Assembly (NCBI RefSeq): GCF_001624705.1
Contig: NZ_JSEO01000010.1
Coordinates: 157,211 to 221,210 of the forward strand
Direction of reading: 5' to 3'
DNA: 64,000 nt
DNA from: Marinomonas sp. SBI8L
GTDB lineage: Bacteria > Pseudomonadota > Gammaproteobacteria > Pseudomonadales > Marinomonadaceae
Below, in pieces: positions 1-64,000 of the stretch. The notes below the pieces were generated by a model that saw nothing but the letters and a program-made list of their open reading frames with translations, did no database searches and was not told the origin of the DNA. The first letter of the stretch is position 1. Each line of letters begins with the position of its first letter. Both the position numbers and the translations under genes were made by a program.

Positions 1-854
1 GTTGGGTCAGCCACCTTTTGTTGATAAAACACTTGGTCATTCAAATTAGTAACATCACGCATACTAAAAGCCAGAGCACCAGACTTTATACCAATTGCTT
101 GCGCTAGATTTTTACCCAAAAACTTAGCGTAACTCCAACCGATTAAATCCCTTTCATTAAACTCATTTGCCTGTGTATAACGGGACTCTTTATACATAGG
201 AAAAAAAATCAGGAACCCTCTTTCATCAATTGAAGCTGTTTTCTTAAAAAAGATAGGAGGTGTGATTTGAAAGTTATTATGTAAAGCCGCATTTAATGCC
301 GACTCATGACTCACAGCATTAAAAGCAAAATTATAACCTTGCATGGATTGTTCAAGTGGGGCATTCGTATACTGGACAGCAAAATAGTTTTCAGCATCTT
401 CACGTGCTGGGGTAATAATGTATTTGCTACCAAGTTGATCTGACATCCACTTTTCAAAGTCTTGTTTATCATTACGAGGGACAAACCTAACAATGCCAAA
501 GCTGGTTATATTGGGAAATTCTCGAGAGTAGTTTTTTGCTTTTGAAAACTTTTTAAAATGTTGTTGGGTCAATATGTTGTCTTCAACGCTATTCACCAAT
601 GCCTGCAAATCTGTCAGAGCATATTCATAATAACGAAACTCATCTTGAAGCCGTTTCTTATAGTTCTGTAATTGAAGGTTTAAATCAAATTCAATTCGTT
701 TCGCATTATTTATCCCCTGTTGCTGCGCAAGGTAATTGGCGACAGGAATACCTAAAAGCAAAACAACTAAAGCAACGCCATAGTTAGGCAACCACGCCTT
801 AATAGATTTACTTGTCGCTCGATTCAGCAATTGGGACACTTGTCCAAACAACAT
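1..854 (-). CDS. CHASE-domain membrane sensor protein (N-terminal part, runs off the window)
   Basis: An open frame of 284 codons starts at ATG 854 and runs off the left edge without a stop. One hydrophobic segment lies at about residues 22-42, followed by a predicted periplasmic region with CHASE-like features: IITPARED, YFAVQYTNAP, then QGYNFAFNAVSHESALNAA and a FLIFFPMY strand. CHASE domains are extracytoplasmic ligand-binding modules at the N terminus of diguanylate cyclases, phosphodiesterases or histidine kinases. The output domain lies outside the window, so the enzymatic type is unknown. The gene is divergent from amtB, with 286 bp between. No good Shine-Dalgarno precedes the ATG. The CHASE call is by motif recognition, not a search. 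Confidence 0.72.
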   Translation of the reverse strand, partial: MLFGQVSQLLNRATSKSIKAWLPNYGVALVVLLLGIPVANYLAQQQGINNAKRIEFDLNLQLQNYKKRLQDEFRYYEYALTDLQALVNSVEDNILTQQHFKKFSKAKNYSREFPNITSFGIVRFVPRNDKQDFEKWMSDQLGSKYIITPAREDAENYFAVQYTNAPLEQSMQGYNFAFNAVSHESALNAALHNNFQITPPIFFKKTASIDERGFLIFFPMYKESRYTQANEFNERDLIGWSYAKFLGKNLAQAIGIKSGALAFSMRDVTNLNDQVFYQQKVADP

Positions 855-992
855 CCATTAACCTCGCCCACTTATTGAGACAAACAGCTTACCAAACTCA
901 AGAGCCCGCTTTTATTCCTTTTTTAAATATATCTTGATTTAGCATAACTTTTTAACGCCACGCCCTACCAACAAGCATTAAATAACTCAAAA

Positions 993-1026
993 GCACCAAA
1001 AAAGCACATTGGGCACACTAATTGCA
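993..1026 (+). promoter_or_regulatory. Sigma-54-type -24/-12 promoter for amtB with nearby GCACC half-sites
   Basis: The sequence TGGGCACACTAATTGCA at 1010-1026 matches the sigma-54 consensus core: GG at 1012-1013, GC at 1024-1025, exactly ten bases between, CAC after GG and TTGCA at -12. GCACC(A) half-sites like those bound by NtrC occur upstream at 993-998 and downstream at 1043-1048, 1062-1067 and near 1113. NtrC/sigma-54 control of amtB is established in enterobacteria. Here the site predicts a start near 1037 and a leader of about 100 nt. Half-sites downstream of the promoter are unusual and may be coincidental. Confidence 0.55.
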
Positions 1027-1140
1027 AAATATGCCCCAGAGTGCACCAAAACAATAAAGGCGCACCAAACCAAAACAAAAAACGATAAAAATAAGTGCAA
1101 AAATACTTTTTGCGCACCGAAATAAAGCAAGGGAAAACCT

Positions 1141-2352
1141 ATGACACCTATTAACAGTGCTGTTGAGATACTCGTCTCAAGTTCAAACACTATGTTTATT
1201 CTACTTGGCGCCATTATGGTCTTCGCCATGCATGCAGGCTTTGCCTTCTTAGAAGTTGGAACAGTACGAAACAAAAACCAAGTAAATGCGCTAGTCAAAA
1301 TTATGACAGATTTTGGCGTTTCTGCTGTGGTCTATTTCTTCGTTGGCTACCAAGTTGCCTACGGCGTTAGCTTTTTTGCAAGTGCAGAGACTTTGGCTCA
1401 AAACAACGGCTACGAGCTAGTTAAGTTCTTCTTTTTAATGACATTTGCAGCAGCTATCCCTGCCATCATTTCTGGTGGTGTAGCGGAGCGCGCTAAGTTT
1501 TACCCTATGTTAATCTCATCAGCCATGGTCGTTGGTCTGGTTTACCCTTTCTTTGAAGGCATCATCTGGAATGGTAATTATGGCTTCCAAGCTTGGCTTG
1601 AAAATCAATTTGGTTACGGCTTTCATGACTTCGCAGGTTCAGTTGTTGTTCATGGTGTCGGTGGTTGGATAGCTCTTGCAGCTATCATGTTATTAGGTTC
1701 ACGTAATGGCAGAATGCGTGGTGGTAAGCTAATGGCATTTGCCCCATCTAATATTCCTTTCCTTGCGTTAGGCGCTTGGATTTTATGCATAGGCTGGTTT
1801 GGCTTTAATGTCATGTCTGCTCAAACACTTGATGGTATCAGCGGCTTAGTTGCTGTAAACACCCTAATGGCCATGGTTGGCGGCATCTTGAGTGCTATGG
1901 TCTTTGGTAAGAAAGATCCAGGCTTTATCCACAACGGTCCATTAGCAGGTCTAGTGGCAGTATGTGCGGGCTCAGACGTAATGCACCCAATTGGCGCATT
2001 AATAGCAGGCGCTATCGCAGGCTTCCTTTTCACTTGGTTGTTTGTTGTTATCCAACAAAAAATGCCAAAGGTAGATGATGTATTAGGTGTATGGCCTCTT
2101 CATGGTATTTGTGGTGCTTGGGGCGGTATCGCCGCTGGCATTTTTGGCAGCCAAGCATTGGGTGGGTTAGGTGGTGTGAGCCTTGCGTCTCAAGTGATTG
2201 GGACACTCGCGGGTATTGCTGTAGCACTAATAGGTGGCTTTATCGTATATGGCGTAATGAAAGCGGTAACAGGCATTCGTCTCAGTGAAGAAGATGAATT
2301 TAGCGGTGCTGACCTTTCTATCCATAAAATTAATGCCATGAATAAAGACTAA
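1141..2352 (+). CDS. amtB: Ammonium transporter, Amt/MEP/Rh family
   Basis: This 403-residue polytopic membrane protein carries ammonia through the inner membrane as a trimeric channel. Eleven hydrophobic helices are apparent. Family signatures include FAMHAGFAFLEVG near residues 28-40, a FAGSVVVHGVGGW segment containing the first pore histidine, and VWPLHGICGAWGG containing the second. There is no cleavable signal peptide, so it is an Amt without the extra N-terminal helix of E. coli AmtB. The start has a good ribosome site (AAGGG, 7 nt spacing). No glnK gene lies beside it. Transcription is probably driven by the sigma-54-type promoter at 1010-1026, linking expression to nitrogen limitation. 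A hairpin terminator follows at 2389. Confidence 0.95.
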   Translation: MTPINSAVEILVSSSNTMFILLGAIMVFAMHAGFAFLEVGTVRNKNQVNALVKIMTDFGVSAVVYFFVGYQVAYGVSFFASAETLAQNNGYELVKFFFLMTFAAAIPAIISGGVAERAKFYPMLISSAMVVGLVYPFFEGIIWNGNYGFQAWLENQFGYGFHDFAGSVVVHGVGGWIALAAIMLLGSRNGRMRGGKLMAFAPSNIPFLALGAWILCIGWFGFNVMSAQTLDGISGLVAVNTLMAMVGGILSAMVFGKKDPGFIHNGPLAGLVAVCAGSDVMHPIGALIAGAIAGFLFTWLFVVIQQKMPKVDDVLGVWPLHGICGAWGGIAAGIFGSQALGGLGGVSLASQVIGTLAGIAVALIGGFIVYGVMKAVTGIRLSEEDEFSGADLSIHKINAMNKD

Positions 2353-2388
2353 AAGAAGCAGTCATTAGCGACTTAAAGCGCTTAACTA

Positions 2389-2413
2389 AAACGCCCTACT
2401 TGCTAGGGCGTTT
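2389..2413 (+). terminator. Rho-independent terminator after amtB
   Basis: A ten-base stem (AAACGCCCTA / TAGGGCGTTT) with a five-base loop lies between the convergent amtB and yjjG-like genes. It could serve both strands. Confidence 0.8.
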
Positions 2414-2427
2414 CTCATCAAAGCGCA

Positions 2428-3120
2428 TTAGGCCTTCGTTAAGACATCATCCAGTAACAAACACCTCAATTGATCTAAATTAGCCACTTCATAGGTAGGC
2501 TCAATATTGTCAGGCACAGGTTTATTATGGCGATTCAACCAACAGGTATCAATTCCTGCCTGCATTCCACCTAATATATCCGAGTGCGGGTTATCTCCAA
2601 CCATGAGCACAGAAGCTTTATCCTGATGATTCAACTTAGCCAGAGTATGCTCAAAAATAGCCACATCTGGTTTCGCTAAGCCTACCTCTTCAGAAATGAC
2701 CACATCCTGAAAATAGTGCTTTAGGCCTGTATTCTCCAACCTAGCTTGCTGTAACTCTGTGAAACCATTGGTAATAATGGCCATATTAACTCGACTTGAT
2801 AAGCTCTCTAACAGCGCAAGAGCACCAGGTAACGGCGCACATATTTGGGCCATAGCATTTAAAAAGCCAGAGTTAAGCTCATTCGCACTCACTCCCAGCT
2901 TGTCAGCCCAAAGACTAAATCGTTCTGTTTTAAGTGTTTGTGCACTAATTTTTTGTTCCTGATAGGCTGTCCATAAGGGCTTATTGACCTCCTTATACTC
3001 ATAATAATCCTGTTCAGAGAACTGAATATCATAGTCAATAAATAGCTTTTTTAAGCCTGCGAAATCATCAAAAGAAAACAAGGTTTCATCGGCATCAAAC
3101 AAAAGCCATTGGTATTTCAT
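2428..3120 (-). CDS. yjjG: HAD-family pyrimidine 5'-nucleotidase, YjjG-like
   Basis: The protein is about 230 residues. HAD motifs are visible: motif I FDADETLF near the N terminus, motif II ITNGF, the lysine of GLAKPD, and motif IV GDNPHSDILGG. YjjG enzymes dephosphorylate non-canonical and pyrimidine nucleoside 5'-monophosphates in the cytoplasm (house-cleaning). The open frame extends up to 3237, but the family begins MKYxW, so I place the start at ATG 3120; ATG 3126, two codons earlier, is also possible because AAGGAG sits 4 nt before it and 10 nt before 3120. The gene is divergent from the LysR-type regulator at 3238 and converges with amtB. Confidence 0.85.
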   Translation of the reverse strand: MKYQWLLFDADETLFSFDDFAGLKKLFIDYDIQFSEQDYYEYKEVNKPLWTAYQEQKISAQTLKTERFSLWADKLGVSANELNSGFLNAMAQICAPLPGALALLESLSSRVNMAIITNGFTELQQARLENTGLKHYFQDVVISEEVGLAKPDVAIFEHTLAKLNHQDKASVLMVGDNPHSDILGGMQAGIDTCWLNRHNKPVPDNIEPTYEVANLDQLRCLLLDDVLTKA

Positions 3121-3152
3121 TAACATCTTACTCCTTAAAAAATGCAGTATAT

Positions 3153-3216
3153 AATTCTGATTTAATACTAACAATTCTGATTTAATGACACATATTGTTG
3201 CTATAATCTCAACAAT
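3153..3216. promoter_or_regulatory. Operator-like repeats between yjjG-like gene and LysR regulator
   Basis: A perfect inverted repeat, ATTGTTG at 3194-3200 and CAACAAT at 3210-3216, flanks nine bases that contain a perfect -10 hexamer TATAAT (3202-3207) pointing to the LysR gene. Upstream, AATTCTGATTTAAT occurs twice in direct orientation, at 3153-3166 and 3174-3187, exactly 21 bp apart. A regulator bound to the palindrome would cover the promoter, which fits LysR autorepression. The binding protein is inferred. Confidence 0.5.
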
Positions 3217-3237
3217 GTTTATTTTCTTTGGTGCCAA

Positions 3238-4167
3238 ATGTCGAACTTTAATACCTTACCTATTTTTGTTGCCCTAGTAGAAGCAGGTAGTTTCTCCAAA
3301 GCGGGTGAGCAACTTAATACTTCGAAGTCAGCTGTTAGTAAACGTATTAGCCAATTAGAAAGTGACTTGGGTGTGCGTCTTTTTAATCGAACCACTCGCA
3401 GCCTGACTTTAACAGAAGCAGGAGAAGAGTATTATGACTATGCAAGCCAAGCAATTAGCCTAGCAAAAGAGGCTGAATATGCGGTGAGTCGATTACAAGC
3501 AAAACCCAAAGGGAAACTCAAAATTAGCGTTCCCATGACCTTTGGAAGACTTTACATTAGTCATTTAATACCTAAATTCCTCGCACTTTATCCAGACATT
3601 CAAATTGAAATGATCATGGACGACAAACGCCAAGACTTTATCAAGCAAGGGTTCGATATAGGCATACGCATAGGGCAGCTTGAAGATTCCAGTCTAGTCG
3701 CAAAAAAAATAGCCCTTTGTCGCAGTGTTATTTGTGCCTCAAATGCCTATTTATCAAATAGTGGAACCCCTCAAACCCCAAGTGATTTAAGCCAACATAA
3801 CTGCCTTTATTATTCATACTTTAGAGCAGGGCAAGATTGGCTTTTCCATAAAAAAGCTGACAAGAAAGAGAGTGACTTTATTAAAGTCACTCCTAAAGGT
3901 AATTATCGAGTTAATAATTCTGAAGCCCTACATGATGCCGCTTTGGCAGGGCTTGGCATAGCTAACATGCCAACCTTTATTGTCGGGCCAGACCTTGTGA
4001 ATAAAAAGCTTACTCAAGTCTTAACAAACTACCCTCAACCTATCCATGGCATTTATGCCATTTTTCCAGAACGTAGGCATCTCGCTGCTAAAGTGAAAGT
4101 CTTTATTGAATTTCTTCAACAAGAGATAGGAGGAGATACGCCTATTTGGGATCAGGGTTTGTCTTAG
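3238..4167 (+). CDS. LysR-type transcriptional regulator
   Basis: The protein has 309 residues, typical for the family. The N-terminal winged helix-turn-helix covers about residues 1-60 (GSFSKAGEQLNTSKSAVSKRISQLE), followed by LFNRTTRSLTLTEAGEEYY and a linker helix. A LysR substrate-binding domain (KGKLKISVP onward, about 90-300) should sense a small ligand. The type is close to the AaeR/YhjC/DsdC-like subgroup, but I cannot assign a ligand. It starts 117 bp from the divergent YjjG-like gene, and that intergenic region carries a palindrome over a TATAAT box, so autoregulation and possibly regulation of the neighbour are likely. Confidence 0.88.
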   Translation: MSNFNTLPIFVALVEAGSFSKAGEQLNTSKSAVSKRISQLESDLGVRLFNRTTRSLTLTEAGEEYYDYASQAISLAKEAEYAVSRLQAKPKGKLKISVPMTFGRLYISHLIPKFLALYPDIQIEMIMDDKRQDFIKQGFDIGIRIGQLEDSSLVAKKIALCRSVICASNAYLSNSGTPQTPSDLSQHNCLYYSYFRAGQDWLFHKKADKKESDFIKVTPKGNYRVNNSEALHDAALAGLGIANMPTFIVGPDLVNKKLTQVLTNYPQPIHGIYAIFPERRHLAAKVKVFIEFLQQEIGGDTPIWDQGLS

Positions 4168-4180
4168 AAAATAAACTTAT

Positions 4181-4855
4181 CTAAAAAAGATAATTAACAC
4201 CTAGCATAGCACCATCATTGATGCGGTCAGAGGTAAAATTATCCTGCCACAAGTTTTCATAGTAATACTTAGCAAACAGGTTTAATTGTGGTGAGAATTG
4301 ATGATTTATTCCTAACTCATAACCAGATTCGGTAATCACACCTTCATTCCAATCAAAGGCAAGAAACTCAGGTCGAAAGCTAAAGCCAATTATCATTGAA
4401 GTTGATTCGTTGAAACTCTCATAAAAGCTTAACGCGAACTCTATCCCTGTTCTTTCATAACTACCAGCTTTGGTCTGATTAATACCTAAGTGCAAATCAG
4501 CACCCACAGTATCATTAATCGGCGAACTGTATTTCAAACCACGAATACCAATGGCAGTCATAGTTGCGGTTTCTGATGCTGTCATATCATATTCAGTACG
4601 AGAGAAATACAAACCCGCAAACCCCATACTTTGCTCTTTTTGGAAATCCATACCGATTTCAACATGACTCATATCAGGGCCATAACCTATCTCTAACAAG
4701 AAATCAGGTTGATAAAAACCCGTTTCTGTCTCTACCTCATCAATACTTAAAAAGGTGCCTTCAGCCTGCGCTGTGACACTAAAAGATAAGCACAAAAAAC
4801 CACTAACAGCGCCCAATAAAAGCGACTTAAAACGAGGTAAAACAAGAGCTTTCAA
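4181..4855 (-). CDS. Putative YfaZ-like outer-membrane beta-barrel protein
   Basis: The protein is about 224 residues with a signal peptide (LLLGAVSGFLCLSFSVTAQA, cleavage after AQA) and a body of alternating polar and hydrophobic strands ending in Phe (GVNYLF), as in outer-membrane barrels. It resembles YfaZ-type proteins of unknown function. The open frame continues upstream to 4930, but that part is not signal-like. TTG 4855 lies 7 nt after AAGGA and gives a normal signal peptide, so I choose it. It is flanked by the LysR gene (convergent) and nadE (same strand, 136 bp upstream). The function is unknown. Confidence 0.6.
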   Translation of the reverse strand: MKALVLPRFKSLLLGAVSGFLCLSFSVTAQAEGTFLSIDEVETETGFYQPDFLLEIGYGPDMSHVEIGMDFQKEQSMGFAGLYFSRTEYDMTASETATMTAIGIRGLKYSSPINDTVGADLHLGINQTKAGSYERTGIEFALSFYESFNESTSMIIGFSFRPEFLAFDWNEGVITESGYELGINHQFSPQLNLFAKYYYENLWQDNFTSDRINDGAMLGVNYLF

Positions 4856-4990
4856 ACTAATTTCCTTGTGATGATAAAGCAGAATTAAATAACGAAAACA
4901 GACCATAACACTGGCATTAGCAAACCGCAAAAGCCAAACAAAGAGAGCAAGTTAGTATGACAATAACTTTACCCTCTTTACGCCTATTGC

Positions 4991-5809
4991 TTAGGGCGTT
5001 GGAATATCATCACGTTTATGGCGAGTTTTTAAATAGTTAGCCAAGATAGTTTCTTCTGCTTTAGCATTCACTTCACGACCTTCTAAAAAGTCATCAATCT
5101 CATCATAAGTAACACCTAAAGACACCTCGTCTAATAATTGAGGTCTATCATCTTCGAGGTCGGCTGTTGGCGCTTTACCATGAACCGAAGCAGGTGCACC
5201 CAGAGTTTGTGCTAACAACCTAACTTGGCGTTTATTAAGGCCAAACAAAGGTGCAAGGTCACAGGCACCGTCGCCATGCTTGGTATAAAAGCCTGAGATG
5301 TTTTCCGCGCTGTGATCAGTACCAGGTACTAAGCCATTATACATGCCTGCCACTTCATACTGTGCAATCATGCGCATACGTGCTTTAGAGTTTCCTTTGG
5401 TGAAGTCTCGCTTGAAGTCACTCGGCGCTTCCATACCAGCCTCAACCACACTTGCCATCACAGACTCATGAATACCATCTGTACCAGACTTAATATTAAT
5501 TGCTAAGGAGATATCTGGTTTAATAAAGCTAAGCGCCAGCTGCGCGTCGTCTTCATCTGCCTGAACACCGTAAGGTAACCTAACAGCAATAAACTTATAT
5601 TCGTCACCCAATTCTTCACAAGCTAACTGGCATAAACGACCGCATAAAGACGAATCAACACCACCACTAATACCTAGCACGAGTACTTTCATACCAGATG
5701 CTTTAAGTGTGTCTTTAATAAAGTTTACACGTCGACTTATCTCTTGATCCGGATCAATGCTAGGTTGAACACGCATCTCTGCCACTATTTGCTGCTTTAA
5801 GGCTTCCAT
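4991..5809 (-). CDS. nadE: Ammonia-dependent NAD(+) synthetase
   Basis: NadE adenylates nicotinic acid adenine dinucleotide and amidates it with ammonia to form NAD. The 272-residue length matches the ammonia-dependent bacterial form (about 275) and there is no glutaminase domain. The ATP pyrophosphatase P-loop SGGVDSS is at residues 48-54; GTDHSAEN and [22 protein letters not shown] are also conserved in the family. It acts as a homodimer in the cytoplasm. It stands alone, with a 266 bp gap to the divergent FKBP gene and no partner genes of the NAD pathway nearby. Confidence 0.95.
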
Positions 5810-6075
5810 TAATCTGTCCTGTTCATGGTTAATTCAGATTCTTCAAACTCACTAAAACAAAGCATTTATCGGGCCACACTTATCCACCAGATAATCTTTT
5901 ACTAAAGCTTGTGCTTAGGGAGTGTATGAAAATAATATGACGCTATTTTAAAAGTGATAGTGAATGGGTGCAAACGCCTATTTGTCTGAGGAAGAACTAA
6001 ATTCCCCCTTGAGCAAATGCATTAACCCAGATAAAGTGCTCATTCCTTTATTTTATGGTGTTTTGAGTTAAGCCT

Positions 6076-6549
6076 ATGTCTAAAATTATCCTACTCGTGA
6101 TCATAGTTGCCCTTGCCTTTTTATGGTTTAACAAGAGCAAGAAAAATAAACAACTGGCCATAGAAAATGCCAGTGCTGGTAGTGCTTTTTTAGCTGAAAA
6201 TGCAAAAGACCCAGATGTTGTAACAACAGATTCAGGCCTACAATTTAAAATCTTGCAACAAGGCACAGGTGATGTGCACCCAAATGCCACAGACCAAGTA
6301 AAAGTGCACTATCATGGCACCTTAGTTGATGGCCGTATTTTTGATAGTTCAGTCGATCGTGGAGAGCCAATTTCATTTGGTTTAAATCAGGTGATCAAAG
6401 GCTGGACTGAAGGGGTACAACTTATGGTCGTTGGTGAAAAGCGTCGCTTATTTATTCCAAGCGAACTTGCCTATGGCCAAAGCTCAGCCGGTATTATCAC
6501 ACCAGGTTCCACCCTAATTTTTGATGTTGAATTACTTGAAATTAACTAA
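6076..6549 (+). CDS. Membrane-anchored FKBP-type peptidyl-prolyl cis-trans isomerase
   Basis: The 157-residue protein begins with an uncleaved hydrophobic helix (IILLVIIVALAFLWF, about residues 4-18), then a short linker and a complete FKBP domain (about 48-157). Conserved FKBP features are VKVHYHGTLVDGRIFDSS, QVIKGWTEGVQLM, RRLFIPSELAYG and the C-terminal LIFDVELLEI. The domain isomerises X-Pro bonds. The single helix suggests anchoring in the inner membrane with the domain probably periplasmic; the topology is inferred. It resembles the FklB/FkpA type but lacks their dimerisation helices. A strong terminator follows. Confidence 0.88.
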   Translation: MSKIILLVIIVALAFLWFNKSKKNKQLAIENASAGSAFLAENAKDPDVVTTDSGLQFKILQQGTGDVHPNATDQVKVHYHGTLVDGRIFDSSVDRGEPISFGLNQVIKGWTEGVQLMVVGEKRRLFIPSELAYGQSSAGIITPGSTLIFDVELLEIN

Positions 6550-6568
6550 ATAAAGTATCAAGAAAAAA

Positions 6569-6600
6569 GCCATCACTTGATTATAAGTGATGGCTTTTAA
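6569..6600 (+). terminator. Rho-independent terminator after the FKBP gene
   Basis: Ten-base perfect stem GCCATCACTT / AAGTGATGGC with a six-base loop, followed by a T-rich tail. It lies between convergent genes. Confidence 0.85.
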
Positions 6601-6655
6601 GTTTTAATTCTCGTTTTAAATCTTTGGCATTTTTCATACGCCAGCATGGGGCTTA

Positions 6656-7054
6656 TTAGCCATTTATTAATATACCAACAACTTGGAAATTGAGTGTCAG
6701 TGGATTCAAGCTCTTAGCATTATCAATTGTTACATGCGCTCTGGTATTTGGAGATTGAAAATGTCCCTCTCCTAAACTACTCATACCTAACGAACTAAAG
6801 CCTGCGATGATATGCCAACTACCTTCTAGCCCAACTGAATCAGAATGAGACTGACATAAAGCTTTAATATCATTTGCAGCTAAAGCGTAATCCATTGTTT
6901 CCATTGTGATATTTTGCTGGTTGAAGTCATATATGGCCATAGACCAAACTATCTCTGCAATACCATCGTCACTGTCCAGCTTAGTAATTTCAGCCATCAA
7001 ATTTGGCTGATCATTTACAATTAAAAGTTCCTTTTTATAGCCTGACACCAACAT
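6656..7054 (-). CDS. Hypothetical protein, 132 aa
   Basis: I do not recognise this protein. It is soluble-looking, with no signal peptide or membrane segment, and predicted to be mixed alpha/beta. Visible segments include IAEIVWSMAIYDFNQQNITMETMDYALAANDIKAL and a C-terminal hydrophobic strand NPLTLNFQVVGILING. It is convergent with the FKBP gene and isolated on its 5' side by a 551 bp intergenic region carrying a dispersed repeat. Codon use is like its neighbours. Start ATG 7054 has only a weak upstream ribosome site. Confidence 0.55.
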   Translation of the reverse strand: MLVSGYKKELLIVNDQPNLMAEITKLDSDDGIAEIVWSMAIYDFNQQNITMETMDYALAANDIKALCQSHSDSVGLEGSWHIIAGFSSLGMSSLGEGHFQSPNTRAHVTIDNAKSLNPLTLNFQVVGILING

Positions 7055-7316
7055 ACTTCATTCCTACTAAAAATCTTATCCGCTTATTAAACCAGATATA
7101 AGCAATAAAAAAACAGAGATAAACCAACAATAAGAAAAATAAATAAGGAAGAGCCATAAATAAACTGCATTAAACCGAAATTCAGAAGAGTTAGTTCTCA
7201 ACAGGATGGAGAATTAGACCTCACTTAGCTTAGCCATGGTCCAATGAAACCTTAGTAAAACACACAAATAGACACCTATAATATGCAGCGTTTAAATTGT
7301 TATTGGACCTTATCGC

Positions 7317-7609
7317 TTAAGGAACCTACGAATAACTCCTCCCGCCTCAGCGTGTGAATAAAAACCGCTAGATTTATGGCGAGGAGCGCAACTTAATAGT
7401 TATTCTATTAATAAGATTCTCAACATAAAGATAGGTTTTTTAGACCACGCCCTTCGGGTCTTTGAAGAATACCTAAACGGCATTTCAGAGAAAGTAACAC
7501 CCTGTGTTGTCACTTCTCGAAAGGTACCTACATTACGTCAAAGTAACGCCTTGTGTGACACTTTTCCTGAAAAGACTGAGAAGAGGTGACTTAATCGCAG
7601 GTTCCTTAA
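7317..7609. repeat. Dispersed intergenic repeat, copy A (MITE-like, about 293 bp with terminal inverted repeats)
   Basis: The ends are imperfect inverted repeats: TTAAGGAACCTACGAATAA at 7317-7335 and TTAATCGCAGGTTCCTTAA at 7591-7609. The first ~105 bp align, in reverse orientation and at roughly 75% identity by eye, with 11331-11439; both share TCCTCCCGCCTCAG, CTAGATTTATGG and AACTTAAT in order. The interior holds two consecutive hairpin-forming direct repeats starting AAAGTAAC (7491 and 7540). No open frame is present. The right end overlaps the stop codon of the gene at 7606-8349. The rest of the intergenic region (7055-7316) shows nothing I can name. Confidence 0.6.
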
Positions 7610-8349
7610 TATTCAGGAAAATAACGAGATAGGATTTTTTGATATTGGCCACTCTCTTTAATAGCCACTAGACTGTCTTTTAACGTTTGAATTAACACAG
7701 GGTCGCTTTCAGGGTGCATAGCAAGATAGAGCTCCTCAGATAAGTCATCTATCCTAAGTACTCGTTCAATCAGATCAAGATCCAACCCAGCCTCCTTCAC
7801 CTGATAAGGAAGAGATGCCTCATCATAAGCAATTAATTCCATGCGTCCATAAATCAGCATACGCACAACAAATTGATCAGCATTTGCGACTTCTAAGTGC
7901 TTAAAGCCACGGTTTTCCAAATACATTTTTATGGCATCTTCCTGAGACACACCAATTTTATGCGATCTAGCTTCGTCAAATGAATGAATATGTAAATCTG
8001 TATTCGACTTTAACTTATAAAAAGAGGTTCTATAGGGCGCGATGGTTCCCAACCAAGCAAACATGGATTCACGTTCAGGAATACGAGCAATAGAATAAAT
8101 TAAAGTATTAGGTTCAAGCTGAGCCGTTCTATAAGCTCGCGGCCAAGGAAGGAACTCAATATCAGCATCAAGATTTGCGTGTTCAAGCACAGCTAACACC
8201 ACTTCGCTCGAAACACCTTCTGCCTTGTCTTTAACTTCAAAATTATAAGGCGGGAAATTCTCAGTAACGATTCTTAATTCTAAATGAGGGTCAGCACGAG
8301 CAAAATTGCTCAACAAGATGAGTAAAAGAGATAACAAACGCAAGTGCAT
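7606..8349 (-). CDS. Periplasmic solute-binding protein, family 3 (amino-acid type)
   Basis: This 247-residue secreted protein has a signal peptide (LRLLSLLLILLSNFARA) and then a family-3 binding-protein fold: ELRIVTENFPPYNF at the mature N terminus, GVSSEVVLAVLEHANLDADIEFLPWPRAY, and a C-terminal SLVAIKESGQYQKILSRYFPEY. Such proteins bind amino acids or other small ligands in the periplasm, either for ABC importers or as stand-alone sensors. No permease or ATPase gene is adjacent, so it is an orphan; orphans of this type are common in marine gammaproteobacteria. Its stop codon lies inside the terminal repeat of the intergenic element to its left. Confidence 0.85.
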   Translation of the reverse strand: MHLRLLSLLLILLSNFARADPHLELRIVTENFPPYNFEVKDKAEGVSSEVVLAVLEHANLDADIEFLPWPRAYRTAQLEPNTLIYSIARIPERESMFAWLGTIAPYRTSFYKLKSNTDLHIHSFDEARSHKIGVSQEDAIKMYLENRGFKHLEVANADQFVVRMLIYGRMELIAYDEASLPYQVKEAGLDLDLIERVLRIDDLSEELYLAMHPESDPVLIQTLKDSLVAIKESGQYQKILSRYFPEY

Positions 8350-8500
8350 GTAATTTAGCCCCTCTCAAAAACTGTCGATGCTCTCCTCACACCTTTAGCC
8401 TAGTTGTGTCATTTAAATAATGCGATCCCTAGCATTAGTACACTTTATCAAAGTGCCATTCTGCCCTAACTAATCAAGTTTTCATATGTTGTTAGCATAG

Positions 8501-8533
8501 CGGAGAAGCACAACCTTTGCTCTTGCTTCTCCG
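8501..8533. repeat. Perfect 10-bp inverted repeat
   Basis: CGGAGAAGCA at 8501-8510 pairs perfectly with TGCTTCTCCG at 8524-8533 across a 13-base loop. There is no T-tract on either strand, so it is not a clear terminator. It lies downstream of the DUF1203 gene and upstream of the binding-protein gene. Confidence 0.5.
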
Positions 8534-8619
8534 TAATAAGCAGCCCCTCATACACAATTCATCTAGCTATTTAAGGGTAAAAAATACCCAACTCAAATTC
8601 AAAAAGCTCTACTCCCCTT

Positions 8620-9132
8620 TTAACGACAAAGCTCCGCCCTAAGGCTAAAGCATCCAAAAGCCGCATATCTCGCAATGACAAAAGCCACTCGCTCATGTGA
8701 GAGATAATCAACCAGATCGGCTTCAGCTTCTTCTAAGCAAGTTAACTTGGCATCTAGTATTCGCTCATCTTTAGAGTAGGCTTTTAGAACAAATGGGCCA
8801 GAAAAATAACCTACCTTATCATCATTCAAATTTGATAGGGTCAAATCTCCAGTGTCTTCATTACTCGCATTCGCTAGTACAAATATTGGCCCATATTCCT
8901 TATAAGGACCCGATACATTAAAAGGACAATAACTTGCTAAAATTAACTTCTCTCCAGCTTTAGCACGCCTAAATACATCTCGACATGGCTCGCCACCAGA
9001 AGCCGTTATTATCTCAACCGCTTGGTTTTGATCATCCAACCCTTCAACCCTAACTTTATCTAAAAACTCAGGCTTAATTGGTTTTATTTGATACTTCATC
9101 TTTAACCACTCATCGTTGTTACTATCATTCAA
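8620..9132 (-). CDS. DUF1203 family protein
   Basis: The protein resembles the DUF1203 family: PCRDVFRRAKAGEKLILASYCPF, then GPYKEYGPIFV, then a C-terminal domain ending in FGCFSLRAEL. The function of the family is not known to me. The first ATG is 9132 (170 aa); the family usually begins nearer to MKYQIKPI, so ATG 9099 (159 aa) may be the true start, and neither has a strong ribosome site. It is a cytoplasmic soluble protein in an accessory-looking region with no evident operon partner. The family call rests on recall of the Cys-Arg and GPY motifs. Confidence 0.75.
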   Translation of the reverse strand: MNDSNNDEWLKMKYQIKPIKPEFLDKVRVEGLDDQNQAVEIITASGGEPCRDVFRRAKAGEKLILASYCPFNVSGPYKEYGPIFVLANASNEDTGDLTLSNLNDDKVGYFSGPFVLKAYSKDERILDAKLTCLEEAEADLVDYLSHERVAFVIARYAAFGCFSLRAELCR

Positions 9133-9421
9133 ACAAATAAGTGATCATTAATAACTGAGTCTTTAAGGCAAAACATCCAGATATTGTTTTTGTATTTTAG
9201 AAGCAAAATTTGACTTTATTTGACCACATAAAACTATAAATTTTGAATTTTTTGATATAAGCAGTAAGGATAGAGAGATAGTTTTGTCATTATTTTGATT
9301 GATAACAATTTAATTTATTAATAATCTCTTTTGCCAATTAAGAGTGAGTGATGAATGACAGCATTTTTGTCTCACTCTCTCCTAAATTGATTGTTAATTT
9401 TTTAAAGGATGTTTTTCAAGG

Positions 9422-11218
9422 ATGAGAAAAGCCATATTCATTGCTATGACTTTTATACTAACTGCTTGTGGAGGCAGCTCAGAAACAAATAATAATGTTT
9501 CAGGATCGAACTTCACCTTAGGCTTCTCTTCCATTAAAAGTTTTGACTTTAGCTGGCAAGTTCAAAGTGGAGCAACTCACTACAAGCTATTAGAAAATAA
9601 AGACTCTAACTCTGGCTTTATCCAAGTAGGTACTGACATTTCAAGCAATACACTAAGCTATAGCCACTTAGTACCACTCTATTCAAGAATAAATGCCCAA
9701 TATATTTTACAAAGTTGTAACGCAAGTGAGTGTATTGATTCTGACACACTATCGGTTAATAACGCCTTAACTGACAGCATTGGTTATGTAAAAGCAAGCA
9801 ATACTGATATCGACGACAATTTTGGCAAAAGCTTATCTCTATCAGGTGATGGGCTGACATTAGCTGTTGGGGCTTATGCAGAAAATAGTAGCAGCACAGA
9901 TATAAATGGAGACCAGACTGATAATACGTCAAACAACGCTGGAGCCGTCTATATCTTTGATAAAAGTTCATCTGGCAATTGGACTCAACACACTTATTTA
10001 AAAGCCAGTAACGCTGAAGCAGGAGATTTTTTTGGTTTTAGTGTAAGCCTAACAAGTGACGGTAATACACTCGCTGTTGGCGCCGTTTTAGAAGATAGCA
10101 GTTCAACAGGCATAAATAGCGACCAAATAAATAATGCCGCTATAGATTCAGGTGCCGTCTATCTTTACTCACGGGATAATAACAACGTATGGAGCCAACA
10201 AGCTTATATAAAAGCCAGCAATACAGACAGTGAAGACTATTTTGGTGAGAACCTTAAACTGTCTTCTGATGGAAGTACGTTAACTGTTAGTGCCTCTTCC
10301 GAAGACAGCAGTTCAACAGGTATTAATAATATACAAACCGATAATACAAGCTCTGATTCTGGCGCTGTTTTTGTCTTTACACGTGACTCAAATGATAACT
10401 GGAATCAGCAAGCTTACATAAAATCAAGCAACACTGGCTCAGGTGATTTATTTGGGAGCAGTGTGTCACTATCTAGCGACGGGGACTTACTAGCTGTTGG
10501 GGCTTTAGACGAAGACAGTGGTTCAACAGGCATTAATGGCGACCAAATGGATAATTCTACAGATGGATCAGGTGCCGTTTATATTTTCTCAAGAGATACT
10601 AATGCCTTATGGACACAACAAGCATATTTAAAAGCAAGCTTTAAAGATAGAATCAACCTCTTTGGAGATCATTTAGCACTTTCAGCAGATGCTAGTACAC
10701 TCGCGGTTAGCTCACCTTATGAAGATAGTGATTCAATAGGCGTTAATGGTGACCAAACGAATAAAAATGCACTTTACTCTGGTGCTGTCTATATTTTCGC
10801 AAAGGACATGAGTAATAACTGGGAACAAGAAGCCTATATAAAAGCCAGTAACACCCAAGCTGACGATCAATTTGGTTATCACCTAGACATTTCTTCAGAT
10901 GGAAATATTTTAGCTGTCTCGGCTATCAGTGAAAGCGGCAATACAGATGGGTTAAATGGAGATCAAAATGATAACTCTCAGAACAAGTCTGGTGCGGTTT
11001 ATACCTTTGTGCGAAATGGCACTGTTTGGAGTCAACAAGCTTATTTAAAAGCAAGCAATACAGATAAAGATGACAAGTTTGGAGAAGCTGTCTCTCTAGC
11101 AGCAGATGGATCAATTTTAGCTGTCGGAGCCTATTTAGAAGACAGTAATGCGATAGGCATTAATGGAGACAAAACAAAAAACAATGCCAGTGCCTCTGGT
11201 GCAGTATACTTATACTAA
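9422..11218 (+). CDS. FG-GAP repeat lipoprotein with seven tandem 70-residue repeats
   Basis: The 598-residue protein has a lipoprotein signal (FIAMTFILTAC, lipobox LTAC) followed by GGSSE, then a fibronectin-III-like segment (about 30-115). Seven repeats of about 70 residues follow, beginning near bp 9785, 9994, 10205, 10415, 10625, 10835 and 11042, a DNA period close to 210 bp. Each has KASNT-, FG-SLSLSSDG, LAVGA, DSSSTGINGDQ-DN and GAVYIFSRD modules. FG-GAP repeats form integrin-like beta-propellers; the DxNGDQxDN loop looks like a calcium-binding loop. It is probably surface-anchored, perhaps in adhesion. The ribosome site is weak. It stands alone; the downstream genes are convergent. Confidence 0.85.
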   Translation: MRKAIFIAMTFILTACGGSSETNNNVSGSNFTLGFSSIKSFDFSWQVQSGATHYKLLENKDSNSGFIQVGTDISSNTLSYSHLVPLYSRINAQYILQSCNASECIDSDTLSVNNALTDSIGYVKASNTDIDDNFGKSLSLSGDGLTLAVGAYAENSSSTDINGDQTDNTSNNAGAVYIFDKSSSGNWTQHTYLKASNAEAGDFFGFSVSLTSDGNTLAVGAVLEDSSSTGINSDQINNAAIDSGAVYLYSRDNNNVWSQQAYIKASNTDSEDYFGENLKLSSDGSTLTVSASSEDSSSTGINNIQTDNTSSDSGAVFVFTRDSNDNWNQQAYIKSSNTGSGDLFGSSVSLSSDGDLLAVGALDEDSGSTGINGDQMDNSTDGSGAVYIFSRDTNALWTQQAYLKASFKDRINLFGDHLALSADASTLAVSSPYEDSDSIGVNGDQTNKNALYSGAVYIFAKDMSNNWEQEAYIKASNTQADDQFGYHLDISSDGNILAVSAISESGNTDGLNGDQNDNSQNKSGAVYTFVRNGTVWSQQAYLKASNTDKDDKFGEAVSLAADGSILAVGAYLEDSNAIGINGDKTKNNASASGAVYLY

Positions 11219-11299
11219 AGAGGTAAAATTAATCCGAAATTAGTGAAGGTAAACTCACTCTAAAAGCTTTCTTAATCGTGTTATTTACATAACCTTCAC

Positions 11300-11439
11300 T
11301 AGGACTAACTTATCAAAACGAGAAGATTAGGGAGAACCTTATCAATTGAATAAGGATTAAGTTTCGACCCAATCCATAAATCTAGAGACATTTCCACACA
11401 CTGAGGCGGGAGGACTTATTCGCAGCGTCCTTAGTCCTA
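11300..11439. repeat. Dispersed intergenic repeat, copy B (about 140 bp, inverted relative to copy A)
   Basis: The ends form a nine-base perfect inverted repeat, TAGGACTAA at 11300-11308 and TTAGTCCTA at 11431-11439. Read on the minus strand, 11439-11331 aligns with 7317-7421 of copy A, including GCGAATAAGTCCTCCCGCC, CTAGATTTATGG, AACTTAAT and TTCTC in the same order. It lies between convergent genes and has no coding potential. Confidence 0.6.
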
Positions 11440-11483
11440 TGTCACTAAAAATGTGATAGAGCCTAAAAATTAAAGAAAACCTG

Positions 11484-12242
11484 TTACACCCAACCTAAAA
11501 TTCTATCTTTAATCTTAGCTCTAAAACTTGCTCTCACCTTATTGATAAGAGGCATGACATAAAACAAAACAAACTCATTCACTAAAAAGTGTTTAGTACT
11601 TTTTCTCAAAGACAAGTCACTTTCAAACCGACCTGTCTTAGAGCCTTGCCAAACTAAAGGCTTAACAGACCAAAAGATATTTAGTTCGACTTGCTCCCAA
11701 CAGGCAGTCACAAATGCGTCCGCTGGATAATTAAAGGCTTCTTGTCGAGCCAAATAACCTTCTATCACACCACAAAGTTTTTCCGCCGCTAAAGGGCTCA
11801 CCAAATAACCCGCCGCCCTTTTTGTGCCTTTCATTTTCACTAAGGTTTTATTTAAATACCAAATCGGCACATCATAGCTGCAATATTCAATATTGATGTA
11901 ATAATTATCTTCTCCATCCAATGCGTTTAATAAGGTTTTACAATCACGCACAATCGAGGATTTAAAAGCGGCATCATCCTCAAGCACTAAACCATGAGTA
12001 TCGCTATTCGAGATTCTTTTCAGCGCATCATAATGCTTCCAAAAGCAAGATTTCTCCGCTTTATTCCGAGATAAATGCAAATTATTAAATGGGGTATAAC
12101 AACCATGATTAAAGTCTTTTGCAGGAAATGAATCGACCCAACTTAAATTATATTCATCTTCGATTTCACAGAGCTGCCTTTGAATATTAAGCATTCGGTT
12201 TTCATACTTATCGAGGCGTTCATGGATACAATAAATATTCAT
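11484..12242 (-). CDS. Glycosyltransferase family 25 (LPS biosynthesis type)
   Basis: This 252-residue protein fits the GT25 family: N-terminal MNIYCIHERLDKYENRM, a GLVLEDDAAF acidic motif (about residues 88-97, the likely sugar-nucleotide/metal site), and a GYLVSPLAAEKL segment. GT25 enzymes transfer galactose or other sugars to lipooligosaccharide on the cytoplasmic face of the inner membrane. The open frame extends 7 codons upstream to a TTG at 12263, but ATG 12242 matches the family start. It lies 34 bp downstream of a GT90 gene on the same strand, so the two probably form an LPS/capsule-modifying operon. Confidence 0.82.
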   Translation of the reverse strand: MNIYCIHERLDKYENRMLNIQRQLCEIEDEYNLSWVDSFPAKDFNHGCYTPFNNLHLSRNKAEKSCFWKHYDALKRISNSDTHGLVLEDDAAFKSSIVRDCKTLLNALDGEDNYYINIEYCSYDVPIWYLNKTLVKMKGTKRAAGYLVSPLAAEKLCGVIEGYLARQEAFNYPADAFVTACWEQVELNIFWSVKPLVWQGSKTGRFESDLSLRKSTKHFLVNEFVLFYVMPLINKVRASFRAKIKDRILGWV

Positions 12243-12276
12243 AAAATTAAAACCTAATATCAATTTTGACTCAGCA

Positions 12277-13263
12277 CTAAAGCTGGCCAGATAATTCGAA
12301 ATAGCGCTGTAAAAGTAAAATAGAAATAGCGTCTTCCACTTTAGGGTTTTGAAACTGCGCTATAAATTGATGGGCATTTTTTATGATCATTTCAGCCTGC
12401 TCAGGATGAGCAAGGTAGTAATCCATTTTTTCATCAAGATCTGAATAGTCTTCTTTAAGCTCCACATAATGCACGCCAGAAACTAACGTACCTTCCATAA
12501 ACCAGGTTTCAAATTTAGGCTTAACCATGAAGCAAAGAGAGTTAGAGGACATGCTCCATTTCAAGCTAGTCGCAACATCATTGCCCTCTATAGATAGAAT
12601 GAACTTATATTGCAGCTGTTCATCAATGGTTAATTTTTCTTTCTGCCAAACCACATCCTCGGTTGGTTTATTAGTTTGCCCAATCTCGCATCTAGGATGA
12701 TCATGAAACGCCCTCATAAACTCTCTACGATGCTCTTGATAAGCGGCACCGCGCCAAACTAGCATGTCTTTTTTCTGGCGAAATGAGTAGGGATCATCAA
12801 CAAACTGGAAATGCCTATGCTTATCTAGATTCATCAAAATGGCATGCTTATTATCCCCTTCAATAGGCCTAGCTTTAACGATATAAGGATAATCTTCTAA
12901 ATACGTCTCATCGCCAAACCTATGATTAAACTTCAGATCACTCGAAAAATAATAAAGGTACTGCTTTAGGTCGTAATAATAAGCGCTCGGTTTTTCTTTT
13001 TTGAAATCACCAATCAACTTAGCATTATCAGGAGTAATAAAAGGTGTATTTTGTTTTAGATAATAACGAATACGCCTTTCAACCGTCTGAGTATTAGCAT
13101 CACTTATTGCCATTAAACGCTTCTTTCTTTTTTTAAAGAAGTAGCAAGGAATGGATAGCCTTATAAAAGCCCCAGTATAAAACATCAGTTTAGATGTTTT
13201 ATTATAAGAAGATGAAAAAAACATAAGTACCCAGAGAATAAATTTTATTGAAGCAGAATTCAT
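12277..13263 (-). CDS. Glycosyltransferase family 90 (CAP10/LpsA-like)
   Basis: The 328-residue protein resembles CAP10/LpsA-type glycosyltransferases that modify LPS or capsule: DMLVWRGAAYQEHRREFM, LTIDEQLQYKFILSIEGNDVATSLKWSMSSNSLCFM, then WFMEGTLVSGVHYVELKEDYSDLDEKM. The segment KFILSIEGNDVATSLKW is the most diagnostic. ATG 13263 is preceded by AGGTGG at 7 nt, better than ATG 13290. A hydrophobic N-terminal stretch (FILWVLMFFSS) could be a membrane anchor. It is first in an operon with the GT25 gene. The sugar and acceptor cannot be predicted. The upstream 565 bp is unusually AT-rich. Confidence 0.78.
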   Translation of the reverse strand: MNSASIKFILWVLMFFSSSYNKTSKLMFYTGAFIRLSIPCYFFKKRKKRLMAISDANTQTVERRIRYYLKQNTPFITPDNAKLIGDFKKEKPSAYYYDLKQYLYYFSSDLKFNHRFGDETYLEDYPYIVKARPIEGDNKHAILMNLDKHRHFQFVDDPYSFRQKKDMLVWRGAAYQEHRREFMRAFHDHPRCEIGQTNKPTEDVVWQKEKLTIDEQLQYKFILSIEGNDVATSLKWSMSSNSLCFMVKPKFETWFMEGTLVSGVHYVELKEDYSDLDEKMDYYLAHPEQAEMIIKNAHQFIAQFQNPKVEDAISILLLQRYFELSGQL

Positions 13264-13828
13264 TTCAAAACCACCTGGATAACTTAACATACTGATTTTA
13301 AATAATTTTATTAAAAAAATGTAATCTAAAAAGAAAACAGAATACTTAACTAAACAATAAACAATGAGCCAATTAAGATATAACCCATTGAAAAATAAAG
13401 ATTTTATAAAATATCTTCATCAAAATCGAACATTAACTTTTTTTAATGTTAAGGTAAGATTAAATTTTTGTAATCTTTATAAAGCTAAAAATTAAGAATT
13501 AGCTTTATAATATTCAATTCGTTTATATTCATATTATTTTTTAATAAAAAATAAGCTATTAATGGATAGTGAATATTTTATATAAAAAGATAGTAAGTAA
13601 CTTATATAAAAAGATAAAAAAGCTAATTAGAAGTAATTAGGACCGATTAGCTATAACGGTTCACACTCGAGACTTTCGGAAAGTCTCTGATACGGGTACA
13701 AAAAATCACACCTAAAGATGCGTAAACAATCTCAATTAGGAAACTATATTCTAAAGTAATAAAGCAAACCTATTTAGCTTGTCTATACTAAGCTCTAGAC
13801 AAGCATATATTCACCTGATGGGAGACTA
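13264..13828. other. Intergenic region, AT-rich, no gene seen
   Basis: About 565 bp between divergent genes. A perfect hairpin (GAGACTTT at 13669-13676, AAAGTCTC at 13680-13687, three-base loop) lies about 140 bp before the DctP-like gene. A 14-base direct repeat, TATATAAAAAGATA, begins near 13579 and 13604. I see no credible coding frame or named regulatory motif. Confidence 0.5.
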
Positions 13829-14977
13829 ATGGATAAAACCAGACGCCTTTGGATTTCAAGGCTTATAAAAGGCAGTGGATGCGCAGCGTTATGTACAAAC
13901 CATCCTTTGCTGACAGCCATTGAGTCGAGCTCTGAAGCTGATATTGCAATTCGAAACTCCGCTGAATACATAATGACTTATGCTTCCCCCTACGCAACTG
14001 ATGCCTACAAATACTGCCCTCATATGCACCTTGAATTTAAAAAGAATATTGAAGAGATGTCTTCTGGCAGAATCTACGTTGATATCAAAGACAAAGGCAT
14101 TTTAGGAACAGGTCATGAGCTAATGGCGAAAGTGGCAAGAGGCGCTATCTCAGCAGGATTAGTCTCAGTTTCCAACTTAACACCCGCAGCCCCCGAGCTC
14201 GATATTCTTAATATTCCATTTTGGTCCGCTAAAGACCAAGCTTACTTAAACCTTGTTACCTCAAATACTTGGAAAGAGCTCATTATTGATAGAGTAAAAT
14301 CTCAAGGTAAATTAGATGTTTTATTCCATTACTTACCGGGGTCAAGAACAGCCAGCTCAACAATGAAATACGGTAAAGTCATCAGACGGCCCGACGAAGT
14401 TAAAGGCACCATCTTTCGTATACCTAATAGCAAGGCACTCAAAACCTTTTATGAACTAGCAGGCGCATCACCTGTCGATGTTGACTGGGTGAGCGTTGCT
14501 TCCATGGCCAAACATGGTCGGATTCAAGCATTAGACCCCAGCGTGATTGGCCTACATAACGGCCCTCGTGGTTTACGCCATCACGTTGGGAACATCTCAC
14601 AAATTCAAAGTGTATATGACGGTTGGATAGCAGTAGTAAGCCAACAATGGTTTAACCGCTTACCTTTAGAATTAAAACTAGCACTCAAGGATGCTTCTGA
14701 AAAAACCTTTAGAGAACATTTAAGCAGTATCAGCCAAGTAAGAGCAAACTGTACAAATAGCTTCGAAGACTTAGGCGCTAGCATTTATGTCCCCACCCAT
14801 GAAGAAAGAGAAGAATGGATTAGACGATGTGGACCGAATAACGAAACATGGACCGCAATCAAAAGAAATATATTAGGAGACGATAAAACTTTCCAAAAGC
14901 TCGTCGATGCCACAAAAACCAATAATGGTTATAGCATTACCTCTTTAAACAATTTAGAAGGTTATTCATACAGTTAA
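13829..14977 (+). CDS. TRAP-type transporter substrate-binding protein, DctP family (orphan)
   Basis: The 382-residue protein has a DctP fold: YCPHMHLEFKKNIEEMSSGRIYVDI, a GHELMAKVARGAISAGLV segment, LDILNIPFW, the ligand-carboxylate arginine region VKGTIFRIPNSK, and VYDGWIAVVSQQWFNRLP. The N terminus KTRRLWISRLIKGSGCAAL looks like a twin-arginine export signal, as in some DctP proteins. A good ribosome site (GGGAG) precedes ATG 13829. TRAP systems import organic acids using a proton or sodium gradient, but no DctQ or DctM gene is adjacent. The stop codon lies only 3 bp from a tRNA-like fragment at 14980, so lost neighbours may have been displaced. Confidence 0.85.
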   Translation: MDKTRRLWISRLIKGSGCAALCTNHPLLTAIESSSEADIAIRNSAEYIMTYASPYATDAYKYCPHMHLEFKKNIEEMSSGRIYVDIKDKGILGTGHELMAKVARGAISAGLVSVSNLTPAAPELDILNIPFWSAKDQAYLNLVTSNTWKELIIDRVKSQGKLDVLFHYLPGSRTASSTMKYGKVIRRPDEVKGTIFRIPNSKALKTFYELAGASPVDVDWVSVASMAKHGRIQALDPSVIGLHNGPRGLRHHVGNISQIQSVYDGWIAVVSQQWFNRLPLELKLALKDASEKTFREHLSSISQVRANCTNSFEDLGASIYVPTHEEREEWIRRCGPNNETWTAIKRNILGDDKTFQKLVDATKTNNGYSITSLNNLEGYSYS

Positions 14978-14979
14978 AC

Positions 14980-15023
14980 GGTAAGGCTAGGCAGATTCGA
15001 ACTTTGACCTCATCCATGTCAAA
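14980..15023 (-). repeat. Degenerate 3' half of tRNA-Val(GAC), likely att site
   Basis: This stretch matches the 3' half of the intact tRNA-Val at 23940-24016 in the same orientation: GGCTAGGCAGATTCGAACT and then GACCTCATCCATGTCAA are identical, with one substitution near the acceptor end and a small indel/substitution between the two blocks. It begins at the tRNA 3' end and stops in the anticodon arm, as expected for an attachment-site duplicate left by an element integrating at a tRNA 3' end. Confidence 0.75.
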
Positions 15024-15249
15024 GTCAATTCAGAGCCGGAATAAACCTTTGAATCTAAAGGATTTTCGAGAATTTATTTCCAATTTTTTCTAGAAATCGT
15101 GCCCTTATAAATCAAGCACTTAGATGCAGAGTAGAAAACTCGTTTCCGAAGCTTTATTCTAGTTTACATTAGCACGTGAGTAAATAAAAAATACTTTGCA
15201 CTGACGGCTTTCTATTAAGGAGAAGCCATCATTGAAACAACAAAAGAGA

Positions 15250-16836
15250 CTAAGAGCAGCTCGTAGTGTCCTTTATCACTAAAGTAGGGTTTTGGCCCAT
15301 AAGCTCATTAATTTGATAGCAAGTTATTTTATTAAGACCGCTAATATCCAACGTTTTCAACTTTTGTAATGAATATAAAGGGCTAATATCCTCAACTTCA
15401 TTGTCGCTCAAATCTAACTCTTCTAAATCAGATAACTTAGCTAATGATGAGATATCCTCGATTTGGTTGTATTTCAAATTCAATTTAGTAAGGCCTACAA
15501 GCGATTCTAAAGCACTAATATCGGTAAGATTGTTAGTAGAAACATTTAGGTTTTTTAAACCCACCATTCCTTTTAGATCATCAATGTTATCCAACTTCAT
15601 CGTATCTAAAAAAAGGGTCTCAAGTGACATTTTTGAAATATCAGACAGAGGTATATCTGAGCCATACAACTCAAGCTTAGTAACCGTGTTAAGAGTTTCT
15701 AGTTCCTGACTTCTAAAATTTGAATCTACATAATAAAGCTGCAAGCTTTCTAAAGTGTTCAAATTAGCAAGACTTGAAATATCCGTTACATCTGTTCCAT
15801 TAAGAGCTAAGTCAGTTATATTTTCCAAGCGGCTAATACGCTGAATATCAGTATTCTTCGTATAATAAAGCGTTAATTTAGTTAAGTTTTTAAGGCTCTC
15901 TAAAACGCCATAGTCAGCAAAGTCCAACTGTTCTGTTCTACTGTGACCACCGAGCCAAACTTCTTCTAGACTTGTTAAATTCGTCAAAGGGCTAAAGTCA
16001 GTAATCATATTACCGTCCAGCATGATGGCTTCTAAAGTTGGGTACAAACTTACCCACTTTAAATCGCTTAAACTTGTATTAATTAAATCAAGTGTTTTTA
16101 AATTCGGAAAAGGAGAGTCAAAGTTTGATACTAATGCAAGATTATTTACCTCACGGTCCCTTATCCCAAGAAACTCTAACGAAGGTAATTGACTTAAAAT
16201 ATACAGGTCATGGTCTGTAAGAGGGTCACCAAAATCATCACTAAAAGTACGAAGTTCGAGAAATTGCTCTATCCCTACCAAAGTATCTAAAGCTCTAAAG
16301 CCACAATCCAAAGTAATCACCTCAGACATATATACCCAGCCCTCACTCCGAAGGTAGCCATCTAAACATTGCTGCAAACCAATGCCTTTCATTCTGCCTA
16401 AGTCAGAAATTTTAGGGTTAGGTAACAAGGCAAAACTCACCTCTTCACTCGTAACAACTTTATTGTTATGAATAACATCTAATGCAAAACTAAGATTAAT
16501 TTCATGAATCGAATTTGGCAGCGTTATAGTGGCAGAAGTCTCATTCTTACCAGACTTAAAGCTTGCTTGAGGAGCGATCTTTCCAGTTTGCTTCCATTCA
16601 TACGAAAACTGATTACTTTTGATATTTCCAATAGCAGCATTCAGGTTTAAATCTAAATTTGAATAAACAGGTAATACGCTATCTATCTTTACTGTTGGAA
16701 TATCATCTAGAGGCAAATCAGTTGAACTACCAGAAGATGAGCTATCTGTCGCACTGCTGCTGGAACTATCATTTTCTGAAGAGCAGGCACTCAAAATACC
16801 AAAAACAATACAATACTGAACTAAGCGTAAAAACAT
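15250..16836 (-). CDS. Leucine-rich-repeat lipoprotein
   Basis: The protein is about 528 residues. A lipoprotein signal ends in GILSAC; a Ser-rich linker follows (about residues 20-42), then a beta-rich domain (about 50-140) and about a dozen internalin-type LRRs of about 22 residues (for example LTKLNLKYNQIEDISSLAKL and LEELDLSDNEVEDISPL). Internalin-like LRRs mediate protein-protein contact at the cell surface. ATG 16836 has AGGTG 7 nt upstream and is preferred over GTG 16845. It lies inside the tRNA-bounded island with no partner gene and may be cargo. The binding partner is unknown. Confidence 0.85.
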   Translation of the reverse strand: MFLRLVQYCIVFGILSACSSENDSSSSSATDSSSSGSSTDLPLDDIPTVKIDSVLPVYSNLDLNLNAAIGNIKSNQFSYEWKQTGKIAPQASFKSGKNETSATITLPNSIHEINLSFALDVIHNNKVVTSEEVSFALLPNPKISDLGRMKGIGLQQCLDGYLRSEGWVYMSEVITLDCGFRALDTLVGIEQFLELRTFSDDFGDPLTDHDLYILSQLPSLEFLGIRDREVNNLALVSNFDSPFPNLKTLDLINTSLSDLKWVSLYPTLEAIMLDGNMITDFSPLTNLTSLEEVWLGGHSRTEQLDFADYGVLESLKNLTKLTLYYTKNTDIQRISRLENITDLALNGTDVTDISSLANLNTLESLQLYYVDSNFRSQELETLNTVTKLELYGSDIPLSDISKMSLETLFLDTMKLDNIDDLKGMVGLKNLNVSTNNLTDISALESLVGLTKLNLKYNQIEDISSLAKLSDLEELDLSDNEVEDISPLYSLQKLKTLDISGLNKITCYQINELMGQNPTLVIKDTTSCS

Positions 16837-17413
16837 CCATGTCACCTATAACCAACGCAATATTGCGTACAAAAAACAAGGTGAGATTTTATTTTTTAAG
16901 GTGAATACGATCTATTAGAGTTGGTATTAGATTTTTTAGTATTTAGTAACACTCAAGCCTTATACAGCACACCGCACTTCTGTAGTAACGAGAATTACCT
17001 GCAAACCAAGTATAGCAATCAATCAAATGACAAACAGTATTTAGCCTGCTTGTCTAAGTAAGAAAGCGCTTTAATGTTTATCTTGCTTGGACGCTCGTTA
17101 GCCTCTGATTTTACAGCTTTTATTGAAGAAGCCCACAGCCTATTCCTACTAAACACACAGAAAATGTGGACTTTTCTTTGAGTTATTCATCTGATCACAC
17201 TCGTTTTTATTGTCTAAAAGTCACTACAAAAAATCCTTTGAGCAACTGGTATGGAAAGTTATATAAAGATAAAAAATGTCAACTTGTTAGACACTTAGCT
17301 ATTACCCAAAGCACAATGTTAAGAATAGATAACGCCCCTTGAACAACTCAAACTTCTCACCTAGCTTTTTAAGACAGCAGTAAAAACATATGAACTAAAA
17401 AAAGAGAGTTACA
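16837..17413. other. Intergenic region, no gene seen
   Basis: About 577 bp of AT-rich sequence between divergent genes. I see no long frame, RNA gene or convincing repeat. It could be decayed coding sequence. Confidence 0.4.
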
Positions 17414-17788
17414 ATGAATACTCAAAAATTACTGTCGATGACAATCAATGAGTATGAAAACTTAGAAAGCCAGATAAGTTTCATCATAAGCTCCCACGAG
17501 CCTCAAAACAGTTTAAAAAATGTTGTCATACATAATTTAAATTTTTTTGATGACTGGCTAATGAATGACATCAATGAAAGCATAAAAACAGATCAAAACT
17601 ACCTAAGATCGGTCTGGCTTCATTCTGAACTGATACATGAAGTAAAAAGCATACTAGAAGATGCTGAAAATAATTACACAGAGGCCGTGCACACCAGATT
17701 AGAAGAAAATAGTAAGTATAAAGTATTGTTTAAGAGACTATTATCGACATTAAAAAACTTGCAGGTCAGCCTAAACGACATCGAATAG
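17414..17788 (+). CDS. Hypothetical protein, 124 aa
   Basis: I do not recognise this protein. It is predicted to be almost entirely alpha-helical and soluble, with amphipathic stretches such as LLSMTINEYENLESQISFIISS and VLFKRLLSTLKNLQVSLNDIE. A GAGAG ribosome site lies a few bases before ATG 17414. It is the only plus-strand gene in the tRNA-bounded island and converges with the membrane-protein gene at 17817. Confidence 0.5.
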   Translation: MNTQKLLSMTINEYENLESQISFIISSHEPQNSLKNVVIHNLNFFDDWLMNDINESIKTDQNYLRSVWLHSELIHEVKSILEDAENNYTEAVHTRLEENSKYKVLFKRLLSTLKNLQVSLNDIE

Positions 17789-17816
17789 AATAAGTTCTAG
17801 TAGGTTAGATCCCACC

Positions 17817-18104
17817 TTACCCAAAATCATTATTTTGCTGCTTGCCTAGCTTGTACATTAAATAAGTAAAATAAACCGTGTTGAAAGCAACAAAAATGAG
17901 GTTTGGCAAGTTGTCAGATATCGCACCGACTTGTACAAGTGTTAGCGGGATAGCGACAACAGCCATGCACATAAACAACATAGCCGGATACAGCCACCTA
18001 TTTGTTTTAACCAATTTTGTCACGAATAAAACAGATACTCTTACCGCCAAAAGGGACAGTATCAAGAAAAATAGCTCGAGATACTCACTCTCAAATAACG
18101 CCAT
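17817..18104 (-). CDS. Small integral membrane protein, about 95 aa
   Basis: The protein has three hydrophobic segments (ELFFLILSLLAVRVSVLFV, WLYPAMLFMCMAVVAIPLTLV and LIFVAFNTVYFTYLMY) and an acidic N terminus. I prefer ATG 18104 (MALFESEY), preceded by AAAGG at a normal distance, over the upstream start at 18131. I do not recognise the family; phage or island membrane proteins of this size are common. It is downstream of the antirepressor remnant on the same strand. Confidence 0.55.
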   Translation of the reverse strand: MALFESEYLELFFLILSLLAVRVSVLFVTKLVKTNRWLYPAMLFMCMAVVAIPLTLVQVGAISDNLPNLIFVAFNTVYFTYLMYKLGKQQNNDFG

Positions 18105-18235
18105 ACATTGCCTTTTCGGTTGCCATAACAATAAACGTCAGATTTTAAACAGCATCATAGCAAAAGCCTAACACTTTATTAGGCTTTTCTAATATTCTAA
18201 ATTACAGCCCTTATCGCCTGCTCTAAGCAGTCTTA

Positions 18236-19133
18236 TCAATAAACTTTACTGTTCATGTGTGCGACGTGCAGGCGCTCTCTGGCGATGCCGTATAGTCTGG
18301 GGTTGGTTGTTTTGAGTGTTGGGAAGATGGCGTCTTCGAAGTCTCTTTTCATCGCAGTGGTGTGGGAGTGGATGAGTTTCATATTGTACTCATAGAACTC
18401 TATGCGGCGCTCCATTGAGGCGACGTATTCGCTTGTAGGGCTGTCTGCTCTGCCTAGGTACTCGCCTTCTAACGCGGTTTGGATAAAGATTAAGCCTTTC
18501 TCTAATTGTGCTGGGGTTGCCTCATCCAACTTACTTACACCTAGATAGTTATTCACCTCTTCGCCAATTTTAGCGCGCTCGACACTCATATGGTGTTTAG
18601 AGCGTTTATTGGCTAGCGCTAAGATATTCCCTTCTAGCAAGTTGGCCATGGTTCTCGTCGCTTCGTTTGCTTGGCTATGTTGGGTGGGGTCGATCGCTGG
18701 GCTTTCTATTGCTGGAGAATGCGAGTTAGTGGCTTTGAGTTGGCGTTCATATCTAACAAAGAGCCGATGAAGTTGTGGCGGGCTTCGCGGCCTTTTAGTG
18801 CAGCTCTACCATGGCAAGCTCTTTCGCCATATCGAGAGTGATGAAGTAGTCTTTTGTTGGTCTACCGCCCGTATTTAGGGTTTTCGCCCGTTTTGGCGAA
18901 AACCCATTTTGATCATTTAAAGAGATCAAAATGAAGTCTTCATCTTCAACAAATTTATATTGATTGATTCTGGCTTTCATCCAATTAGAAAAGTCACGAC
19001 CAACTTCTAAAAAGGTATGTAAATCGCGTGCGTTAACTGTATCGCAGTTTTGATTGTTTATTATGTGAGAATATAGTGGAAGGATTTCGGTTGAGTTCAA
19101 GCGTTCTGCTTGTATTGCAGATTGCATAGCCAT
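18236..19133 (-). pseudogene. Phage antirepressor (AntA/AntB-type), broken into pieces
   Basis: The 5' piece (19133-18795, 112 aa) is an AntA/AntB domain: NARDLHTFLEVGRDFSNWMK, then FVEDEDF, GRPTKDYFITLDMAKELAMVE, cut by a stop where the family continues. The next bases in another frame encode KGREAR, and a third frame (ERQLKATNS leading into MANLLEGN, 18649-18236) encodes a typical antirepressor C-terminal domain with YLGVSKLDEATPAQLEKGLIFIQ. At least two frame changes separate the pieces. Antirepressors inactivate phage repressors to trigger lytic growth. The gene's ribosome site AGGAGG is intact and faces the C4 antisense RNA upstream. It is richer in GC than the adjacent ATPase operon. 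Confidence 0.8.
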
Positions 19134-19138
19134 CTGTG

Positions 19139-19182
19139 GCCTCCTACGGTCTAATATTGACCACCGGATGAGGTACTAATCT
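19139..19182 (-). promoter_or_regulatory. C4 target sites and ribosome binding site of the antirepressor
   Basis: On the minus strand the antirepressor start (ATG 19133) is preceded by CCGTAGGAGGCC, which includes AGGAGG at 19140-19145, and farther upstream by GATTAGTACC (19172-19181). C4 RNA contains TCCTACGG and GTACTAA, complementary to these two blocks, so pairing would mask the ribosome site. Confidence 0.75.
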
Positions 19183-19190
19183 CAAAAGGA

Positions 19191-19264
19191 GGTGGGTCTG
19201 AATTAGGTTAGTACTACCGCCCGTAGGAACGGCCTAGCCGAAGCTAGCCCAACAAAGACCCACC
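19191..19264 (-). ncRNA. c4: C4 antisense RNA controlling the phage antirepressor
   Basis: Read on the minus strand, a 74-nt unit is closed by a perfect nine-base stem (GGTGGGTCT / AGACCCACC) that encloses a CTAGC-TTCG-GCTAG hairpin and a CCGTTCCTACGG hairpin, followed by GTAGTACTAACC. Established knowledge: C4 RNAs of P1/P7-like phages are processed from the leader of the antirepressor transcript and pair with two blocks at the downstream ribosome site. Both complementarities are present here: TCCTACGG with CCGTAGGA and GTACTAA with TTAGTAC. The position, upstream of an AntA-type gene on the same strand, is as expected. Confidence 0.88.
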
Positions 19265-19283
19265 ATAACAGGCGGATTCCGGC

Positions 19284-19309
19284 CACAAAAAAACACGCGG
19301 TGCGTGTTT
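19284..19309 (-). terminator. Rho-independent terminator (minus strand) between the HNH gene and C4 RNA
   Basis: On the minus strand AAACACGC and GCGTGTTT form a perfect eight-base stem with loop ACC, followed by a run of T residues. It ends the ATPase/HNH operon or acts as the leader terminator of the phage immunity transcript. Confidence 0.8.
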
Positions 19310-19404
19310 GAGGCCGCTACGGAGAAACGGGGTACTAATCCCGACACTGGATTTTGCCAGTGCATTTAAATGGTAGACCTAAGAGGGTTTGGGTGTCAAT
19401 GAAA

Positions 19405-20106
19405 TTATAAATTGTACTTACTAAGCTCATTCCCTGATAGTTTAGCTAGGCCAATGTTTGTAACATCATTTAATAGTTTTAAACAGTGTGCTTTTTCAAA
19501 GTTTGTTTCAGCTTCTTGAACCCTATTATTTAAATCATTTATAGCTTCAAAATACCCACTATCTAAATCTTCCCCATCTAAATTAATTTTTTTAAATAAG
19601 AATCTATCTAATCGACAAACTTCAATAGTATTTACTCCTTTAGCATTATTTTCTTTTGGGTAGTAAATCATTGATTTCTCCAGCCAACTAATATGTTCAA
19701 AATAATGATCAAAATGAGGATGTACAATAATGTAATCAGACGATAAATCAGGGAATGTTTTTCTATTAGGGTTTTTCAGAACATTTTTCGCACCTTTAAT
19801 AGTGTTACAGTCCTTACATGACAAGGCTAAGTTTTCTGGAGTAAACATAAATTCTTCTTTTACACTTTTAGAAATAATATGCTCTATATCCCAGCTACCA
19901 CCATGATCAACAATAATTGTTTGTTTGCAATAACAACATGTATAGTTTTGAATCTTCAAATAATATTTTTTTATCTTTTTTTTAAGGTTCTCTAAGTTCT
20001 TATTATCTTGTAAATTCCAAAAAGAGGAGCATTTATTTTCATCATTTTCATACTCTTCAACAACTTTATTATCGTTTTCATCATAGACAATAGGCTTAGA
20101 TATCAC
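19405..20106 (-). CDS. ptuB: HNH endonuclease, PtuB-like (Septu defence)
   Basis: The 233-residue protein has a classical HNH/zinc architecture: C57-x2-C60, D73-x-E75-H76, N92, then C97-x2-C100-N101, with K at 104. The start is GTG 20106, overlapping the TGA of the ATPase gene (GTGA, four-base overlap), with AGGAGG 8 nt upstream inside the ATPase gene; this implies translational coupling. An AAA ATPase followed by a coupled HNH protein is the Septu (PtuA-PtuB) architecture, in which the nuclease is the effector and the ATPase the sensor or regulator. It lies in a phage remnant. The Septu assignment rests on domain order and motifs only. Confidence 0.78.
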   Translation of the reverse strand: MISKPIVYDENDNKVVEEYENDENKCSSFWNLQDNKNLENLKKKIKKYYLKIQNYTCCYCKQTIIVDHGGSWDIEHIISKSVKEEFMFTPENLALSCKDCNTIKGAKNVLKNPNRKTFPDLSSDYIIVHPHFDHYFEHISWLEKSMIYYPKENNAKGVNTIEVCRLDRFLFKKINLDGEDLDSGYFEAINDLNNRVQEAETNFEKAHCLKLLNDVTNIGLAKLSGNELSKYNL

Positions 20107-21509
20107 TTAGCAGCCTCCTCTACTTTAGACAGCACCTCTTCAAGCATAATCATTAAGTCGTACACAGGATCGTTCTCTAAAATAACCCCTTTTAAATCAA
20201 GAATACCTTTAGCATCAATTATCTGATCTTGATTTAGATTACCACTAGATCCAAAACTTGTTAAGAGCTTGATAATTGTTCTTGTTAAAAACTCATTTTT
20301 AAATCCTGGAGTTTTAAAAACATTTGCCAATTGAAAATCAACAGACCTTTTATTATAATCAGTAGAAGGATGTAGTTTACGATCTGACATTGACATAACA
20401 AAGCAATTTCTGTCACGTAACTTAGATATCATTAAGGGTGAATGAGTTGCAATTATAAAGTGGCAATTTTTATACTCTTCAAACGTTTTCATCAACAGTT
20501 CAATATATCTCTCTTGCCATTTTGGGTGTAAGCATACTTCTGGCTCATCAATAAAAATCATTGAACTTTCACATATCTTACTTGCGATGCCAAGAATACT
20601 TAAAATCACACTTTGCTCACCAGAGCTTGCTTCGCCAATTAAAAACGGTTCCATTTTATTTTTCTTAGTTAATTTAATCTCCTTTAGAGAAATAATCCCA
20701 CAGTTCAATATTAAATCTAAATAATCTGAAACATTAAAATATGAATCAGACCTAACACCTTTATCACTCAAACTTATATCGAACTTTCCTCCGCTGTAAT
20801 TTAACAATATCAACTCAACAAAATCTAAAAAATGTTTTATCCTTTCAAAATTATAAACGTCATATTCATTCTCATAGTTATCAAAAAGTTCTTCATGAAA
20901 AAAGTAGGTATTTTGTTTATATTTTTGCTTTAAAATAGGTCTCAAATACTCATAAATAAAATTTTCAGTAGCATTACTTGACAATGATTTTTTTTCATAG
21001 TTTATAAAAGAATGAGAAAATTCAAATATTGCATTTATTTTCCTTTCAAAACCAATAACATCAAGAGCTTTTGTGATATTTATACAAATAGATTTATTAT
21101 TAATCGCAGACTTTAAAAGTGAAGAATAAAGGCTCTCCATATAAATATGACCTAAACCATTGCCGTCACTTGATATATTAAATAACTTTCTCAAACCTAA
21201 GTAATGATAATCATTATTTTTACTTTCATTTAGCGGAAACCTGTCAAATGGACTCATAGATGCTGAAATTATATTTTGGGGTAATTTTTCGCCATAAAAG
21301 TTAAGTTTGAATAATAAAGCTAATTTACCAGCAATTATAGGTTCAAGGTTATTCTTAGAGCAAATACAATCCTCAATAATTTTTTTTAAAAGCCTACTTT
21401 TACCAGATCCATTTTCACCAACAATTATTGTAAATAAATTATCTATACTACTTACATCATTAGGTAATAACTGATAATTTTTTTCCTGAAAGGTAAAATT
21501 CTTCAACAT
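20103..21509 (-). CDS. ptuA: AAA-family ATPase, PtuA-like (Septu defence)
   Basis: The 468-residue ATPase belongs to the OLD/RecF-like ABC-AAA group: Walker A GENGSGKS at residues 31-38, an ABC-type signature SSGEQSVILSILG around residue 300, Walker B SMIFIDEPEVCLHP about 20 residues later, and the H-loop IATHSPLMIS. There is no TOPRIM domain, unlike OLD nucleases. The AT-rich composition and codon use differ from core genes. It is third in a tightly spaced operon (31 bp after a membrane-protein gene) and overlaps the HNH gene. Septu PtuA proteins are ATPases of this size that hold the HNH partner inactive. Retron PtuAB pairs are similar, but no reverse transcriptase is present. Confidence 0.8.
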   Translation of the reverse strand: MLKNFTFQEKNYQLLPNDVSSIDNLFTIIVGENGSGKSRLLKKIIEDCICSKNNLEPIIAGKLALLFKLNFYGEKLPQNIISASMSPFDRFPLNESKNNDYHYLGLRKLFNISSDGNGLGHIYMESLYSSLLKSAINNKSICINITKALDVIGFERKINAIFEFSHSFINYEKKSLSSNATENFIYEYLRPILKQKYKQNTYFFHEELFDNYENEYDVYNFERIKHFLDFVELILLNYSGGKFDISLSDKGVRSDSYFNVSDYLDLILNCGIISLKEIKLTKKNKMEPFLIGEASSGEQSVILSILGIASKICESSMIFIDEPEVCLHPKWQERYIELLMKTFEEYKNCHFIIATHSPLMISKLRDRNCFVMSMSDRKLHPSTDYNKRSVDFQLANVFKTPGFKNEFLTRTIIKLLTSFGSSGNLNQDQIIDAKGILDLKGVILENDPVYDLMIMLEEVLSKVEEAAK

Positions 21510-21540
21510 TACAAATATAATCCTTTAATAAATCACACTA

Positions 21541-22083
21541 TCATTTATTCTTATCTGTCTGATAAATGTCATACCATCTTCCGACTCTAAGAAGAGCAAA
21601 AGTTGCAGCTAATGTTAAAGATAATGCATATATAAACACCCAATATCCTATGAAATTTCCAACAATAATCATATCGTGAAAATATCCATTAAAAAATTCA
21701 ACAAAGGGATGATCTAACGGTAAACTAAAATCATATGCTTTCCTAAACAAAGCTATAAATAAAGCAACTACCTGCAAAACTATAAAATGAACAAAAGCAC
21801 CGTTTAACGATAAAAACGGTGATGCACCATCTTCATCACCATCATCACCAGCAATTAAACTTCTAAATTTTTCATCGCCAATTGCTAAAAACATTGCATA
21901 CCCACCTAATGAAAATCCCAATAAGTTCGGCATAATTGACAGAACATCATCCCACCAACCTGAAGCAGACCAATGAGGAAATAGTGCAATACTTATGAAA
22001 AAGGAACCATAAAGGTAATAGCTCTTAAGCAGAGCTCCAAAACCTCCATATGCTTTATAATAAACACTTAGAATGTTACTCAT
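21541..22083 (-). CDS. Four-helix membrane protein in the defence operon
   Basis: The protein has 180 residues. Four hydrophobic segments are visible: YLYGSFFISIALF (about 24-36), IMPNLLGFSLGGYAMFLAI (50-68), FVHFIVLQVVALFIALF (97-113) and FIGYWVFIYALSLTLAATFALL (142-164). A short acidic loop, DDGDEDGAS, separates helices 2 and 3. I do not recognise a family. The gene lies 25 bp after the DUF4747-like gene and 31 bp before the ATPase gene on one strand, so co-transcription is likely. Small membrane proteins in defence operons can be abortive-infection effectors; that role here is inference. Confidence 0.65.
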   Translation of the reverse strand: MSNILSVYYKAYGGFGALLKSYYLYGSFFISIALFPHWSASGWWDDVLSIMPNLLGFSLGGYAMFLAIGDEKFRSLIAGDDGDEDGASPFLSLNGAFVHFIVLQVVALFIALFRKAYDFSLPLDHPFVEFFNGYFHDMIIVGNFIGYWVFIYALSLTLAATFALLRVGRWYDIYQTDKNK

Positions 22084-22108
22084 AGCATCTCTCGACTATA
22101 AAATTTAT

Positions 22109-23005
22109 TCACTTTGATAGTTTATTACTCAGTATAGTTTTAAGTTTGCTAGTCATCCTATACATAAAAGCTATGGGCATTGACTCTTCTGAAGGGTCAT
22201 ACATTTCAGTCTCTTTGAAAGGCTGGCTTACAGTAGAATATTCAATTGGTTTGCTAGCATGGTCACGACCCTTTATTTTAAGGCTTCCATTTTTTGCAGC
22301 TATATGGGCTAAAACTTTTAAGCCATCATCTACTTCAATGCTTTGCTCTGCATCTGCAATGAACTTTTGCTCAATTCTTTGAACTTTATTTTTCTTCATC
22401 CTATTCAGAAATGCTGCTTCTTCTTTTGCGAATGAATCTGGATTCGGCTTTTTAAAAACTGTCTCGATACTTCTCTTAAAAGGAATATTTAACGCTTCTT
22501 CTAAACCATTAATATCAGGTAAATGCGTTACCTCTACTTCTCCAAATTTTTCTACTATTTCTTCTTGAGAAAATAACTTATTAAAAAAATCTGTAGCCAC
22601 AGTTGGACCTAAAGTTTTTTTGTCATAATAAGACTCATAAAATAGCATGTGTTTATCCGGATAAAATATATAGGAAAACCTGCTTCCATTTGGCCTTAAG
22701 TTTGGTGGAATATTTAGACTCTCTTTATCATCATCAGTAGCTATGTCATTGGTTTCAATATTTATCCATGGAGCATCAGTATCTATTTGGGTAAACCGCC
22801 AAATGTCACCAGTTACAGGCTTAATTGAATCATCACACCAAGGGTAACTTCGTACTCCAGCTAACAAAGCACCCGATGTAGAGTTCAACTTAACCACTCT
22901 TTTCAATTTAAATGCAGCCTTAAATAAATCTACATATTTTTTCTCGCTGTGCGGCTGAATTGTTATGTTTATAGCTCCAACAGACATTCTTTTCAGACTT
23001 GCCAT
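22109..23005 (-). CDS. DUF4747-like protein, first gene of the defence operon
   Basis: The 298-residue soluble protein begins SVGAINITIQPHSEKKYVDLFKAAFKLKR, which I recall as the start of DUF4747 proteins, known mainly from prophage-like contexts and without an assigned function. Further features are DIWRFTQIDTDAPWINIETND, RFSYIFYPDKHMLFYESYYDKKTLGP and a C-terminal lysine-rich region. The start ATG 23005 has AAGGA at a proper distance. Sequence around it is strongly AT-rich. It is upstream of the membrane-protein, ATPase and HNH genes with no large gap. The family name is moderate confidence; the coupling to the Septu-like pair is the interesting point. Confidence 0.6.
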   Translation of the reverse strand: MASLKRMSVGAINITIQPHSEKKYVDLFKAAFKLKRVVKLNSTSGALLAGVRSYPWCDDSIKPVTGDIWRFTQIDTDAPWINIETNDIATDDDKESLNIPPNLRPNGSRFSYIFYPDKHMLFYESYYDKKTLGPTVATDFFNKLFSQEEIVEKFGEVEVTHLPDINGLEEALNIPFKRSIETVFKKPNPDSFAKEEAAFLNRMKKNKVQRIEQKFIADAEQSIEVDDGLKVLAHIAAKNGSLKIKGRDHASKPIEYSTVSQPFKETEMYDPSEESMPIAFMYRMTSKLKTILSNKLSK

Positions 23006-23124
23006 GATTAATCCTTATCATCCTTTTAATTGTCGAAACTTTACTGAGCCACCATATTCTAAGCAAGAAATTTCCAAATTTATTTGAAAATCATTGATAA
23101 AATTGCATTTTTAAAAGCCAAAAA

Positions 23125-23691
23125 TCATCCTACACTCGCCCTCACCAGCACCCTATAGCCCTGCTTATTCCCACTGGCGGTGACGGACTCTATTCGCCAC
23201 TCTCCAGCTAAAATCGTAGGGAAACTCCCATCTAATATCAGCTGAGCCCCTACGACTAGCGCCTTGTGATCTGGTATGTTGCTTGGTACTTCTAGGGTGA
23301 GCTTAGACCCTTGCTTACGCTGTGTTTTTAAGAGCTCGTCTTTGGCTGCTTTCATGGCGGTGGCTTGGGTTGAATAGGCTTGCCGCAATTTCTTAAAAGG
23401 CGCACTGCCTGTGCTGATGGTGTGCTCCTCCCCTGTTTCGCTGTCGGACCAGCTGGCTTTGATGCCGCTCACGGTTGTGCGACTTGATTGCTCTAGTTGG
23501 CAGTTGATAAAGCCGCTGTCGCTGGGTGTGTTCTTGCTCGGCATGGATAAGGTGACTATGGGTAGACGCTGGCCTGAGAGGGTTTTCTCTCGTCCTTTTG
23601 GAGACAAGACGTATAAATCGTTAACCGGCTTTGCGATGGCGTCTCGCTCTCTGGCAAGCCTTGTCAGAAAGGCCACGTCTGTTTCATCACT
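23125..23691 (-). pseudogene. Phage late control protein gpD (P2-like tail protein), C-terminal fragment
   Basis: About 189 codons remain, from SDETDVAFLTRLARERD through LYVLSPKGREK to GEWRIESVTASGN and VLVRASVG. These match the C-terminal part of P2 gpD-like tail proteins, which form the hub of contractile tails. The frame is open upstream only to a TAG at about 23700, where unrelated sequence begins, so roughly the N-terminal half is deleted. Base composition is much richer in GC than the adjacent operon. No tail neighbours (U, T, X) or ogr remain. It is a deletion remnant of a P2-like prophage. Confidence 0.75.
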
Positions 23692-23783
23692 TCTCTTCTA
23701 TAAAGTGCGTCTAGGTGCTCGATGAGTTCGTCTTCATATTCGGAGGCGGCTCTGGGGCTAAAGCCGTGGGCGGTGACTATATA
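23664..23783 (-). other. Short phage-like coding remnant abutting gpD
   Basis: Forty codons between two stops read YIVTAHGFSPRAASEYEDEL and then IEHLDALYRREVMKQTWPF. The peptide looks like genuine protein sequence but I cannot assign a family. It overlaps the truncated 5' end of the gpD remnant in another frame, which marks the deletion junction near 23690-23700. Confidence 0.35.
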
Positions 23784-23866
23784 TCAAAAGAGATCGGCAA
23801 GACCTTGTTTTGCTGTCTTTAGTTAAAACTGTAAAAGAGTTAAAGATTACTTTTCTTATAAGCACA

Positions 23867-23902
23867 AAAAAGCCCCTTAGAAACGAATCTAAGGGGCTTT
23901 TT
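23867..23902. terminator. Bidirectional terminator downstream of tRNA-Val
   Basis: A perfect 14-base stem (AAAAAGCCCCTTAG / CTAAGGGGCTTTTT) with an eight-base loop lies about 38 bp past the 3' end of the tRNA, with T-tracts on both strands. Confidence 0.9.
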
Positions 23903-23939
23903 AATGTATGAATAACCAAAGCTACTAATACATTTAATT

Positions 23940-24016
23940 TGGTAGGGCTAGGCAGATTCGAACTGCCGACCTCATCCATGTCAAGGATGCGCTCTAACCA
24001 ACTGAGCTATAGTCCT
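23940..24016 (-). tRNA. tRNA-Val (anticodon GAC)
   Basis: The 77-nt cloverleaf starts AGGACTATAGCTCAGTTGG, has anticodon arm CATCC-TTGACAT-GGATG with GAC at the wobble position, T arm GGCAGTTCGAATCTGCC, and an encoded CCA end. The acceptor stem contains one A-C mismatch (fourth pair). The 3' half is duplicated at 14980, marking it as an integration target. Confidence 0.95.
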
Positions 24017-24157
24017 ATAAACTTGATGGCGAGAATTATACCTATGCAAAATAGCTTGGCAAGCTTTATGCCTAAATTTTATTTAAGCGTTTGTCACTTA
24101 TTGTTGATATTTAGGTTCAGCTATTTTTGTTTAACATTCAATATCTTGCCTTTAGCT

Positions 24158-24601
24158 TTATATACCTGCCCCATGTGTCCAGTCATGAACATAGTCGGGT
24201 AATTCTGACTCTTTTGGTACTGGCGTCGATTTGCCATTTTCCCCTATGGCGACAAACTTAAACACGCCTTCGGTTACTTTTTCTCTTGTGCCGATGCGAT
24301 TTCGTCTCACCCAAGCTTCAACTAATATTTCCATTGAAGAGCGCCCTACTTTTATCACACTGGTGTAGACACCTAAAATATCACCAACTTTAACGGGTCG
24401 AATAAAGCTCATACGGTCTATTTCGACTGTGACAACTCGGCTTTGTGCTCTTTGTCCTGCACATATACCGGCTGCGATATCCATTTGAGATAACACCCAG
24501 CCTCCAAATATATCGCCTGCTGGGTTAGTATCTCCCGGCATGGCAACAGTGCGTGTCGTTAGCCTACCTTTTGTTTCTTCTGTCTCTGTTTGATCTGACA
24601 T
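24158..24601 (-). CDS. yciA: Acyl-CoA thioesterase, YciA-like hot-dog fold
   Basis: The 147-residue protein fits YciA: TRTVAMPGDTNPAGDIFGGWVLSQMDIAAGICA (the catalytic loop with NPAGDIFGGW and the active Asp), then VVTVEIDRMSFIRPVKVGDI and ILVEAWVRR. YciA hydrolyses acyl-CoA esters of various lengths in the cytoplasm, probably recycling CoA. Length and motif order match the family. It is 102 bp downstream of uvrB on the same strand and may be its own transcript; no thioesterase-linked operon is evident. It is immediately outside the island boundary formed by tRNA-Val. Confidence 0.92.
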   Translation of the reverse strand: MSDQTETEETKGRLTTRTVAMPGDTNPAGDIFGGWVLSQMDIAAGICAGQRAQSRVVTVEIDRMSFIRPVKVGDILGVYTSVIKVGRSSMEILVEAWVRRNRIGTREKVTEGVFKFVAIGENGKSTPVPKESELPDYVHDWTHGAGI

Positions 24602-24703
24602 TGTCTGCCTTTCTCTGTCTGCTTATTTTTCACTTCCCTGTTTAGTATTGTCCAAATTTATATTTATTCGAGCTTATCGCCGAATTAGGTAATAAGCGGG
24701 TGT

Positions 24704-26734
24704 TTAAAGCTCACCCACTTCTTTCAACTTTTTCTGTAAAGCTCGTATCTGATCTCGGTAACCTGCTGCTAGTTCAAACTTAAGATTCTCTGATGCTTCT
24801 ACCATTTCTTTTTGAAGGTTCACTATGGCTTTACGAACATCTGCCACATCATCCATACTTTCAACTTTGTAATCAGCTGAGGTTTCCGCCACTTTTTTGG
24901 CTTTACTCTGCCTACCTTTACCTGCACCTGGGTTATATGAACCTTCCATAATATCTTGTACAGACTTAGATACCCCTTTAGGCACTATGCCATGCTCTTC
25001 ATTATGAGCAATCTGCTTGGCACGACGCCTATCTGTTTCTGCCATGGCACGCTCTATTGAGCCAGTAATTTTATCGGCATATAAAATAGCGCGTCCGTTA
25101 ATATTACGAGCTGCACGACCTATGGTTTGTATCAGTGACCTTTCCGAACGTAAGAAGCCCTCTTTATCAGCGTCTAAGATAGCAACTAAACTTACTTCGG
25201 GTATATCTAAACCCTCACGCAGTAAGTTAATGCCCACTAACACATCAAACTCACCTAGCCTTAAGTCACGAATGATCTCAACTCGCTCTACCGTATCTAT
25301 ATCAGAGTGAAGGTAACGTACGCGAACCCCATGTTCGTAAAGGTAACTGGTTAGATCCTCTGCCATACGTTTGGTTAAGGTCGTGACAAGGACACGTTCA
25401 CCGTTTGGGATACGTTTGTTAATTTCTGATAAAAGATCATCAACCTGAGTGGCAACAGGTCGTATTTCTACTGGAGGGTCAATCAAGCCAGTCGGTCTTA
25501 CGATTTGCTCAACAACCCAATCTTGGTGCTCTGCTTCATACTTACCAGGCGTTGCCGATACCAAAATAGTTTGTGGTTTAATTTGTTCCCACTCTTCAAA
25601 GCGCATAGGTCTATTATCTAATGCTGATGGCAAACGAAACCCATATTCCACAAGGTTCTCTTTACGAGATCGGTCACCTTTGTACATGGCGCCTATTTGG
25701 GGAACTGTCACGTGAGATTCATCAATAACTAAGAGTGCATTTGCAGGTAAATAATCAAATAAAGTGGGCGGTGGTGAACCTTCTGGTCGGCCTGACAAAT
25801 ATCGAGAGTAGTTTTCTATACCAGAGCAGTAGCCTAGCTCTTGCATCATTTCTAAGTCATAACGTGTTCTTTGCTCTAAACGCTGTAGCTCAACTAATTT
25901 GTCTAGGGATTTTAGTTGTTGTAAACGCTCATCAAGCTCAACTTTAATACGTTCGATGGCATCCATTACGGTTTCTCTTGGTGTGACGTAATGGGTTTTC
26001 GGATAAATAGTCAGCCTGGGGACTTTACGAATCGTTTTATTCGTTAGCGGGTCAAAGAACGAGAGGTTTTCGATTTCATCATCAAAGAGCTCAATTCTTA
26101 CCGCTGTGTCTTCTGAATCAGCGGGGAATACATCAATCACATCCCCTCGCACTCTAAAGTTGCCGCGTTCGAACACCACATCATTGCGACTATATTGCAG
26201 TTCGGCAAGGCGTCTTAAGATATCCCTTTGATCAATACGGTCACCTCTGTCTAAGTGCAACATCATTTTTAAATATGACTGAGGGTCTCCCAATCCATAT
26301 ATGGCAGATACAGTCGCCACTATGATGACATCTTCACGCTCTAATAAGGCTTTCGTCGCGGAAAGTCGCATTTGCTCTATGTGTTCATTTACCGAAGCAT
26401 CTTTTTCGATAAAAGTATCTGAGGCGGCTACATAGGCTTCTGGCTGGTAGTAGTCATAATAAGAAACAAAATATTCAACCGAGTTATTAGGAAAGAACTC
26501 TTTAAACTCACCATAAAGTTGAGCTGCAAGTGTTTTGTTATGGGCCATAATAATAGTAGGCCGTTTCGCTTTCGCGACCACATTAGCAATGGTAAAGGTT
26601 TTACCAGAGCCTGTTACTCCTAACAAAGTCTGATGAGCAAGACCGGCTTCTATCCCCTGGGAAAGCTTTTCTATCGCTTTTGGTTGGTCTCCGGCAGGAG
26701 AGAATTGCGATACAACTTCAAACTCTTTAGACAC
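24704..26734 (-). CDS. uvrB: UvrABC system protein B
   Basis: The 676-residue length and all family landmarks identify UvrB, the damage-verifying helicase of nucleotide excision repair. Visible are Walker [12 protein letters not shown] near residue 40, the beta-hairpin [18 protein letters not shown], helicase motifs DESH and [14 protein letters not shown] (motif VI), and a C-terminal UVR domain ([21 protein letters not shown]) that contacts UvrC. Start ATG 26734 fits the family start [12 protein letters not shown] see no clear LexA box in the 191 bp upstream, although uvrB is often SOS-controlled. Confidence 0.97.
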
Positions 26735-26889
26735 GGCGTTATTCCTAGCATTCTAATAATCACTGAATCTATCAGTTTAACAAAAACTGCTTAAGCTGAC
26801 CGCAATGAGGAGAATTATTTCATCTTATATCAAAGGATTATTAGAACTTTTGAGAGTGGAGATGAATTTTAAAAAAAATCATATATACT

Positions 26890-26923
26890 ATTTAGAAATA
26901 ACCTTATTCCATTTAGAGATATA
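26890..26923 (+). promoter_or_regulatory. Direct repeats before the MBL-fold/SulP operon
   Basis: ATTTAGAAATA (26890-26900) and ATTTAGAGATATA (26911-26923) are near-identical direct repeats 21 bp apart, two helical turns, immediately upstream of the ATG at 26926. They could be an operator for a sulfur-responsive regulator such as a BigR-type repressor. No regulator gene is adjacent, so this is a candidate only. Confidence 0.35.
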
Positions 26924-26925
26924 TT

Positions 26926-27798
26926 ATGAAAACAACTCAGGTTACCTCTTTCTTTGATCATGCAACCAATACTGTTTCCTACATAGTGACAGATAACAAG
27001 AGTCGTACTTGCGCCATTATTGACTCGGTACTGGACTATGATGCGGCATCATCTCAGACTAGCACTCAATCTGCTGATGTACTTATTGAGCATATCAAGG
27101 AAAATGTACTCACACTGAAGTGGATTCTTGAAACCCACGTCCATGCGGACCACTTATCGGCAGCACCCTACCTGCAAGAGCAACTTGGTGGTCAGGTCGC
27201 TATTGGCCAAGAAATCACACAAGTACAAGGTATTTTTACTGATTTATTAAACCTCAAAGACACCTGTGCCACAGATGGCTCACAGTTTGACTTATTATTA
27301 AATGAAGATGATGAACTCGCTCTAGGCGACACTCTCATTCAGGTACTACACACACCTGGCCACACACCTGCCTGCATTAGTTATTATGTGGATGGCGCAT
27401 GCTTTGTTGGCGACACTCTATTCATGCCTGATTATGGCACTGCTCGCTGCGACTTCCCCGGTGGAGATGCCAATACTCTGTATCACTCTATTCAGAAGAT
27501 ACTTTCTCTACCAGATGAAACACTTATTTTTACCTGCCACGACTATAAAGCAGAAAATAGAGATCACTATGCTTGGCAGTCTAGTGTACTAGAACAAAAA
27601 CAATCAAACCTTCATATTAATCACAAGATTAATGAAGCTGAATTCACTCAGATGCGTAGCACTAAAGATGCAACATTGAATATGCCAAAGTTGATCTGGC
27701 CTGCGGTGCAAATCAATATGAGAGCAGGCAAACTACCAGAATCAGAAACCAATGGCGCGAGTTACTTGAAGATTCCAGTTAGTCATACAGCTAAATAA
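26926..27798 (+). CDS. MBL-fold metallo-hydrolase, persulfide-dioxygenase-like
   Basis: The 290-residue protein has the metallo-beta-lactamase metal motif THVHADHL (about residues 71-78), GHTPACISYYVDGACFVGDTLF and TCHDY, typical of the ETHE1/Blh type group that oxidises glutathione persulfide or related sulfane sulfur. The C-terminal region with TLNMPKLIWPAVQINMRAG also matches this group. It is 14 bp upstream of a SulP-family transporter, and in bacteria such pairs are often linked to sulfide or sulfur detoxification with sulfite or sulfate export. The operon role is inference. A glyoxalase II function is less likely because of the C-terminal motif. Confidence 0.85.
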   Translation: MKTTQVTSFFDHATNTVSYIVTDNKSRTCAIIDSVLDYDAASSQTSTQSADVLIEHIKENVLTLKWILETHVHADHLSAAPYLQEQLGGQVAIGQEITQVQGIFTDLLNLKDTCATDGSQFDLLLNEDDELALGDTLIQVLHTPGHTPACISYYVDGACFVGDTLFMPDYGTARCDFPGGDANTLYHSIQKILSLPDETLIFTCHDYKAENRDHYAWQSSVLEQKQSNLHINHKINEAEFTQMRSTKDATLNMPKLIWPAVQINMRAGKLPESETNGASYLKIPVSHTAK

Positions 27799-27812
27799 TA
27801 TAGGGACTAAGT

Positions 27813-29522
27813 ATGACTAAATTAGCTTATTGGATACCAGGTATCGACCAGATAAAACACTACAAGCGTAAAAACTTTGGTGCGGATTTAGTGGCTGGAA
27901 GTATCCTATCTATCATGCTGGTTCCCCAAGCACTTGCTTATGCATTATTAGCTGGTTTGCCACCAGAAATGGGCCTTTATGCCAGTATACTCCCTCTTTT
28001 CATTTATGCTTTTTTAGGCTCTAGCCGCACTATGGCTATTGGTCCTGCGGCCTTAATCGCCATGATGTCCGCATCCTTTAGCAGCCAATTCGCCTTACAA
28101 GGTACACCTGAATACAACACGATTGCGCTGATCCTAGCTATGCTTTCGGGTGTCATTCTTTTACTACTAGGCTTTTTAAAACTGGGATTTTTAGCAAACT
28201 TATTAAGTCATCCTGTCATTTCAGGTTTTGTCACAGGCTCTGCCATCATCATAGCGGCAAGTCAGATAAAACACTTTTTAGGAATATCTGTATCAGGTGC
28301 TTCCTTACTTGAGATTATCGAGGGAACCTATTATCAGCTCGATAACATTAATCCAATTAGTTTGATCATTGGGCTAAGCTCCTTAATCTTGCTCCTTTTA
28401 TTAAAACGCTATGCATCGAGATTTCTAGAGGTATTGGGCTTATCAAAGGACACGGCAGCACTATTAAGCAAAGCAGGGCCTATTCTCGCCATTAGCTTAT
28501 TTACTTTTATTAGCTATAAATTCGCTTTAGCCTCTCACAACCTTGCACTAGTTGGCACAGTACCCAGTGGTTTACCACTTTTATCCATGCCAGATTTTAG
28601 TTTTAATCTAGTATCAGATTTATTACCAGCGGCTGCTATTCTCGGTCTGGTCAGCTTTATAGAGTCCATTTCAATCAGCCAAGCCTTTGCTACACGAAAA
28701 CGACAAAAGATTGATTCAAACAATGAATTAGTTGGTTTAGGCGGGGCAAATATAGTATCGGGATTAAGCGGTGGATTAGCTGTCGCGGGCAGTTTTTCAC
28801 GCTCTGCAATTAATGATGAGGCGGGTGCAAAAACACAGCTATCCGGTTTAGTCTCAGCAAGTTTTGTGCTGCTAACACTCTACTTTTTAACAGATCTATT
28901 CTTTTACATGCCAAAAGCAGTATTGGCCGCGACTATTTTGTTAGCCGTATTTGCCTTGATCGATTTTAAAGCCATTATTCATGCTTGGCATTACTCTAAG
29001 CATGACGGTATTGCCATGCTAGGCACACTAAGCATCGTATTACTCTTTGGTGTCGAAACAGGTATTTTGGCAGGGGTTTGTCTATCTATCTTGCTCTTCC
29101 TTTGGCACACAAGTCATCCTCATATTGCCATTGTCGGCAACCTCACAGGCACTGAGCATTATCGTAATGTAGAGCGCTATGAAGTAGAGGTAGAGCCAAA
29201 TATTCTCACCCTTCGTATCGATGAAAACCTCTTCTTCGCTAACTGTCGAACCCTTGAAGAAAAAGTCACTGAACTCATTTCCGAACGACCTGATGTCGAA
29301 CATCTGGTACTTATGTGTAATGCCGTCAATATGATAGATATAAGCGCGCTGGAAAGTCTGGAGACCATGATGCAAAGATTGAAGTCAGCCAATATTGCTC
29401 TACATTTCTCAGAAGTTAAAGGCCCTATTATGGATAAACTTAGAGATACGCACCTAATATCCGAGTTAACAGGTGAAGTGTTTTTAACTCAGCATCAAGC
29501 GATAAAATCCATTAAGAATTAA
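27813..29522 (+). CDS. SulP-family inorganic anion transporter with STAS domain
   Basis: The 569-residue protein has a SulP membrane domain of about a dozen helices (residues about 20-430): VPQALAYALLAGLPPEMGLYAS near residue 37, AIGPAALIAMM, and GSFSRSAINDEAGAKTQLSGLV. A cytoplasmic STAS domain follows (about 450-560: LTLRIDENLFFANC, HLVLMCNAVNMIDISALESLE). SulP proteins carry sulfate, bicarbonate or other anions, often with sodium or protons. The gap to the MBL-fold gene is 14 bp, so one operon and a shared sulfur function are likely. The substrate cannot be read from sequence. Confidence 0.92.
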   Translation: MTKLAYWIPGIDQIKHYKRKNFGADLVAGSILSIMLVPQALAYALLAGLPPEMGLYASILPLFIYAFLGSSRTMAIGPAALIAMMSASFSSQFALQGTPEYNTIALILAMLSGVILLLLGFLKLGFLANLLSHPVISGFVTGSAIIIAASQIKHFLGISVSGASLLEIIEGTYYQLDNINPISLIIGLSSLILLLLLKRYASRFLEVLGLSKDTAALLSKAGPILAISLFTFISYKFALASHNLALVGTVPSGLPLLSMPDFSFNLVSDLLPAAAILGLVSFIESISISQAFATRKRQKIDSNNELVGLGGANIVSGLSGGLAVAGSFSRSAINDEAGAKTQLSGLVSASFVLLTLYFLTDLFFYMPKAVLAATILLAVFALIDFKAIIHAWHYSKHDGIAMLGTLSIVLLFGVETGILAGVCLSILLFLWHTSHPHIAIVGNLTGTEHYRNVERYEVEVEPNILTLRIDENLFFANCRTLEEKVTELISERPDVEHLVLMCNAVNMIDISALESLETMMQRLKSANIALHFSEVKGPIMDKLRDTHLISELTGEVFLTQHQAIKSIKN

Positions 29523-29545
29523 GTATTTAAAAGAGGATAAAAACT

Positions 29546-29580
29546 AAAAAGCCCCCAAGCTCCTTGCCTGGAGCTTGGGG
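29546..29580 (-). terminator. Terminator for the ComEA-like gene (minus strand)
   Basis: An eleven-base perfect stem (CCCCAAGCTCC / GGAGCTTGGGG) with a six-base loop is followed on the minus strand by a T-run. It lies between convergent genes and could also slow plus-strand transcription. Confidence 0.88.
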
Positions 29581-29641
29581 TAAAAACCCTAACGAGGAGA
29601 CTATCTACATCAGTAGATAAACATAGAAGAGGTTCTTAGAT

Positions 29642-29998
29642 TTATAAAGGTAAATCAGCCAATTTCTCTTCTTTATATTCCTCTCCTGGCCCAATCGATA
29701 AATAATCACGATTCTTTTTAAGTAAAGATGGTCCAATTCCTTTCACAAAAATAAGCTCATCAACTTCTGTAAAGGCGCCGTTTTCATTACGATATTCGAC
29801 GATTGCTTGGGCTTTTTTACGGCCGACACCCGTCATGACAGCGGCAAGTTGCTCTGCAGTTGCCGTATTGACGTCAAGAGGCGTTGCACTAAATGCTGGC
29901 GTAAAAACACACGAAAGTAGAAAAATTGATACCAAGAACATGGTTTTAAGAGAAGTACGGATATTACAAATATACGAGACGCACACGAGATTCATCAT
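29642..29998 (-). CDS. Secreted ComEA-type helix-hairpin-helix protein
   Basis: The 118-residue protein has a signal peptide with a long n-region (MFLVSIFLLSCVFTPAFSA) followed by DVNTATAEQLAAVMTGVGRKKAQAIVEYR and FVKGIGPSLLKKNRDYLSI: the ComEA helix-hairpin-helix pair. This domain binds double-stranded DNA without sequence specificity. In naturally competent bacteria ComEA binds incoming DNA in the periplasm; the same fold also occurs in non-competent species. ATG 29998 has GGAG six bases upstream. It is a single-gene unit with a strong terminator, 144 bp from pyrF. Confidence 0.88.
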   Translation of the reverse strand: MMNLVCVSYICNIRTSLKTMFLVSIFLLSCVFTPAFSATPLDVNTATAEQLAAVMTGVGRKKAQAIVEYRNENGAFTEVDELIFVKGIGPSLLKKNRDYLSIGPGEEYKEEKLADLPL

Positions 29999-30142
29999 AG
30001 AAAACTCCTTTTTCTATTGATGGCACAAAGGCCTAGTTATCATAAATCACGAAGATTTACTGAGCTGATCAACCCCTTGTCAATCAGCTAGTTAACTATA
30101 ATCTCTCTTTCTGGATTCTCAAGTCGAGAAAAGTAATTTTGC

Positions 30143-30859
30143 TTATTTATTGACTAAACTTTGATTCACACTTGTTAGCACAGCTACTGGATCAGCTGCT
30201 TGAGTAATAGGACGGCCCATAACAAGATAGTGACTACCCGCCGCCATTGCTTCTTGTGGTGTCATAATACGCTTTTGATCGCCTTGTTCTGCGCCAACCG
30301 GACGGATACCTGGCGTAACTAAGGCGAAGTCTTTACCTAGCTCTGTTGATAGCATTTTCGACTCTTGTGCTGAACACACAACTCCATCCATACCAGATGA
30401 TTGAGCCAGTTTCGCCAAACGGCTTACATGCTGCTCAGGTGTTAAATCGATACCAATTTCAGCAAGATCAGATTGATCCATACTGGTTAATACAGTAACA
30501 GCGATCAATAAGGTCTTATCCTTACCAGACTGTGAAGCGATTGACTCTAGTGCATTCGCTGAGGCTTCCATCATACGACGGCCACCGGTAGCGTGAACAT
30601 TCACCATCCAAACACCCGCCGTTGCTGCAACACTCACTGCATTTGCGACCGTATTTGGAATGTCATGAAACTTAAGGTCTAGAAAAATATCAAAACCCAG
30701 TTTATGTAGTTCATCTAAAATAACAGGACCCGCTGTGGTAAAAAGTTCTTTCCCTACTTTCACTCTACATTGGCTAGGATCAAGGCGTTTAGCCATTTCA
30801 ATTGATTGCGCCATGGTTGGGTAATCTAGAGCAACTACGATAGGAGATTGGCAGGTCAT
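30143..30859 (-). CDS. pyrF: Orotidine 5'-phosphate decarboxylase
   Basis: The 238-residue enzyme converts OMP to UMP, the last step of pyrimidine synthesis. The catalytic signature FLDLKFHDIPNTVANAV is near residue 60 (Lys and two Asp), with VVALDYP at the N terminus and LVTPGIRP and YLVMGRPITQA near the C terminus. It follows lapB on the same strand by a 42 bp gap, a conserved gammaproteobacterial neighbourhood with lapA, lapB and ihfB. Expression probably comes partly from the operon. A dihydroorotase gene lies far away at 59931. Confidence 0.96.
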   Translation of the reverse strand: MTCQSPIVVALDYPTMAQSIEMAKRLDPSQCRVKVGKELFTTAGPVILDELHKLGFDIFLDLKFHDIPNTVANAVSVAATAGVWMVNVHATGGRRMMEASANALESIASQSGKDKTLLIAVTVLTSMDQSDLAEIGIDLTPEQHVSRLAKLAQSSGMDGVVCSAQESKMLSTELGKDFALVTPGIRPVGAEQGDQKRIMTPQEAMAAGSHYLVMGRPITQAADPVAVLTSVNQSLVNK

Positions 30860-30901
30860 TTAGTATCCTCATACAAGAGATGTTGAAATTAACAGTATTA
30901 C

Positions 30902-32074
30902 TTATTCACCTTCTAAGCCGTGAATCGGTTTAACGGTTCCCCAACTTTTACAACTTGGACACTTCCAATGTAGTTGAAACCCCGAAAAGCCACATTGGCG
31001 GCAAAGGTATTTATGTTTGTTTTCTGTGAGTTGGTCTAGCAACTCATAAAGCACTTCAAGGTGCTCTTTGGCTTCATCAGTTGCTTCATTAAGTTGCATT
31101 TGAACCAGCTCACGAAAACCTTTAATCGTTGGGTGCTTGCGTAACTGATCGATCAGAAAGATCTCAGCATAATCTTTATTGTCTTTCGATAGGCGCTGAG
31201 CTAACGCTAAAATAACAGTGGCTGATGGTGATGTTCTGTTTTGTTCTTGCAAGAACTTGGTAAAACCACTGTTACCCCAGACCTTTTCATAGCAATCTCT
31301 TAGCAAGTCTACGGTAATAGGAACAAAGTCTTTATCTTGATTAGCAACCTGCTTTAACTCTTTGATTGCGTCTCGATAACGCTTTTGCGCAATAAAAACA
31401 TCGGCTGCACCCATGCTAGCGCGAACACACTTCTCATCCATATCAAGTGCATTTTGATAATCTTGTAAGGCCTCTTTTGATTTATTCTTAGCATGCTTCT
31501 CATCTGCGATTTCACAATGAAAATGAGCAAGGCGTTTAGCCAAAGCCTGCTTTTTATTCAGTTGATATAATTGATGACCAATTTGTATTGCTTGATCCCA
31601 ACTTTGCTCAAATTCATAAAGATCGACCAAAAGGGCTAATACAGTCGGCTGAAACTCTGTTTGTTTCGCCGCTATATTAAGTAACAGTCTTTCTGCTCTA
31701 TCCAACAAACCTGCAGACATAAAGTCACTGGCTAACTCAAGCTGCACCAAACGCATTTCACGGGGTGTGATCTCTGGACGAGCAAGAAGGTTTTGGTGAA
31801 CATTGATGGCTTTTTCTATTTCACCTTTTTTACGAAAAAGATTTCCAAGGGTAAGGTGAATATCAAAGGTTTCTGAGTTAACTTGAAGCGAGTCGACAAA
31901 GGCATCAATCGCTTCAGAATGTTGATTATTAAGTAAGTGGTTTAAACCACGAAAGTAATCTGGAGGTACAGCCGATTTACTTTTATCAACTGCAGACGAG
32001 TTCTTGCGTCGACCCATTATCCATCCGGCTAAAAGCGCAACGAATAGAACAATGAAAAGCAAAATCTCGGACAA
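30902..32074 (-). CDS. lapB: Lipopolysaccharide assembly protein B (TPR-rubredoxin adaptor)
   Basis: The 390-residue LapB (YciM) has one N-terminal membrane helix (ILLFIVLFVALLAGWIMG), a long cytoplasmic TPR region, and a C-terminal rubredoxin-like metal knuckle CRQC-x9-HWKCPSC. In E. coli it delivers LpxC to FtsH for proteolysis and so limits LPS synthesis. The motifs and length match. It starts 5 bp after lapA on the same strand and is followed by pyrF, so it belongs to the ihfB-lapA-lapB-pyrF cluster. Confidence 0.95.
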   Translation of the reverse strand: MSEILLFIVLFVALLAGWIMGRRKNSSAVDKSKSAVPPDYFRGLNHLLNNQHSEAIDAFVDSLQVNSETFDIHLTLGNLFRKKGEIEKAINVHQNLLARPEITPREMRLVQLELASDFMSAGLLDRAERLLLNIAAKQTEFQPTVLALLVDLYEFEQSWDQAIQIGHQLYQLNKKQALAKRLAHFHCEIADEKHAKNKSKEALQDYQNALDMDEKCVRASMGAADVFIAQKRYRDAIKELKQVANQDKDFVPITVDLLRDCYEKVWGNSGFTKFLQEQNRTSPSATVILALAQRLSKDNKDYAEIFLIDQLRKHPTIKGFRELVQMQLNEATDEAKEHLEVLYELLDQLTENKHKYLCRQCGFSGFQLHWKCPSCKSWGTVKPIHGLEGE

Positions 32075-32079
32075 CCCTA

Positions 32080-32403
32080 TTACTCCCTACTGATGTCTAA
32101 ATCTTTCGTTAATGTAGCTTTGCGCAAAGAATCCAATTCTTTTTGTGCATTTGTACAACGACGGCTAAGTACTCGAACATGATTTTCGGCTCTTAAAAGC
32201 ACAACACTGCTCGCAATGATGGCCACAAAAGCACCAAGTGCAAAGGCTAGAAGAAGGTAAAGCGAGACACTGAATTCAGGTGCCTGCCAGAAAACCAGAT
32301 CTAAACTCACTGGTTGTGGGTTACGGACAGCAAAGAATATCCCTACCAATAAGAAAAAGATAAGGACTAGGGCAAAAATCACACGCGAAAACCACTTAAG
32401 CAT
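32080..32403 (-). CDS. lapA: Lipopolysaccharide assembly protein A
   Basis: This 107-residue inner-membrane protein has two hydrophobic helices (VIFALVLIFFLLVGIFFAV and LYLLLAFALGAFVAIIASSVVLL) separated by PQPVSLDLVFWQAPEFSVSL, the DUF1049/LapA pattern, and a coiled C-terminal tail. LapA works with LapB in LPS assembly and regulation. It is 5 bp upstream of lapB and 72 bp downstream of ihfB. Confidence 0.9.
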   Translation of the reverse strand: MLKWFSRVIFALVLIFFLLVGIFFAVRNPQPVSLDLVFWQAPEFSVSLYLLLAFALGAFVAIIASSVVLLRAENHVRVLSRRCTNAQKELDSLRKATLTKDLDISRE

Positions 32404-32475
32404 ACAACACCTACAAGATGGATATTGGCGTCATTATGCCGTGATCTTGAATAGATTTCGAGTTAAAAAATAGAA

Positions 32476-32781
32476 TTAATTTAGCTCGTCAGTCTCAATC
32501 GCTGGCGAATTAACCAATTCTCTTAATTCTTTACCTGGCTTGAAATGCGGTACATATTTCGCCACAAGTTCAACAGATTCTCCGGTTTTAGGGTTTCTGC
32601 CAACTCTCGGCGCTCTATAGTGCAAAGAGAAGCTGCCAAAACCACGGATTTCGATACGTTCACCATCTGCTAATACTTCTGACATATGCTCTAGCATAGC
32701 CTTAATAGCTTGCTCTACATCTTGAACAGGCAAATGAGATTGCTGATCTATAAGCAGCTCTATAAGCTCTGATTTAGTCAT
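32476..32781 (-). CDS. ihfB: Integration host factor subunit beta
   Basis: The 101-residue HU/IHF-family protein begins [13 protein letters not shown] and carries the DNA-bending arm [14 protein letters not shown], as in IhfB, plus [18 protein letters not shown] is a heterodimer with IhfA that bends DNA by about 160 degrees. In many gammaproteobacteria rpsA precedes ihfB; here the upstream 177 bp leads straight to the divergent ppa gene, so ihfB heads the cluster. The LapA/LapB/PyrF order downstream is conserved. Confidence 0.94.
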
Positions 32782-32951
32782 TTCTGTCCTCGCGACTAGA
32801 TTTTGATCTATCCATAAGACTAGCTAAATTTAGAAAGAAAGCAATAAGTTAAGTAGATTTCTTCACATTTTTATTGAGAAATTAGCAATAAGATTGGGGA
32901 TTATTCCCAAACACAACCAAAGTCGTACTGGCATCAGACTATACGAACTTT

Positions 32952-32957
32952 TATAAT
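32952..32957 (+). promoter_or_regulatory. -10 box of the ppa promoter
   Basis: A consensus TATAAT sits 35 bp before the chosen ppa start (ATG 32992). It would place the transcript start close to 32964, which rules out TTG 32959 as a start codon. I see no convincing -35 hexamer at 16-18 bp upstream. Confidence 0.5.
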
Positions 32958-32991
32958 ATTGCTCATATATTGGCCAGATGGAAGAAGAAGC

Positions 32992-33522
32992 ATGAGCTAC
33001 TCACAGATACCTGCGGGCAAAGATGCGCCGAATGATATTTATGTCACAATTGAAATTTCGGCTCAAAGTTCGCCAGTAAAATACGAAATTGACAAGGACA
33101 TGGACGCCCTACTCGTAGACAGATTTATGGCGGCTCCTATGTTCTACCCTGCTAACTATGGTTACATTAACAACACCCTTGCTGATGATGGTGATGCGGT
33201 AGATGTATTGGTCATCACACCACACCCCATTTTGCCTGGATCTGTTATTCGCTGTCGCCCTGTTGGTGTATTAAATATGACAGATGAAGCCGGTACTGAT
33301 GCGAAACTACTGGCAGTTCCCCATGATAAATTAACCAGTATTTATACTGATGTTAAAGACATTGATGACGTGCCAGAATTACTACGCAATCAAATAGAGC
33401 ATTTCTTCGAAAACTACAAAACACTAGAGAAAAACAAGTGGGTTAAAGTAGAAGGTTGGGCAAATGCCGAAGAAGCTAAAAAAGCGATTATAGAAGGCAT
33501 TGAAACCTATAACGCGCAATAA
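32992..33522 (+). CDS. ppa: Inorganic pyrophosphatase (family I)
   Basis: With start ATG 32992 the protein is 176 residues, equal to E. coli Ppa. It hydrolyses pyrophosphate to drive biosynthetic reactions, with magnesium. Landmarks are [17 protein letters not shown], the metal-binding [12 protein letters not shown] (residues about 66-77) and LAVPHDK. The longer frame beginning with TTG 32959 is rejected because a TATAAT box lies just upstream of it. Followed by a strong bidirectional terminator shared with trxB. Confidence 0.96.
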
Positions 33523-33555
33523 AATAAGCATTCTAAATGATTAAATTTTAGACAT

Positions 33556-33584
33556 AAAAAAACCAGCATTAAGCTGGTTTTTTT
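33556..33584. terminator. Bidirectional terminator between ppa and trxB
   Basis: A 12-base stem AAAAAAACCAGC / GCTGGTTTTTTT with a five-base loop lies between the convergent ppa and trxB genes, with T-tracts on both strands. Confidence 0.92.
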
Positions 33585-33597
33585 ATACTCACAAATA

Positions 33598-34566
<969 letters not shown>

Positions 34567-34792
34567 CTAAATCTTGTCGTATATGTTTAGGTTAAAGTCA
34601 TAATTGCTTTGCGTATCAATTCTTGCATGACACTGAGGTTATGAGTTTGAGCCTATTAAATCGGATCGTTAGTCTACCCAAATTCACCAAGTATTATTAG
34701 CGAATTTTAACTATTAGAGAGATAGAGTTCTTCTATCGTAATTCAACCCTGGCATATGCCTTTTTCATAAATTTATTTTATAAAGTCTGAGT

Positions 34793-35533
34793 TTAAGCAC
34801 AGATTACGCACTCAGGGTCTTGGGTTAAATTAATATCTCGCCAAATACCATCGAACCCATCAAAAACTCTGAGTTTGGCATGTTGAACTCGACCACAACC
34901 AGATAAGATTTTTATGGCATCTAATGACTGAAGCACACCAATAGAGCCGACAACTGGACTAATAATACCGGACTGTGAACAGTTTAAATTAGTGTCATTA
35001 AGATTAGGGTAAAGACACTGGTAACAAATCTTACTATGTTCAGCAAAAAGAAAAGATTGTACTTGCCCTTCCCAACGAATAGCAGCGCCAGAAACAAGAT
35101 TTATCTTATGTTGATGGCATAATTTATTAACAATTTGACGAATTTTAAAGTTATCAGTGCAATCAAGTACCAGGTCGTAAGCTGTCACTCTCTGAGCTAA
35201 TGACGCTTCATCAAGGCGTTCAAGTAAAACCTCAACCTCGACCTCATCATTCATTTGAGCAATTTGCGTCTTGGCAGCTTGGGCTTTAGCAACACCAACA
35301 TCATCTTGCTTATAAAGCACCTGTCTTGCCAAATTACTTAATTCAACCACATCATCATCAACTAAGGTTAAGTGCCCAACACCGGCTGCGGCCAAATAAC
35401 AAGATGCGATATTACCAAGTCCACCTAGGCCAATCACCATGACTCTCGCATTCATCAGCTTTTGCTGACCTTCGATATCAAAATTGGGGAGTAATATTTG
35501 ACGACTATATCTTTCTAACTGTAATTCGTTCAT
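34793..35533 (-). CDS. moeB: ThiF/MoeB/HesA-family adenylyltransferase, MoeB-like
   Basis: The 246-residue enzyme adenylates the C terminus of a ubiquitin-like sulfur carrier (MoaD or ThiS). The nucleotide site VIGLGGLGNIASCYLAAAGVG is near residue 33, followed by DDDVVELSNLARQVLY, and the zinc cysteines are CYQC (about 163-166) and CVIC at the C terminus. There is no C-terminal rhodanese domain. E. coli MoeB is of the same length. Whether it serves molybdopterin or thiamine cannot be decided from sequence since moaD and thiS are not adjacent. It is divergent from gsk, close by. Confidence 0.88.
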   Translation of the reverse strand: MNELQLERYSRQILLPNFDIEGQQKLMNARVMVIGLGGLGNIASCYLAAAGVGHLTLVDDDVVELSNLARQVLYKQDDVGVAKAQAAKTQIAQMNDEVEVEVLLERLDEASLAQRVTAYDLVLDCTDNFKIRQIVNKLCHQHKINLVSGAAIRWEGQVQSFLFAEHSKICYQCLYPNLNDTNLNCSQSGIISPVVGSIGVLQSLDAIKILSGCGRVQHAKLRVFDGFDGIWRDINLTQDPECVICA

Positions 35534-35619
35534 TAATTTGCCATTTTTTTAGAATAAGCCATATTAGCTTGGCTCAATTTTTTGATAAAATGTTTTTTTC
35601 CCTATGTTGGATATTGAAC

Positions 35620-36918
35620 ATGAAATTCCCTGGTCGTCGCAAGTTAAAGCATTATTTTCCCGTTTCACAACCTAAACCTGCTTTACCTACTTCTGAAGTA
35701 CAACCTAATAAAGACACCTATGTGGTTGGTCTTGATGAAACCATTGTCGACGTTATCGCGAATGTAAATGATGATTTTTTAACAAGACATAAGATCACAA
35801 AAGGTCTTTCCAATCTTGTTGATCATGATACTGCAACTGAGATTTATGCAGAACTTGTTGCACAAGGCTCTATCTCGGATCATTTTGCAGGTGGCACCAT
35901 AGGTAACACCTTACATAACTATTCGGTACTTGCTGATGACAAGTCAGTTTTACTGGGTGTGATGTCTGCCAATATTCAATTAGGTTCACCTGCTTATCAC
36001 TATATTTGCCATACCAGTAGCAAGGTTGATATGAATCATTTACAAGGTGTAGAGGGCGATATTGGCCGTGGAATTACGCTCATCACTGAAGATGGTGAAC
36101 GCACTTTCGCTATAGCGCCAGGAGATATGGATGAGCTAAATGAGCAGCACATCCCTGATGAAATTATTTCTCATGCAGCAGCCTTTGTGGCTTGTGCTTA
36201 TCCAGTACGCCATCAAGATAAACCGATTCACAAAGCCATGCTGGCGGCAATCGAGTCTGCCAATAAACATAATGTACCTGTTGTATTAACACTAGGAACA
36301 CAACACCTGGTCACAGATAACCGCGACCTACTCATGTCATTAATCGAGAATTCAGTCGATGTCTTAGCGATGAATGAGTTAGAGGCAGAAGCTTTAACTG
36401 GCTATGATGATCCACTACAAGCGGCGGATTACATTCTTGATTTTGTTGATATGGTATTGATTACAGCTGGGCCTCATGGGCTTTACTTATGCGGCCATAC
36501 AAGTGCCGAATTAGCTCGCGAAACAAGCAACCCAATCAAATCAGATAGCTTAGAAGACTTTAACCTTTACGAGTTTAGTCGCCCTATGAAGCGCCGAGAT
36601 TGCCATGCGCCTATAAAAGTATTTTCACACATTGACCCTTATATGGGTGGCCCAGAAAATATTAAAAATACCAATGGTGCAGGCGATGGTGCGCTTTCAG
36701 CATTATTACATGATATCTCTGCTAACTACTTCCACCGCTCTGCTGTACCTAACTCTAGCAAGCATAGAGCTGACTTTTTGTGTTATTCCTCTTTTGCTCA
36801 AATCTGTAAATATTCCAACAGAGTGAGTTATGAGATTCTGGCGCAAAACGCACCACGACTATCACGAGGTTTACCTGAAAGAGAAGATAGTTTGGAAGAG
36901 AGTTACTGGGAAAGCTAG
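35620..36918 (+). CDS. gsk: Inosine-guanosine kinase
   Basis: The 432-residue PfkB-family kinase phosphorylates inosine and guanosine in purine salvage. It begins MKFPGRRKLKHYFPV, as E. coli Gsk does, which supports ATG 35620 over the upstream frame. Shared landmarks are FAGGTIGNTLHNYSVLADD, ERTFAIAPGDM, VLTLGT, LAMNELEAEALTG and the phosphate/ATP motif NTNGAGDGALSALLHD, then the tail RGLPEREDSLEESYW. The gene converges with cheW across a palindromic terminator. Confidence 0.95.
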   Translation: MKFPGRRKLKHYFPVSQPKPALPTSEVQPNKDTYVVGLDETIVDVIANVNDDFLTRHKITKGLSNLVDHDTATEIYAELVAQGSISDHFAGGTIGNTLHNYSVLADDKSVLLGVMSANIQLGSPAYHYICHTSSKVDMNHLQGVEGDIGRGITLITEDGERTFAIAPGDMDELNEQHIPDEIISHAAAFVACAYPVRHQDKPIHKAMLAAIESANKHNVPVVLTLGTQHLVTDNRDLLMSLIENSVDVLAMNELEAEALTGYDDPLQAADYILDFVDMVLITAGPHGLYLCGHTSAELARETSNPIKSDSLEDFNLYEFSRPMKRRDCHAPIKVFSHIDPYMGGPENIKNTNGAGDGALSALLHDISANYFHRSAVPNSSKHRADFLCYSSFAQICKYSNRVSYEILAQNAPRLSRGLPEREDSLEESYWES

Positions 36919-36958
36919 CTCCTATTTAAGCCACGCGCTTAAACAAAGCATTAGACAT

Positions 36959-36988
36959 AAAAAAACCATGCCTAGGCATGGTTTTTTT
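36959..36988. terminator. Bidirectional terminator between gsk and cheW
   Basis: ACCATGC and GCATGGT around a CTAG loop make a perfect stem, with runs of A before and T after on both strands. It separates convergent genes. Confidence 0.9.
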
Positions 36989-37009
36989 ATGTACTAGAAA
37001 AGTGCTTTA

Positions 37010-37516
37010 TTAAAGCGCTTCAATACCTAGCGTGTCATTACTTTCAAAGAATCTATCAAGCTCAAGTAAGATAACTAACTCATCTTCTTTTTGATAAACA
37101 CCTTGAATAAACATAATCGCTTCGTCATTACCAACACTAGGACTTTGTTCGATTTCACCTTGGTATAGATAGAACACTTCTTGTACCGCATCTACCAACA
37201 AACCAACTTGCTCATTATCATGCTCAACAATAATGATACGAGTGTCATCAGAAATAGTCGCATCAGGCAAACCAAAGCGAACTCGAGAATCAACAACAGT
37301 AACAACGTTACCACGTAGGTTCACGATCCCCATTACATATGAAGGAGCCCCTGGAACAGGTGCAATTTCGCTATATCTTAAAACCTCACGAATTTGCATT
37401 ACATTAATGCCGTAGGTTTCATCAATTAGCTTAAAAGTAAGGTATTGAAGTAACTCACCTTTGGCGCTTTCAGAAACGCCTTTTTTAGAGTCATTTAATG
37501 TGGCAATTTCAGACAT
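37010..37516 (-). CDS. cheW: CheW-type chemotaxis coupling protein
   Basis: The 168-residue protein is a single CheW domain: LLQYLTFKLIDETYGINVMQIREVLRY, PVPGAPSYVMGIVNLRGNVVTVVDSRVRFGL, IIIVEHDNEQVGLLVDAVQEV. CheW links chemoreceptors to CheA at the inner membrane. It is isolated from other chemotaxis genes; a Cache chemoreceptor gene is at 49025. It may serve the main chemotaxis array or an alternative pathway. Confidence 0.93.
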   Translation of the reverse strand: MSEIATLNDSKKGVSESAKGELLQYLTFKLIDETYGINVMQIREVLRYSEIAPVPGAPSYVMGIVNLRGNVVTVVDSRVRFGLPDATISDDTRIIIVEHDNEQVGLLVDAVQEVFYLYQGEIEQSPSVGNDEAIMFIQGVYQKEDELVILLELDRFFESNDTLGIEAL

Positions 37517-37615
37517 AGTGACTTCCGTTTTGAATCATTTTATTAACTTATGCCATTAACAATATACTGAAAACCAGTAAACTTGTAATGGCACAGCTCA
37601 ACTTTTAAGTAACAA

Positions 37616-38464
37616 TTAGTTATCTTGTTGGATACCAACAATGGTCCAATTGCTAGATTGTTGCGACATGTTTTTCTCTAAGTGCCAGTACTCAGTACTA
37701 TCACTTGTGTCTTCACCTTCTTTGATCCATCCAGAGAACTTCAAGGTAATAGACGAGATAGAACCTTGGTATTCACCACGAACAAGCTCTACATCCAAAG
37801 AAATAATCTCTGTCTTTGGTTTATCAGCACCATAGTTAGCGCGTTCAGCTTGTAACATAGCAAGTAGTTCAGGTGTCACATAATCAGAAATTTCTGCAAA
37901 ATCATTTTCGTCCCATGCTTTTTGCAAAGCAGCATAATGATTTTTTGCCTCTGCAACAAAAGCTGCTTCATTAAAATCAGGTGGCAACTGCATTGCAGGG
38001 TCTTGAGCCTTAAACGGGTTCGCAGACGCTGTTGGTGCTTGTTGGAAAGAGTCAGCACCTGGCATTTGACGGAACTGCGTATTATTAGCCGCAGCAGCCG
38101 CTTGGCGTTTTGGTGCAATGAAGAATTTGTAGATTAAGAAACCTACTAGCGCAAACAGTAGGATATCGCCAAATGCGAATCCATCAAAAGCACCACTTCC
38201 CATCAATGCAGCGAAAATACCACCAGCCAATAAGCCACCCATAAGGCCACCCATCAAACCGCCGCCAAATAGGCCGCTTTTCTTTTTAGCAGCCGAGCTA
38301 GTCGTTGTCGCCGCTTTATTAGCCGACGTAGACTTAGGCACAGAATAACTCTTACCGAAACTCTTACCACCACCAAATTTTTTGGCCTCAACCTCTGCAC
38401 TAAAACCACCGAAACCGATAGCTAGTACAAATGCCATAAGGACAGCATAAACACTCGTTTTCAT
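37616..38464 (-). CDS. Tim44-like domain protein with glycine-rich membrane segment
   Basis: The 282-residue protein has a signal-like N terminus (VYAVLMAFVLAIGFGGFSAEVEA), a GGGKSFGKSYSVPK tract, a glycine-rich hydrophobic block (GLMGGLMGGLLAGGIFAAL and FGDILLFALVGFLIYKFFI, residues about 70-115), and a C-terminal Tim44/calcineurin-like domain (about 160-282: FVAEAKNHYAALQKAWDENDFAEISDYVTPELLAML). This is the architecture of many proteobacterial Tim44 proteins of unknown function; the fold is shared with mitochondrial Tim44. It lies 15 bp downstream of trpS on the same strand. Confidence 0.88.
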   Translation of the reverse strand: MKTSVYAVLMAFVLAIGFGGFSAEVEAKKFGGGKSFGKSYSVPKSTSANKAATTTSSAAKKKSGLFGGGLMGGLMGGLLAGGIFAALMGSGAFDGFAFGDILLFALVGFLIYKFFIAPKRQAAAAANNTQFRQMPGADSFQQAPTASANPFKAQDPAMQLPPDFNEAAFVAEAKNHYAALQKAWDENDFAEISDYVTPELLAMLQAERANYGADKPKTEIISLDVELVRGEYQGSISSITLKFSGWIKEGEDTSDSTEYWHLEKNMSQQSSNWTIVGIQQDN

Positions 38465-38479
38465 TTTCTATACTCCAAC

Positions 38480-39490
38480 TTAACTAAACTTCACTAACCC
38501 CATTGATTCTCTCAATGGCGTTACAATTGATTGAGCACGACTACGGGCTTTCGCGGCACCAGCCTGCAGAATGTCTTCTACATCGTTTGGTGCTGCCATA
38601 AGCGCATTGTATTTTTCACGTGCTTCACCTAGCTCTTCATTCACTAGGGCAAATAATTCTTTCTTCGCTTCACCCCAAGCTATGCCATCTAAAAATTTCT
38701 GATGCATTTCTGCTGTTTGTTCTGCCGTTGCAAACGCTCGGTAGATATCAAACACAGTTGAGTCATTAGGGTCTTTCGCTTCACCAGGCTCCAACAAGTT
38801 TGTCTTAATCTTGTTGATTGCTTTCTTCAGCTTCTTCTCACTTTCAAACAAAGGAATAGTATTATTATAACTCTTACTCATTTTACGGCCATCAAGACCT
38901 TTCAAAAGTGCCGTTTCCGAATCATCAACCACAGCTTCAGGTAAAACTAATTGTTGTCCATAAAGATGGTTCAAACGACCCGCTATATCACGTGCCATCT
39001 CTATGTGTTGAATCTGGTCTCTACCCACAGGCACCTTGTTTGCGTTAAAGGCTAAGATGTCAGCTGACATAAGTACAGGGTAACAAAATAATCCCATGGT
39101 AATACCAAGGTCAGCATCTTGCTCAGCATTCACATTTACATCAACCGCCCCCTTATAAGCATGGGCGCGGTTCATCAATCCTTTTGCAGTTACACAAGTA
39201 AGTAACCAATTTAATTCGGCTATTTCTGGAATATCTGATTGACGGTAAAAACACACCTTTTCAGGATCAAGTCCACACGCTAGCCAGGTTGCTGCAATTT
39301 CTTTACGAGAGCTTTTTACTCGCTCTGGATCCTGACATTTTATCAAAGCATGATAGTCAGCTAGAAAAAAATATGATTCATTATTTTCATCTAAACTTGC
39401 TTCAATTGCGGGACGAACTGCACCGACATAGTTACCTAAATGCGGTGTACCACTAGTGGTAATTCCTGTTAAAACAATCTCTTTAGCCAT
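38480..39490 (-). CDS. trpS: Tryptophanyl-tRNA synthetase
   Basis: The 336-residue class I synthetase has the HIGH-type motif [10 protein letters not shown] near residue 14 and the KMSKS motif [10 protein letters not shown] near residue 203. It charges tRNA-Trp. Length matches E. coli TrpS (334). It is followed 15 bp later by the Tim44-like gene on the same strand. The upstream gap to recD is 163 bp. Confidence 0.97.
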
Positions 39491-39653
39491 TATTCCTACT
39501 CAGTCACGACAAATGTGCGCCTACCCTAACACAAAACTTTCTAATCAAAAATTACTCAATTTAGGGTAAAGCTTAAATACTGAATATTGGGGTTCTAATC
39601 TTAGAATCAAGTCTTAGATTACCACCTTTTTGATAACAGCAACTTATGACACT

Positions 39654-41705
39654 TTAATGACACCAAAGTTTATCTATTAATCCAGAATAACGTGCGACTT
39701 GAGTCGAAATACCTGCTCGCATGGAATCAGGTGTCGCCCACAAACTAAAGAAAGACTTAGCCCGAGTAATACCCGTATAAATTAGCTCTTTGGTAATAAC
39801 AGGACTTTCATAAGGGGGTAAGACTAATTCAACACGCTTAAACTCTGAGCCTTGTGATTTATGTACTGTCATCACAAATACCGCTTCATTTTCACTTAAA
39901 CGGCTTGGTAAATAAGCTTTCAAACTTCCATCAGGCAATTCAAACCATACCCGCATACGCTCTTTATCATCCACATCAGGTAAGCAAATGCCAATATCAC
40001 CATTAAACAAACCTAAACTCGCATCATTACGAGTGATGATGATGGCTTTTCCAGGATACCAAGCAAGTGGGTTGATCATTCGCCCCCTTTGATAAAAAAA
40101 GTCCTGTAAACTTTGATTCAGCTGCTCAACCCCATATTCTCCCGTTCGTACAGCCGATAAAATTTGATAGTTAGCAAACTCCTCAAATAAAGCACTTACG
40201 CTGATTTCTCCTTGCAAAGCTTGTTTAACCGCTCGCCAATATGCGTCATACCCTCTGGCCAAAGTCGCGATATCTAATGCTTGCTCCTCTTGATCTAGTT
40301 TGTGCCAATAAAGATCTGGGTAGCTTGCCCCTGCCCCCCCTAAAATAGAAAAACTGCTATTCACATCACCTCTATTCACAGCGCCGGCTAAATGTCCTAT
40401 GCCGCTATCTTGGTGAAAACGATAACTTTTCGCTAACAGAGACAAGTTCTGACGAATAGGAAAATCTATGCGTGTATCTAACGAAACCACACTACTTAGA
40501 TCTGTTTCACTTAGCGGCTCTAACACCTTGGCCCACTCAGGCGCTAAGCTTACAGGTTCAATACCATGAGTTAGGTCGGCCAATACACTCCCCGCTTCAA
40601 CAGAAGCAAGCTGGTCTTTATCACCTAATAGAATCAATCTTGCTTTCGCAGGCAGAGCCTCTAATAACTTAGCCATCATAGGGAGGTCGACCATAGAAGT
40701 TTCATCCACCAGCAAGATATCAAGATGTAAAGGGTTCTTATGGTTATGCCTAAAACTAGAGCGTCCGTATTCGCTGCCTAATAAACGGTGCAAGGTAGAA
40801 GCTTGCTCAGGTATTAGGTCAAAGACGCCCTCTGGGAACTCGGTACTTTCCCTTAACTTAGCTTTGGCTTGAATAATAGATTGAGTCAAGCGGGCCGCCG
40901 CTTTACCTGTTGGCGCTGCAAGCTCTATGATTAATCCTTGTTCTTTTGAATGAGCCTGCAGGGCTAACAAAAGTAAAAGCTTGGTGACTGTAGTTGTTTT
41001 ACCGGTTCCGGGACCACCGCTAATCACAGCAAAGCTTTGTAACCCCGCATTGGCAACTGCAATTTTCTGCCAATCGATGCTTTCTTGTTGAGGTAAATCA
41101 TCAGGGAATAATTGAGCTAGCCAGCTAGCCTCAAACTCGTAATTAGCTTGGCTTTGAGCTTGGCGAATATAATTAACGACTTGTGACTCAAACCCATAAT
41201 AACGAGCTAAATACAGGCGATTATCTTGTAGTACATAGGGTTTAGTTACCAGTGTACCCTGCTGACCATGAGATGATCCTTTCGCCTCAACTAAAGGTGA
41301 ATCCATCAAGTCTGCCAATAACTCCTGATAAGAATTTATCCCCAAAGCCAATAAACAAGCAGCCCACTGTTTAGACGTAATCGCTTGAAAAGGGCAAGAA
41401 TACAATTTATCTAAAGGTAAACAGCTATGTCCTTGGCCTAAATAAAAGCTGGCGACCAAACTTGCTAATAGCACACTCGCTCTTGTTTCTTGGCAATGGC
41501 TAGCCAACCTTAAACTAGTATGAAGATCTAGTCTTCTTATCAAACCTAGCTCAGGCCAATGGGAGATTTGCTGAAAGAAGCTGTCTTTCGAGTAATTCGC
41601 GCTATCTAACACGAGACGATCACTCTCTAGCACCAAGCTTCTATCGCTTTCTAAAGTGAGACTCATTTGTGCGGCTACTGAGGTATTTTGCTTAGAAGAG
41701 TTCAA
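39654..41705 (-). CDS. recD: Exodeoxyribonuclease V subunit alpha (RecD)
   Basis: RecD is the fast 5'-3' helicase of RecBCD, here about 683 residues. Motifs: Walker A ISGGPGTGKTTTV, LVDETSMVDLPMMAKLLEAL (Walker B), and the C-terminal VMTVHKSQGSEF, YTGITRAKS. The start is likely TTG 41705: AGGAGG sits 9 nt before it inside recB, overlapping the recB stop codon region (recB ends 41692). ATG 41666 is an alternative without a ribosome site. The overlap points to translational coupling with recB. Confidence 0.95.
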   Translation of the reverse strand: MNSSKQNTSVAAQMSLTLESDRSLVLESDRLVLDSANYSKDSFFQQISHWPELGLIRRLDLHTSLRLASHCQETRASVLLASLVASFYLGQGHSCLPLDKLYSCPFQAITSKQWAACLLALGINSYQELLADLMDSPLVEAKGSSHGQQGTLVTKPYVLQDNRLYLARYYGFESQVVNYIRQAQSQANYEFEASWLAQLFPDDLPQQESIDWQKIAVANAGLQSFAVISGGPGTGKTTTVTKLLLLLALQAHSKEQGLIIELAAPTGKAAARLTQSIIQAKAKLRESTEFPEGVFDLIPEQASTLHRLLGSEYGRSSFRHNHKNPLHLDILLVDETSMVDLPMMAKLLEALPAKARLILLGDKDQLASVEAGSVLADLTHGIEPVSLAPEWAKVLEPLSETDLSSVVSLDTRIDFPIRQNLSLLAKSYRFHQDSGIGHLAGAVNRGDVNSSFSILGGAGASYPDLYWHKLDQEEQALDIATLARGYDAYWRAVKQALQGEISVSALFEEFANYQILSAVRTGEYGVEQLNQSLQDFFYQRGRMINPLAWYPGKAIIITRNDASLGLFNGDIGICLPDVDDKERMRVWFELPDGSLKAYLPSRLSENEAVFVMTVHKSQGSEFKRVELVLPPYESPVITKELIYTGITRAKSFFSLWATPDSMRAGISTQVARYSGLIDKLWCH

Positions 41706-44700
41706 TTTGGGGAACCTCCTCATTGGTTTCATTCAACATATTATCAAGCGCATAAACATGCTCACGGCTTAATCGAGTGGTAAATACCCCCGTATTGCTA
41801 CCTACTTCACCTTTATCATCTTTAGCTTTCATACCACGTAAAAATAAATAACAAACACCACCGATGTGCTTATCATAATCGTAATCTGGCAGGCGCTGGG
41901 CTAAGAGCCTGTGTAGAGCAAGTGTATAGAGCTGATACTGCAAGTCATACCTGTGCTCTGCTATAGCGTGAGCCATATGCTCCGCTTGATAATCCTCGTA
42001 CGCCATACCTATGTGGTTTGATTTATAGTCGAGAACATAATACTTGCCCTCATGTTCAAACAAGAGATCAATAAAGCCCTTTAGCATTCCCTTTAAAGAC
42101 CTTTCTTGAATGGCTGGGGCATGTAGGGAAACTGGATCATATTGTCTAGCAATTTGATCCAGCGTTCTGGCATTAAAACCAGCTACAGGTAAGAAGAATT
42201 CCATTTCCTTTAGACACTGTTGCGGACTTAATTGTTTTAAGCTCACATTGGGGTATAAAGATGTCGCTAAAATATCCTCCAGCCAAGAGAACAAGACATC
42301 TTGCCAATCCTCATAACCCTGCTTAACGAAGTATTCAATCATTTTACCTTGATACTGAGTCTTTAGAAGGTCGGCAAAACTTACCTCTTCCAAACTGCCA
42401 ATAAGTGCATTACCTTCTAGCAAATCATGTAAAAAGGTACCGGGCTTAGCCCCTTTTGGAAAAGTAAAACAGGTCTTTTCATCACTGACTAATACATCCT
42501 GTTGGGCTACTTCATCAACAAGCTGAGGTTGGCTTTGCTCTAGTGTCTCTACTTTAGTGAATTCATCTAAACCTGGCTCACTGTGCTCAGCCTCTTGCTC
42601 TTTAGCTAAAGCAGACTGCTCTACCACCAAAGAAGAGTAGCTCCCGACCCACCAGTCTCTCTCAATATTTCCTGAGAAGGTTTGTGCCGCAACGGACTCT
42701 TCTTTACTGCCTTGGCTTAGGTTAAGCAATAGACTCTTCTCCGATACTAAAAGTGATTGGCCCATCTTGTCGCTCTCACTTGTTAGCGCTTGAAGTTTAG
42801 TTTCAAGTTCACCAAGTTCGATAGGTTTGCCATGGCAAATTAAAGCCCCTATACCACTTAGGTGCAGTGATAACTCAGCCTCTTTCGATTTAGTCGCCGC
42901 TTTACCAACTTGCGCACAGCCAATATAACAAGCTTCACGAGCACGAGTCAGCGCCACATAGGCAAGTCGAATCTCACCTGCATAAAGCTCTGTTTCATGT
43001 TGTTCTAACTGATTCTCGTCTGGCACAGGAGCATAATTTAGTTGATGCTTATCATCATGGTATAAGGCATATTTGCCATTATTTCTAAAAGGTGTAAAAG
43101 CAAAAGGCAGATACACTATGGGATATTCAAGGCCCTTACTCTTATGAATGGTAATAATACGGACTAACTCATCATCACTTTCTAGGCGTATTTTCTGTTC
43201 ATCACTATCACCATTGGGTGCTTGAATCGCTAACGTGAGATAGCGAATAAGACCTTCTTTTGACTCTAACTCTTTCGCTTTTTGCTGTAGTTTTTCACCA
43301 AGGTGTAAGAGATCAGTTAAGCGGCGCTCACCTTGCATTCCTGTTAATAGTTTCGGAGCAAGCTCTAAGGTTTGTATCATGGCTCTAATCATGGGGAGCA
43401 CCCCATCTTTATGCCAAATTTCAAAATAGTCTTTAAACCTATCTACCCAAGTTTCATACAAGACATCATTTTGGTTAAGCTGATCTAATTCATCCACTTG
43501 CCAACCTAATAGGTTCGTTGCCAAAGCAGACCGTATGGCAGACTCTTTACCTTGGCTCAAAATGGCATTAAGCACTAGCAATAACTCTCTTGCTTCAGTA
43601 CTGGCAAACACCGACCCCCTATCACTTAGGTAAACACTGGCGACACCCCGTTCACTTAAGGCCGCCTTCATTAACTGGGCTTGGCGATAACCTGATACCA
43701 AAACAGCAATATCACCAGAACGAACCGCTTGGCCTGAAATTAACGCCTCACCTTGCTGAGCTTGAATAAGGGTTTTACAAATATGTTCGGCGGTTAGATC
43801 TGCCATTTGTATCTGATATTGGGCGCTCGTTACTATCCCATCATCACTATAAGCCTCTTCTGGCAATAAAAACTGCACCGCTTTTTCAAGCTGATCATGA
43901 CGATAAAACTCACCCGGAGTTTGTCTGTCTTGCACCTCAACAAAGGGAATTCCATCTACCAGAAAAGGGTTAGCCTGAGCAGCAAACAAAGCATTAACTG
44001 ATTGGATCATAGCGGCAGAAGATCGATAGTTTGTTGCTAAAGAATAAATCGCATCAACTTCTTGCTTAGCCGCCAAATAGGTATAGATATCAGCCCCTCG
44101 AAAGGCATAAATAGCCTGTTTTGGGTCACCTATCATAATAAGGCCTAGGCTATTTTCATCTTGACTTGCGGGTTGATAGATCTGACTAAAAATCCGATAT
44201 TGCACAGGGTCCGTGTCTTGGAACTCATCTATCATGGCTAAGGGATAGAGCTGGCGTATTCTTAATGCCAATGCATTCTCAGCTCCTTCTTCTTGGCCAG
44301 GGAGACTAAGCGCTTCATCTAGGTTGGTCAGTAAATCCGTAAAGGTTAGCTTCTGAGTTTGCTGCTTCCAATTAAACAGCCGTGTTTGAGTTTGTTGCCA
44401 TAAATAAGCCATCAAAGGCGGTTTAATTTTATCGACACTTGGATAGGACTCAAAAAGGCTTGTCACTAATTCAAAAAAAGCATGATTTGGCTGGGCACCA
44501 TTTTTCTTTAACTGATTAACATGCTCTTTCCCACTGAATTTCGCGAGCTCTTTCGGTAAACCCGTTTCATCAGACTGAGCCCATTCGAGAATAACATCTG
44601 GAATACCTGCTTGGCGTTTCCCCCAAAAAGTCCCCTTAATGCCGCTATTTGTTAAGGCATCCAAAATGTTCGCGGCCTGCTCAAGCCACATAGCCTTAAC

Positions 44701-45429
44701 CTTATGCATGGTTTCCAGTGCATTAGACATCAAGCTCTCAAGATCAAAGTCTTGAGCTTGATCCAAATCTTTCCCTCCATCCTGAATCACAGCATCCGGC
44801 TGGTTTTGCAATAAACTAAGCTCTTTTTGCAGGGCTTCTGGACTTGGCCAAATAGGTTTTACTAAGGCTGCAATATCCGCTTTCATTGGATAAATATTAG
44901 CTCGCCATACATCTTTAATCGCCAAAGCTAAAGGCGCCTGTTCATCCGTTTCAATTTCTTGTTGGAACAACATACGGCTTTCAAACGCATTCTGGCTTAG
45001 CATTCTTTGGCAAAAACCATGGATAGTGAAGATGGCCGCCTCATCCATTTGCTTTTCAGCATAAAGCAAACGCTCAACCCCAGAGGCGATATTTTCAGCT
45101 GTCATTGAATCTAATAGCTGCGCTAAAAAGACATCATTAGACTGCCCTAATAAAAGCGCTTTACGGGCATCTCGAATACGGTTTCTAATCCTAGCTTTAA
45201 GTTCTGCGGTTGCCGCTTCGGTAAAAGTTACGACAAGAATTTGATCGACCGTTAAAGGCTTTTCAAAGTCCGCATCAGAAGAGACTGGCAGCAGCATTCT
45301 TAAATAGAGATTGGCTATGGTATAGGTTTTACCTGTCCCAGCGCTGGCTTCAATCAATCGCTTACCATACAAGGGAAAATGCAAAGCATCTAAAGGCAGA
45401 GCATCTTGTAACACTGCTTTATTGCTCAT
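41692..45429 (-). CDS. recB: Exodeoxyribonuclease V subunit beta (RecB)
   Basis: The 1245-residue protein is the 3'-5' helicase and nuclease of RecBCD. Walker A is at EASAGTGKTYTIANLYLR near residue 32; helicase motifs include DEFQDTDPVQYRIF, ITIHKSKGLEYPIVYLPF and VALTRAREACYIG. The nuclease domain is C-terminal, with GFIDLLFEHEGKYYVLDYK giving the Asp-x-Lys triad. It overlaps recC by 11 bp upstream and recD downstream. The order recC-recB-recD without ptrA between recC and recB is as in several marine gammaproteobacteria. Confidence 0.97.
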   Translation of the reverse strand: MSNKAVLQDALPLDALHFPLYGKRLIEASAGTGKTYTIANLYLRMLLPVSSDADFEKPLTVDQILVVTFTEAATAELKARIRNRIRDARKALLLGQSNDVFLAQLLDSMTAENIASGVERLLYAEKQMDEAAIFTIHGFCQRMLSQNAFESRMLFQQEIETDEQAPLALAIKDVWRANIYPMKADIAALVKPIWPSPEALQKELSLLQNQPDAVIQDGGKDLDQAQDFDLESLMSNALETMHKVKAMWLEQAANILDALTNSGIKGTFWGKRQAGIPDVILEWAQSDETGLPKELAKFSGKEHVNQLKKNGAQPNHAFFELVTSLFESYPSVDKIKPPLMAYLWQQTQTRLFNWKQQTQKLTFTDLLTNLDEALSLPGQEEGAENALALRIRQLYPLAMIDEFQDTDPVQYRIFSQIYQPASQDENSLGLIMIGDPKQAIYAFRGADIYTYLAAKQEVDAIYSLATNYRSSAAMIQSVNALFAAQANPFLVDGIPFVEVQDRQTPGEFYRHDQLEKAVQFLLPEEAYSDDGIVTSAQYQIQMADLTAEHICKTLIQAQQGEALISGQAVRSGDIAVLVSGYRQAQLMKAALSERGVASVYLSDRGSVFASTEARELLLVLNAILSQGKESAIRSALATNLLGWQVDELDQLNQNDVLYETWVDRFKDYFEIWHKDGVLPMIRAMIQTLELAPKLLTGMQGERRLTDLLHLGEKLQQKAKELESKEGLIRYLTLAIQAPNGDSDEQKIRLESDDELVRIITIHKSKGLEYPIVYLPFAFTPFRNNGKYALYHDDKHQLNYAPVPDENQLEQHETELYAGEIRLAYVALTRAREACYIGCAQVGKAATKSKEAELSLHLSGIGALICHGKPIELGELETKLQALTSESDKMGQSLLVSEKSLLLNLSQGSKEESVAAQTFSGNIERDWWVGSYSSLVVEQSALAKEQEAEHSEPGLDEFTKVETLEQSQPQLVDEVAQQDVLVSDEKTCFTFPKGAKPGTFLHDLLEGNALIGSLEEVSFADLLKTQYQGKMIEYFVKQGYEDWQDVLFSWLEDILATSLYPNVSLKQLSPQQCLKEMEFFLPVAGFNARTLDQIARQYDPVSLHAPAIQERSLKGMLKGFIDLLFEHEGKYYVLDYKSNHIGMAYEDYQAEHMAHAIAEHRYDLQYQLYTLALHRLLAQRLPDYDYDKHIGGVCYLFLRGMKAKDDKGEVGSNTGVFTTRLSREHVYALDNMLNETNEEVPQIELF

Positions 45430-48400
45430 CTGTTTTCACCTTTAATAATTCATTCATAGGTAGCCAAGTTGCCTTCACATATTCGACAAAATCATCTTGA
45501 TAAAGAGCTAGATCAGCAAAGAAACGCTGCCAATAGGGATCCTTACCGTCGGAAAAATCATTAAAGTCATCGTTATAGGTTTTAAGTGCCATCTGCCAAG
45601 CCGCTTCCTCTTCGTTATCTTGGTTTTTATCATTCAGATAGGCGGCACACCAAGCATCAGAGGTTCTAGCCGGTATCACTAAAGGCTGACGATCTCCTAA
45701 CCTAAAATAGGTGAGATACTGGCTTAAATAGTCAGTAGCGGATTCAACCGATAAGGTTTCAAACACATGAGTAATGACTTGATTAGATTTTGCATTCTTA
45801 AAGCTTAAGATGTGAGTTTCAATCTGTTCACCTTGAGCACATAACGCCAAATGAGATAGCCACGCCTGTATTTTCTTACCAGGGCTAAGTTGACCTAAGT
45901 GATAGACCAAATACAGCTGACGATTAGCCAGCTCCAACCATGACTGCACTCGGCCTTCTTCAAGCTGTAAATCAATATTAATGGCGTCTAATTTCTGGTG
46001 GGCATACTCATTGATGTTGAGCGCCATAATGCGGCTTTGCTTAACCAAGTCGTTAACTTCCATATCGCCAAATGCACCATAAGGATATCTACCAGACAAC
46101 TTCAATTTGGCAATAAAACTTTCTAATGTATCTTCTTGAATCGCTATCAGTAACTCTTCTTTGAGTTGGTAACGAGTTAAAGCATCTAGATTAAATGGCT
46201 CGTCTTCATTTTCTTCAATTTCCTGCAATTTAAGATAAGCCTTGAGCCTATGTTGCATAAAATAGCGCGCAGGATTGAGGTAAAAACGTATCAACTGATT
46301 AAGCTCAAGCTGATGTTGCTGATCTTCTATTGCCTGTAACAAAGGCAAAGCTTTCAACTCCGTTTTCTGCTTGGTCACAGTCACAGCATCTAACCAGGAA
46401 GCATCATAGCTTTTAAGCTGACCGCTAAAGGCTTCTTTATTTGAGTAATACCCTTGATGAAAAGGCTGTAATTTATGCTCTTGTACCAGTTTTTCAAGCA
46501 GTGCGGCTTGGCCTTCTTCTACTGGAACTTTTATGTCTTTTTCTAAAACGCAGCTTTGGGCGATGTAATCAACCAACTCACTTACTAAAATAGAAGGATT
46601 AAGCTCACTATTATCCTTCACACTGCGACCAACATAACTAATATAGAGATGCTCTCGCGCTGACATGAGCGCTTCTAAAAATAAGTATTTATCATCTTCT
46701 CGACGGCTACGATCACCACTACGATAATCACCCACCATTAAATCAAAGCCCATTGGCACCATAGACCTTGGGTAAGCGCCTTCGTTTAGCCCTAAAAGAC
46801 AAACCACCTTGAATGGCACAGAACGCATTGGCATTAAGGTGCAGAAATTCACTTTACCCGCTAAGAATCGCTGACTGCCCTGTGCTTCTTGCAACCTTGG
46901 AATCAGCAGCTGCTTTAGTACATTCACATCTATGGTTTGATCAAATTGAGCATGCTGCCATTCTTCACAGATTGCCTCCATATGCTTACTTAACATAGGC
47001 GGAAAAGCATCATCCTCATCAAGGGTAAAAAAGCGATCACTTACTTGATATAAAAAATTCACCCAATCACTAGGTTTCTTATCCAGTAAAAGTGCCTGCT
47101 GAGTTTCACGAATAGCCTCTAAAAATGCGGCTAATTGGCCTGCTAACTCAGCCTCTAAGCCTTCTACTTCGCCATAACTTAACAGGGACTGCCAAATATT
47201 GTCATTGCCCATGGCGTAGCCCAACAACATACGGTCTAATCCATTTTGCCAGGTATTATGCGCTTGGCTGGGTAAGTCTAAATCTGTCGCGGTTGACTCA
47301 TCCAACCCCCAACGAATACCAACCTCACTACACCATTGACGAATTCGTTCCACTTGATGCACTTGTATCCCAAAGCGCGCCAATACAGCAGGTACTTCTA
47401 ACACGCTCACTAGCTCAGATAAGGTGAAACGGCTATCAGCCAAGCTAAGTAAGGTGACATAGGCATCAACCACTGGGTTTTCCATCCCAGCTGCTTGGTC
47501 TATCAAGGAGTATGGAATAGATTGCTGTTGTGGCGCTTGACCAAATACGGCCTGTACAAAAGGACTGTATTGGTTCACATCTGGCAGCATCACAATGACA
47601 TCTTTAGGCGTAAGGTGAGGGTTCTTTTCAAACAAGGCCAACAAACTATCATGCAGCACTTCAACTTCTCGCAACGCGCTATGGCAAACTTGAACCGCAA
47701 CACTATTATCATCATTCGCAATAGGATATTTATAGTGAGAGTCTGAACTGCTTAAACTTCTCTCTTCTAAAGCACCGTGATTATTCAGCTCTAACACATC
47801 TTGTTGTATACGGTTCAATAGGGAAGCTTGAGTGCCATCATCACAATAGCTTTCAAACACCTCTAATTGTTGATTCGCAAAAGCTTGCAACTCACCAATA
47901 TAGTCTCGACCAAGGCGTCCCCAAGAAGCTAATAATGGATTGGCATCTAGGTGCAATGTGTCCTGATTCAAGCCGGGTTTATTCGCCTGTTTATTCAGCA
48001 CTCTACCCAGATAGTTCTTATCAACAATATCGCCCCAGTAATACTGGCAAGGGTTCTGCAAAAATAGATGCATATCTATCCAATTACTTTCAGCTAATAA
48101 GCGAAGGGATTGCAAGGTATTAGGTGGCAGAGCCGATACACCAAAAATATAGACTCGTTGCGGAATGGAAGGGGGTTTAGGCTTAGAACGAACAACTTCT
48201 TCTAAGGCTTCGAGTAAATTGGCTCTGTGATACAAAGATTGGTCATAGGAAGCAACATCGGCAACGAGGTCACGCCATAAGATAGATTGCCAAGCTTGAT
48301 CTTGATCCTTGCTTTTTGGTAAATCTTTGGCTTGATTACCTTCTTCCCAAGCAGCGATCCAATCAGGACGATAAACAAGGTATTGGTCATAGATATCAGC

Positions 48401-48793
48401 AATGCTAGAACATAATTGAAAACGTCTTAGTTGGCTATCATCTTCAGCCAAGTACCAAGCAAGTTGCTGAAACTCGACCTCTTCTAATCTATTGTCTAGT
48501 AGACGCATTAAGCGCCAAACTAAAAAGGGTTTATTAAATTCGCTTTGTCCCGGTATATCTTGTAAGGCTTGCTGAAAGCAGCGCCAAACAAACGTAGAAG
48601 GTAGAGGAAATTCATAGCCTGCAGCAATTCCCTGCTCTTGGGCTAACTGCATTTTGAGCCATTGAGCCATGCCTGGACTCTGCACCAATATGTGCTCTTT
48701 AGCGAAAGGACTCTCTGGCAAAGATAAGGATAAAATACGCGCTAAAATGCTCGATAAATCTTCTAAGCGATTACCCGTATAAAGATGAAACAT
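45419..48793 (-). CDS. recC: Exodeoxyribonuclease V subunit gamma (RecC)
   Basis: RecC holds the complex together and recognises Chi through inactive helicase-like domains. With start ATG 48793 (MFHLYTGNRLEDLSSILA) the protein is 1124 residues, close to E. coli RecC (1122). Supporting motifs are LVQSPGMAQWLKMQLAQEQGIAA, PLPSTFVWRCFQ and DVIVMLPDVNQYSPF. The frame extends upstream to 48865 but the family start favours 48793, although its ribosome site is weak. It is the first gene of the recC-recB-recD operon. Confidence 0.95.
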   Translation of the reverse strand: MFHLYTGNRLEDLSSILARILSLSLPESPFAKEHILVQSPGMAQWLKMQLAQEQGIAAGYEFPLPSTFVWRCFQQALQDIPGQSEFNKPFLVWRLMRLLDNRLEEVEFQQLAWYLAEDDSQLRRFQLCSSIADIYDQYLVYRPDWIAAWEEGNQAKDLPKSKDQDQAWQSILWRDLVADVASYDQSLYHRANLLEALEEVVRSKPKPPSIPQRVYIFGVSALPPNTLQSLRLLAESNWIDMHLFLQNPCQYYWGDIVDKNYLGRVLNKQANKPGLNQDTLHLDANPLLASWGRLGRDYIGELQAFANQQLEVFESYCDDGTQASLLNRIQQDVLELNNHGALEERSLSSSDSHYKYPIANDDNSVAVQVCHSALREVEVLHDSLLALFEKNPHLTPKDVIVMLPDVNQYSPFVQAVFGQAPQQQSIPYSLIDQAAGMENPVVDAYVTLLSLADSRFTLSELVSVLEVPAVLARFGIQVHQVERIRQWCSEVGIRWGLDESTATDLDLPSQAHNTWQNGLDRMLLGYAMGNDNIWQSLLSYGEVEGLEAELAGQLAAFLEAIRETQQALLLDKKPSDWVNFLYQVSDRFFTLDEDDAFPPMLSKHMEAICEEWQHAQFDQTIDVNVLKQLLIPRLQEAQGSQRFLAGKVNFCTLMPMRSVPFKVVCLLGLNEGAYPRSMVPMGFDLMVGDYRSGDRSRREDDKYLFLEALMSAREHLYISYVGRSVKDNSELNPSILVSELVDYIAQSCVLEKDIKVPVEEGQAALLEKLVQEHKLQPFHQGYYSNKEAFSGQLKSYDASWLDAVTVTKQKTELKALPLLQAIEDQQHQLELNQLIRFYLNPARYFMQHRLKAYLKLQEIEENEDEPFNLDALTRYQLKEELLIAIQEDTLESFIAKLKLSGRYPYGAFGDMEVNDLVKQSRIMALNINEYAHQKLDAINIDLQLEEGRVQSWLELANRQLYLVYHLGQLSPGKKIQAWLSHLALCAQGEQIETHILSFKNAKSNQVITHVFETLSVESATDYLSQYLTYFRLGDRQPLVIPARTSDAWCAAYLNDKNQDNEEEAAWQMALKTYNDDFNDFSDGKDPYWQRFFADLALYQDDFVEYVKATWLPMNELLKVKTDEQ

Positions 48794-48935
48794 ATATAAA
48801 CCCAGACCTAGTTCAAAGCAAAAATCAGATGAAAAGCAAATAGTTAAAGCATACCAGCTTGCCAAAAAGAAGGCTCATAAATAAATACGTGAGCATGCGA
48901 ATTTAAGTGTAAGAGAAAGCCTTTAGAAAGAGCAC

Positions 48936-48973
48936 AAAAAAAAGCGCTAAAGTCTTGGGGATGACCTTAACGC
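48936..48973 (-). terminator. Terminator after the chemoreceptor gene (minus strand)
   Basis: On the minus strand GCGTTAAGGTC pairs with GACTTTAGCGC (with G-U pairs) across an eight-base loop, followed by eight T residues. It lies between the chemoreceptor gene and recC. Confidence 0.8.
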
Positions 48974-49024
48974 CTAAAGTAGTACAGAGGGATATAATGA
49001 AAATAGGTTACTTATTAACTCAGG

Positions 49025-50662
49025 TTAAATATTAAAACTAGACATCAGTTCCTTCATTTTTAACGTGGTATTAGCTAGGGACTCACTTGACTGACGAGTT
49101 GTGACGATTTCATTATTACTTTGATCCGCCAGTTTTGAGATATCTTGGGTTAAGTTATTTAAATGTGTCACAGCTTGATGCTGATTATTAATGCTCTCAG
49201 TTATCACATCACTGGCTTGGCTAATTGCGGTAACCGATTGCGCAATATCAGCTAATGCCTGATCCGTTTGAGTAATGTCTTGTGTTGTTCGCTTAGAGTA
49301 TTCATGGCTTGAATTGATTTTACTTTCAGCTTCTTTCGCGCCCGCTTGCAAACGATTTATCATGCCTTGTATTTCATCTGTCGAGCTTTGAGTTCGACTC
49401 GCTAAGCCTCGGACTTCATCAGCAACCACTGCAAAACCTCGACCTTGTTCGCCCGCCCTAGCCGCTTCAATAGCAGCATTTAATGCTAATAAGTTGGTTT
49501 GTTCTGCAATACCACTGATTACATCCAGAACGGCCCCAATATTTTGAGACTCCTGTGCAAGCAAACTCACTGTTTGCACACCATCGTCTAGCTCGCTAGA
49601 AAGAATTTCTAAAGATTCCATGGTTTGTTTAACCGAGGTTTTACCTAATTCGGTACGCTCCTGGGTTACCTTGGCAGACTCATAGGTTGCTTGGCTATTT
49701 TCCAATACTTGCTCTTTCTGCTCTGATACTTCAGCTATCGCAACTGTCATTTGAGCAATAGTATCGAGCTGAGTTTGGGCAAGTTCAGTGGTATTACCCG
49801 CCACACTTCTCAACTCTTTACTGTGTTCATAAACACTATGATTGAGTTGGATCGCTTCTGCTAAGGTGCTGGAAATTTTGTCACTGAAAGCATTAAATGC
49901 GACGGCAATATGAGTAAACTGATCACGGCCTGAAACTGGTAGCCTATGCTTTAAATCCCCTTCTGCTGCTGAGATATTATCAAGAGCATCTAGACTGGCT
50001 TGCAAAGGTTGAGTGATAGAGCGCACGATAAGGATAGATAAAATAAGACCTAAAATAATAATAACACCAGAGCTACCGCCAACAGTGAGAAGCTCATCAA
50101 TAAACTGGCTTTCAACATCATCAAGGTAAATACCTGAACCGATAATCCATCCCCAGGGCTCAAAACCTTTTACAAAGGAAACCTTCTCCACCGCAGCTTC
50201 AAAACCAGGTTTAGGCCAAAGGTAACTCACGAAACCTTCTTTTTGCGCTTTGACAATATTAACGAACTCAGTAAAAAGTTTTTTACCATTTGCATCTTCT
50301 AAGTTACTCAAGTCCTTGCCTTCTAAAGCAGGTTTTATAGGATGCAAAACAATATTTGCTTGATAATCATTAATCCAAAAATATTCAGTACCGCCATAAC
50401 GAGCCATTCGGATTGAGGCTTTAGCCTGTTTTTGTGCTTCGGCTCGAGAAAGCTCGCCAGATTGCTCTAATGAATAAAAGTAATTAATGCTCGAATGGGC
50501 GAGATCCACGACATGGCGTGTTTTTAAGGCTTTTTCTGAATTTAATGAGTGTTTGAAAGATGCAAGTGACATGGCTAGCACCACAACTAAACCAAGACAG
50601 AGAAAAAAAACAAGACTATTAAGTCTTAAATTAATTGAGAAATTTCGTAGAAATTGGGTCAA
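49025..50662 (-). CDS. Methyl-accepting chemotaxis protein with Cache domain
   Basis: The protein of about 545 residues has a first membrane helix ([20 protein letters not shown]), a periplasmic single-Cache domain ([32 protein letters not shown], then [22 protein letters not shown]), a second helix ([18 protein letters not shown]), HAMP, and the signalling hairpin tip [37 protein letters not shown]. No C-terminal pentapeptide tether is seen. TTG 50662 has AGGAG seven bases before it and is preferred over the longer frame ending at TTG 50695. The ligand is unknown; Cache domains of this type often bind small organic acids. Confidence 0.92.
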
Positions 50663-50972
50663 TGTTTGGCTCCTATCTATGAGTTTGATTGGCAATTAAT
50701 CCTTTTCATGTTCGTCATACAGCCAACTTTCAAAATATTTAAAACACCTCTTCCTGAATAAGTTTTAAATAATCAGGCTAAAACACTAAAACTTAAAAAG
50801 AAAAATAGGAAGCTAGGCCAGATAAGACATTAGTCTAAGGGGAGGCTGACCTAGATCACATCGAAGTCATTCTGTTGGGTTAGATAATATTTTGAACTAT
50901 ATGAGTATTTTCTAATCTAGATTTGAGACATATTTAATGCGCTGACTCAATTCATTTATGTAAGGAAAGACA

Positions 50973-51437
50973 ATGAAAAAGCTCTTTTTAGGCCTGATAT
51001 TACTCACCTGTCATAGCCTCTTTGCTAGCGAACCTGTTAGTACAAGCTTTTGGAATAATATTGCTATAGGCAAACATGATGCCTTGGGTTATTACCAAGA
51101 GGACTTAACAGGTAGCACGCCAACGACAAAAGGTGTCGAGCACTTCACTGTTAATTGGCAAGATGCTGAGTGGCGCTTTGCTAGCCAAGCATCGGCGGAT
51201 AAATTTGCCGAGAACCCGCGTAAGTATGCCCCTAGATACAATGGTCACTGTGCAAATGCTTTGAGTTTAGGTGAAGGTTTGATTAATACAGATGGTACTG
51301 TATGGGAGTTTTTTGGTGACAAGTTGCATTTATTTTATGCTGAAAGAGGCAGACAACGCTGGCTAAAGGGCGACTGGCAAACTTATCAAGCAGAAGCAGA
51401 TCAAGCTTGGTTAGAAATATTAAATAAAGAGAGCTAA
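50973..51437 (+). CDS. Secreted YHS-domain protein
   Basis: The 154-residue protein has a signal peptide (MKKLFLGLILLTCHSLFA) and a YHS domain: IAIGKHDALGYYQEDL, then EHFTVNWQDAEWRFASQASADKFAENPRKYAPRYNGHCA. YHS domains are small metal-associated modules found in periplasmic and metal-handling proteins. The function here is not known. A half CRP-like site (TAGATCACAT) lies about 120 bp upstream. It is convergent with the histidine kinase gene. Confidence 0.85.
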   Translation: MKKLFLGLILLTCHSLFASEPVSTSFWNNIAIGKHDALGYYQEDLTGSTPTTKGVEHFTVNWQDAEWRFASQASADKFAENPRKYAPRYNGHCANALSLGEGLINTDGTVWEFFGDKLHLFYAERGRQRWLKGDWQTYQAEADQAWLEILNKES

Positions 51438-51471
51438 CTCAAAGAAAGCTCTCTTTATTTGGCTCGTTTCA

Positions 51472-52923
51472 CTAAGCTTCGGTTTGAATAATGATTTTGA
51501 GCCCCGGATGCGCATTTGCCAGACTAATTTGCCACTGATGGAAGTTAAAAATAGCCTGTGCTTGAGTCAAACCAAGACCATGGCCTTTACTACCTCTATG
51601 CCTTTCTAGTCGGTACATACGCCTAAATACCTTGTCATAATCATCTGCATCTATACCGGCACCCGAATCCTGCAATACGATCAAACCGGGCTTGCAGCAA
51701 AGTTTAATATCCGTATCTTGTGCACCGTATTTAATGGCATTATCAAATAGGTTAGAGAATGCCTGAAAGAGCAAGTCACCATTAGCAACGACTTGATAAT
51801 CATGTAAATCCAACTGGACCTTCATTCCCTTCTCTTGCGCTAAAGGCTCATACATTTCTGCAATGTCGGCCAGTAAGGATGCTAAGTTAATCGACTTCAT
51901 CGGAATATCAACAGCACTCTTTTCAAGCTTGCCAATGTTTAACAAGGCATTAAAAAGCTTGAGTATTCTGTCTGTGTCTTGTGTGGCTTCTTCTTTGAAC
52001 TTAGCAAGCTGAGCTTGAGATGCATCTGGTGCAAAGGACTCCAGTCTATTATGTAAATGGGTGAGTGGCGTTCTCATATCATGGGCAATATTATCTGACA
52101 CCTCTTGAACGCCTTGCATCAGGCTCGCAATTCTATCCAACATACCATTAATATTTTTTGCCATATGATCATAATCATCATTGCGCTGACTTAATGGAAT
52201 CCTCTCATCAAGTTGGCCTTCTATGATGGTATCGCAAGTTTGATTAATCACAGTAAGACGAGTAACCGTGCGTCTTGTAAGAATCAAGGTACCAGCTAAC
52301 AGGATGATAAAGCTTAATATCAAACCGATTATCAAGGCACTATATAGCACACTGTCTACTTCTTTCAGGTAACTAATATTGTATGAGAGAGTGACGTAAT
52401 TACCGTCTGCTAAGGCAAGTTGTGCAATGCGGAATTGCTCAGGATCATCCGCCTCAAACTCTTCCCAATAGGCATCTTCTGCCAGAATAAAGTCGCCCGA
52501 TGATGGGTCAAACTCAGCACCTTCCATTTCTAAATGATGTATCCAATGCTCAAATTCTGCCGCGCATTCTGACCAGTTATCGTCCTCTTCATCATAGGCA
52601 TCTATTTCATCAATATAGGCTTGATCCTCTATTGGGTTCAGTAGCGTTAAGTCAATTTCCACACCGGCTTGATCGCCAATTTCTCTCAGTTTTTGACGAA
52701 GAACGGCTAAGTTTTCAAAGTTATCAAAATCTTCAAACAAGGCTTCAACTTGCGCTTCTTGTCGCTCGAATAAAATATCAACGTTTTCCCATAAACTGGT
52801 TTTTACGATTTGATAAAGAGCAAAAAGAATAAGCGCAAAAGTGAGCCATAAAGTCCCCATGACGGTAAGTGAAAACCGAAAACTAGAACTTTTAACAAGA
52901 TTAAGAAGCCGCTTTAACAACAT
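51472..52923 (-). CDS. Sensor histidine kinase with acidic periplasmic domain
   Basis: The 483-residue kinase has helix 1 at about 19-37, a periplasmic domain of about 150 residues, helix 2 at about 193-215, HAMP, a HisKA domain (SDNIAHDMRTPLTHLHN, with the phosphorylated His), and HATPase motifs NLFDNAIKYG, LQDSGAGID and GHGLGL. The periplasmic domain is strikingly acidic (DEIDAYDEEDDNW, EHWIHHLEMEGAEF, EEFEADDPEQF). The gene overlaps the 3' end of its response regulator by 23 bp. The regulator is divergent from an acidic secreted protein. Acidic sensor domains often bind metal ions or cationic peptides; the signal here is inference. Confidence 0.9.
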   Translation of the reverse strand: MLLKRLLNLVKSSSFRFSLTVMGTLWLTFALILFALYQIVKTSLWENVDILFERQEAQVEALFEDFDNFENLAVLRQKLREIGDQAGVEIDLTLLNPIEDQAYIDEIDAYDEEDDNWSECAAEFEHWIHHLEMEGAEFDPSSGDFILAEDAYWEEFEADDPEQFRIAQLALADGNYVTLSYNISYLKEVDSVLYSALIIGLILSFIILLAGTLILTRRTVTRLTVINQTCDTIIEGQLDERIPLSQRNDDYDHMAKNINGMLDRIASLMQGVQEVSDNIAHDMRTPLTHLHNRLESFAPDASQAQLAKFKEEATQDTDRILKLFNALLNIGKLEKSAVDIPMKSINLASLLADIAEMYEPLAQEKGMKVQLDLHDYQVVANGDLLFQAFSNLFDNAIKYGAQDTDIKLCCKPGLIVLQDSGAGIDADDYDKVFRRMYRLERHRGSKGHGLGLTQAQAIFNFHQWQISLANAHPGLKIIIQTEA

Positions 52924-53590
52924 AGCCTCTCCCTCTAATCGTGTGTATCAAGGTGTGGCTAAACGGCTTATCAACTTTATTTCTCAACCTAGAGATATGA
53001 ACATCTATTACGTTCGTTTGTGGATCAAAATGATAATCCCACACAGCCTCAAGCAACATGGTACGAGTAACAACCCTGTCTTGATGCCTCAGCAAATACT
53101 CTAATAGACGATATTCTCTAGGTTGTAAGTTAATCGTCACACCATCACGTTTTGCTTCTTGCGTGAGCAGATTCAAACTTAGATCATCACAGTGTAGGAC
53201 GGTTTGCTCGCCTGGCTCTTGGGTAGCTCGTCTAAACATCACATCTAAACGAGCCTGTAGCTCAGAAAATGCAAAGGGTTTAGTCAGATAATCATCAGCA
53301 CCAGCTTGTAACCCTTCTACTCTATGACTAACCTCTGCCATCGCGCTCAATAGAATAACGGGGACTAAAGACCCTGTTGCTCGGATTGTTTTAAGAAGAG
53401 TGATGCCATCAAGCTCAGGTAACATTCGATCCAAAATAATGGCGTCATAAGTTTCTGTTGTTGCTTGTAGTAGCCCTTGTTTACCACTGTGACAAACATC
53501 AACCACGTAACCTAGCTGCTTTAAACTTGTACAAATAAATTTAGACACATCTAGGTCGTCTTCAACTACCAATACTTTCACGCTGTTCAC
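52901..53590 (-). CDS. Response regulator, OmpR/PhoB family
   Basis: The 229-residue protein has a receiver domain (VLVVEDDLDVSKF with acidic pocket, phospho-Asp in DAIILDRMLPELDG, then the conserved Lys in DYLTKPF) and a C-terminal winged helix (LQPREYRLLEYLLRHQDRVV, NVIDVHISRLRNKVD). It partners the kinase encoded downstream, overlapping by 23 bp. The intergenic region to the divergent secreted-protein gene contains AAGAC-x6-AAGAC (spaced like OmpR-family direct repeats) and an inverted repeat CCATGA/TCATGG at 53707-53727, so control of that gene is plausible. Confidence 0.94.
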   Translation of the reverse strand: MNSVKVLVVEDDLDVSKFICTSLKQLGYVVDVCHSGKQGLLQATTETYDAIILDRMLPELDGITLLKTIRATGSLVPVILLSAMAEVSHRVEGLQAGADDYLTKPFAFSELQARLDVMFRRATQEPGEQTVLHCDDLSLNLLTQEAKRDGVTINLQPREYRLLEYLLRHQDRVVTRTMLLEAVWDYHFDPQTNVIDVHISRLRNKVDKPFSHTLIHTIRGRGYVVKAAS

Positions 53591-53758
53591 CCTATTCTTT
53601 TAACTAGCCTAAGGATACCAAGGCTTTCGTCATTATTTCATTACCAAAAGTTAATATTCAGGCAAGACTTAAGTAAGACCCTACTCACTAAGCTTATCTT
53701 CATCGACCATGAAGGCATTCATCATGGCGAAATAAAATTTAAATAGGAGCTTATTAAG

Positions 53759-54295
53759 ATGAATAAACTAATTGCAGCAAGTTTAACTCTAGGCGGTGTT
53801 TTATTAGCACCAATGACATTTGCAAATGATGCTTGTAGCCCAAACAACCCTTCAGCATGTAAAAGCAAGCTAGAAAAAGAGTGTCTTTATTACTCCGTTG
53901 ATGAGTTTGAAATGGATGAAGACTTGGTTATTTTTGAAGAAGGCTACATGGATTATAAAGACCAGCATCAAGGTCATGATGAAGAATTCAAAGAAAGCGA
54001 CTTATTATTAAGTGACTTAAACGAACTTTCTCTGACAAGTGAGCAGCAAAGCTTAGTAAATGAGTGGCAAGCTTATAACACCCAATTTGATAAAGATTGG
54101 ATGACGCTTTGTATGTCATATCCAAACAAAGAGAAGAGCATTACGAATCAAATTGACTGGGAAGAAGCTAATTTAAAAAACGACTTAACTTATCTAAAAG
54201 AAAGCCGTGTTTTTGTTAATAAGATGACAGCAAGTTTAACTGAGCCTCAAAAGCAGCAACTGGTGCAATTAGGTCTAATGCAACTACTACCCTAG
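53759..54295 (+). CDS. Secreted acidic hypothetical protein
   Basis: The 178-residue protein has a signal peptide (KLIAASLTLGGVLLAPMTFA) and a mature part rich in Asp and Glu, with an N-terminal cysteine cluster (DACSPNNPSACKSKLEKEC) and a later Cys (LCMSY). Helical segments with LTSEQQSLVNEW and LTEPQKQQLVQLGLM recall the LTxxQ-containing periplasmic proteins such as Spy/CpxP, but similarity is weak. AGGAG lies 9 bases upstream. It is divergent from the OmpR-family regulator, so it is a probable target. I cannot name a function. A terminator follows. Confidence 0.65.
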   Translation: MNKLIAASLTLGGVLLAPMTFANDACSPNNPSACKSKLEKECLYYSVDEFEMDEDLVIFEEGYMDYKDQHQGHDEEFKESDLLLSDLNELSLTSEQQSLVNEWQAYNTQFDKDWMTLCMSYPNKEKSITNQIDWEEANLKNDLTYLKESRVFVNKMTASLTEPQKQQLVQLGLMQLLP

Positions 54296-54337
54296 GGAAT
54301 AAGCAAGAGCTTGCTAAAGCAAAAAATCGCCAGAAAC

Positions 54338-54367
54338 AAAAAAGCCTCGTATCAACGAGGCTTTTTT
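54338..54367 (+). terminator. Terminator after the acidic secreted protein gene
   Basis: A perfect 12-base stem AAAAAAGCCTCG / CGAGGCTTTTTT with a six-base loop and a T-run. It faces the convergent tRNA-Ala, so it may act on both strands. Confidence 0.92.
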
Positions 54368-54370
54368 CGT

Positions 54371-54400
54371 TTACCTAATATTGAAAACAATATTAGGTAA
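54371..54400. repeat. Perfect 13-bp inverted repeat downstream of tRNA-Ala
   Basis: TTACCTAATATTG (54371-54383) and CAATATTAGGTAA (54388-54400) form a perfect stem with a four-base loop just past the 3' end of tRNA-Ala. There is no T-run, so it may act in tRNA 3' processing or stability. Confidence 0.6.
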
Positions 54401-54410
54401 TAACAGAATT

Positions 54411-54486
54411 TGGTGGAGCCTAGGAGGATCGAACTCCTGACCTCAACGCTGCCAGCGTTGCGCTCTCCCAGCTGAGCTAAGGCCCC
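54411..54486 (-). tRNA. tRNA-Ala (anticodon GGC)
   Basis: The 76-nt cloverleaf starts GGGGCCTTAGCTCAGCTGGG, with anticodon loop CTGGCAG (GGC) and T arm AGGAGTTCGATCCTCCT and an encoded CCA. It lies alone between the acidic secreted-protein gene and the EAL-HDOD pair. Confidence 0.96.
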
Positions 54487-54716
54487 AAAGTGTTAAGCAT
54501 TTTAGGTAGGATAAAAACCTGTGTCAATAAAATTTAGCATCAATCATTTCCTTTTATTAATTAAAACAAGCATTAAACAATAATCAGTAGATGGATTTAT
54601 CTGAATTAGTTTTAAAAAATATCGCCTCTTCAAACCACTAGCTGCATGCAAGAATAAAACCTCTTGATAAAACTTATGGTATTCTAATTTTAATAGGCGA
54701 CAAAAAAGGACTTCTA

Positions 54717-55631
54717 ATGTCAGAAACATCCTCTGCTTTAACCAAGTTAATGATGGCGCATCAGCCCATTATTGATGCCGAAGGGAATACAGCTCATACA
54801 GAGCTAATTTTCCAACGTAAACCAGGCACGCCTGGTTATGAAGGCTCAAAGGATGCAATAAACCAAAAGTTAGCTCACATTTGCATAGGCGTAAGTGAGC
54901 TAAAAGATGAGTTTAATACGCCCCTATCGATCAGATTAACCAGCGCGATTTTAATGTCTGATATCCACTTTCCTATTGCAGCGCATCTTATCTATATTGA
55001 GCTACCAGGTAATACCGCAATTACTCGCTCATCAATTGAAGCCTTAAGAAGATGGTACCAAGCAGGCTACCGTTTCATTTTAAGTGGCTTTCGTTTCGAT
55101 ATCGATTACAGCCATATTTTGCCTTTTATCCATATGATCAAAATGGATGCAGTTAAATTAATAAACAATAAACAAAAGCTAGAACCTCTTAAGAATTTAG
55201 AACGTCAGATCATTGTTCGTAAGGTAAATGACAAAAAGACCTATGAAGCATGTAAGCATCTTGGGGCAACACACTTTCAAGGTAATTATTTTAAAGCTAT
55301 ACAAAAAGTGGATAAAAAAGGACCGAGTGCAGAAATTTTAACCGCGAAAAAAATTGTGTCTGAATTAAGAGATGATAAAGCTAATCTTGATAATGTTGCT
55401 AAACTCATCAATGATAATCCTTATATAACTTATCAATTACTTAGAATTTTAAACAATCCGATCAGTGGTCTACCAAGAAAAATCACAGATATTCGTGAAG
55501 CCATTGTCATGATAGGCTTAGAACAAATCAAAAAGTGGGCCATACTTATTTCACTATCAGCGACAAAAAAGCAGCAAAATGAGCTATTTAGTAGCATTGT
55601 AAATCGTCCGAGTAAGATGAGCGCTGAATAA
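54717..55631 (+). CDS. Truncated, degenerate EAL-HDOD protein (first of tandem pair)
   Basis: The 304-residue protein is a paralogue of its downstream neighbour. The EAL-like part (about 10-200) keeps HTELIF (EAL position) and IHMIKMD (Lys) but lacks the catalytic Asp pair (ILSGFRF where its neighbour has VLDDYNF), the Asn (IRLTS in place of VNITR) and the downstream Glu (IVRKVND in place of LAEKVEN). The HDOD part (about 205-300) ends after SLSATKKQQNELF, about 100 residues shorter than its neighbour. It therefore cannot be a phosphodiesterase by known rules; it may be a c-di-GMP binding or regulatory protein. Good ribosome site; 17 bp to the next gene. Confidence 0.82.
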   Translation: MSETSSALTKLMMAHQPIIDAEGNTAHTELIFQRKPGTPGYEGSKDAINQKLAHICIGVSELKDEFNTPLSIRLTSAILMSDIHFPIAAHLIYIELPGNTAITRSSIEALRRWYQAGYRFILSGFRFDIDYSHILPFIHMIKMDAVKLINNKQKLEPLKNLERQIIVRKVNDKKTYEACKHLGATHFQGNYFKAIQKVDKKGPSAEILTAKKIVSELRDDKANLDNVAKLINDNPYITYQLLRILNNPISGLPRKITDIREAIVMIGLEQIKKWAILISLSATKKQQNELFSSIVNRPSKMSAE

Positions 55632-55648
55632 CAACATAAAGGTACTCT

Positions 55649-56875
55649 ATGTCTTTGCCCTCTGTATTCAATGACTTAATGATGGCTCAACAACCCATCT
55701 TTGATATAAATAACAAGTTATTTGCCTATGAGTTACTTTTTAGAAGTAGTGATGAAGAGATGGCAAATGTCATTGATGGCGAAGGAGCAACTAGCCAAGT
55801 ACTCATTAACTTATGCATTGGTATTACTGAGTTAGAAGCACAAATGTGCACCCCTTATTTTGTTAATATCACACGTGAGCTGCTCATGTCTGATGCCTTT
55901 TTTCCGATCGAACCAAAACTTGTTTATATCGAAATTTTAGAAGATCAAGAAATCACCCCTGATTTTGTCGAAGCAGTTGCCCGCTGGTATCAAGCAGGCT
56001 ATCAATTCGTTCTAGATGACTACAACTTTGACCCTAGCTACACACAGCTATTCCCTTATATCAAAATGATAAAAATTGATGTGTTAGCGACAGACCCTGA
56101 AAAATATAAATCCCACATACAAGTATTACAAAAAAAGAAAATCATCTTGTTAGCAGAAAAAGTTGAAAACCTTGAAATGTATGAGTGCTGCAAGAAGCTT
56201 GGCTTTCAATTATTCCAAGGTTACTACTTACAAAGGCCGAATATCATTAAAGGTAAACGTATTACCTCGGGGGTTGAGAGTGCACTAGAGCTTATTAGTG
56301 AGCTTCAGAATGACAATATTTCAATTGATAAAGTTACCCAACTTATTAGCAAGAACCCAACCTTGTCTTATCAATTGCTCAGAGTACTAAATAGCCCTAT
56401 TTGTGGCATGACTCGTAAAGTCACCGATCTCAAAGAAGCCGTCGTTTATATCGGCTTGAGCCAAATAAAAAAATGGGCAATGCTAATTACCATTAGTTCT
56501 TCCTCTCAACCACCTAGAGAGCTTTTTAGATTCTTATTAATTCGAGCAAAATGTTGCGAAGCACTTGGTATACAAGAAAACTCAGACAACCCTGATGCTG
56601 ATTTTATGGCGGGTATGATGTCAGGCATTGACCTTATTTTACAGCTAGAGAAACAAATGGTGTTCGACCAAATCAATATTGATGAAGAGGTTATTAATGC
56701 CATACAACACCATCAAGGCCCCATCGGACTGAGACTTAAAAAAGCCTGCGCACTTGAGCAAAGTGATTGGGGCTATATTGGTAAGCTTCCGAGTAACGAG
56801 AAATTAGTATTAAGCCGCTCCTATGGCGAAGCGAGCTTATGGGCGGACGGCACCCTCAAGAGTATCCATATGTAA
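55649..56875 (+). CDS. EAL-HDOD (YuxH-type) signalling protein, full length
   Basis: The 408-residue protein has a YuxH/CdgJ-like layout. The EAL domain keeps YELLF (EAL site, about residue 28), VNITRELL (Asn), VYIEILED (Glu), FVLDDYNF (Asp pair), IKMIKID (Lys), LAEKVEN (Glu) and FQGYYLQRP, so it may be an active c-di-GMP phosphodiesterase or binder. The HDOD domain is C-terminal (about 205-400: LISKNPTLSYQLLRVLNSPICGM, IKKWAMLITISS). Similar proteins affect motility and biofilm formation. It follows its truncated paralogue by 17 bp; they form an operon and probably arose by duplication. Confidence 0.88.
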   Translation: MSLPSVFNDLMMAQQPIFDINNKLFAYELLFRSSDEEMANVIDGEGATSQVLINLCIGITELEAQMCTPYFVNITRELLMSDAFFPIEPKLVYIEILEDQEITPDFVEAVARWYQAGYQFVLDDYNFDPSYTQLFPYIKMIKIDVLATDPEKYKSHIQVLQKKKIILLAEKVENLEMYECCKKLGFQLFQGYYLQRPNIIKGKRITSGVESALELISELQNDNISIDKVTQLISKNPTLSYQLLRVLNSPICGMTRKVTDLKEAVVYIGLSQIKKWAMLITISSSSQPPRELFRFLLIRAKCCEALGIQENSDNPDADFMAGMMSGIDLILQLEKQMVFDQINIDEEVINAIQHHQGPIGLRLKKACALEQSDWGYIGKLPSNEKLVLSRSYGEASLWADGTLKSIHM

Positions 56876-56930
56876 AAGCAGATATCTGATTAAACCTTTA
56901 GCTAGATTCAAAATAAATTAATATAAACCG

Positions 56931-56958
56931 TTGACATAGTTAGTAAAACACATAGAAT
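56931..56958 (+). promoter_or_regulatory. Sigma-70 promoter of tRNA-Leu
   Basis: A perfect -35 TTGACA (56931-56936) and a -10 TAGAAT (56953-56958) lie 16 bp apart, 17 bp before the tRNA gene. Confidence 0.85.
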
Positions 56959-56974
56959 ACGCTCCACGTTTCAA

Positions 56975-57059
56975 GCCAGTGTGGTGGAATTGGTAGACAC
57001 GACGGATTCAAAATCCGTTGCCGAAAGGCGTGGCGGTTCGAGTCCGCCTACTGGTACCA
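56975..57059 (+). tRNA. tRNA-Leu (anticodon CAA)
   Basis: An 85-nt type II tRNA with acceptor GCCAGTG / TACTGGT, anticodon arm ACGGA-TTCAAAA-TCCGT (CAA), a long variable arm (TGCCGAAAGGCG) and CCA end. It is followed by its own terminator. Confidence 0.96.
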
Positions 57060-57068
57060 AATTAAAAA

Positions 57069-57099
57069 GAGCTTCAGATCTTCTGAAGCTCTTTTTTTT
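57069..57099 (+). terminator. Terminator of tRNA-Leu
   Basis: GAGCTTCAGA / TCTGAAGCTC, ten-base perfect stem with a three-base loop and a run of eight T residues. Confidence 0.93.
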
Positions 57100-57149
57100 G
57101 CTTTTAACAAAGTAAGCAAATCACTTTGACAACTTTCATAAGCGCAGTT

Positions 57150-57662
57150 TTAGCTTTCCTTATACTCTTCTAAATAAGCGTCTTCTATCGAATATCCAGA
57201 CTCAATATCAAAGCTATGGCTTACCAAAGGTATTGTTTTCAATTTCCCTGTTATATAAACCACATCCCATAGTGCTACTACGGGAGCGGCTTTATCAAAT
57301 TTAACATGAATAATTTGATTAGGTGGCGGCGGAGGAACATGAATACAGGCGCCATAAAATGGAACCAATAAAAGCTCTGAAATGGTTTCTGAATCTCCCT
57401 CTAAAGGAATAACAAAACCAGGAATCCTCACTGTTTTTTCATTCAGTTCATCACGGACTCGTCCTACCTTCGGCTGTGAAGCCTTAGTTGCGCCATGTTC
57501 AATAAGAGCTTCTGAAGTTTTACTTTGTCTTCTATCACTTTCAGGAATAAGATCTAGCCACTTAAGTTCCATGACCTGCTTATTACTAACTTGCAAGGCT
57601 ACTGCACTTAAAGGTGTAACAAGAGAGAAGAGCAATGTCATGGCTAAAAATACTATTTTCAT
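57150..57662 (-). CDS. DUF3299 family exported protein
   Basis: The protein is about 170 residues with a signal peptide (MKIVFLAMTLLFSLVTPLSAVA). The mature part has the DUF3299 core: VRIPGFVIPLEGDSETISELLLVPFYGACIHVPPPPPNQIIHV and LWDVVYITGKL. The family is periplasmic, of unknown role, often near ABC export genes. ATG 57662 is preferred over GTG 57674. It is 19 bp downstream of the frameshifted DUF4437 gene on the same strand, so the two may be co-transcribed. Confidence 0.85.
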   Translation of the reverse strand: MKIVFLAMTLLFSLVTPLSAVALQVSNKQVMELKWLDLIPESDRRQSKTSEALIEHGATKASQPKVGRVRDELNEKTVRIPGFVIPLEGDSETISELLLVPFYGACIHVPPPPPNQIIHVKFDKAAPVVALWDVVYITGKLKTIPLVSHSFDIESGYSIEDAYLEEYKES

Positions 57663-57681
57663 ATGCCTATTCACTTAACCG

Positions 57682-58502
57682 TTAGTTCACTTGATACCTA
57701 GCATCAGTGCGAATATAGATAATGGCATCACGACTGCTATCATTTTCCAATTTATGGGTAAAACGCCCTTCTGACTCGAGGTAGCTACCCGCTTTTAGTA
57801 ATTGTGGTGCCGTTAAGTCCTTTGAACTGTAGTTAATAGCCCCCGAAATAACGACAGCACGAAACTCATTCGCTTTAGTGGTTAAACTTCCTTTAAAACC
57901 TGCAGGTAGCTTAATCATAGAGCCCCCATTTTTGCGGTGCTACCCCAAACATAAGTTGTTAATACACCTTTCGTTTTAATGTCATGTAGGTCGCTATTCG
58001 TTAACCAAACAATATTATTGTGATGTAGATTTAAAGGTCGTTCTCCATTATCAAACTTTTCTGTTGAGGGCTTAACTAAGTAGGGCCCAGAGTCTATCTC
58101 TAGGTAAATAAGGTTGGTTTCACCATTGGCAGCGGTTGTGTGATCTTCCCCTGCTGGCTGAGTCCAAAATGAACCTGTCGGCATCCACATTTTTTCTGCT
58201 TTAGGATCATCGTTATGCAACAGACCATCAATAACTATGCCACGATAAGTAATATTGTGGATATGCGGAGGTGACTCAAAGCCCTTATTGAAACGGACTA
58301 ACATGCCTGTTGCTGTAGCTGTTGTTCTATCACCCCAAAGGTCTGCAGCACCTGGGCTAAGTGCTCCTCGTAGCGGATTAAGATAACCCCATTCAATATC
58401 ATCTGATGCAACAACTTTTGAAGCTACTTCAGCAGCAAATACCTGTGAGGAAATAAATGTCGTTACTAGTGCAAACTTGGATAACTTTTTAAGAATTTTC
58501 AT
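57682..58502 (-). pseudogene. DUF4437 (cupin-like) secreted protein, split by a one-base frameshift
   Basis: Two overlapping frames form one family member. The first (58502-57915) has a signal peptide (FALVTTFISSQVFAAE) and cupin-like DUF4437 sequence through YVWGSTAKMG, then stops. The second (57918-57682) continues MIKLPAGFKGSLTTKANEFRAVVISG to IYIRTDARY. The break is at a run of five G (about 57922-57926 on the plus strand as C5); one more G would restore GGSMIKLPAGF. The combined length would be 273 residues. The frames also overlap by ATGA, so translational coupling of two fragments is conceivable. Divergent from a LysR regulator. Confidence 0.8.
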
Positions 58503-58648
58503 GCAAAACCTTGTTTCATAATTAAATAAAAATTTTATGCTGTGTTATTCGCCTGATAAACAGTTAAATATTTAATAAACTTTCGCTAAAACGTGGATAA
58601 TAAACATTAAATTCAGAGTATGATTTATCGAAATTACATGAGAAATTT

Positions 58649-59602
58649 ATGAAAATTGCAGACCTACAAGTACTCATAAAAGTGGCGGAACTTCATTCGA
58701 TAACTGCGGCGGCCAATCAACTAGACATGAGCTCATCTGCAGCCAGTGTTGCATTAAAGCGAATTGAAACGTCTCTTGGAGCGCAGCTGTTTGTACGTAC
58801 AACACGCCAAATAAGACTTTCACCTGAAGGGGAACGCTATCTTCCTATTTGCCAACAAGCGCTAGATTTACTTCAACAGGGACAGATGACAATCAACGAA
58901 GAACTTCAGTCAATTAATGGTGAAGTAAGAATGGCCATGTCATCAGAAATGGGCCGAAACTTAATGCGCATCTTGCTCAATGACGTAATGAGTAAACACC
59001 CTGACCTAAGACTGCGTTTGCATGTGAGTGACAGTAGAGTAGATTTTTACCGAGACGGTGTCGATGTTGCGTTAAGAGCAATGACTAAAGAGGCCGTTCA
59101 AAACTTGAACCTTTATGGCTTTAAAATTTGCAACATTCCACACTTTTTATGTGCTTCTCCTAGCTATATCTCAGAGTTTGGAGCACCAGATACACTAGAG
59201 GAATTATCAGAGCACAACACATTACTTTATAAGCTTTACGAAGTAATGCACGATGCTTGGGAGTTCTATCAAGGTGAAAACAAGTACAAAATTAAAGTTA
59301 AAAGCGATCGAGTTGTTAATGATGGCGATATCGTACGCCGTTGGTGTGTAGATGGCGCTGGTATTGCAAAGAAGTCTGCAATAGATGTATCACAAGATTT
59401 ACTGGCTGGACGCCTACAAAGACTGCTTCCTGACTATCAAATACCTATCACTGAGATGTGGTTAGTCCTACCTAGCCGTCAGTTAACCTCACCTGCTATT
59501 CGCCTCATTCGAGATGAATTAAAACAAAATGTAAATGAGCTAAGACACAAACTTATTCACGCAGCTATTGTCGACGATAGTGAATGGCCTATATCAGATT
59601 AA
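58649..59602 (+). CDS. LysR-type transcriptional regulator
   Basis: The 317-residue protein has an N-terminal HTH (HSITAAANQLDMSSSAASVALKRIETSLGAQLFVRTTRQIRLSPEGERYL) and a LysR ligand-binding domain ending in HAAIVDDSEWPISD. It is divergent from the DUF4437 gene, with 146 bp between, so that gene and the DUF3299 gene are plausible targets. The ligand is unknown. The typical LysR gene plus adjacent cupin resembles stress or small-molecule response units. Confidence 0.9.
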   Translation: MKIADLQVLIKVAELHSITAAANQLDMSSSAASVALKRIETSLGAQLFVRTTRQIRLSPEGERYLPICQQALDLLQQGQMTINEELQSINGEVRMAMSSEMGRNLMRILLNDVMSKHPDLRLRLHVSDSRVDFYRDGVDVALRAMTKEAVQNLNLYGFKICNIPHFLCASPSYISEFGAPDTLEELSEHNTLLYKLYEVMHDAWEFYQGENKYKIKVKSDRVVNDGDIVRRWCVDGAGIAKKSAIDVSQDLLAGRLQRLLPDYQIPITEMWLVLPSRQLTSPAIRLIRDELKQNVNELRHKLIHAAIVDDSEWPISD

Positions 59603-59789
59603 AATGAATAAGCAGCTTTGCTTGTATCCTTTCTAAGCACTCAATTTAAAACAAGGTAAAGGTACCTGCATTAGATTAAAGTTGCTTAAGCAGTTTAGAC
59701 TAATCCGTTCCTATCTTTTTCAGCCTATCTTTTCTTAGCCATTGTTTTGGTAATAGATACCTTAGTAATATAATGTCATTCAATAAATG

Positions 59790-59810
59790 TTATGATATAA
59801 CATATCATAA
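59790..59810. promoter_or_regulatory. Perfect palindromic operator-like site upstream of pyrC
   Basis: Nine-base arms TTATGATAT and ATATCATAA surround a three-base AAC centre, 120 bp before the dihydroorotase gene. The size and symmetry fit a TetR- or GntR-type operator. No such regulator is in the window, so the binding protein is unknown. Confidence 0.55.
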
Positions 59811-59930
59811 TTTATAAAACATAATACCTATTTCAAATATTGAATTTAGCTAACCCATAGCAAATCCAAACCCTAGAGAATTCCCATCAAATACTTAATC
59901 CCTTTAAACATATTAGGAGACTGAAAACTC

Positions 59931-61265
59931 ATGTCTATCACCCTCATAAAGAATGCTAGAGTCGTCAATGAAGGCCAGATTACAGAAACTGATGTGCGCA
60001 TTGTTGGTCAAAGGATTGATGCTATCGACAGCAATATTAGCCCAGGTCCTAACGATAAAGTTATCAATGCAAATGGATGCTACTTACTACCAGGCATGAT
60101 TGATGACCAAGTACATTTTCGTGAGCCTGGGCTGACTCATAAAGGCTCCATTGCCACCGAATCTCGTGCCGCTGTAGCAGGTGGTATTACCAGCTATATG
60201 GAAATGCCTAATGTAAACCCTGCCACTACCACCATCGAAGCCCTAGAGAAGAAATTTGATATTGCTAAAGAGAGCTCGCTAGCAAATTACTCTTTTTATC
60301 TGGGTGCTACCGAAGATAACCTTGAGCAAATTAAACGCTTAGACCCTAGTAAACACTGTGGTGTGAAAGTCTTTATGGGGGCATCAACAGGTAACTTATT
60401 AGTTGAAAAGCCAGAAGCGTTAGAAGCAATCTTTCGTGACTCCCCTGTCCTTATCGTAACTCATTGTGAAAGCGGCCCAGTAATCGCCCAAAACGCAGAA
60501 AAGCTACTGGCAGCTAAAGATACTCTTACGATTGAAGATCACCCTATTTTAAGAGATGACGAAGCCTGCTATGCCTCTTCTTCTTATGCCGTGTCTCTTG
60601 CTAAAAAATACCAAAGCAATCTACATGTTCTGCATATTACGACAGAGAAAGAGCTCGCACTTTTTGAAGCTGGCCCAATTCAAAATAAACAGATTACTGC
60701 AGAAGCCTGTGTGCACCATCTTTGGTTTAATAATCAAGACTATAAAACACTAGGTAATCAAATTAAATGTAACCCTGCCATCAAGTTTGAAAGCGATCGT
60801 ACTGCGATTATCCAAGCCTTAAAAACAGGTCAAATTGATATTATCGCCACAGACCATGCACCACACACTTGGGAAGAAAAACAAGTCGAATATAATCAAG
60901 CACCCGCAGGCTTGCCGCTTGTACAGCACGCATTATTAACCTTGCTTGATCAAGTAAACAGGGAAGCCATGAGTATTACTCAGGTCGTTGAGAAAACAGC
61001 ACACAATCCGGCTATTCGTTATGCCATCCAAGATCGTGGCTTTATTCGAGAAGGTCACTATGCAGATTTAGTGTTAGTCGATACCGACTCTTCTACACTT
61101 ACTACACATGAAAACAGCCTTTATAAATGCGGTTGGACACCTTTTGCTGGTCACACTTTTTCAGCACAAATAAAAAGCACTTGGGTCAATGGCAATTTGG
61201 TATTTGATAACCAAGAGGTAAAAGCGACAGATGATTCAGCTATGCGACTGAGCTTCAAACGTTAA
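59931..61265 (+). CDS. pyrC: Dihydroorotase (class I-like amidohydrolase)
   Basis: The 444-residue amidohydrolase has LLPGMIDDQVHFREPGLTHKGS, GVKVFMGAS, THCESGPV, LHVLHITT and ATDHAPHTWEEK. These are metal-ligand regions of class I dihydroorotases, which form dihydroorotate in pyrimidine synthesis. The first His of the usual D-x-HxH motif is replaced by Gln (DDQVHFR), a variant I recall from Bacteroidetes-type homologues. The carboxylated-Lys region is VKVFMGAS. An allantoinase or hydantoinase is less likely. A palindrome lies upstream. The gene is 44 bp before the gamma-carbonic-anhydrase-like gene and may share its transcript. Confidence 0.85.
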   Translation: MSITLIKNARVVNEGQITETDVRIVGQRIDAIDSNISPGPNDKVINANGCYLLPGMIDDQVHFREPGLTHKGSIATESRAAVAGGITSYMEMPNVNPATTTIEALEKKFDIAKESSLANYSFYLGATEDNLEQIKRLDPSKHCGVKVFMGASTGNLLVEKPEALEAIFRDSPVLIVTHCESGPVIAQNAEKLLAAKDTLTIEDHPILRDDEACYASSSYAVSLAKKYQSNLHVLHITTEKELALFEAGPIQNKQITAEACVHHLWFNNQDYKTLGNQIKCNPAIKFESDRTAIIQALKTGQIDIIATDHAPHTWEEKQVEYNQAPAGLPLVQHALLTLLDQVNREAMSITQVVEKTAHNPAIRYAIQDRGFIREGHYADLVLVDTDSSTLTTHENSLYKCGWTPFAGHTFSAQIKSTWVNGNLVFDNQEVKATDDSAMRLSFKR

Positions 61266-61309
61266 CCTTTTTATTCAAAAGAAGATTTAATCTAGATCGA
61301 GAAATCAAT

Positions 61310-61870
61310 ATGTTAAGAAGAAACCCAAGTGGTCATATGCCGCAAGTATCAGAAACGGCATTTATTGATCCAACAGCCATCATATGTGGCAAGGTAATCA
61401 TTGAAGACAACGTTTTCATTGGCCCTTATGCGGTAATTCGTGCCGATGAAGTTAACGAACAAGGTGAGATGCAAGCCATCCTTATCAAGCGTGATACCAA
61501 TATCCAAGATGGAGTGGTCATTCATTCAAAAGCAGGGGCTTCTGTAACCATTGGCGAGCGTTCATCCATTGCTCACCGCTCCATTATCCATGGCCCTTGT
61601 GAAGTGAAAGATGATGTCTTTATCGGCTTCAATTCAGTGGTGTTCAACGCCCTTATCGGCAAAGGCTGTGTAATACGCCATAACTGTGTTGTCGATGGGC
61701 TCGACCTGCCTGAGAGCTTTCACGTGCCACCTATGACCAACATAGGTAAAGGTTTCGACCTAAACAGCATATCCAAAGTCCCTCCTGAATATTCCGCCTT
61801 CTCTGAGTCTGTTGTCTCAGCTAACCACACACTGGTACAAGGCTATAGAAGAATCGCTAACGAGCTTTAA
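61310..61870 (+). CDS. Gamma-carbonic-anhydrase-like hexapeptide-repeat protein
   Basis: The 186-residue protein is a left-handed beta-helix (hexapeptide) protein: IICGKVIIEDNVFIGPYAVIRADE, IQDGVVIHSKAGASVTIG, SIAHRSIIHGPCEVKDDVFIGFNSVVFNALIGKGCVI. His residues at VIHS and the IAHRSIIHG pair are the likely metal ligands of a gamma-class carbonic anhydrase. It is a probable homotrimer. Hydratase activity is not proven; many homologues lack it. It follows pyrC by 44 bp. Confidence 0.85.
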   Translation: MLRRNPSGHMPQVSETAFIDPTAIICGKVIIEDNVFIGPYAVIRADEVNEQGEMQAILIKRDTNIQDGVVIHSKAGASVTIGERSSIAHRSIIHGPCEVKDDVFIGFNSVVFNALIGKGCVIRHNCVVDGLDLPESFHVPPMTNIGKGFDLNSISKVPPEYSAFSESVVSANHTLVQGYRRIANEL

Positions 61871-62037
61871 GGCAAATAGCAACGCGAGTTACTGAATAGG
61901 TGCTCGCTCCTTGCTTTGCGTGAGAATGTATAGCCTTGAGCTCCAGCTCAAGTTTGACGGAAAGGATTGGAATTAATGCGACTGTATTTCCACGGAGGAC
62001 CATGGGAACGAGAAAATAGTACTATTAGTAATAATTA
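61871..62037. other. Intergenic region with palindromes
   Basis: The region after the carbonic-anhydrase-like gene contains CTTGAGCT/AGCTCAAG (perfect eight-base arms around CC) and an imperfect hairpin, TTCCACGG-AGGA-CCATGGGAA. I see no gene. It may hold a degraded terminator or mobile-element end. Confidence 0.4.
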
Positions 62038-62393
62038 TTAAGCATTTTGGTTTTCATGTGCTTTAAGCACTTCTTGCCAACAGCGCTTTATCTCTTTAAT
62101 TATTAACGACTCTCCGTGAATAACATTTGGTCTTATTGGTGCAGGTAAGTTTTGAAGTAGCCATTCATCCGTCCACCCTTCCCAATTACCAGCAACATTT
62201 CTAAGGTTACTCTCTAATACCGGATAAACTTCATACCAGAGTATCTCTTCAACCTCTGATACAGATAACTTACTTTCTATAACTGTTCGAGCGATGTAGT
62301 TAAAAGTAAAATCACCAATATCAGTATCAAGAAATAGATCTGATAGTGCTCTCCAGATTATTAATTTTCTTCTGCAATCAAGGTTATTCCCAT
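62038..62393 (-). pseudogene. DUF7079 family protein, frameshifted at the start
   Basis: In one frame the minus strand reads NLDCRRKLIIWRALSDLFLD, then IARTVIESKLSVSEVEEILW and a tail ending HENQNA, matching the small DUF7079 family of unknown function. The frame has no start codon: a stop lies directly upstream. ATG 62393 precedes it in the wrong frame; one extra G in the following GGG run would give ATG-GGG-AAT-AAC and an intact 118-residue protein. It is therefore a one-base-deletion pseudogene or a sequencing error. It lies upstream of nothing obvious and 57 bp from the HAD gene. Confidence 0.7.
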
Positions 62394-62450
62394 ACTAAAC
62401 TAATGCTTATACTTAGTTAAAATCATCTTACAATGCTGTAATAATCTTCT

Positions 62451-63082
62451 TTATTCCGCATAAATAAGCTTTGGCAATTCCTTCATTGAGCCAAAGCTTA
62501 TCACCGATGGGTAATCAAGAGCTTCATTAAACCGATTAAAAAATAGCGTTTTCATCCCCGCTTTATAACCTGCCTCAACGCCAACAGGGCCATCATCAAT
62601 AACAACACAGCACTCTGGTTTGAACCCCATACTATTAGCTGCGTATAAAAAAATGCTAGGATCAGGCTTCCAAATTTTCACTTCATATGAACTATAAATG
62701 TTACCTTCAAAGTACTTAGTCAAACCACATACTCTAAGAGCCTGATTAATTTTGTGTACCGGTCCACTCGATACTACTGCTTTGGGTTGCGATAGGCTCT
62801 TTAACGTTTCCTCGATATGGTCCACAGGCTTTAGCTCAGTTTCAAAAAGATCTGTCACTATCGCACGGTAACTAGCAACAAAGTCATCAGGTAAACCAAT
62901 GCATATTCGATCGATAATGTGTCTAGAATGTTTGCTAGCTTCCAGCCTCTAAACCTTATAACAAGTTCATCCGCATCTAGCTTAATCCCTAGCTCTTTAA
63001 ACTTAACGACAAGACCAGTATTACAAAGCAGCTCACTGTCTACCAAGGTTCCATCGTTATCAAATAAAAGGCATTGACTCAT
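62451..63082 (-). pseudogene. HAD-family phosphatase (YieH-like), split by a one-base frameshift
   Basis: Two frames give one HAD protein. The first (63082-62858) holds motif I FDNDGTLVDSE and continues to NILDTLS, then drifts into unrelated residues. The second (reading from about 62890) gives IGLPDDFVASYRAIVTDLFETEL and continues VVSSGPVHK, WKPDPSIFLYAA (motif III), VVIDDGPVGVEAG (motif IV). The full interval is 632 bp, one short of a multiple of three, so a single base is missing near the TTATCGATCGAATATG stretch (about 62905). YieH dephosphorylates 6-phosphogluconate. Confidence 0.8.
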
Positions 63083-63188
63083 AGTGGCCTCTAAGGTTTC
63101 GCGCCTGTATAACAGGCTGTTTTTTTATAGATTAAAAGCAAGCGAAACTAAATTAACTCAGGTTAGAAAACTCATCTTAAACTTTCGG

Positions 63189-63605
63189 TTATTTACCTTG
63201 CTCTATTTCTGCACCGTAACTGTCTGAACCAACGGCTATTTCCCATAAATACCCATCTGGATCAGAAAAGTATCCTGAAAACCCACCCCAAAACACAGGT
63301 TGGCCTTCTTTAACAATTTTTCCACCGTTTGCTTCGGCACAGCTCAATAAACGAAGAACTTCATGAGACGATTCAACATTCCTTGCAAGTGTAATCCCCG
63401 CAAAACCAGAACTATTAAGCTCAACACCAACATCTTTCGCTAACTCGGATTTGGGAAATAGCGCTAACTCAGGGCCATCAACATCCATGAAGACAATTTC
63501 ATCAGATTTATAGTCAGTGCGCTCTAACCCAAGCACAACCTCATAGAACTGAGCTGACAATTCGATATCTGATACACCTAGTGTGATGATTGATAATTTT
63601 CTCAT
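63189..63605 (-). CDS. VOC-family (glyoxalase-like) protein
   Basis: The 138-residue protein is a single vicinal-oxygen-chelate domain: SIITLGVSDIELSAQFYEVVLGLERTDYKSDEIVFMDVDG, then GGFSGYFSDPDGYLWEIAVGSDSYG. The DPDGYLWEIA motif holds the metal-binding Glu. Substrate is unknown; homologues include bleomycin-resistance and glyoxalase types. It lies 106 bp upstream of the frameshifted HAD gene on the same strand. Confidence 0.88.
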   Translation of the reverse strand: MRKLSIITLGVSDIELSAQFYEVVLGLERTDYKSDEIVFMDVDGPELALFPKSELAKDVGVELNSSGFAGITLARNVESSHEVLRLLSCAEANGGKIVKEGQPVFWGGFSGYFSDPDGYLWEIAVGSDSYGAEIEQGK

Positions 63606-63980
63606 TGTCCCCCCTCTCTAATAATACTCATGTTAGATTTGTCCAACTTATCAATTAAAAGCTTTCCTAGCTAAACGAGAGTGTGTGTTATTTAAATAAC
63701 TATTTATACCTGTCTAGCGCGATCATTCTTGCGCTTTTCACATAACTAATTGATTCTAATTAATTAAAAACTGAACACAATCACAAAGACTTTCACTCAA
63801 GGCAAATGTCAGCACAGAGTGACTAAAAGAAAGTATGCTTCTATTTAAGCTGCGTGAGAGTGCATGACTTTAACATACCGTCCCATAAAGTGTGTCTAAG
63901 GGGTATATAAAAGGCGCCCCTCTTTCGTTAAATTAATTCTGTTTCGACCAAAAAACGAACAAATTTAACAAAGAGAGACT
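63606..63980. other. Upstream region of the last gene
   Basis: About 375 bp with no gene. It contains a GTATATAAAAGGCGCCCC stretch (about 63903-63920) with GGGG before and CCCC after, 60-80 bp before the gene at 63981, which could be the promoter region. No clear -35/-10 pair at standard spacing. Confidence 0.4.
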
Positions 63981-64000
63981 ATGGACAATTTAAAGCTAAA
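63981..64000 (+). CDS. Start of an unidentified gene (cut by window end)
   Basis: ATG 63981 is preceded by AAAGAGAG at a proper distance and encodes MDNLKL before the window ends. Too short to identify. Confidence 0.4.

Follow-up and report, generated by a model that had tools for sequence, protein, structure and literature searches.

The window, a 64,000-nucleotide stretch of DNA from Marinomonas sp. SBI8L, carries on its minus strand a compact cassette of four genes, namely a DUF4747 gene (gene 1, 22109..23005, 298 aa), a gene for a putative four-helix membrane protein (gene 2, 21541..22083, 180 aa), ptuA for a Septu ABC-type ATPase (gene 3, 20103..21509, 468 aa) and ptuB for a Septu HNH endonuclease (gene 4, 19405..20106, 233 aa). 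In the list of open reading frames, genes 1 and 2 are separated by 25 bp and gene 2 and ptuA by 31 bp, while ptuB, with its GTG start, shares 4 bp with the ptuA stop, exactly matching the coordinates, strand and spacing given in an earlier sequence-only reading of this DNA. The cassette had also been described there as AT-rich, and its GC content is indeed 0.28-0.35 versus 0.41-0.45 in seven chromosomal genes compared; GC3 is 0.21-0.26 in all four genes versus 0.58 in the adjacent tail gene. The four genes are probably co-transcribed, and no terminator-like site was found in the 31-bp gap before ptuA. A promoter scan returned 18 sites against 18.9 expected (not above chance), and thus the operon promoter is only presumed, from sequence, to lie in the AT-rich 119-bp region 5' of gene 1 (23006..23124, minus strand). 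A hairpin 3' of ptuB was considered as the operon terminator and rejected, as it forms the 3' end of the isrK RNA.

The surroundings are those of a phage remnant, as the same reading had recognised. The C-terminal part of a phage tail protein (23125..23676, minus strand; phrog_52 positions 341-511 of 677, E 3.1e-34) remains from the prophage, tRNA-Val(gac) (23940..24016, minus strand; ARAGORN and Rfam) marks the attachment-site side of the island, and a degenerate copy of the tRNA-Val 3' end (14980..15022, plus strand), present as a direct repeat, presumably marks the other end. Just 3' of ptuB lies the isrK Hfq-binding RNA (19288..19363, minus strand; RF01394, 65.1 bits, gathering 50), together with a C4 antisense RNA (19185..19270, minus strand; RF01695, 52.2 bits, gathering 45) and an open reading frame for an AntA-type phage antirepressor (18795..19133, minus strand, 112 aa; PF08346, 94.6 bits). 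Among the ten open reading frames scanned, no significant integrase match was obtained. The cassette is likely to be AT-rich cargo carried by a prophage that lies in tRNA-Val and has since decayed.

Profile searches, proposed in the earlier reading, matched all four genes. The assignment of genes 3 and 4 to Septu is borne out by PADLOC matches of PtuA to PDLC00283 (E 7e-116) and of PtuB to PDLC00345 (E 1.9e-69), the best models being PtuA1 and PtuB1, and by the HNH family PF01844 in PtuB (30.8 bits, cut-off 21.4). Every motif named earlier was located: GENGSGKS at residue 31, SGEQ at 296, FIDEPE at 319 and ATHSP at 354 of PtuA, where Walker A, signature, Walker B and ATHSP are all intact in alignment with relatives, and CCYC at 57, DIEH at 73 and SCKDCN at 96 of PtuB (CxxC, EH and CxxCN). 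PtuA shares approximately 27-36% identity with PtuA relatives from plasmids and phages, while no solved chain matched PtuB by sequence at E 0.01. As in Septu type I, the gene for an ABC-type ATPase is followed by an adjacent, here overlapping, HNH nuclease gene; for Septu Ec-B88, anti-phage activity is reported to require both ATPase and HNH residues (PMC13096335). It differs from Septu type I elsewhere in the second two-gene module that precedes it on the same strand, absent in 10/10 relatives examined. The PtuAB effectors of type I-A retrons (Ec78/Eco7) are related ATPase/HNH proteins, and PtuA here weakly matches solved retron PtuA chains, with NCBIfam matches far below cut-off; unlike those retrons, the locus shows no reverse transcriptase among the ten open reading frames scanned and no Rfam match to a retron RNA over 14800-24100.

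The DUF4747 call for gene 1 was likewise upheld, the protein being a full-length member of PF15931 (E 2.3e-63, 214.5 bits against a gathering threshold of 27, positions 1-257 of 257), a family still listed in Pfam as a domain of unknown function and matched by no model in the PADLOC scan. Structure prediction of the 298- and 180-residue proteins, also suggested earlier, gave a RexA/RdgC-like fold for the former and four long helices for the latter. Among PDB entries, lambda RexA is the top match of the DUF4747 model and RdgC the next; by structural Z score, RexA (8.9) is followed by CENP-N, Chl4-type, Iml3 and RdgC chains, and RdgC, Iml3 and Chl4 are themselves named as relatives of RexA (PMC11077077). 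The protein is accordingly predicted, from the model, to have a RexA-like fold. The gene 2 product matches phrog_20580 (E 9.5e-38), and its model (pLDDT 91.7) contains helices at 22-38 (broken), 43-67, 89-117 and 126-179, besides short extra helices. With hydropathy maxima near residues 17-35, 49-67, 93-111 and 149-167 (the first two moderate), these helices suggest a four-pass membrane protein, in agreement with the earlier description. Alignment by hhalign with lambda RexA and actinophage relatives detected no homology, at the low power afforded by one to three sequences on the template side. Furthermore, tblastn of genes 1 and 2 against named phages gave no match, and no relative was confirmed when viral contigs were scanned with the single proteins of genes 1 and 3.

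The upstream pair is a conserved unit. The membrane gene adjoins the DUF4747 gene, with a median gap of about 0 nt, in 48 of 50 distinct loci retrieved by a genome scan resting on two short conserved patterns, and the order of RexAB-type systems (proposed sensor, then membrane protein) is thus kept in tight coupling. Six duplicates (L012, L013, L014, L023, L026 and L028; 99.95-100% identical to kept records) were removed before counting, and the 48 include a DUF4747 gene in two reading frames (L033), a membrane gene in two reading frames (L046) and a 61-aa DUF4747 fragment (L057). The two exceptions are a partial DUF4747 match (65 bits) without a membrane gene (L018) and a contig starting inside the membrane gene (L027). 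A third partner of the pair was sought and rejected: clustering of up to six neighbours per side in the 49 distinct loci with a membrane gene revealed no recurrent neighbour, the largest cluster having five members at scattered positions. Flanks of at least 2.5 kb were available 3' of the membrane gene in 33/48 loci and 5' of the DUF4747 gene in 41/48. Ten adjacent genes were scanned, and those identified encode repressors, integrases, RdgC and a Mu-like protein; rdgC, a gene separate from the DUF4747 gene, adjoins the pair in L044 and L055. When 128 immediate neighbours (the nearest gene upstream and the nearest two downstream, wherever the sequence extends that far) were searched with PADLOC, scattered matches to MADS, AriA, GajA and Old were obtained among the first 25 of 224 families listed.

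The two pairs were not found together elsewhere. No Septu pair occurs in the available flanks of the other 56 records of the DUF4747/membrane-protein pair or its parts, profile search detected PtuB in none of them, and the ten PtuAB relatives examined all stand without genes 1 and 2. These counts cover finite neighbourhoods, some with short flanks (188 bp upstream of ptuA in L107 and 792 bp in L071), and a rare second example may lie beyond them; six of 14 PtuA matches were retrieved as relatives, and PtuA counts in genome scans are lower bounds, with up to four candidates scored per genome. A purpose-built PtuA profile scored an adjacent 585-aa ATPase in L031 at 3e-8 and an ATPase in L018 at 0.041. 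The sequence-only reading had proposed that genes 1 and 2 extend Septu into a composite system; since the four genes do not recur together in the records surveyed, this was rejected as the leading reading.

The most probable explanation, and one in which considerable confidence is placed, is that two modules for abortive infection, each of two genes, independent and separately mobile, lie head to tail in a decayed prophage; the arrangement looks like stacked cargo of two known kinds and not like a novel machine of four parts. It is supported by the profile matches that every gene of the cassette obtained, and for related pairs an abortive action is described or proposed (PMC6426606, PMC6426596, PMC12894663). 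Module 1 would be a RexAB-type exclusion pair in which the RexA-fold protein, probably bound to DNA as a dimer, senses infection through DNA and switches on the membrane protein, which would breach the membrane and stop growth. In module 2, Septu type I, PtuA would hold and license the PtuB nuclease, which upon infection would bring about cleavage of nucleic acid, putatively host tRNA-Tyr or phage DNA as in studied relatives. Both modules probably share one transcript and may protect against phage. The earlier suggestion of membrane-linked abortive infection fits this explanation, as the upstream pair resembles RexAB-type exclusion systems in fold and anatomy.

Like the pairs of lambda, Sbash (gp30/gp31), CarolAnn (gp44/gp43) and P. 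putida (PP_5643/PP_5644), module 1 places a predicted RexA-like fold first and a four-helix membrane protein second, in tightly coupled genes of a prophage. A CI-type repressor gene stands directly upstream of the pair in L022 and L061 (gaps of 12 and 139 bp), matching the CI-RexA-RexB order annotated in Hafnia phage yong1. Module 1 differs from the known pairs in that its proteins showed no detectable sequence similarity to the lambda, Sbash or Butters proteins in comparisons of low power, and in that it adjoins the isrK-C4-antirepressor region instead of a CI gene. Non-specific DNA binding is reported for the lambda, Sbash, CarolAnn and P. putida proteins (PMC12894663, PMC11077077) and membrane damage for the P. 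putida system (PMC12894663).

A rather unlikely alternative, overlapping with the two-module explanation, inverts the roles within module 1: the antiviral effector would be the DUF4747 protein, kept in restraint by the membrane protein until infection, as proposed for Butters gp30/gp31 of the same two-part anatomy (PMC7542560). Against this, neither gene is described as dispensable in the Sbash, CarolAnn and P. putida systems, where the effector role is proposed for the membrane protein (PMC6426606, PMC6426596, PMC12894663); the strongly conserved second helix of the membrane protein (P52, G56, F57 and A63 in 40/40 aligned) fits an active part, but equally a binding site. Genes 1 and 2 could also serve prophage housekeeping, the RexA/RdgC-like DNA-binding protein tilting the lysis-lysogeny switch or modulating recombination. 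RdgC ranks second among the structural matches, the cassette here has an antirepressor-control module as its neighbour, the pair adjoins genes for CI repressors, integrases or RdgC in L022, L061, L034, L053, L044 and L055, and lambda RexA is reported to bias the switch without RexB (PMC11077077). Nevertheless, the four-helix partner is nearly constant, a few neighbours elsewhere match defence models (for example, Gabija GajA and MADS, among the families listed) and the pair persists in a decayed prophage, making this role distinctly unlikely.

Considerably doubtful, too, is a single four-component system in which the RexA-like sensor or the membrane protein controls PtuAB, or the products of PtuAB trigger the membrane effector. 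The short gaps and overlap on one strand favour it, and low GC3 common to all four genes versus the tail gene makes a shared history as one cargo block plausible. GC3 does not differ between the pairs (117/478 versus 158/701 codons, Fisher p 0.44), so that separate origins are unsupported by composition; in seven relatives, however, DUF4747 GC3 is 0.24-0.38 and membrane-gene GC3 0.30-0.43 at locus GC of 0.42-0.46, and low GC3 being partly a family trait, joint arrival is weakly supported. Against one system, its halves were not found together in the 56 DUF4747-pair or ten PtuAB records, and each is complete when measured against the studied relatives of its own kind. In a two-tier form encoded on one transcript, held just as improbable, the RexA-fold protein would bind phage DNA or replication complexes and trigger both the membrane effector and, through shared expression or contact, PtuAB, giving graded or fail-safe abortive infection; more broadly, PF15931 would form a branch of the RexA superfamily, widespread and mainly proteobacterial, that serves as an exchangeable sensor module. 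That the cassette is an inert remnant, intact but silent since the prophage decayed, agrees with the truncated tail gene, the degenerate island end and the missing integrase match but is most improbable, four full-length reading frames with conserved motifs amid fragmentary or missing phage genes suggesting selection for the cargo.

Septu and RexAB-type pairs are already-known kinds of two-gene anti-phage system, and the cassette probably stacks one of each. The predicted fold gives structural grounds for regarding the DUF4747 family as RexA-like, and the 48 distinct loci with the pair offer material outside lambda and the actinophages for testing the mechanism of Rex exclusion. Furthermore, the stacking of two abortive modules on one strand of prophage cargo makes layering or synergy between Rex and Septu directly testable.

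The ORF listing places the four genes of the cassette (window 23005-19405, minus strand) and the gaps between them exactly where the sequence-only reading had put them, and at the level of profile scans all four are identified unambiguously. Gene 1 encodes a DUF4747 protein (PF15931, E 2.3e-63, entire domain covered), gene 2, the four-helix membrane protein, matches phrog_20580 (E 9.5e-38), and genes 3 and 4 are PtuA (PDLC00283, E 7e-116) and PtuB (PDLC00345, E 1.9e-69), in which the Septu motifs claimed earlier are present and align with those of relatives.

The further proposal, that the upstream two genes extend Septu into one composite system, is refuted in this sample, on the criterion set out with it, by the lack of co-occurrence with PtuAB. 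PtuB is found in none of the 56 DUF4747-pair records (L009-L064; 35 genome loci, 11 viral loci, seven other genomes and three plasmids), and PtuA-like matches are confined to two of them: L031, with an ATPase of 585 aa (3e-8), and L018, where the match is marginal. In the reverse check of ten PtuA relatives (five plasmids, one phage and four genomes), PtuB adjoins or is fused to PtuA in every case, while neither DUF4747 nor the membrane gene occurs in any of them within the flanking stretch covered. In a genome of the same genus (G026, L076:6577-8584), the C-terminal part of PtuA and PtuB form one ORF, the N-terminal part of PtuA being a separate ORF.

DUF4747 itself is rare, being present in 2/144, 1/369 and 7/398 genomes searched (own genome included in each count) and in three records of the plasmid collection, with no record found in the phage collection; the 35 genome and 11 viral loci came from searches that used alignments of the membrane protein and of DUF4747. 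The membrane gene directly follows DUF4747 in 48 of the 50 distinct loci (median gap approximately 0), the exceptions being L027, which begins inside the membrane gene, and, as the only clear case, L018 (1258-2169), a diverged partial DUF4747 ORF without a membrane gene in the stretch covered. Clustering of the neighbours from 49 distinct loci revealed no further gene recurring beside the pair. In two loci (L022:8270-9981 and L061:8166-9947) the neighbour upstream of the pair is a CI-type S24 repressor (compare CI-RexA-RexB operons), and in two others (L044:5831-7644 and L055:7990-9924) rdgC lies directly ahead of it; in the fold comparison, too, RdgC comes second among the matches of DUF4747.

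GC3 is 0.21-0.26 in the four genes, 0.58 in the neighbouring tail-protein fragment and 0.34-0.39 in seven chromosomal genes from the window. The four may therefore constitute one AT-rich cargo block, albeit weakly indicated, since seven relatives of genes 1-2 are likewise fairly low (0.24-0.43); joint functioning cannot be read from composition.

The cassette resides in an island of ~9 kb (window 14980-24016) bounded at one end by a degenerate repeat of the 3' end of tRNA-Val (14980-15022) and at the other by the intact tRNA-Val that it faces (23940-24016). The C-terminal part of a phrog_52 tail protein (profile scan) adjoins it on one side, and just downstream of ptuB come, in succession, isrK RNA, C4 antisense RNA and the ORF of an AntA antirepressor (19363-18795, minus strand), a phage antirepressor-control module inside a decayed prophage. 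Such an immunity-control arrangement is known from P1/P7 and Salmonella prophages. Among three relatives read at this tRNA-Val site (L097-L099), one (L097, genome G046) likewise has, without the cassette, a fragment of a tail protein of this type. The island also encodes a large leucine-rich-repeat protein with a lipoprotein-like start (15250-16845, minus strand; PF12799, E 1.8e-27). Elsewhere in the window, a secreted-looking 598-aa protein (9422-11218, plus strand) is built of repeats that resemble one another, and part of it is similar to a piece beside the L097 tail fragment.

By analogy with the CarolAnn, Sbash and P. putida exclusion systems, the RexA-fold protein (gene 1) would detect infection, most likely via DNA or DNA-protein complexes, and then switch on the membrane protein, which would harm the membrane and arrest growth. 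Caution is warranted, as the roles of the two proteins can be reversed, which is proposed for Butters (PMC7542560). PtuA and PtuB would assemble into an ATPase-nuclease; among relatives, Septu Ec-B88 and retron-Eco7 lead to loss of tRNA-Tyr, and nicked phage DNA has been reported as a target. Both modules are likely carried on a single transcript, because only 31 bp, devoid of a terminator-like site, separate them.

Each module belongs to an already known kind of system, and no report of a Septu and RexAB tandem operon was found in the literature searched, as judged by titles and the beginnings of abstracts. Close to its integrase, Vibrio phage 10N.222.45.E8_PE002 carries a gene labelled type IV restriction and Septu (L067:2046-5370), a further case of stacked defence cargo. 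What is gained is a RexA-fold assignment, from predicted structure, for the DUF4747 family, with 48 distinct loci that carry the pair, together with one clear example of two abortive modules stacked.
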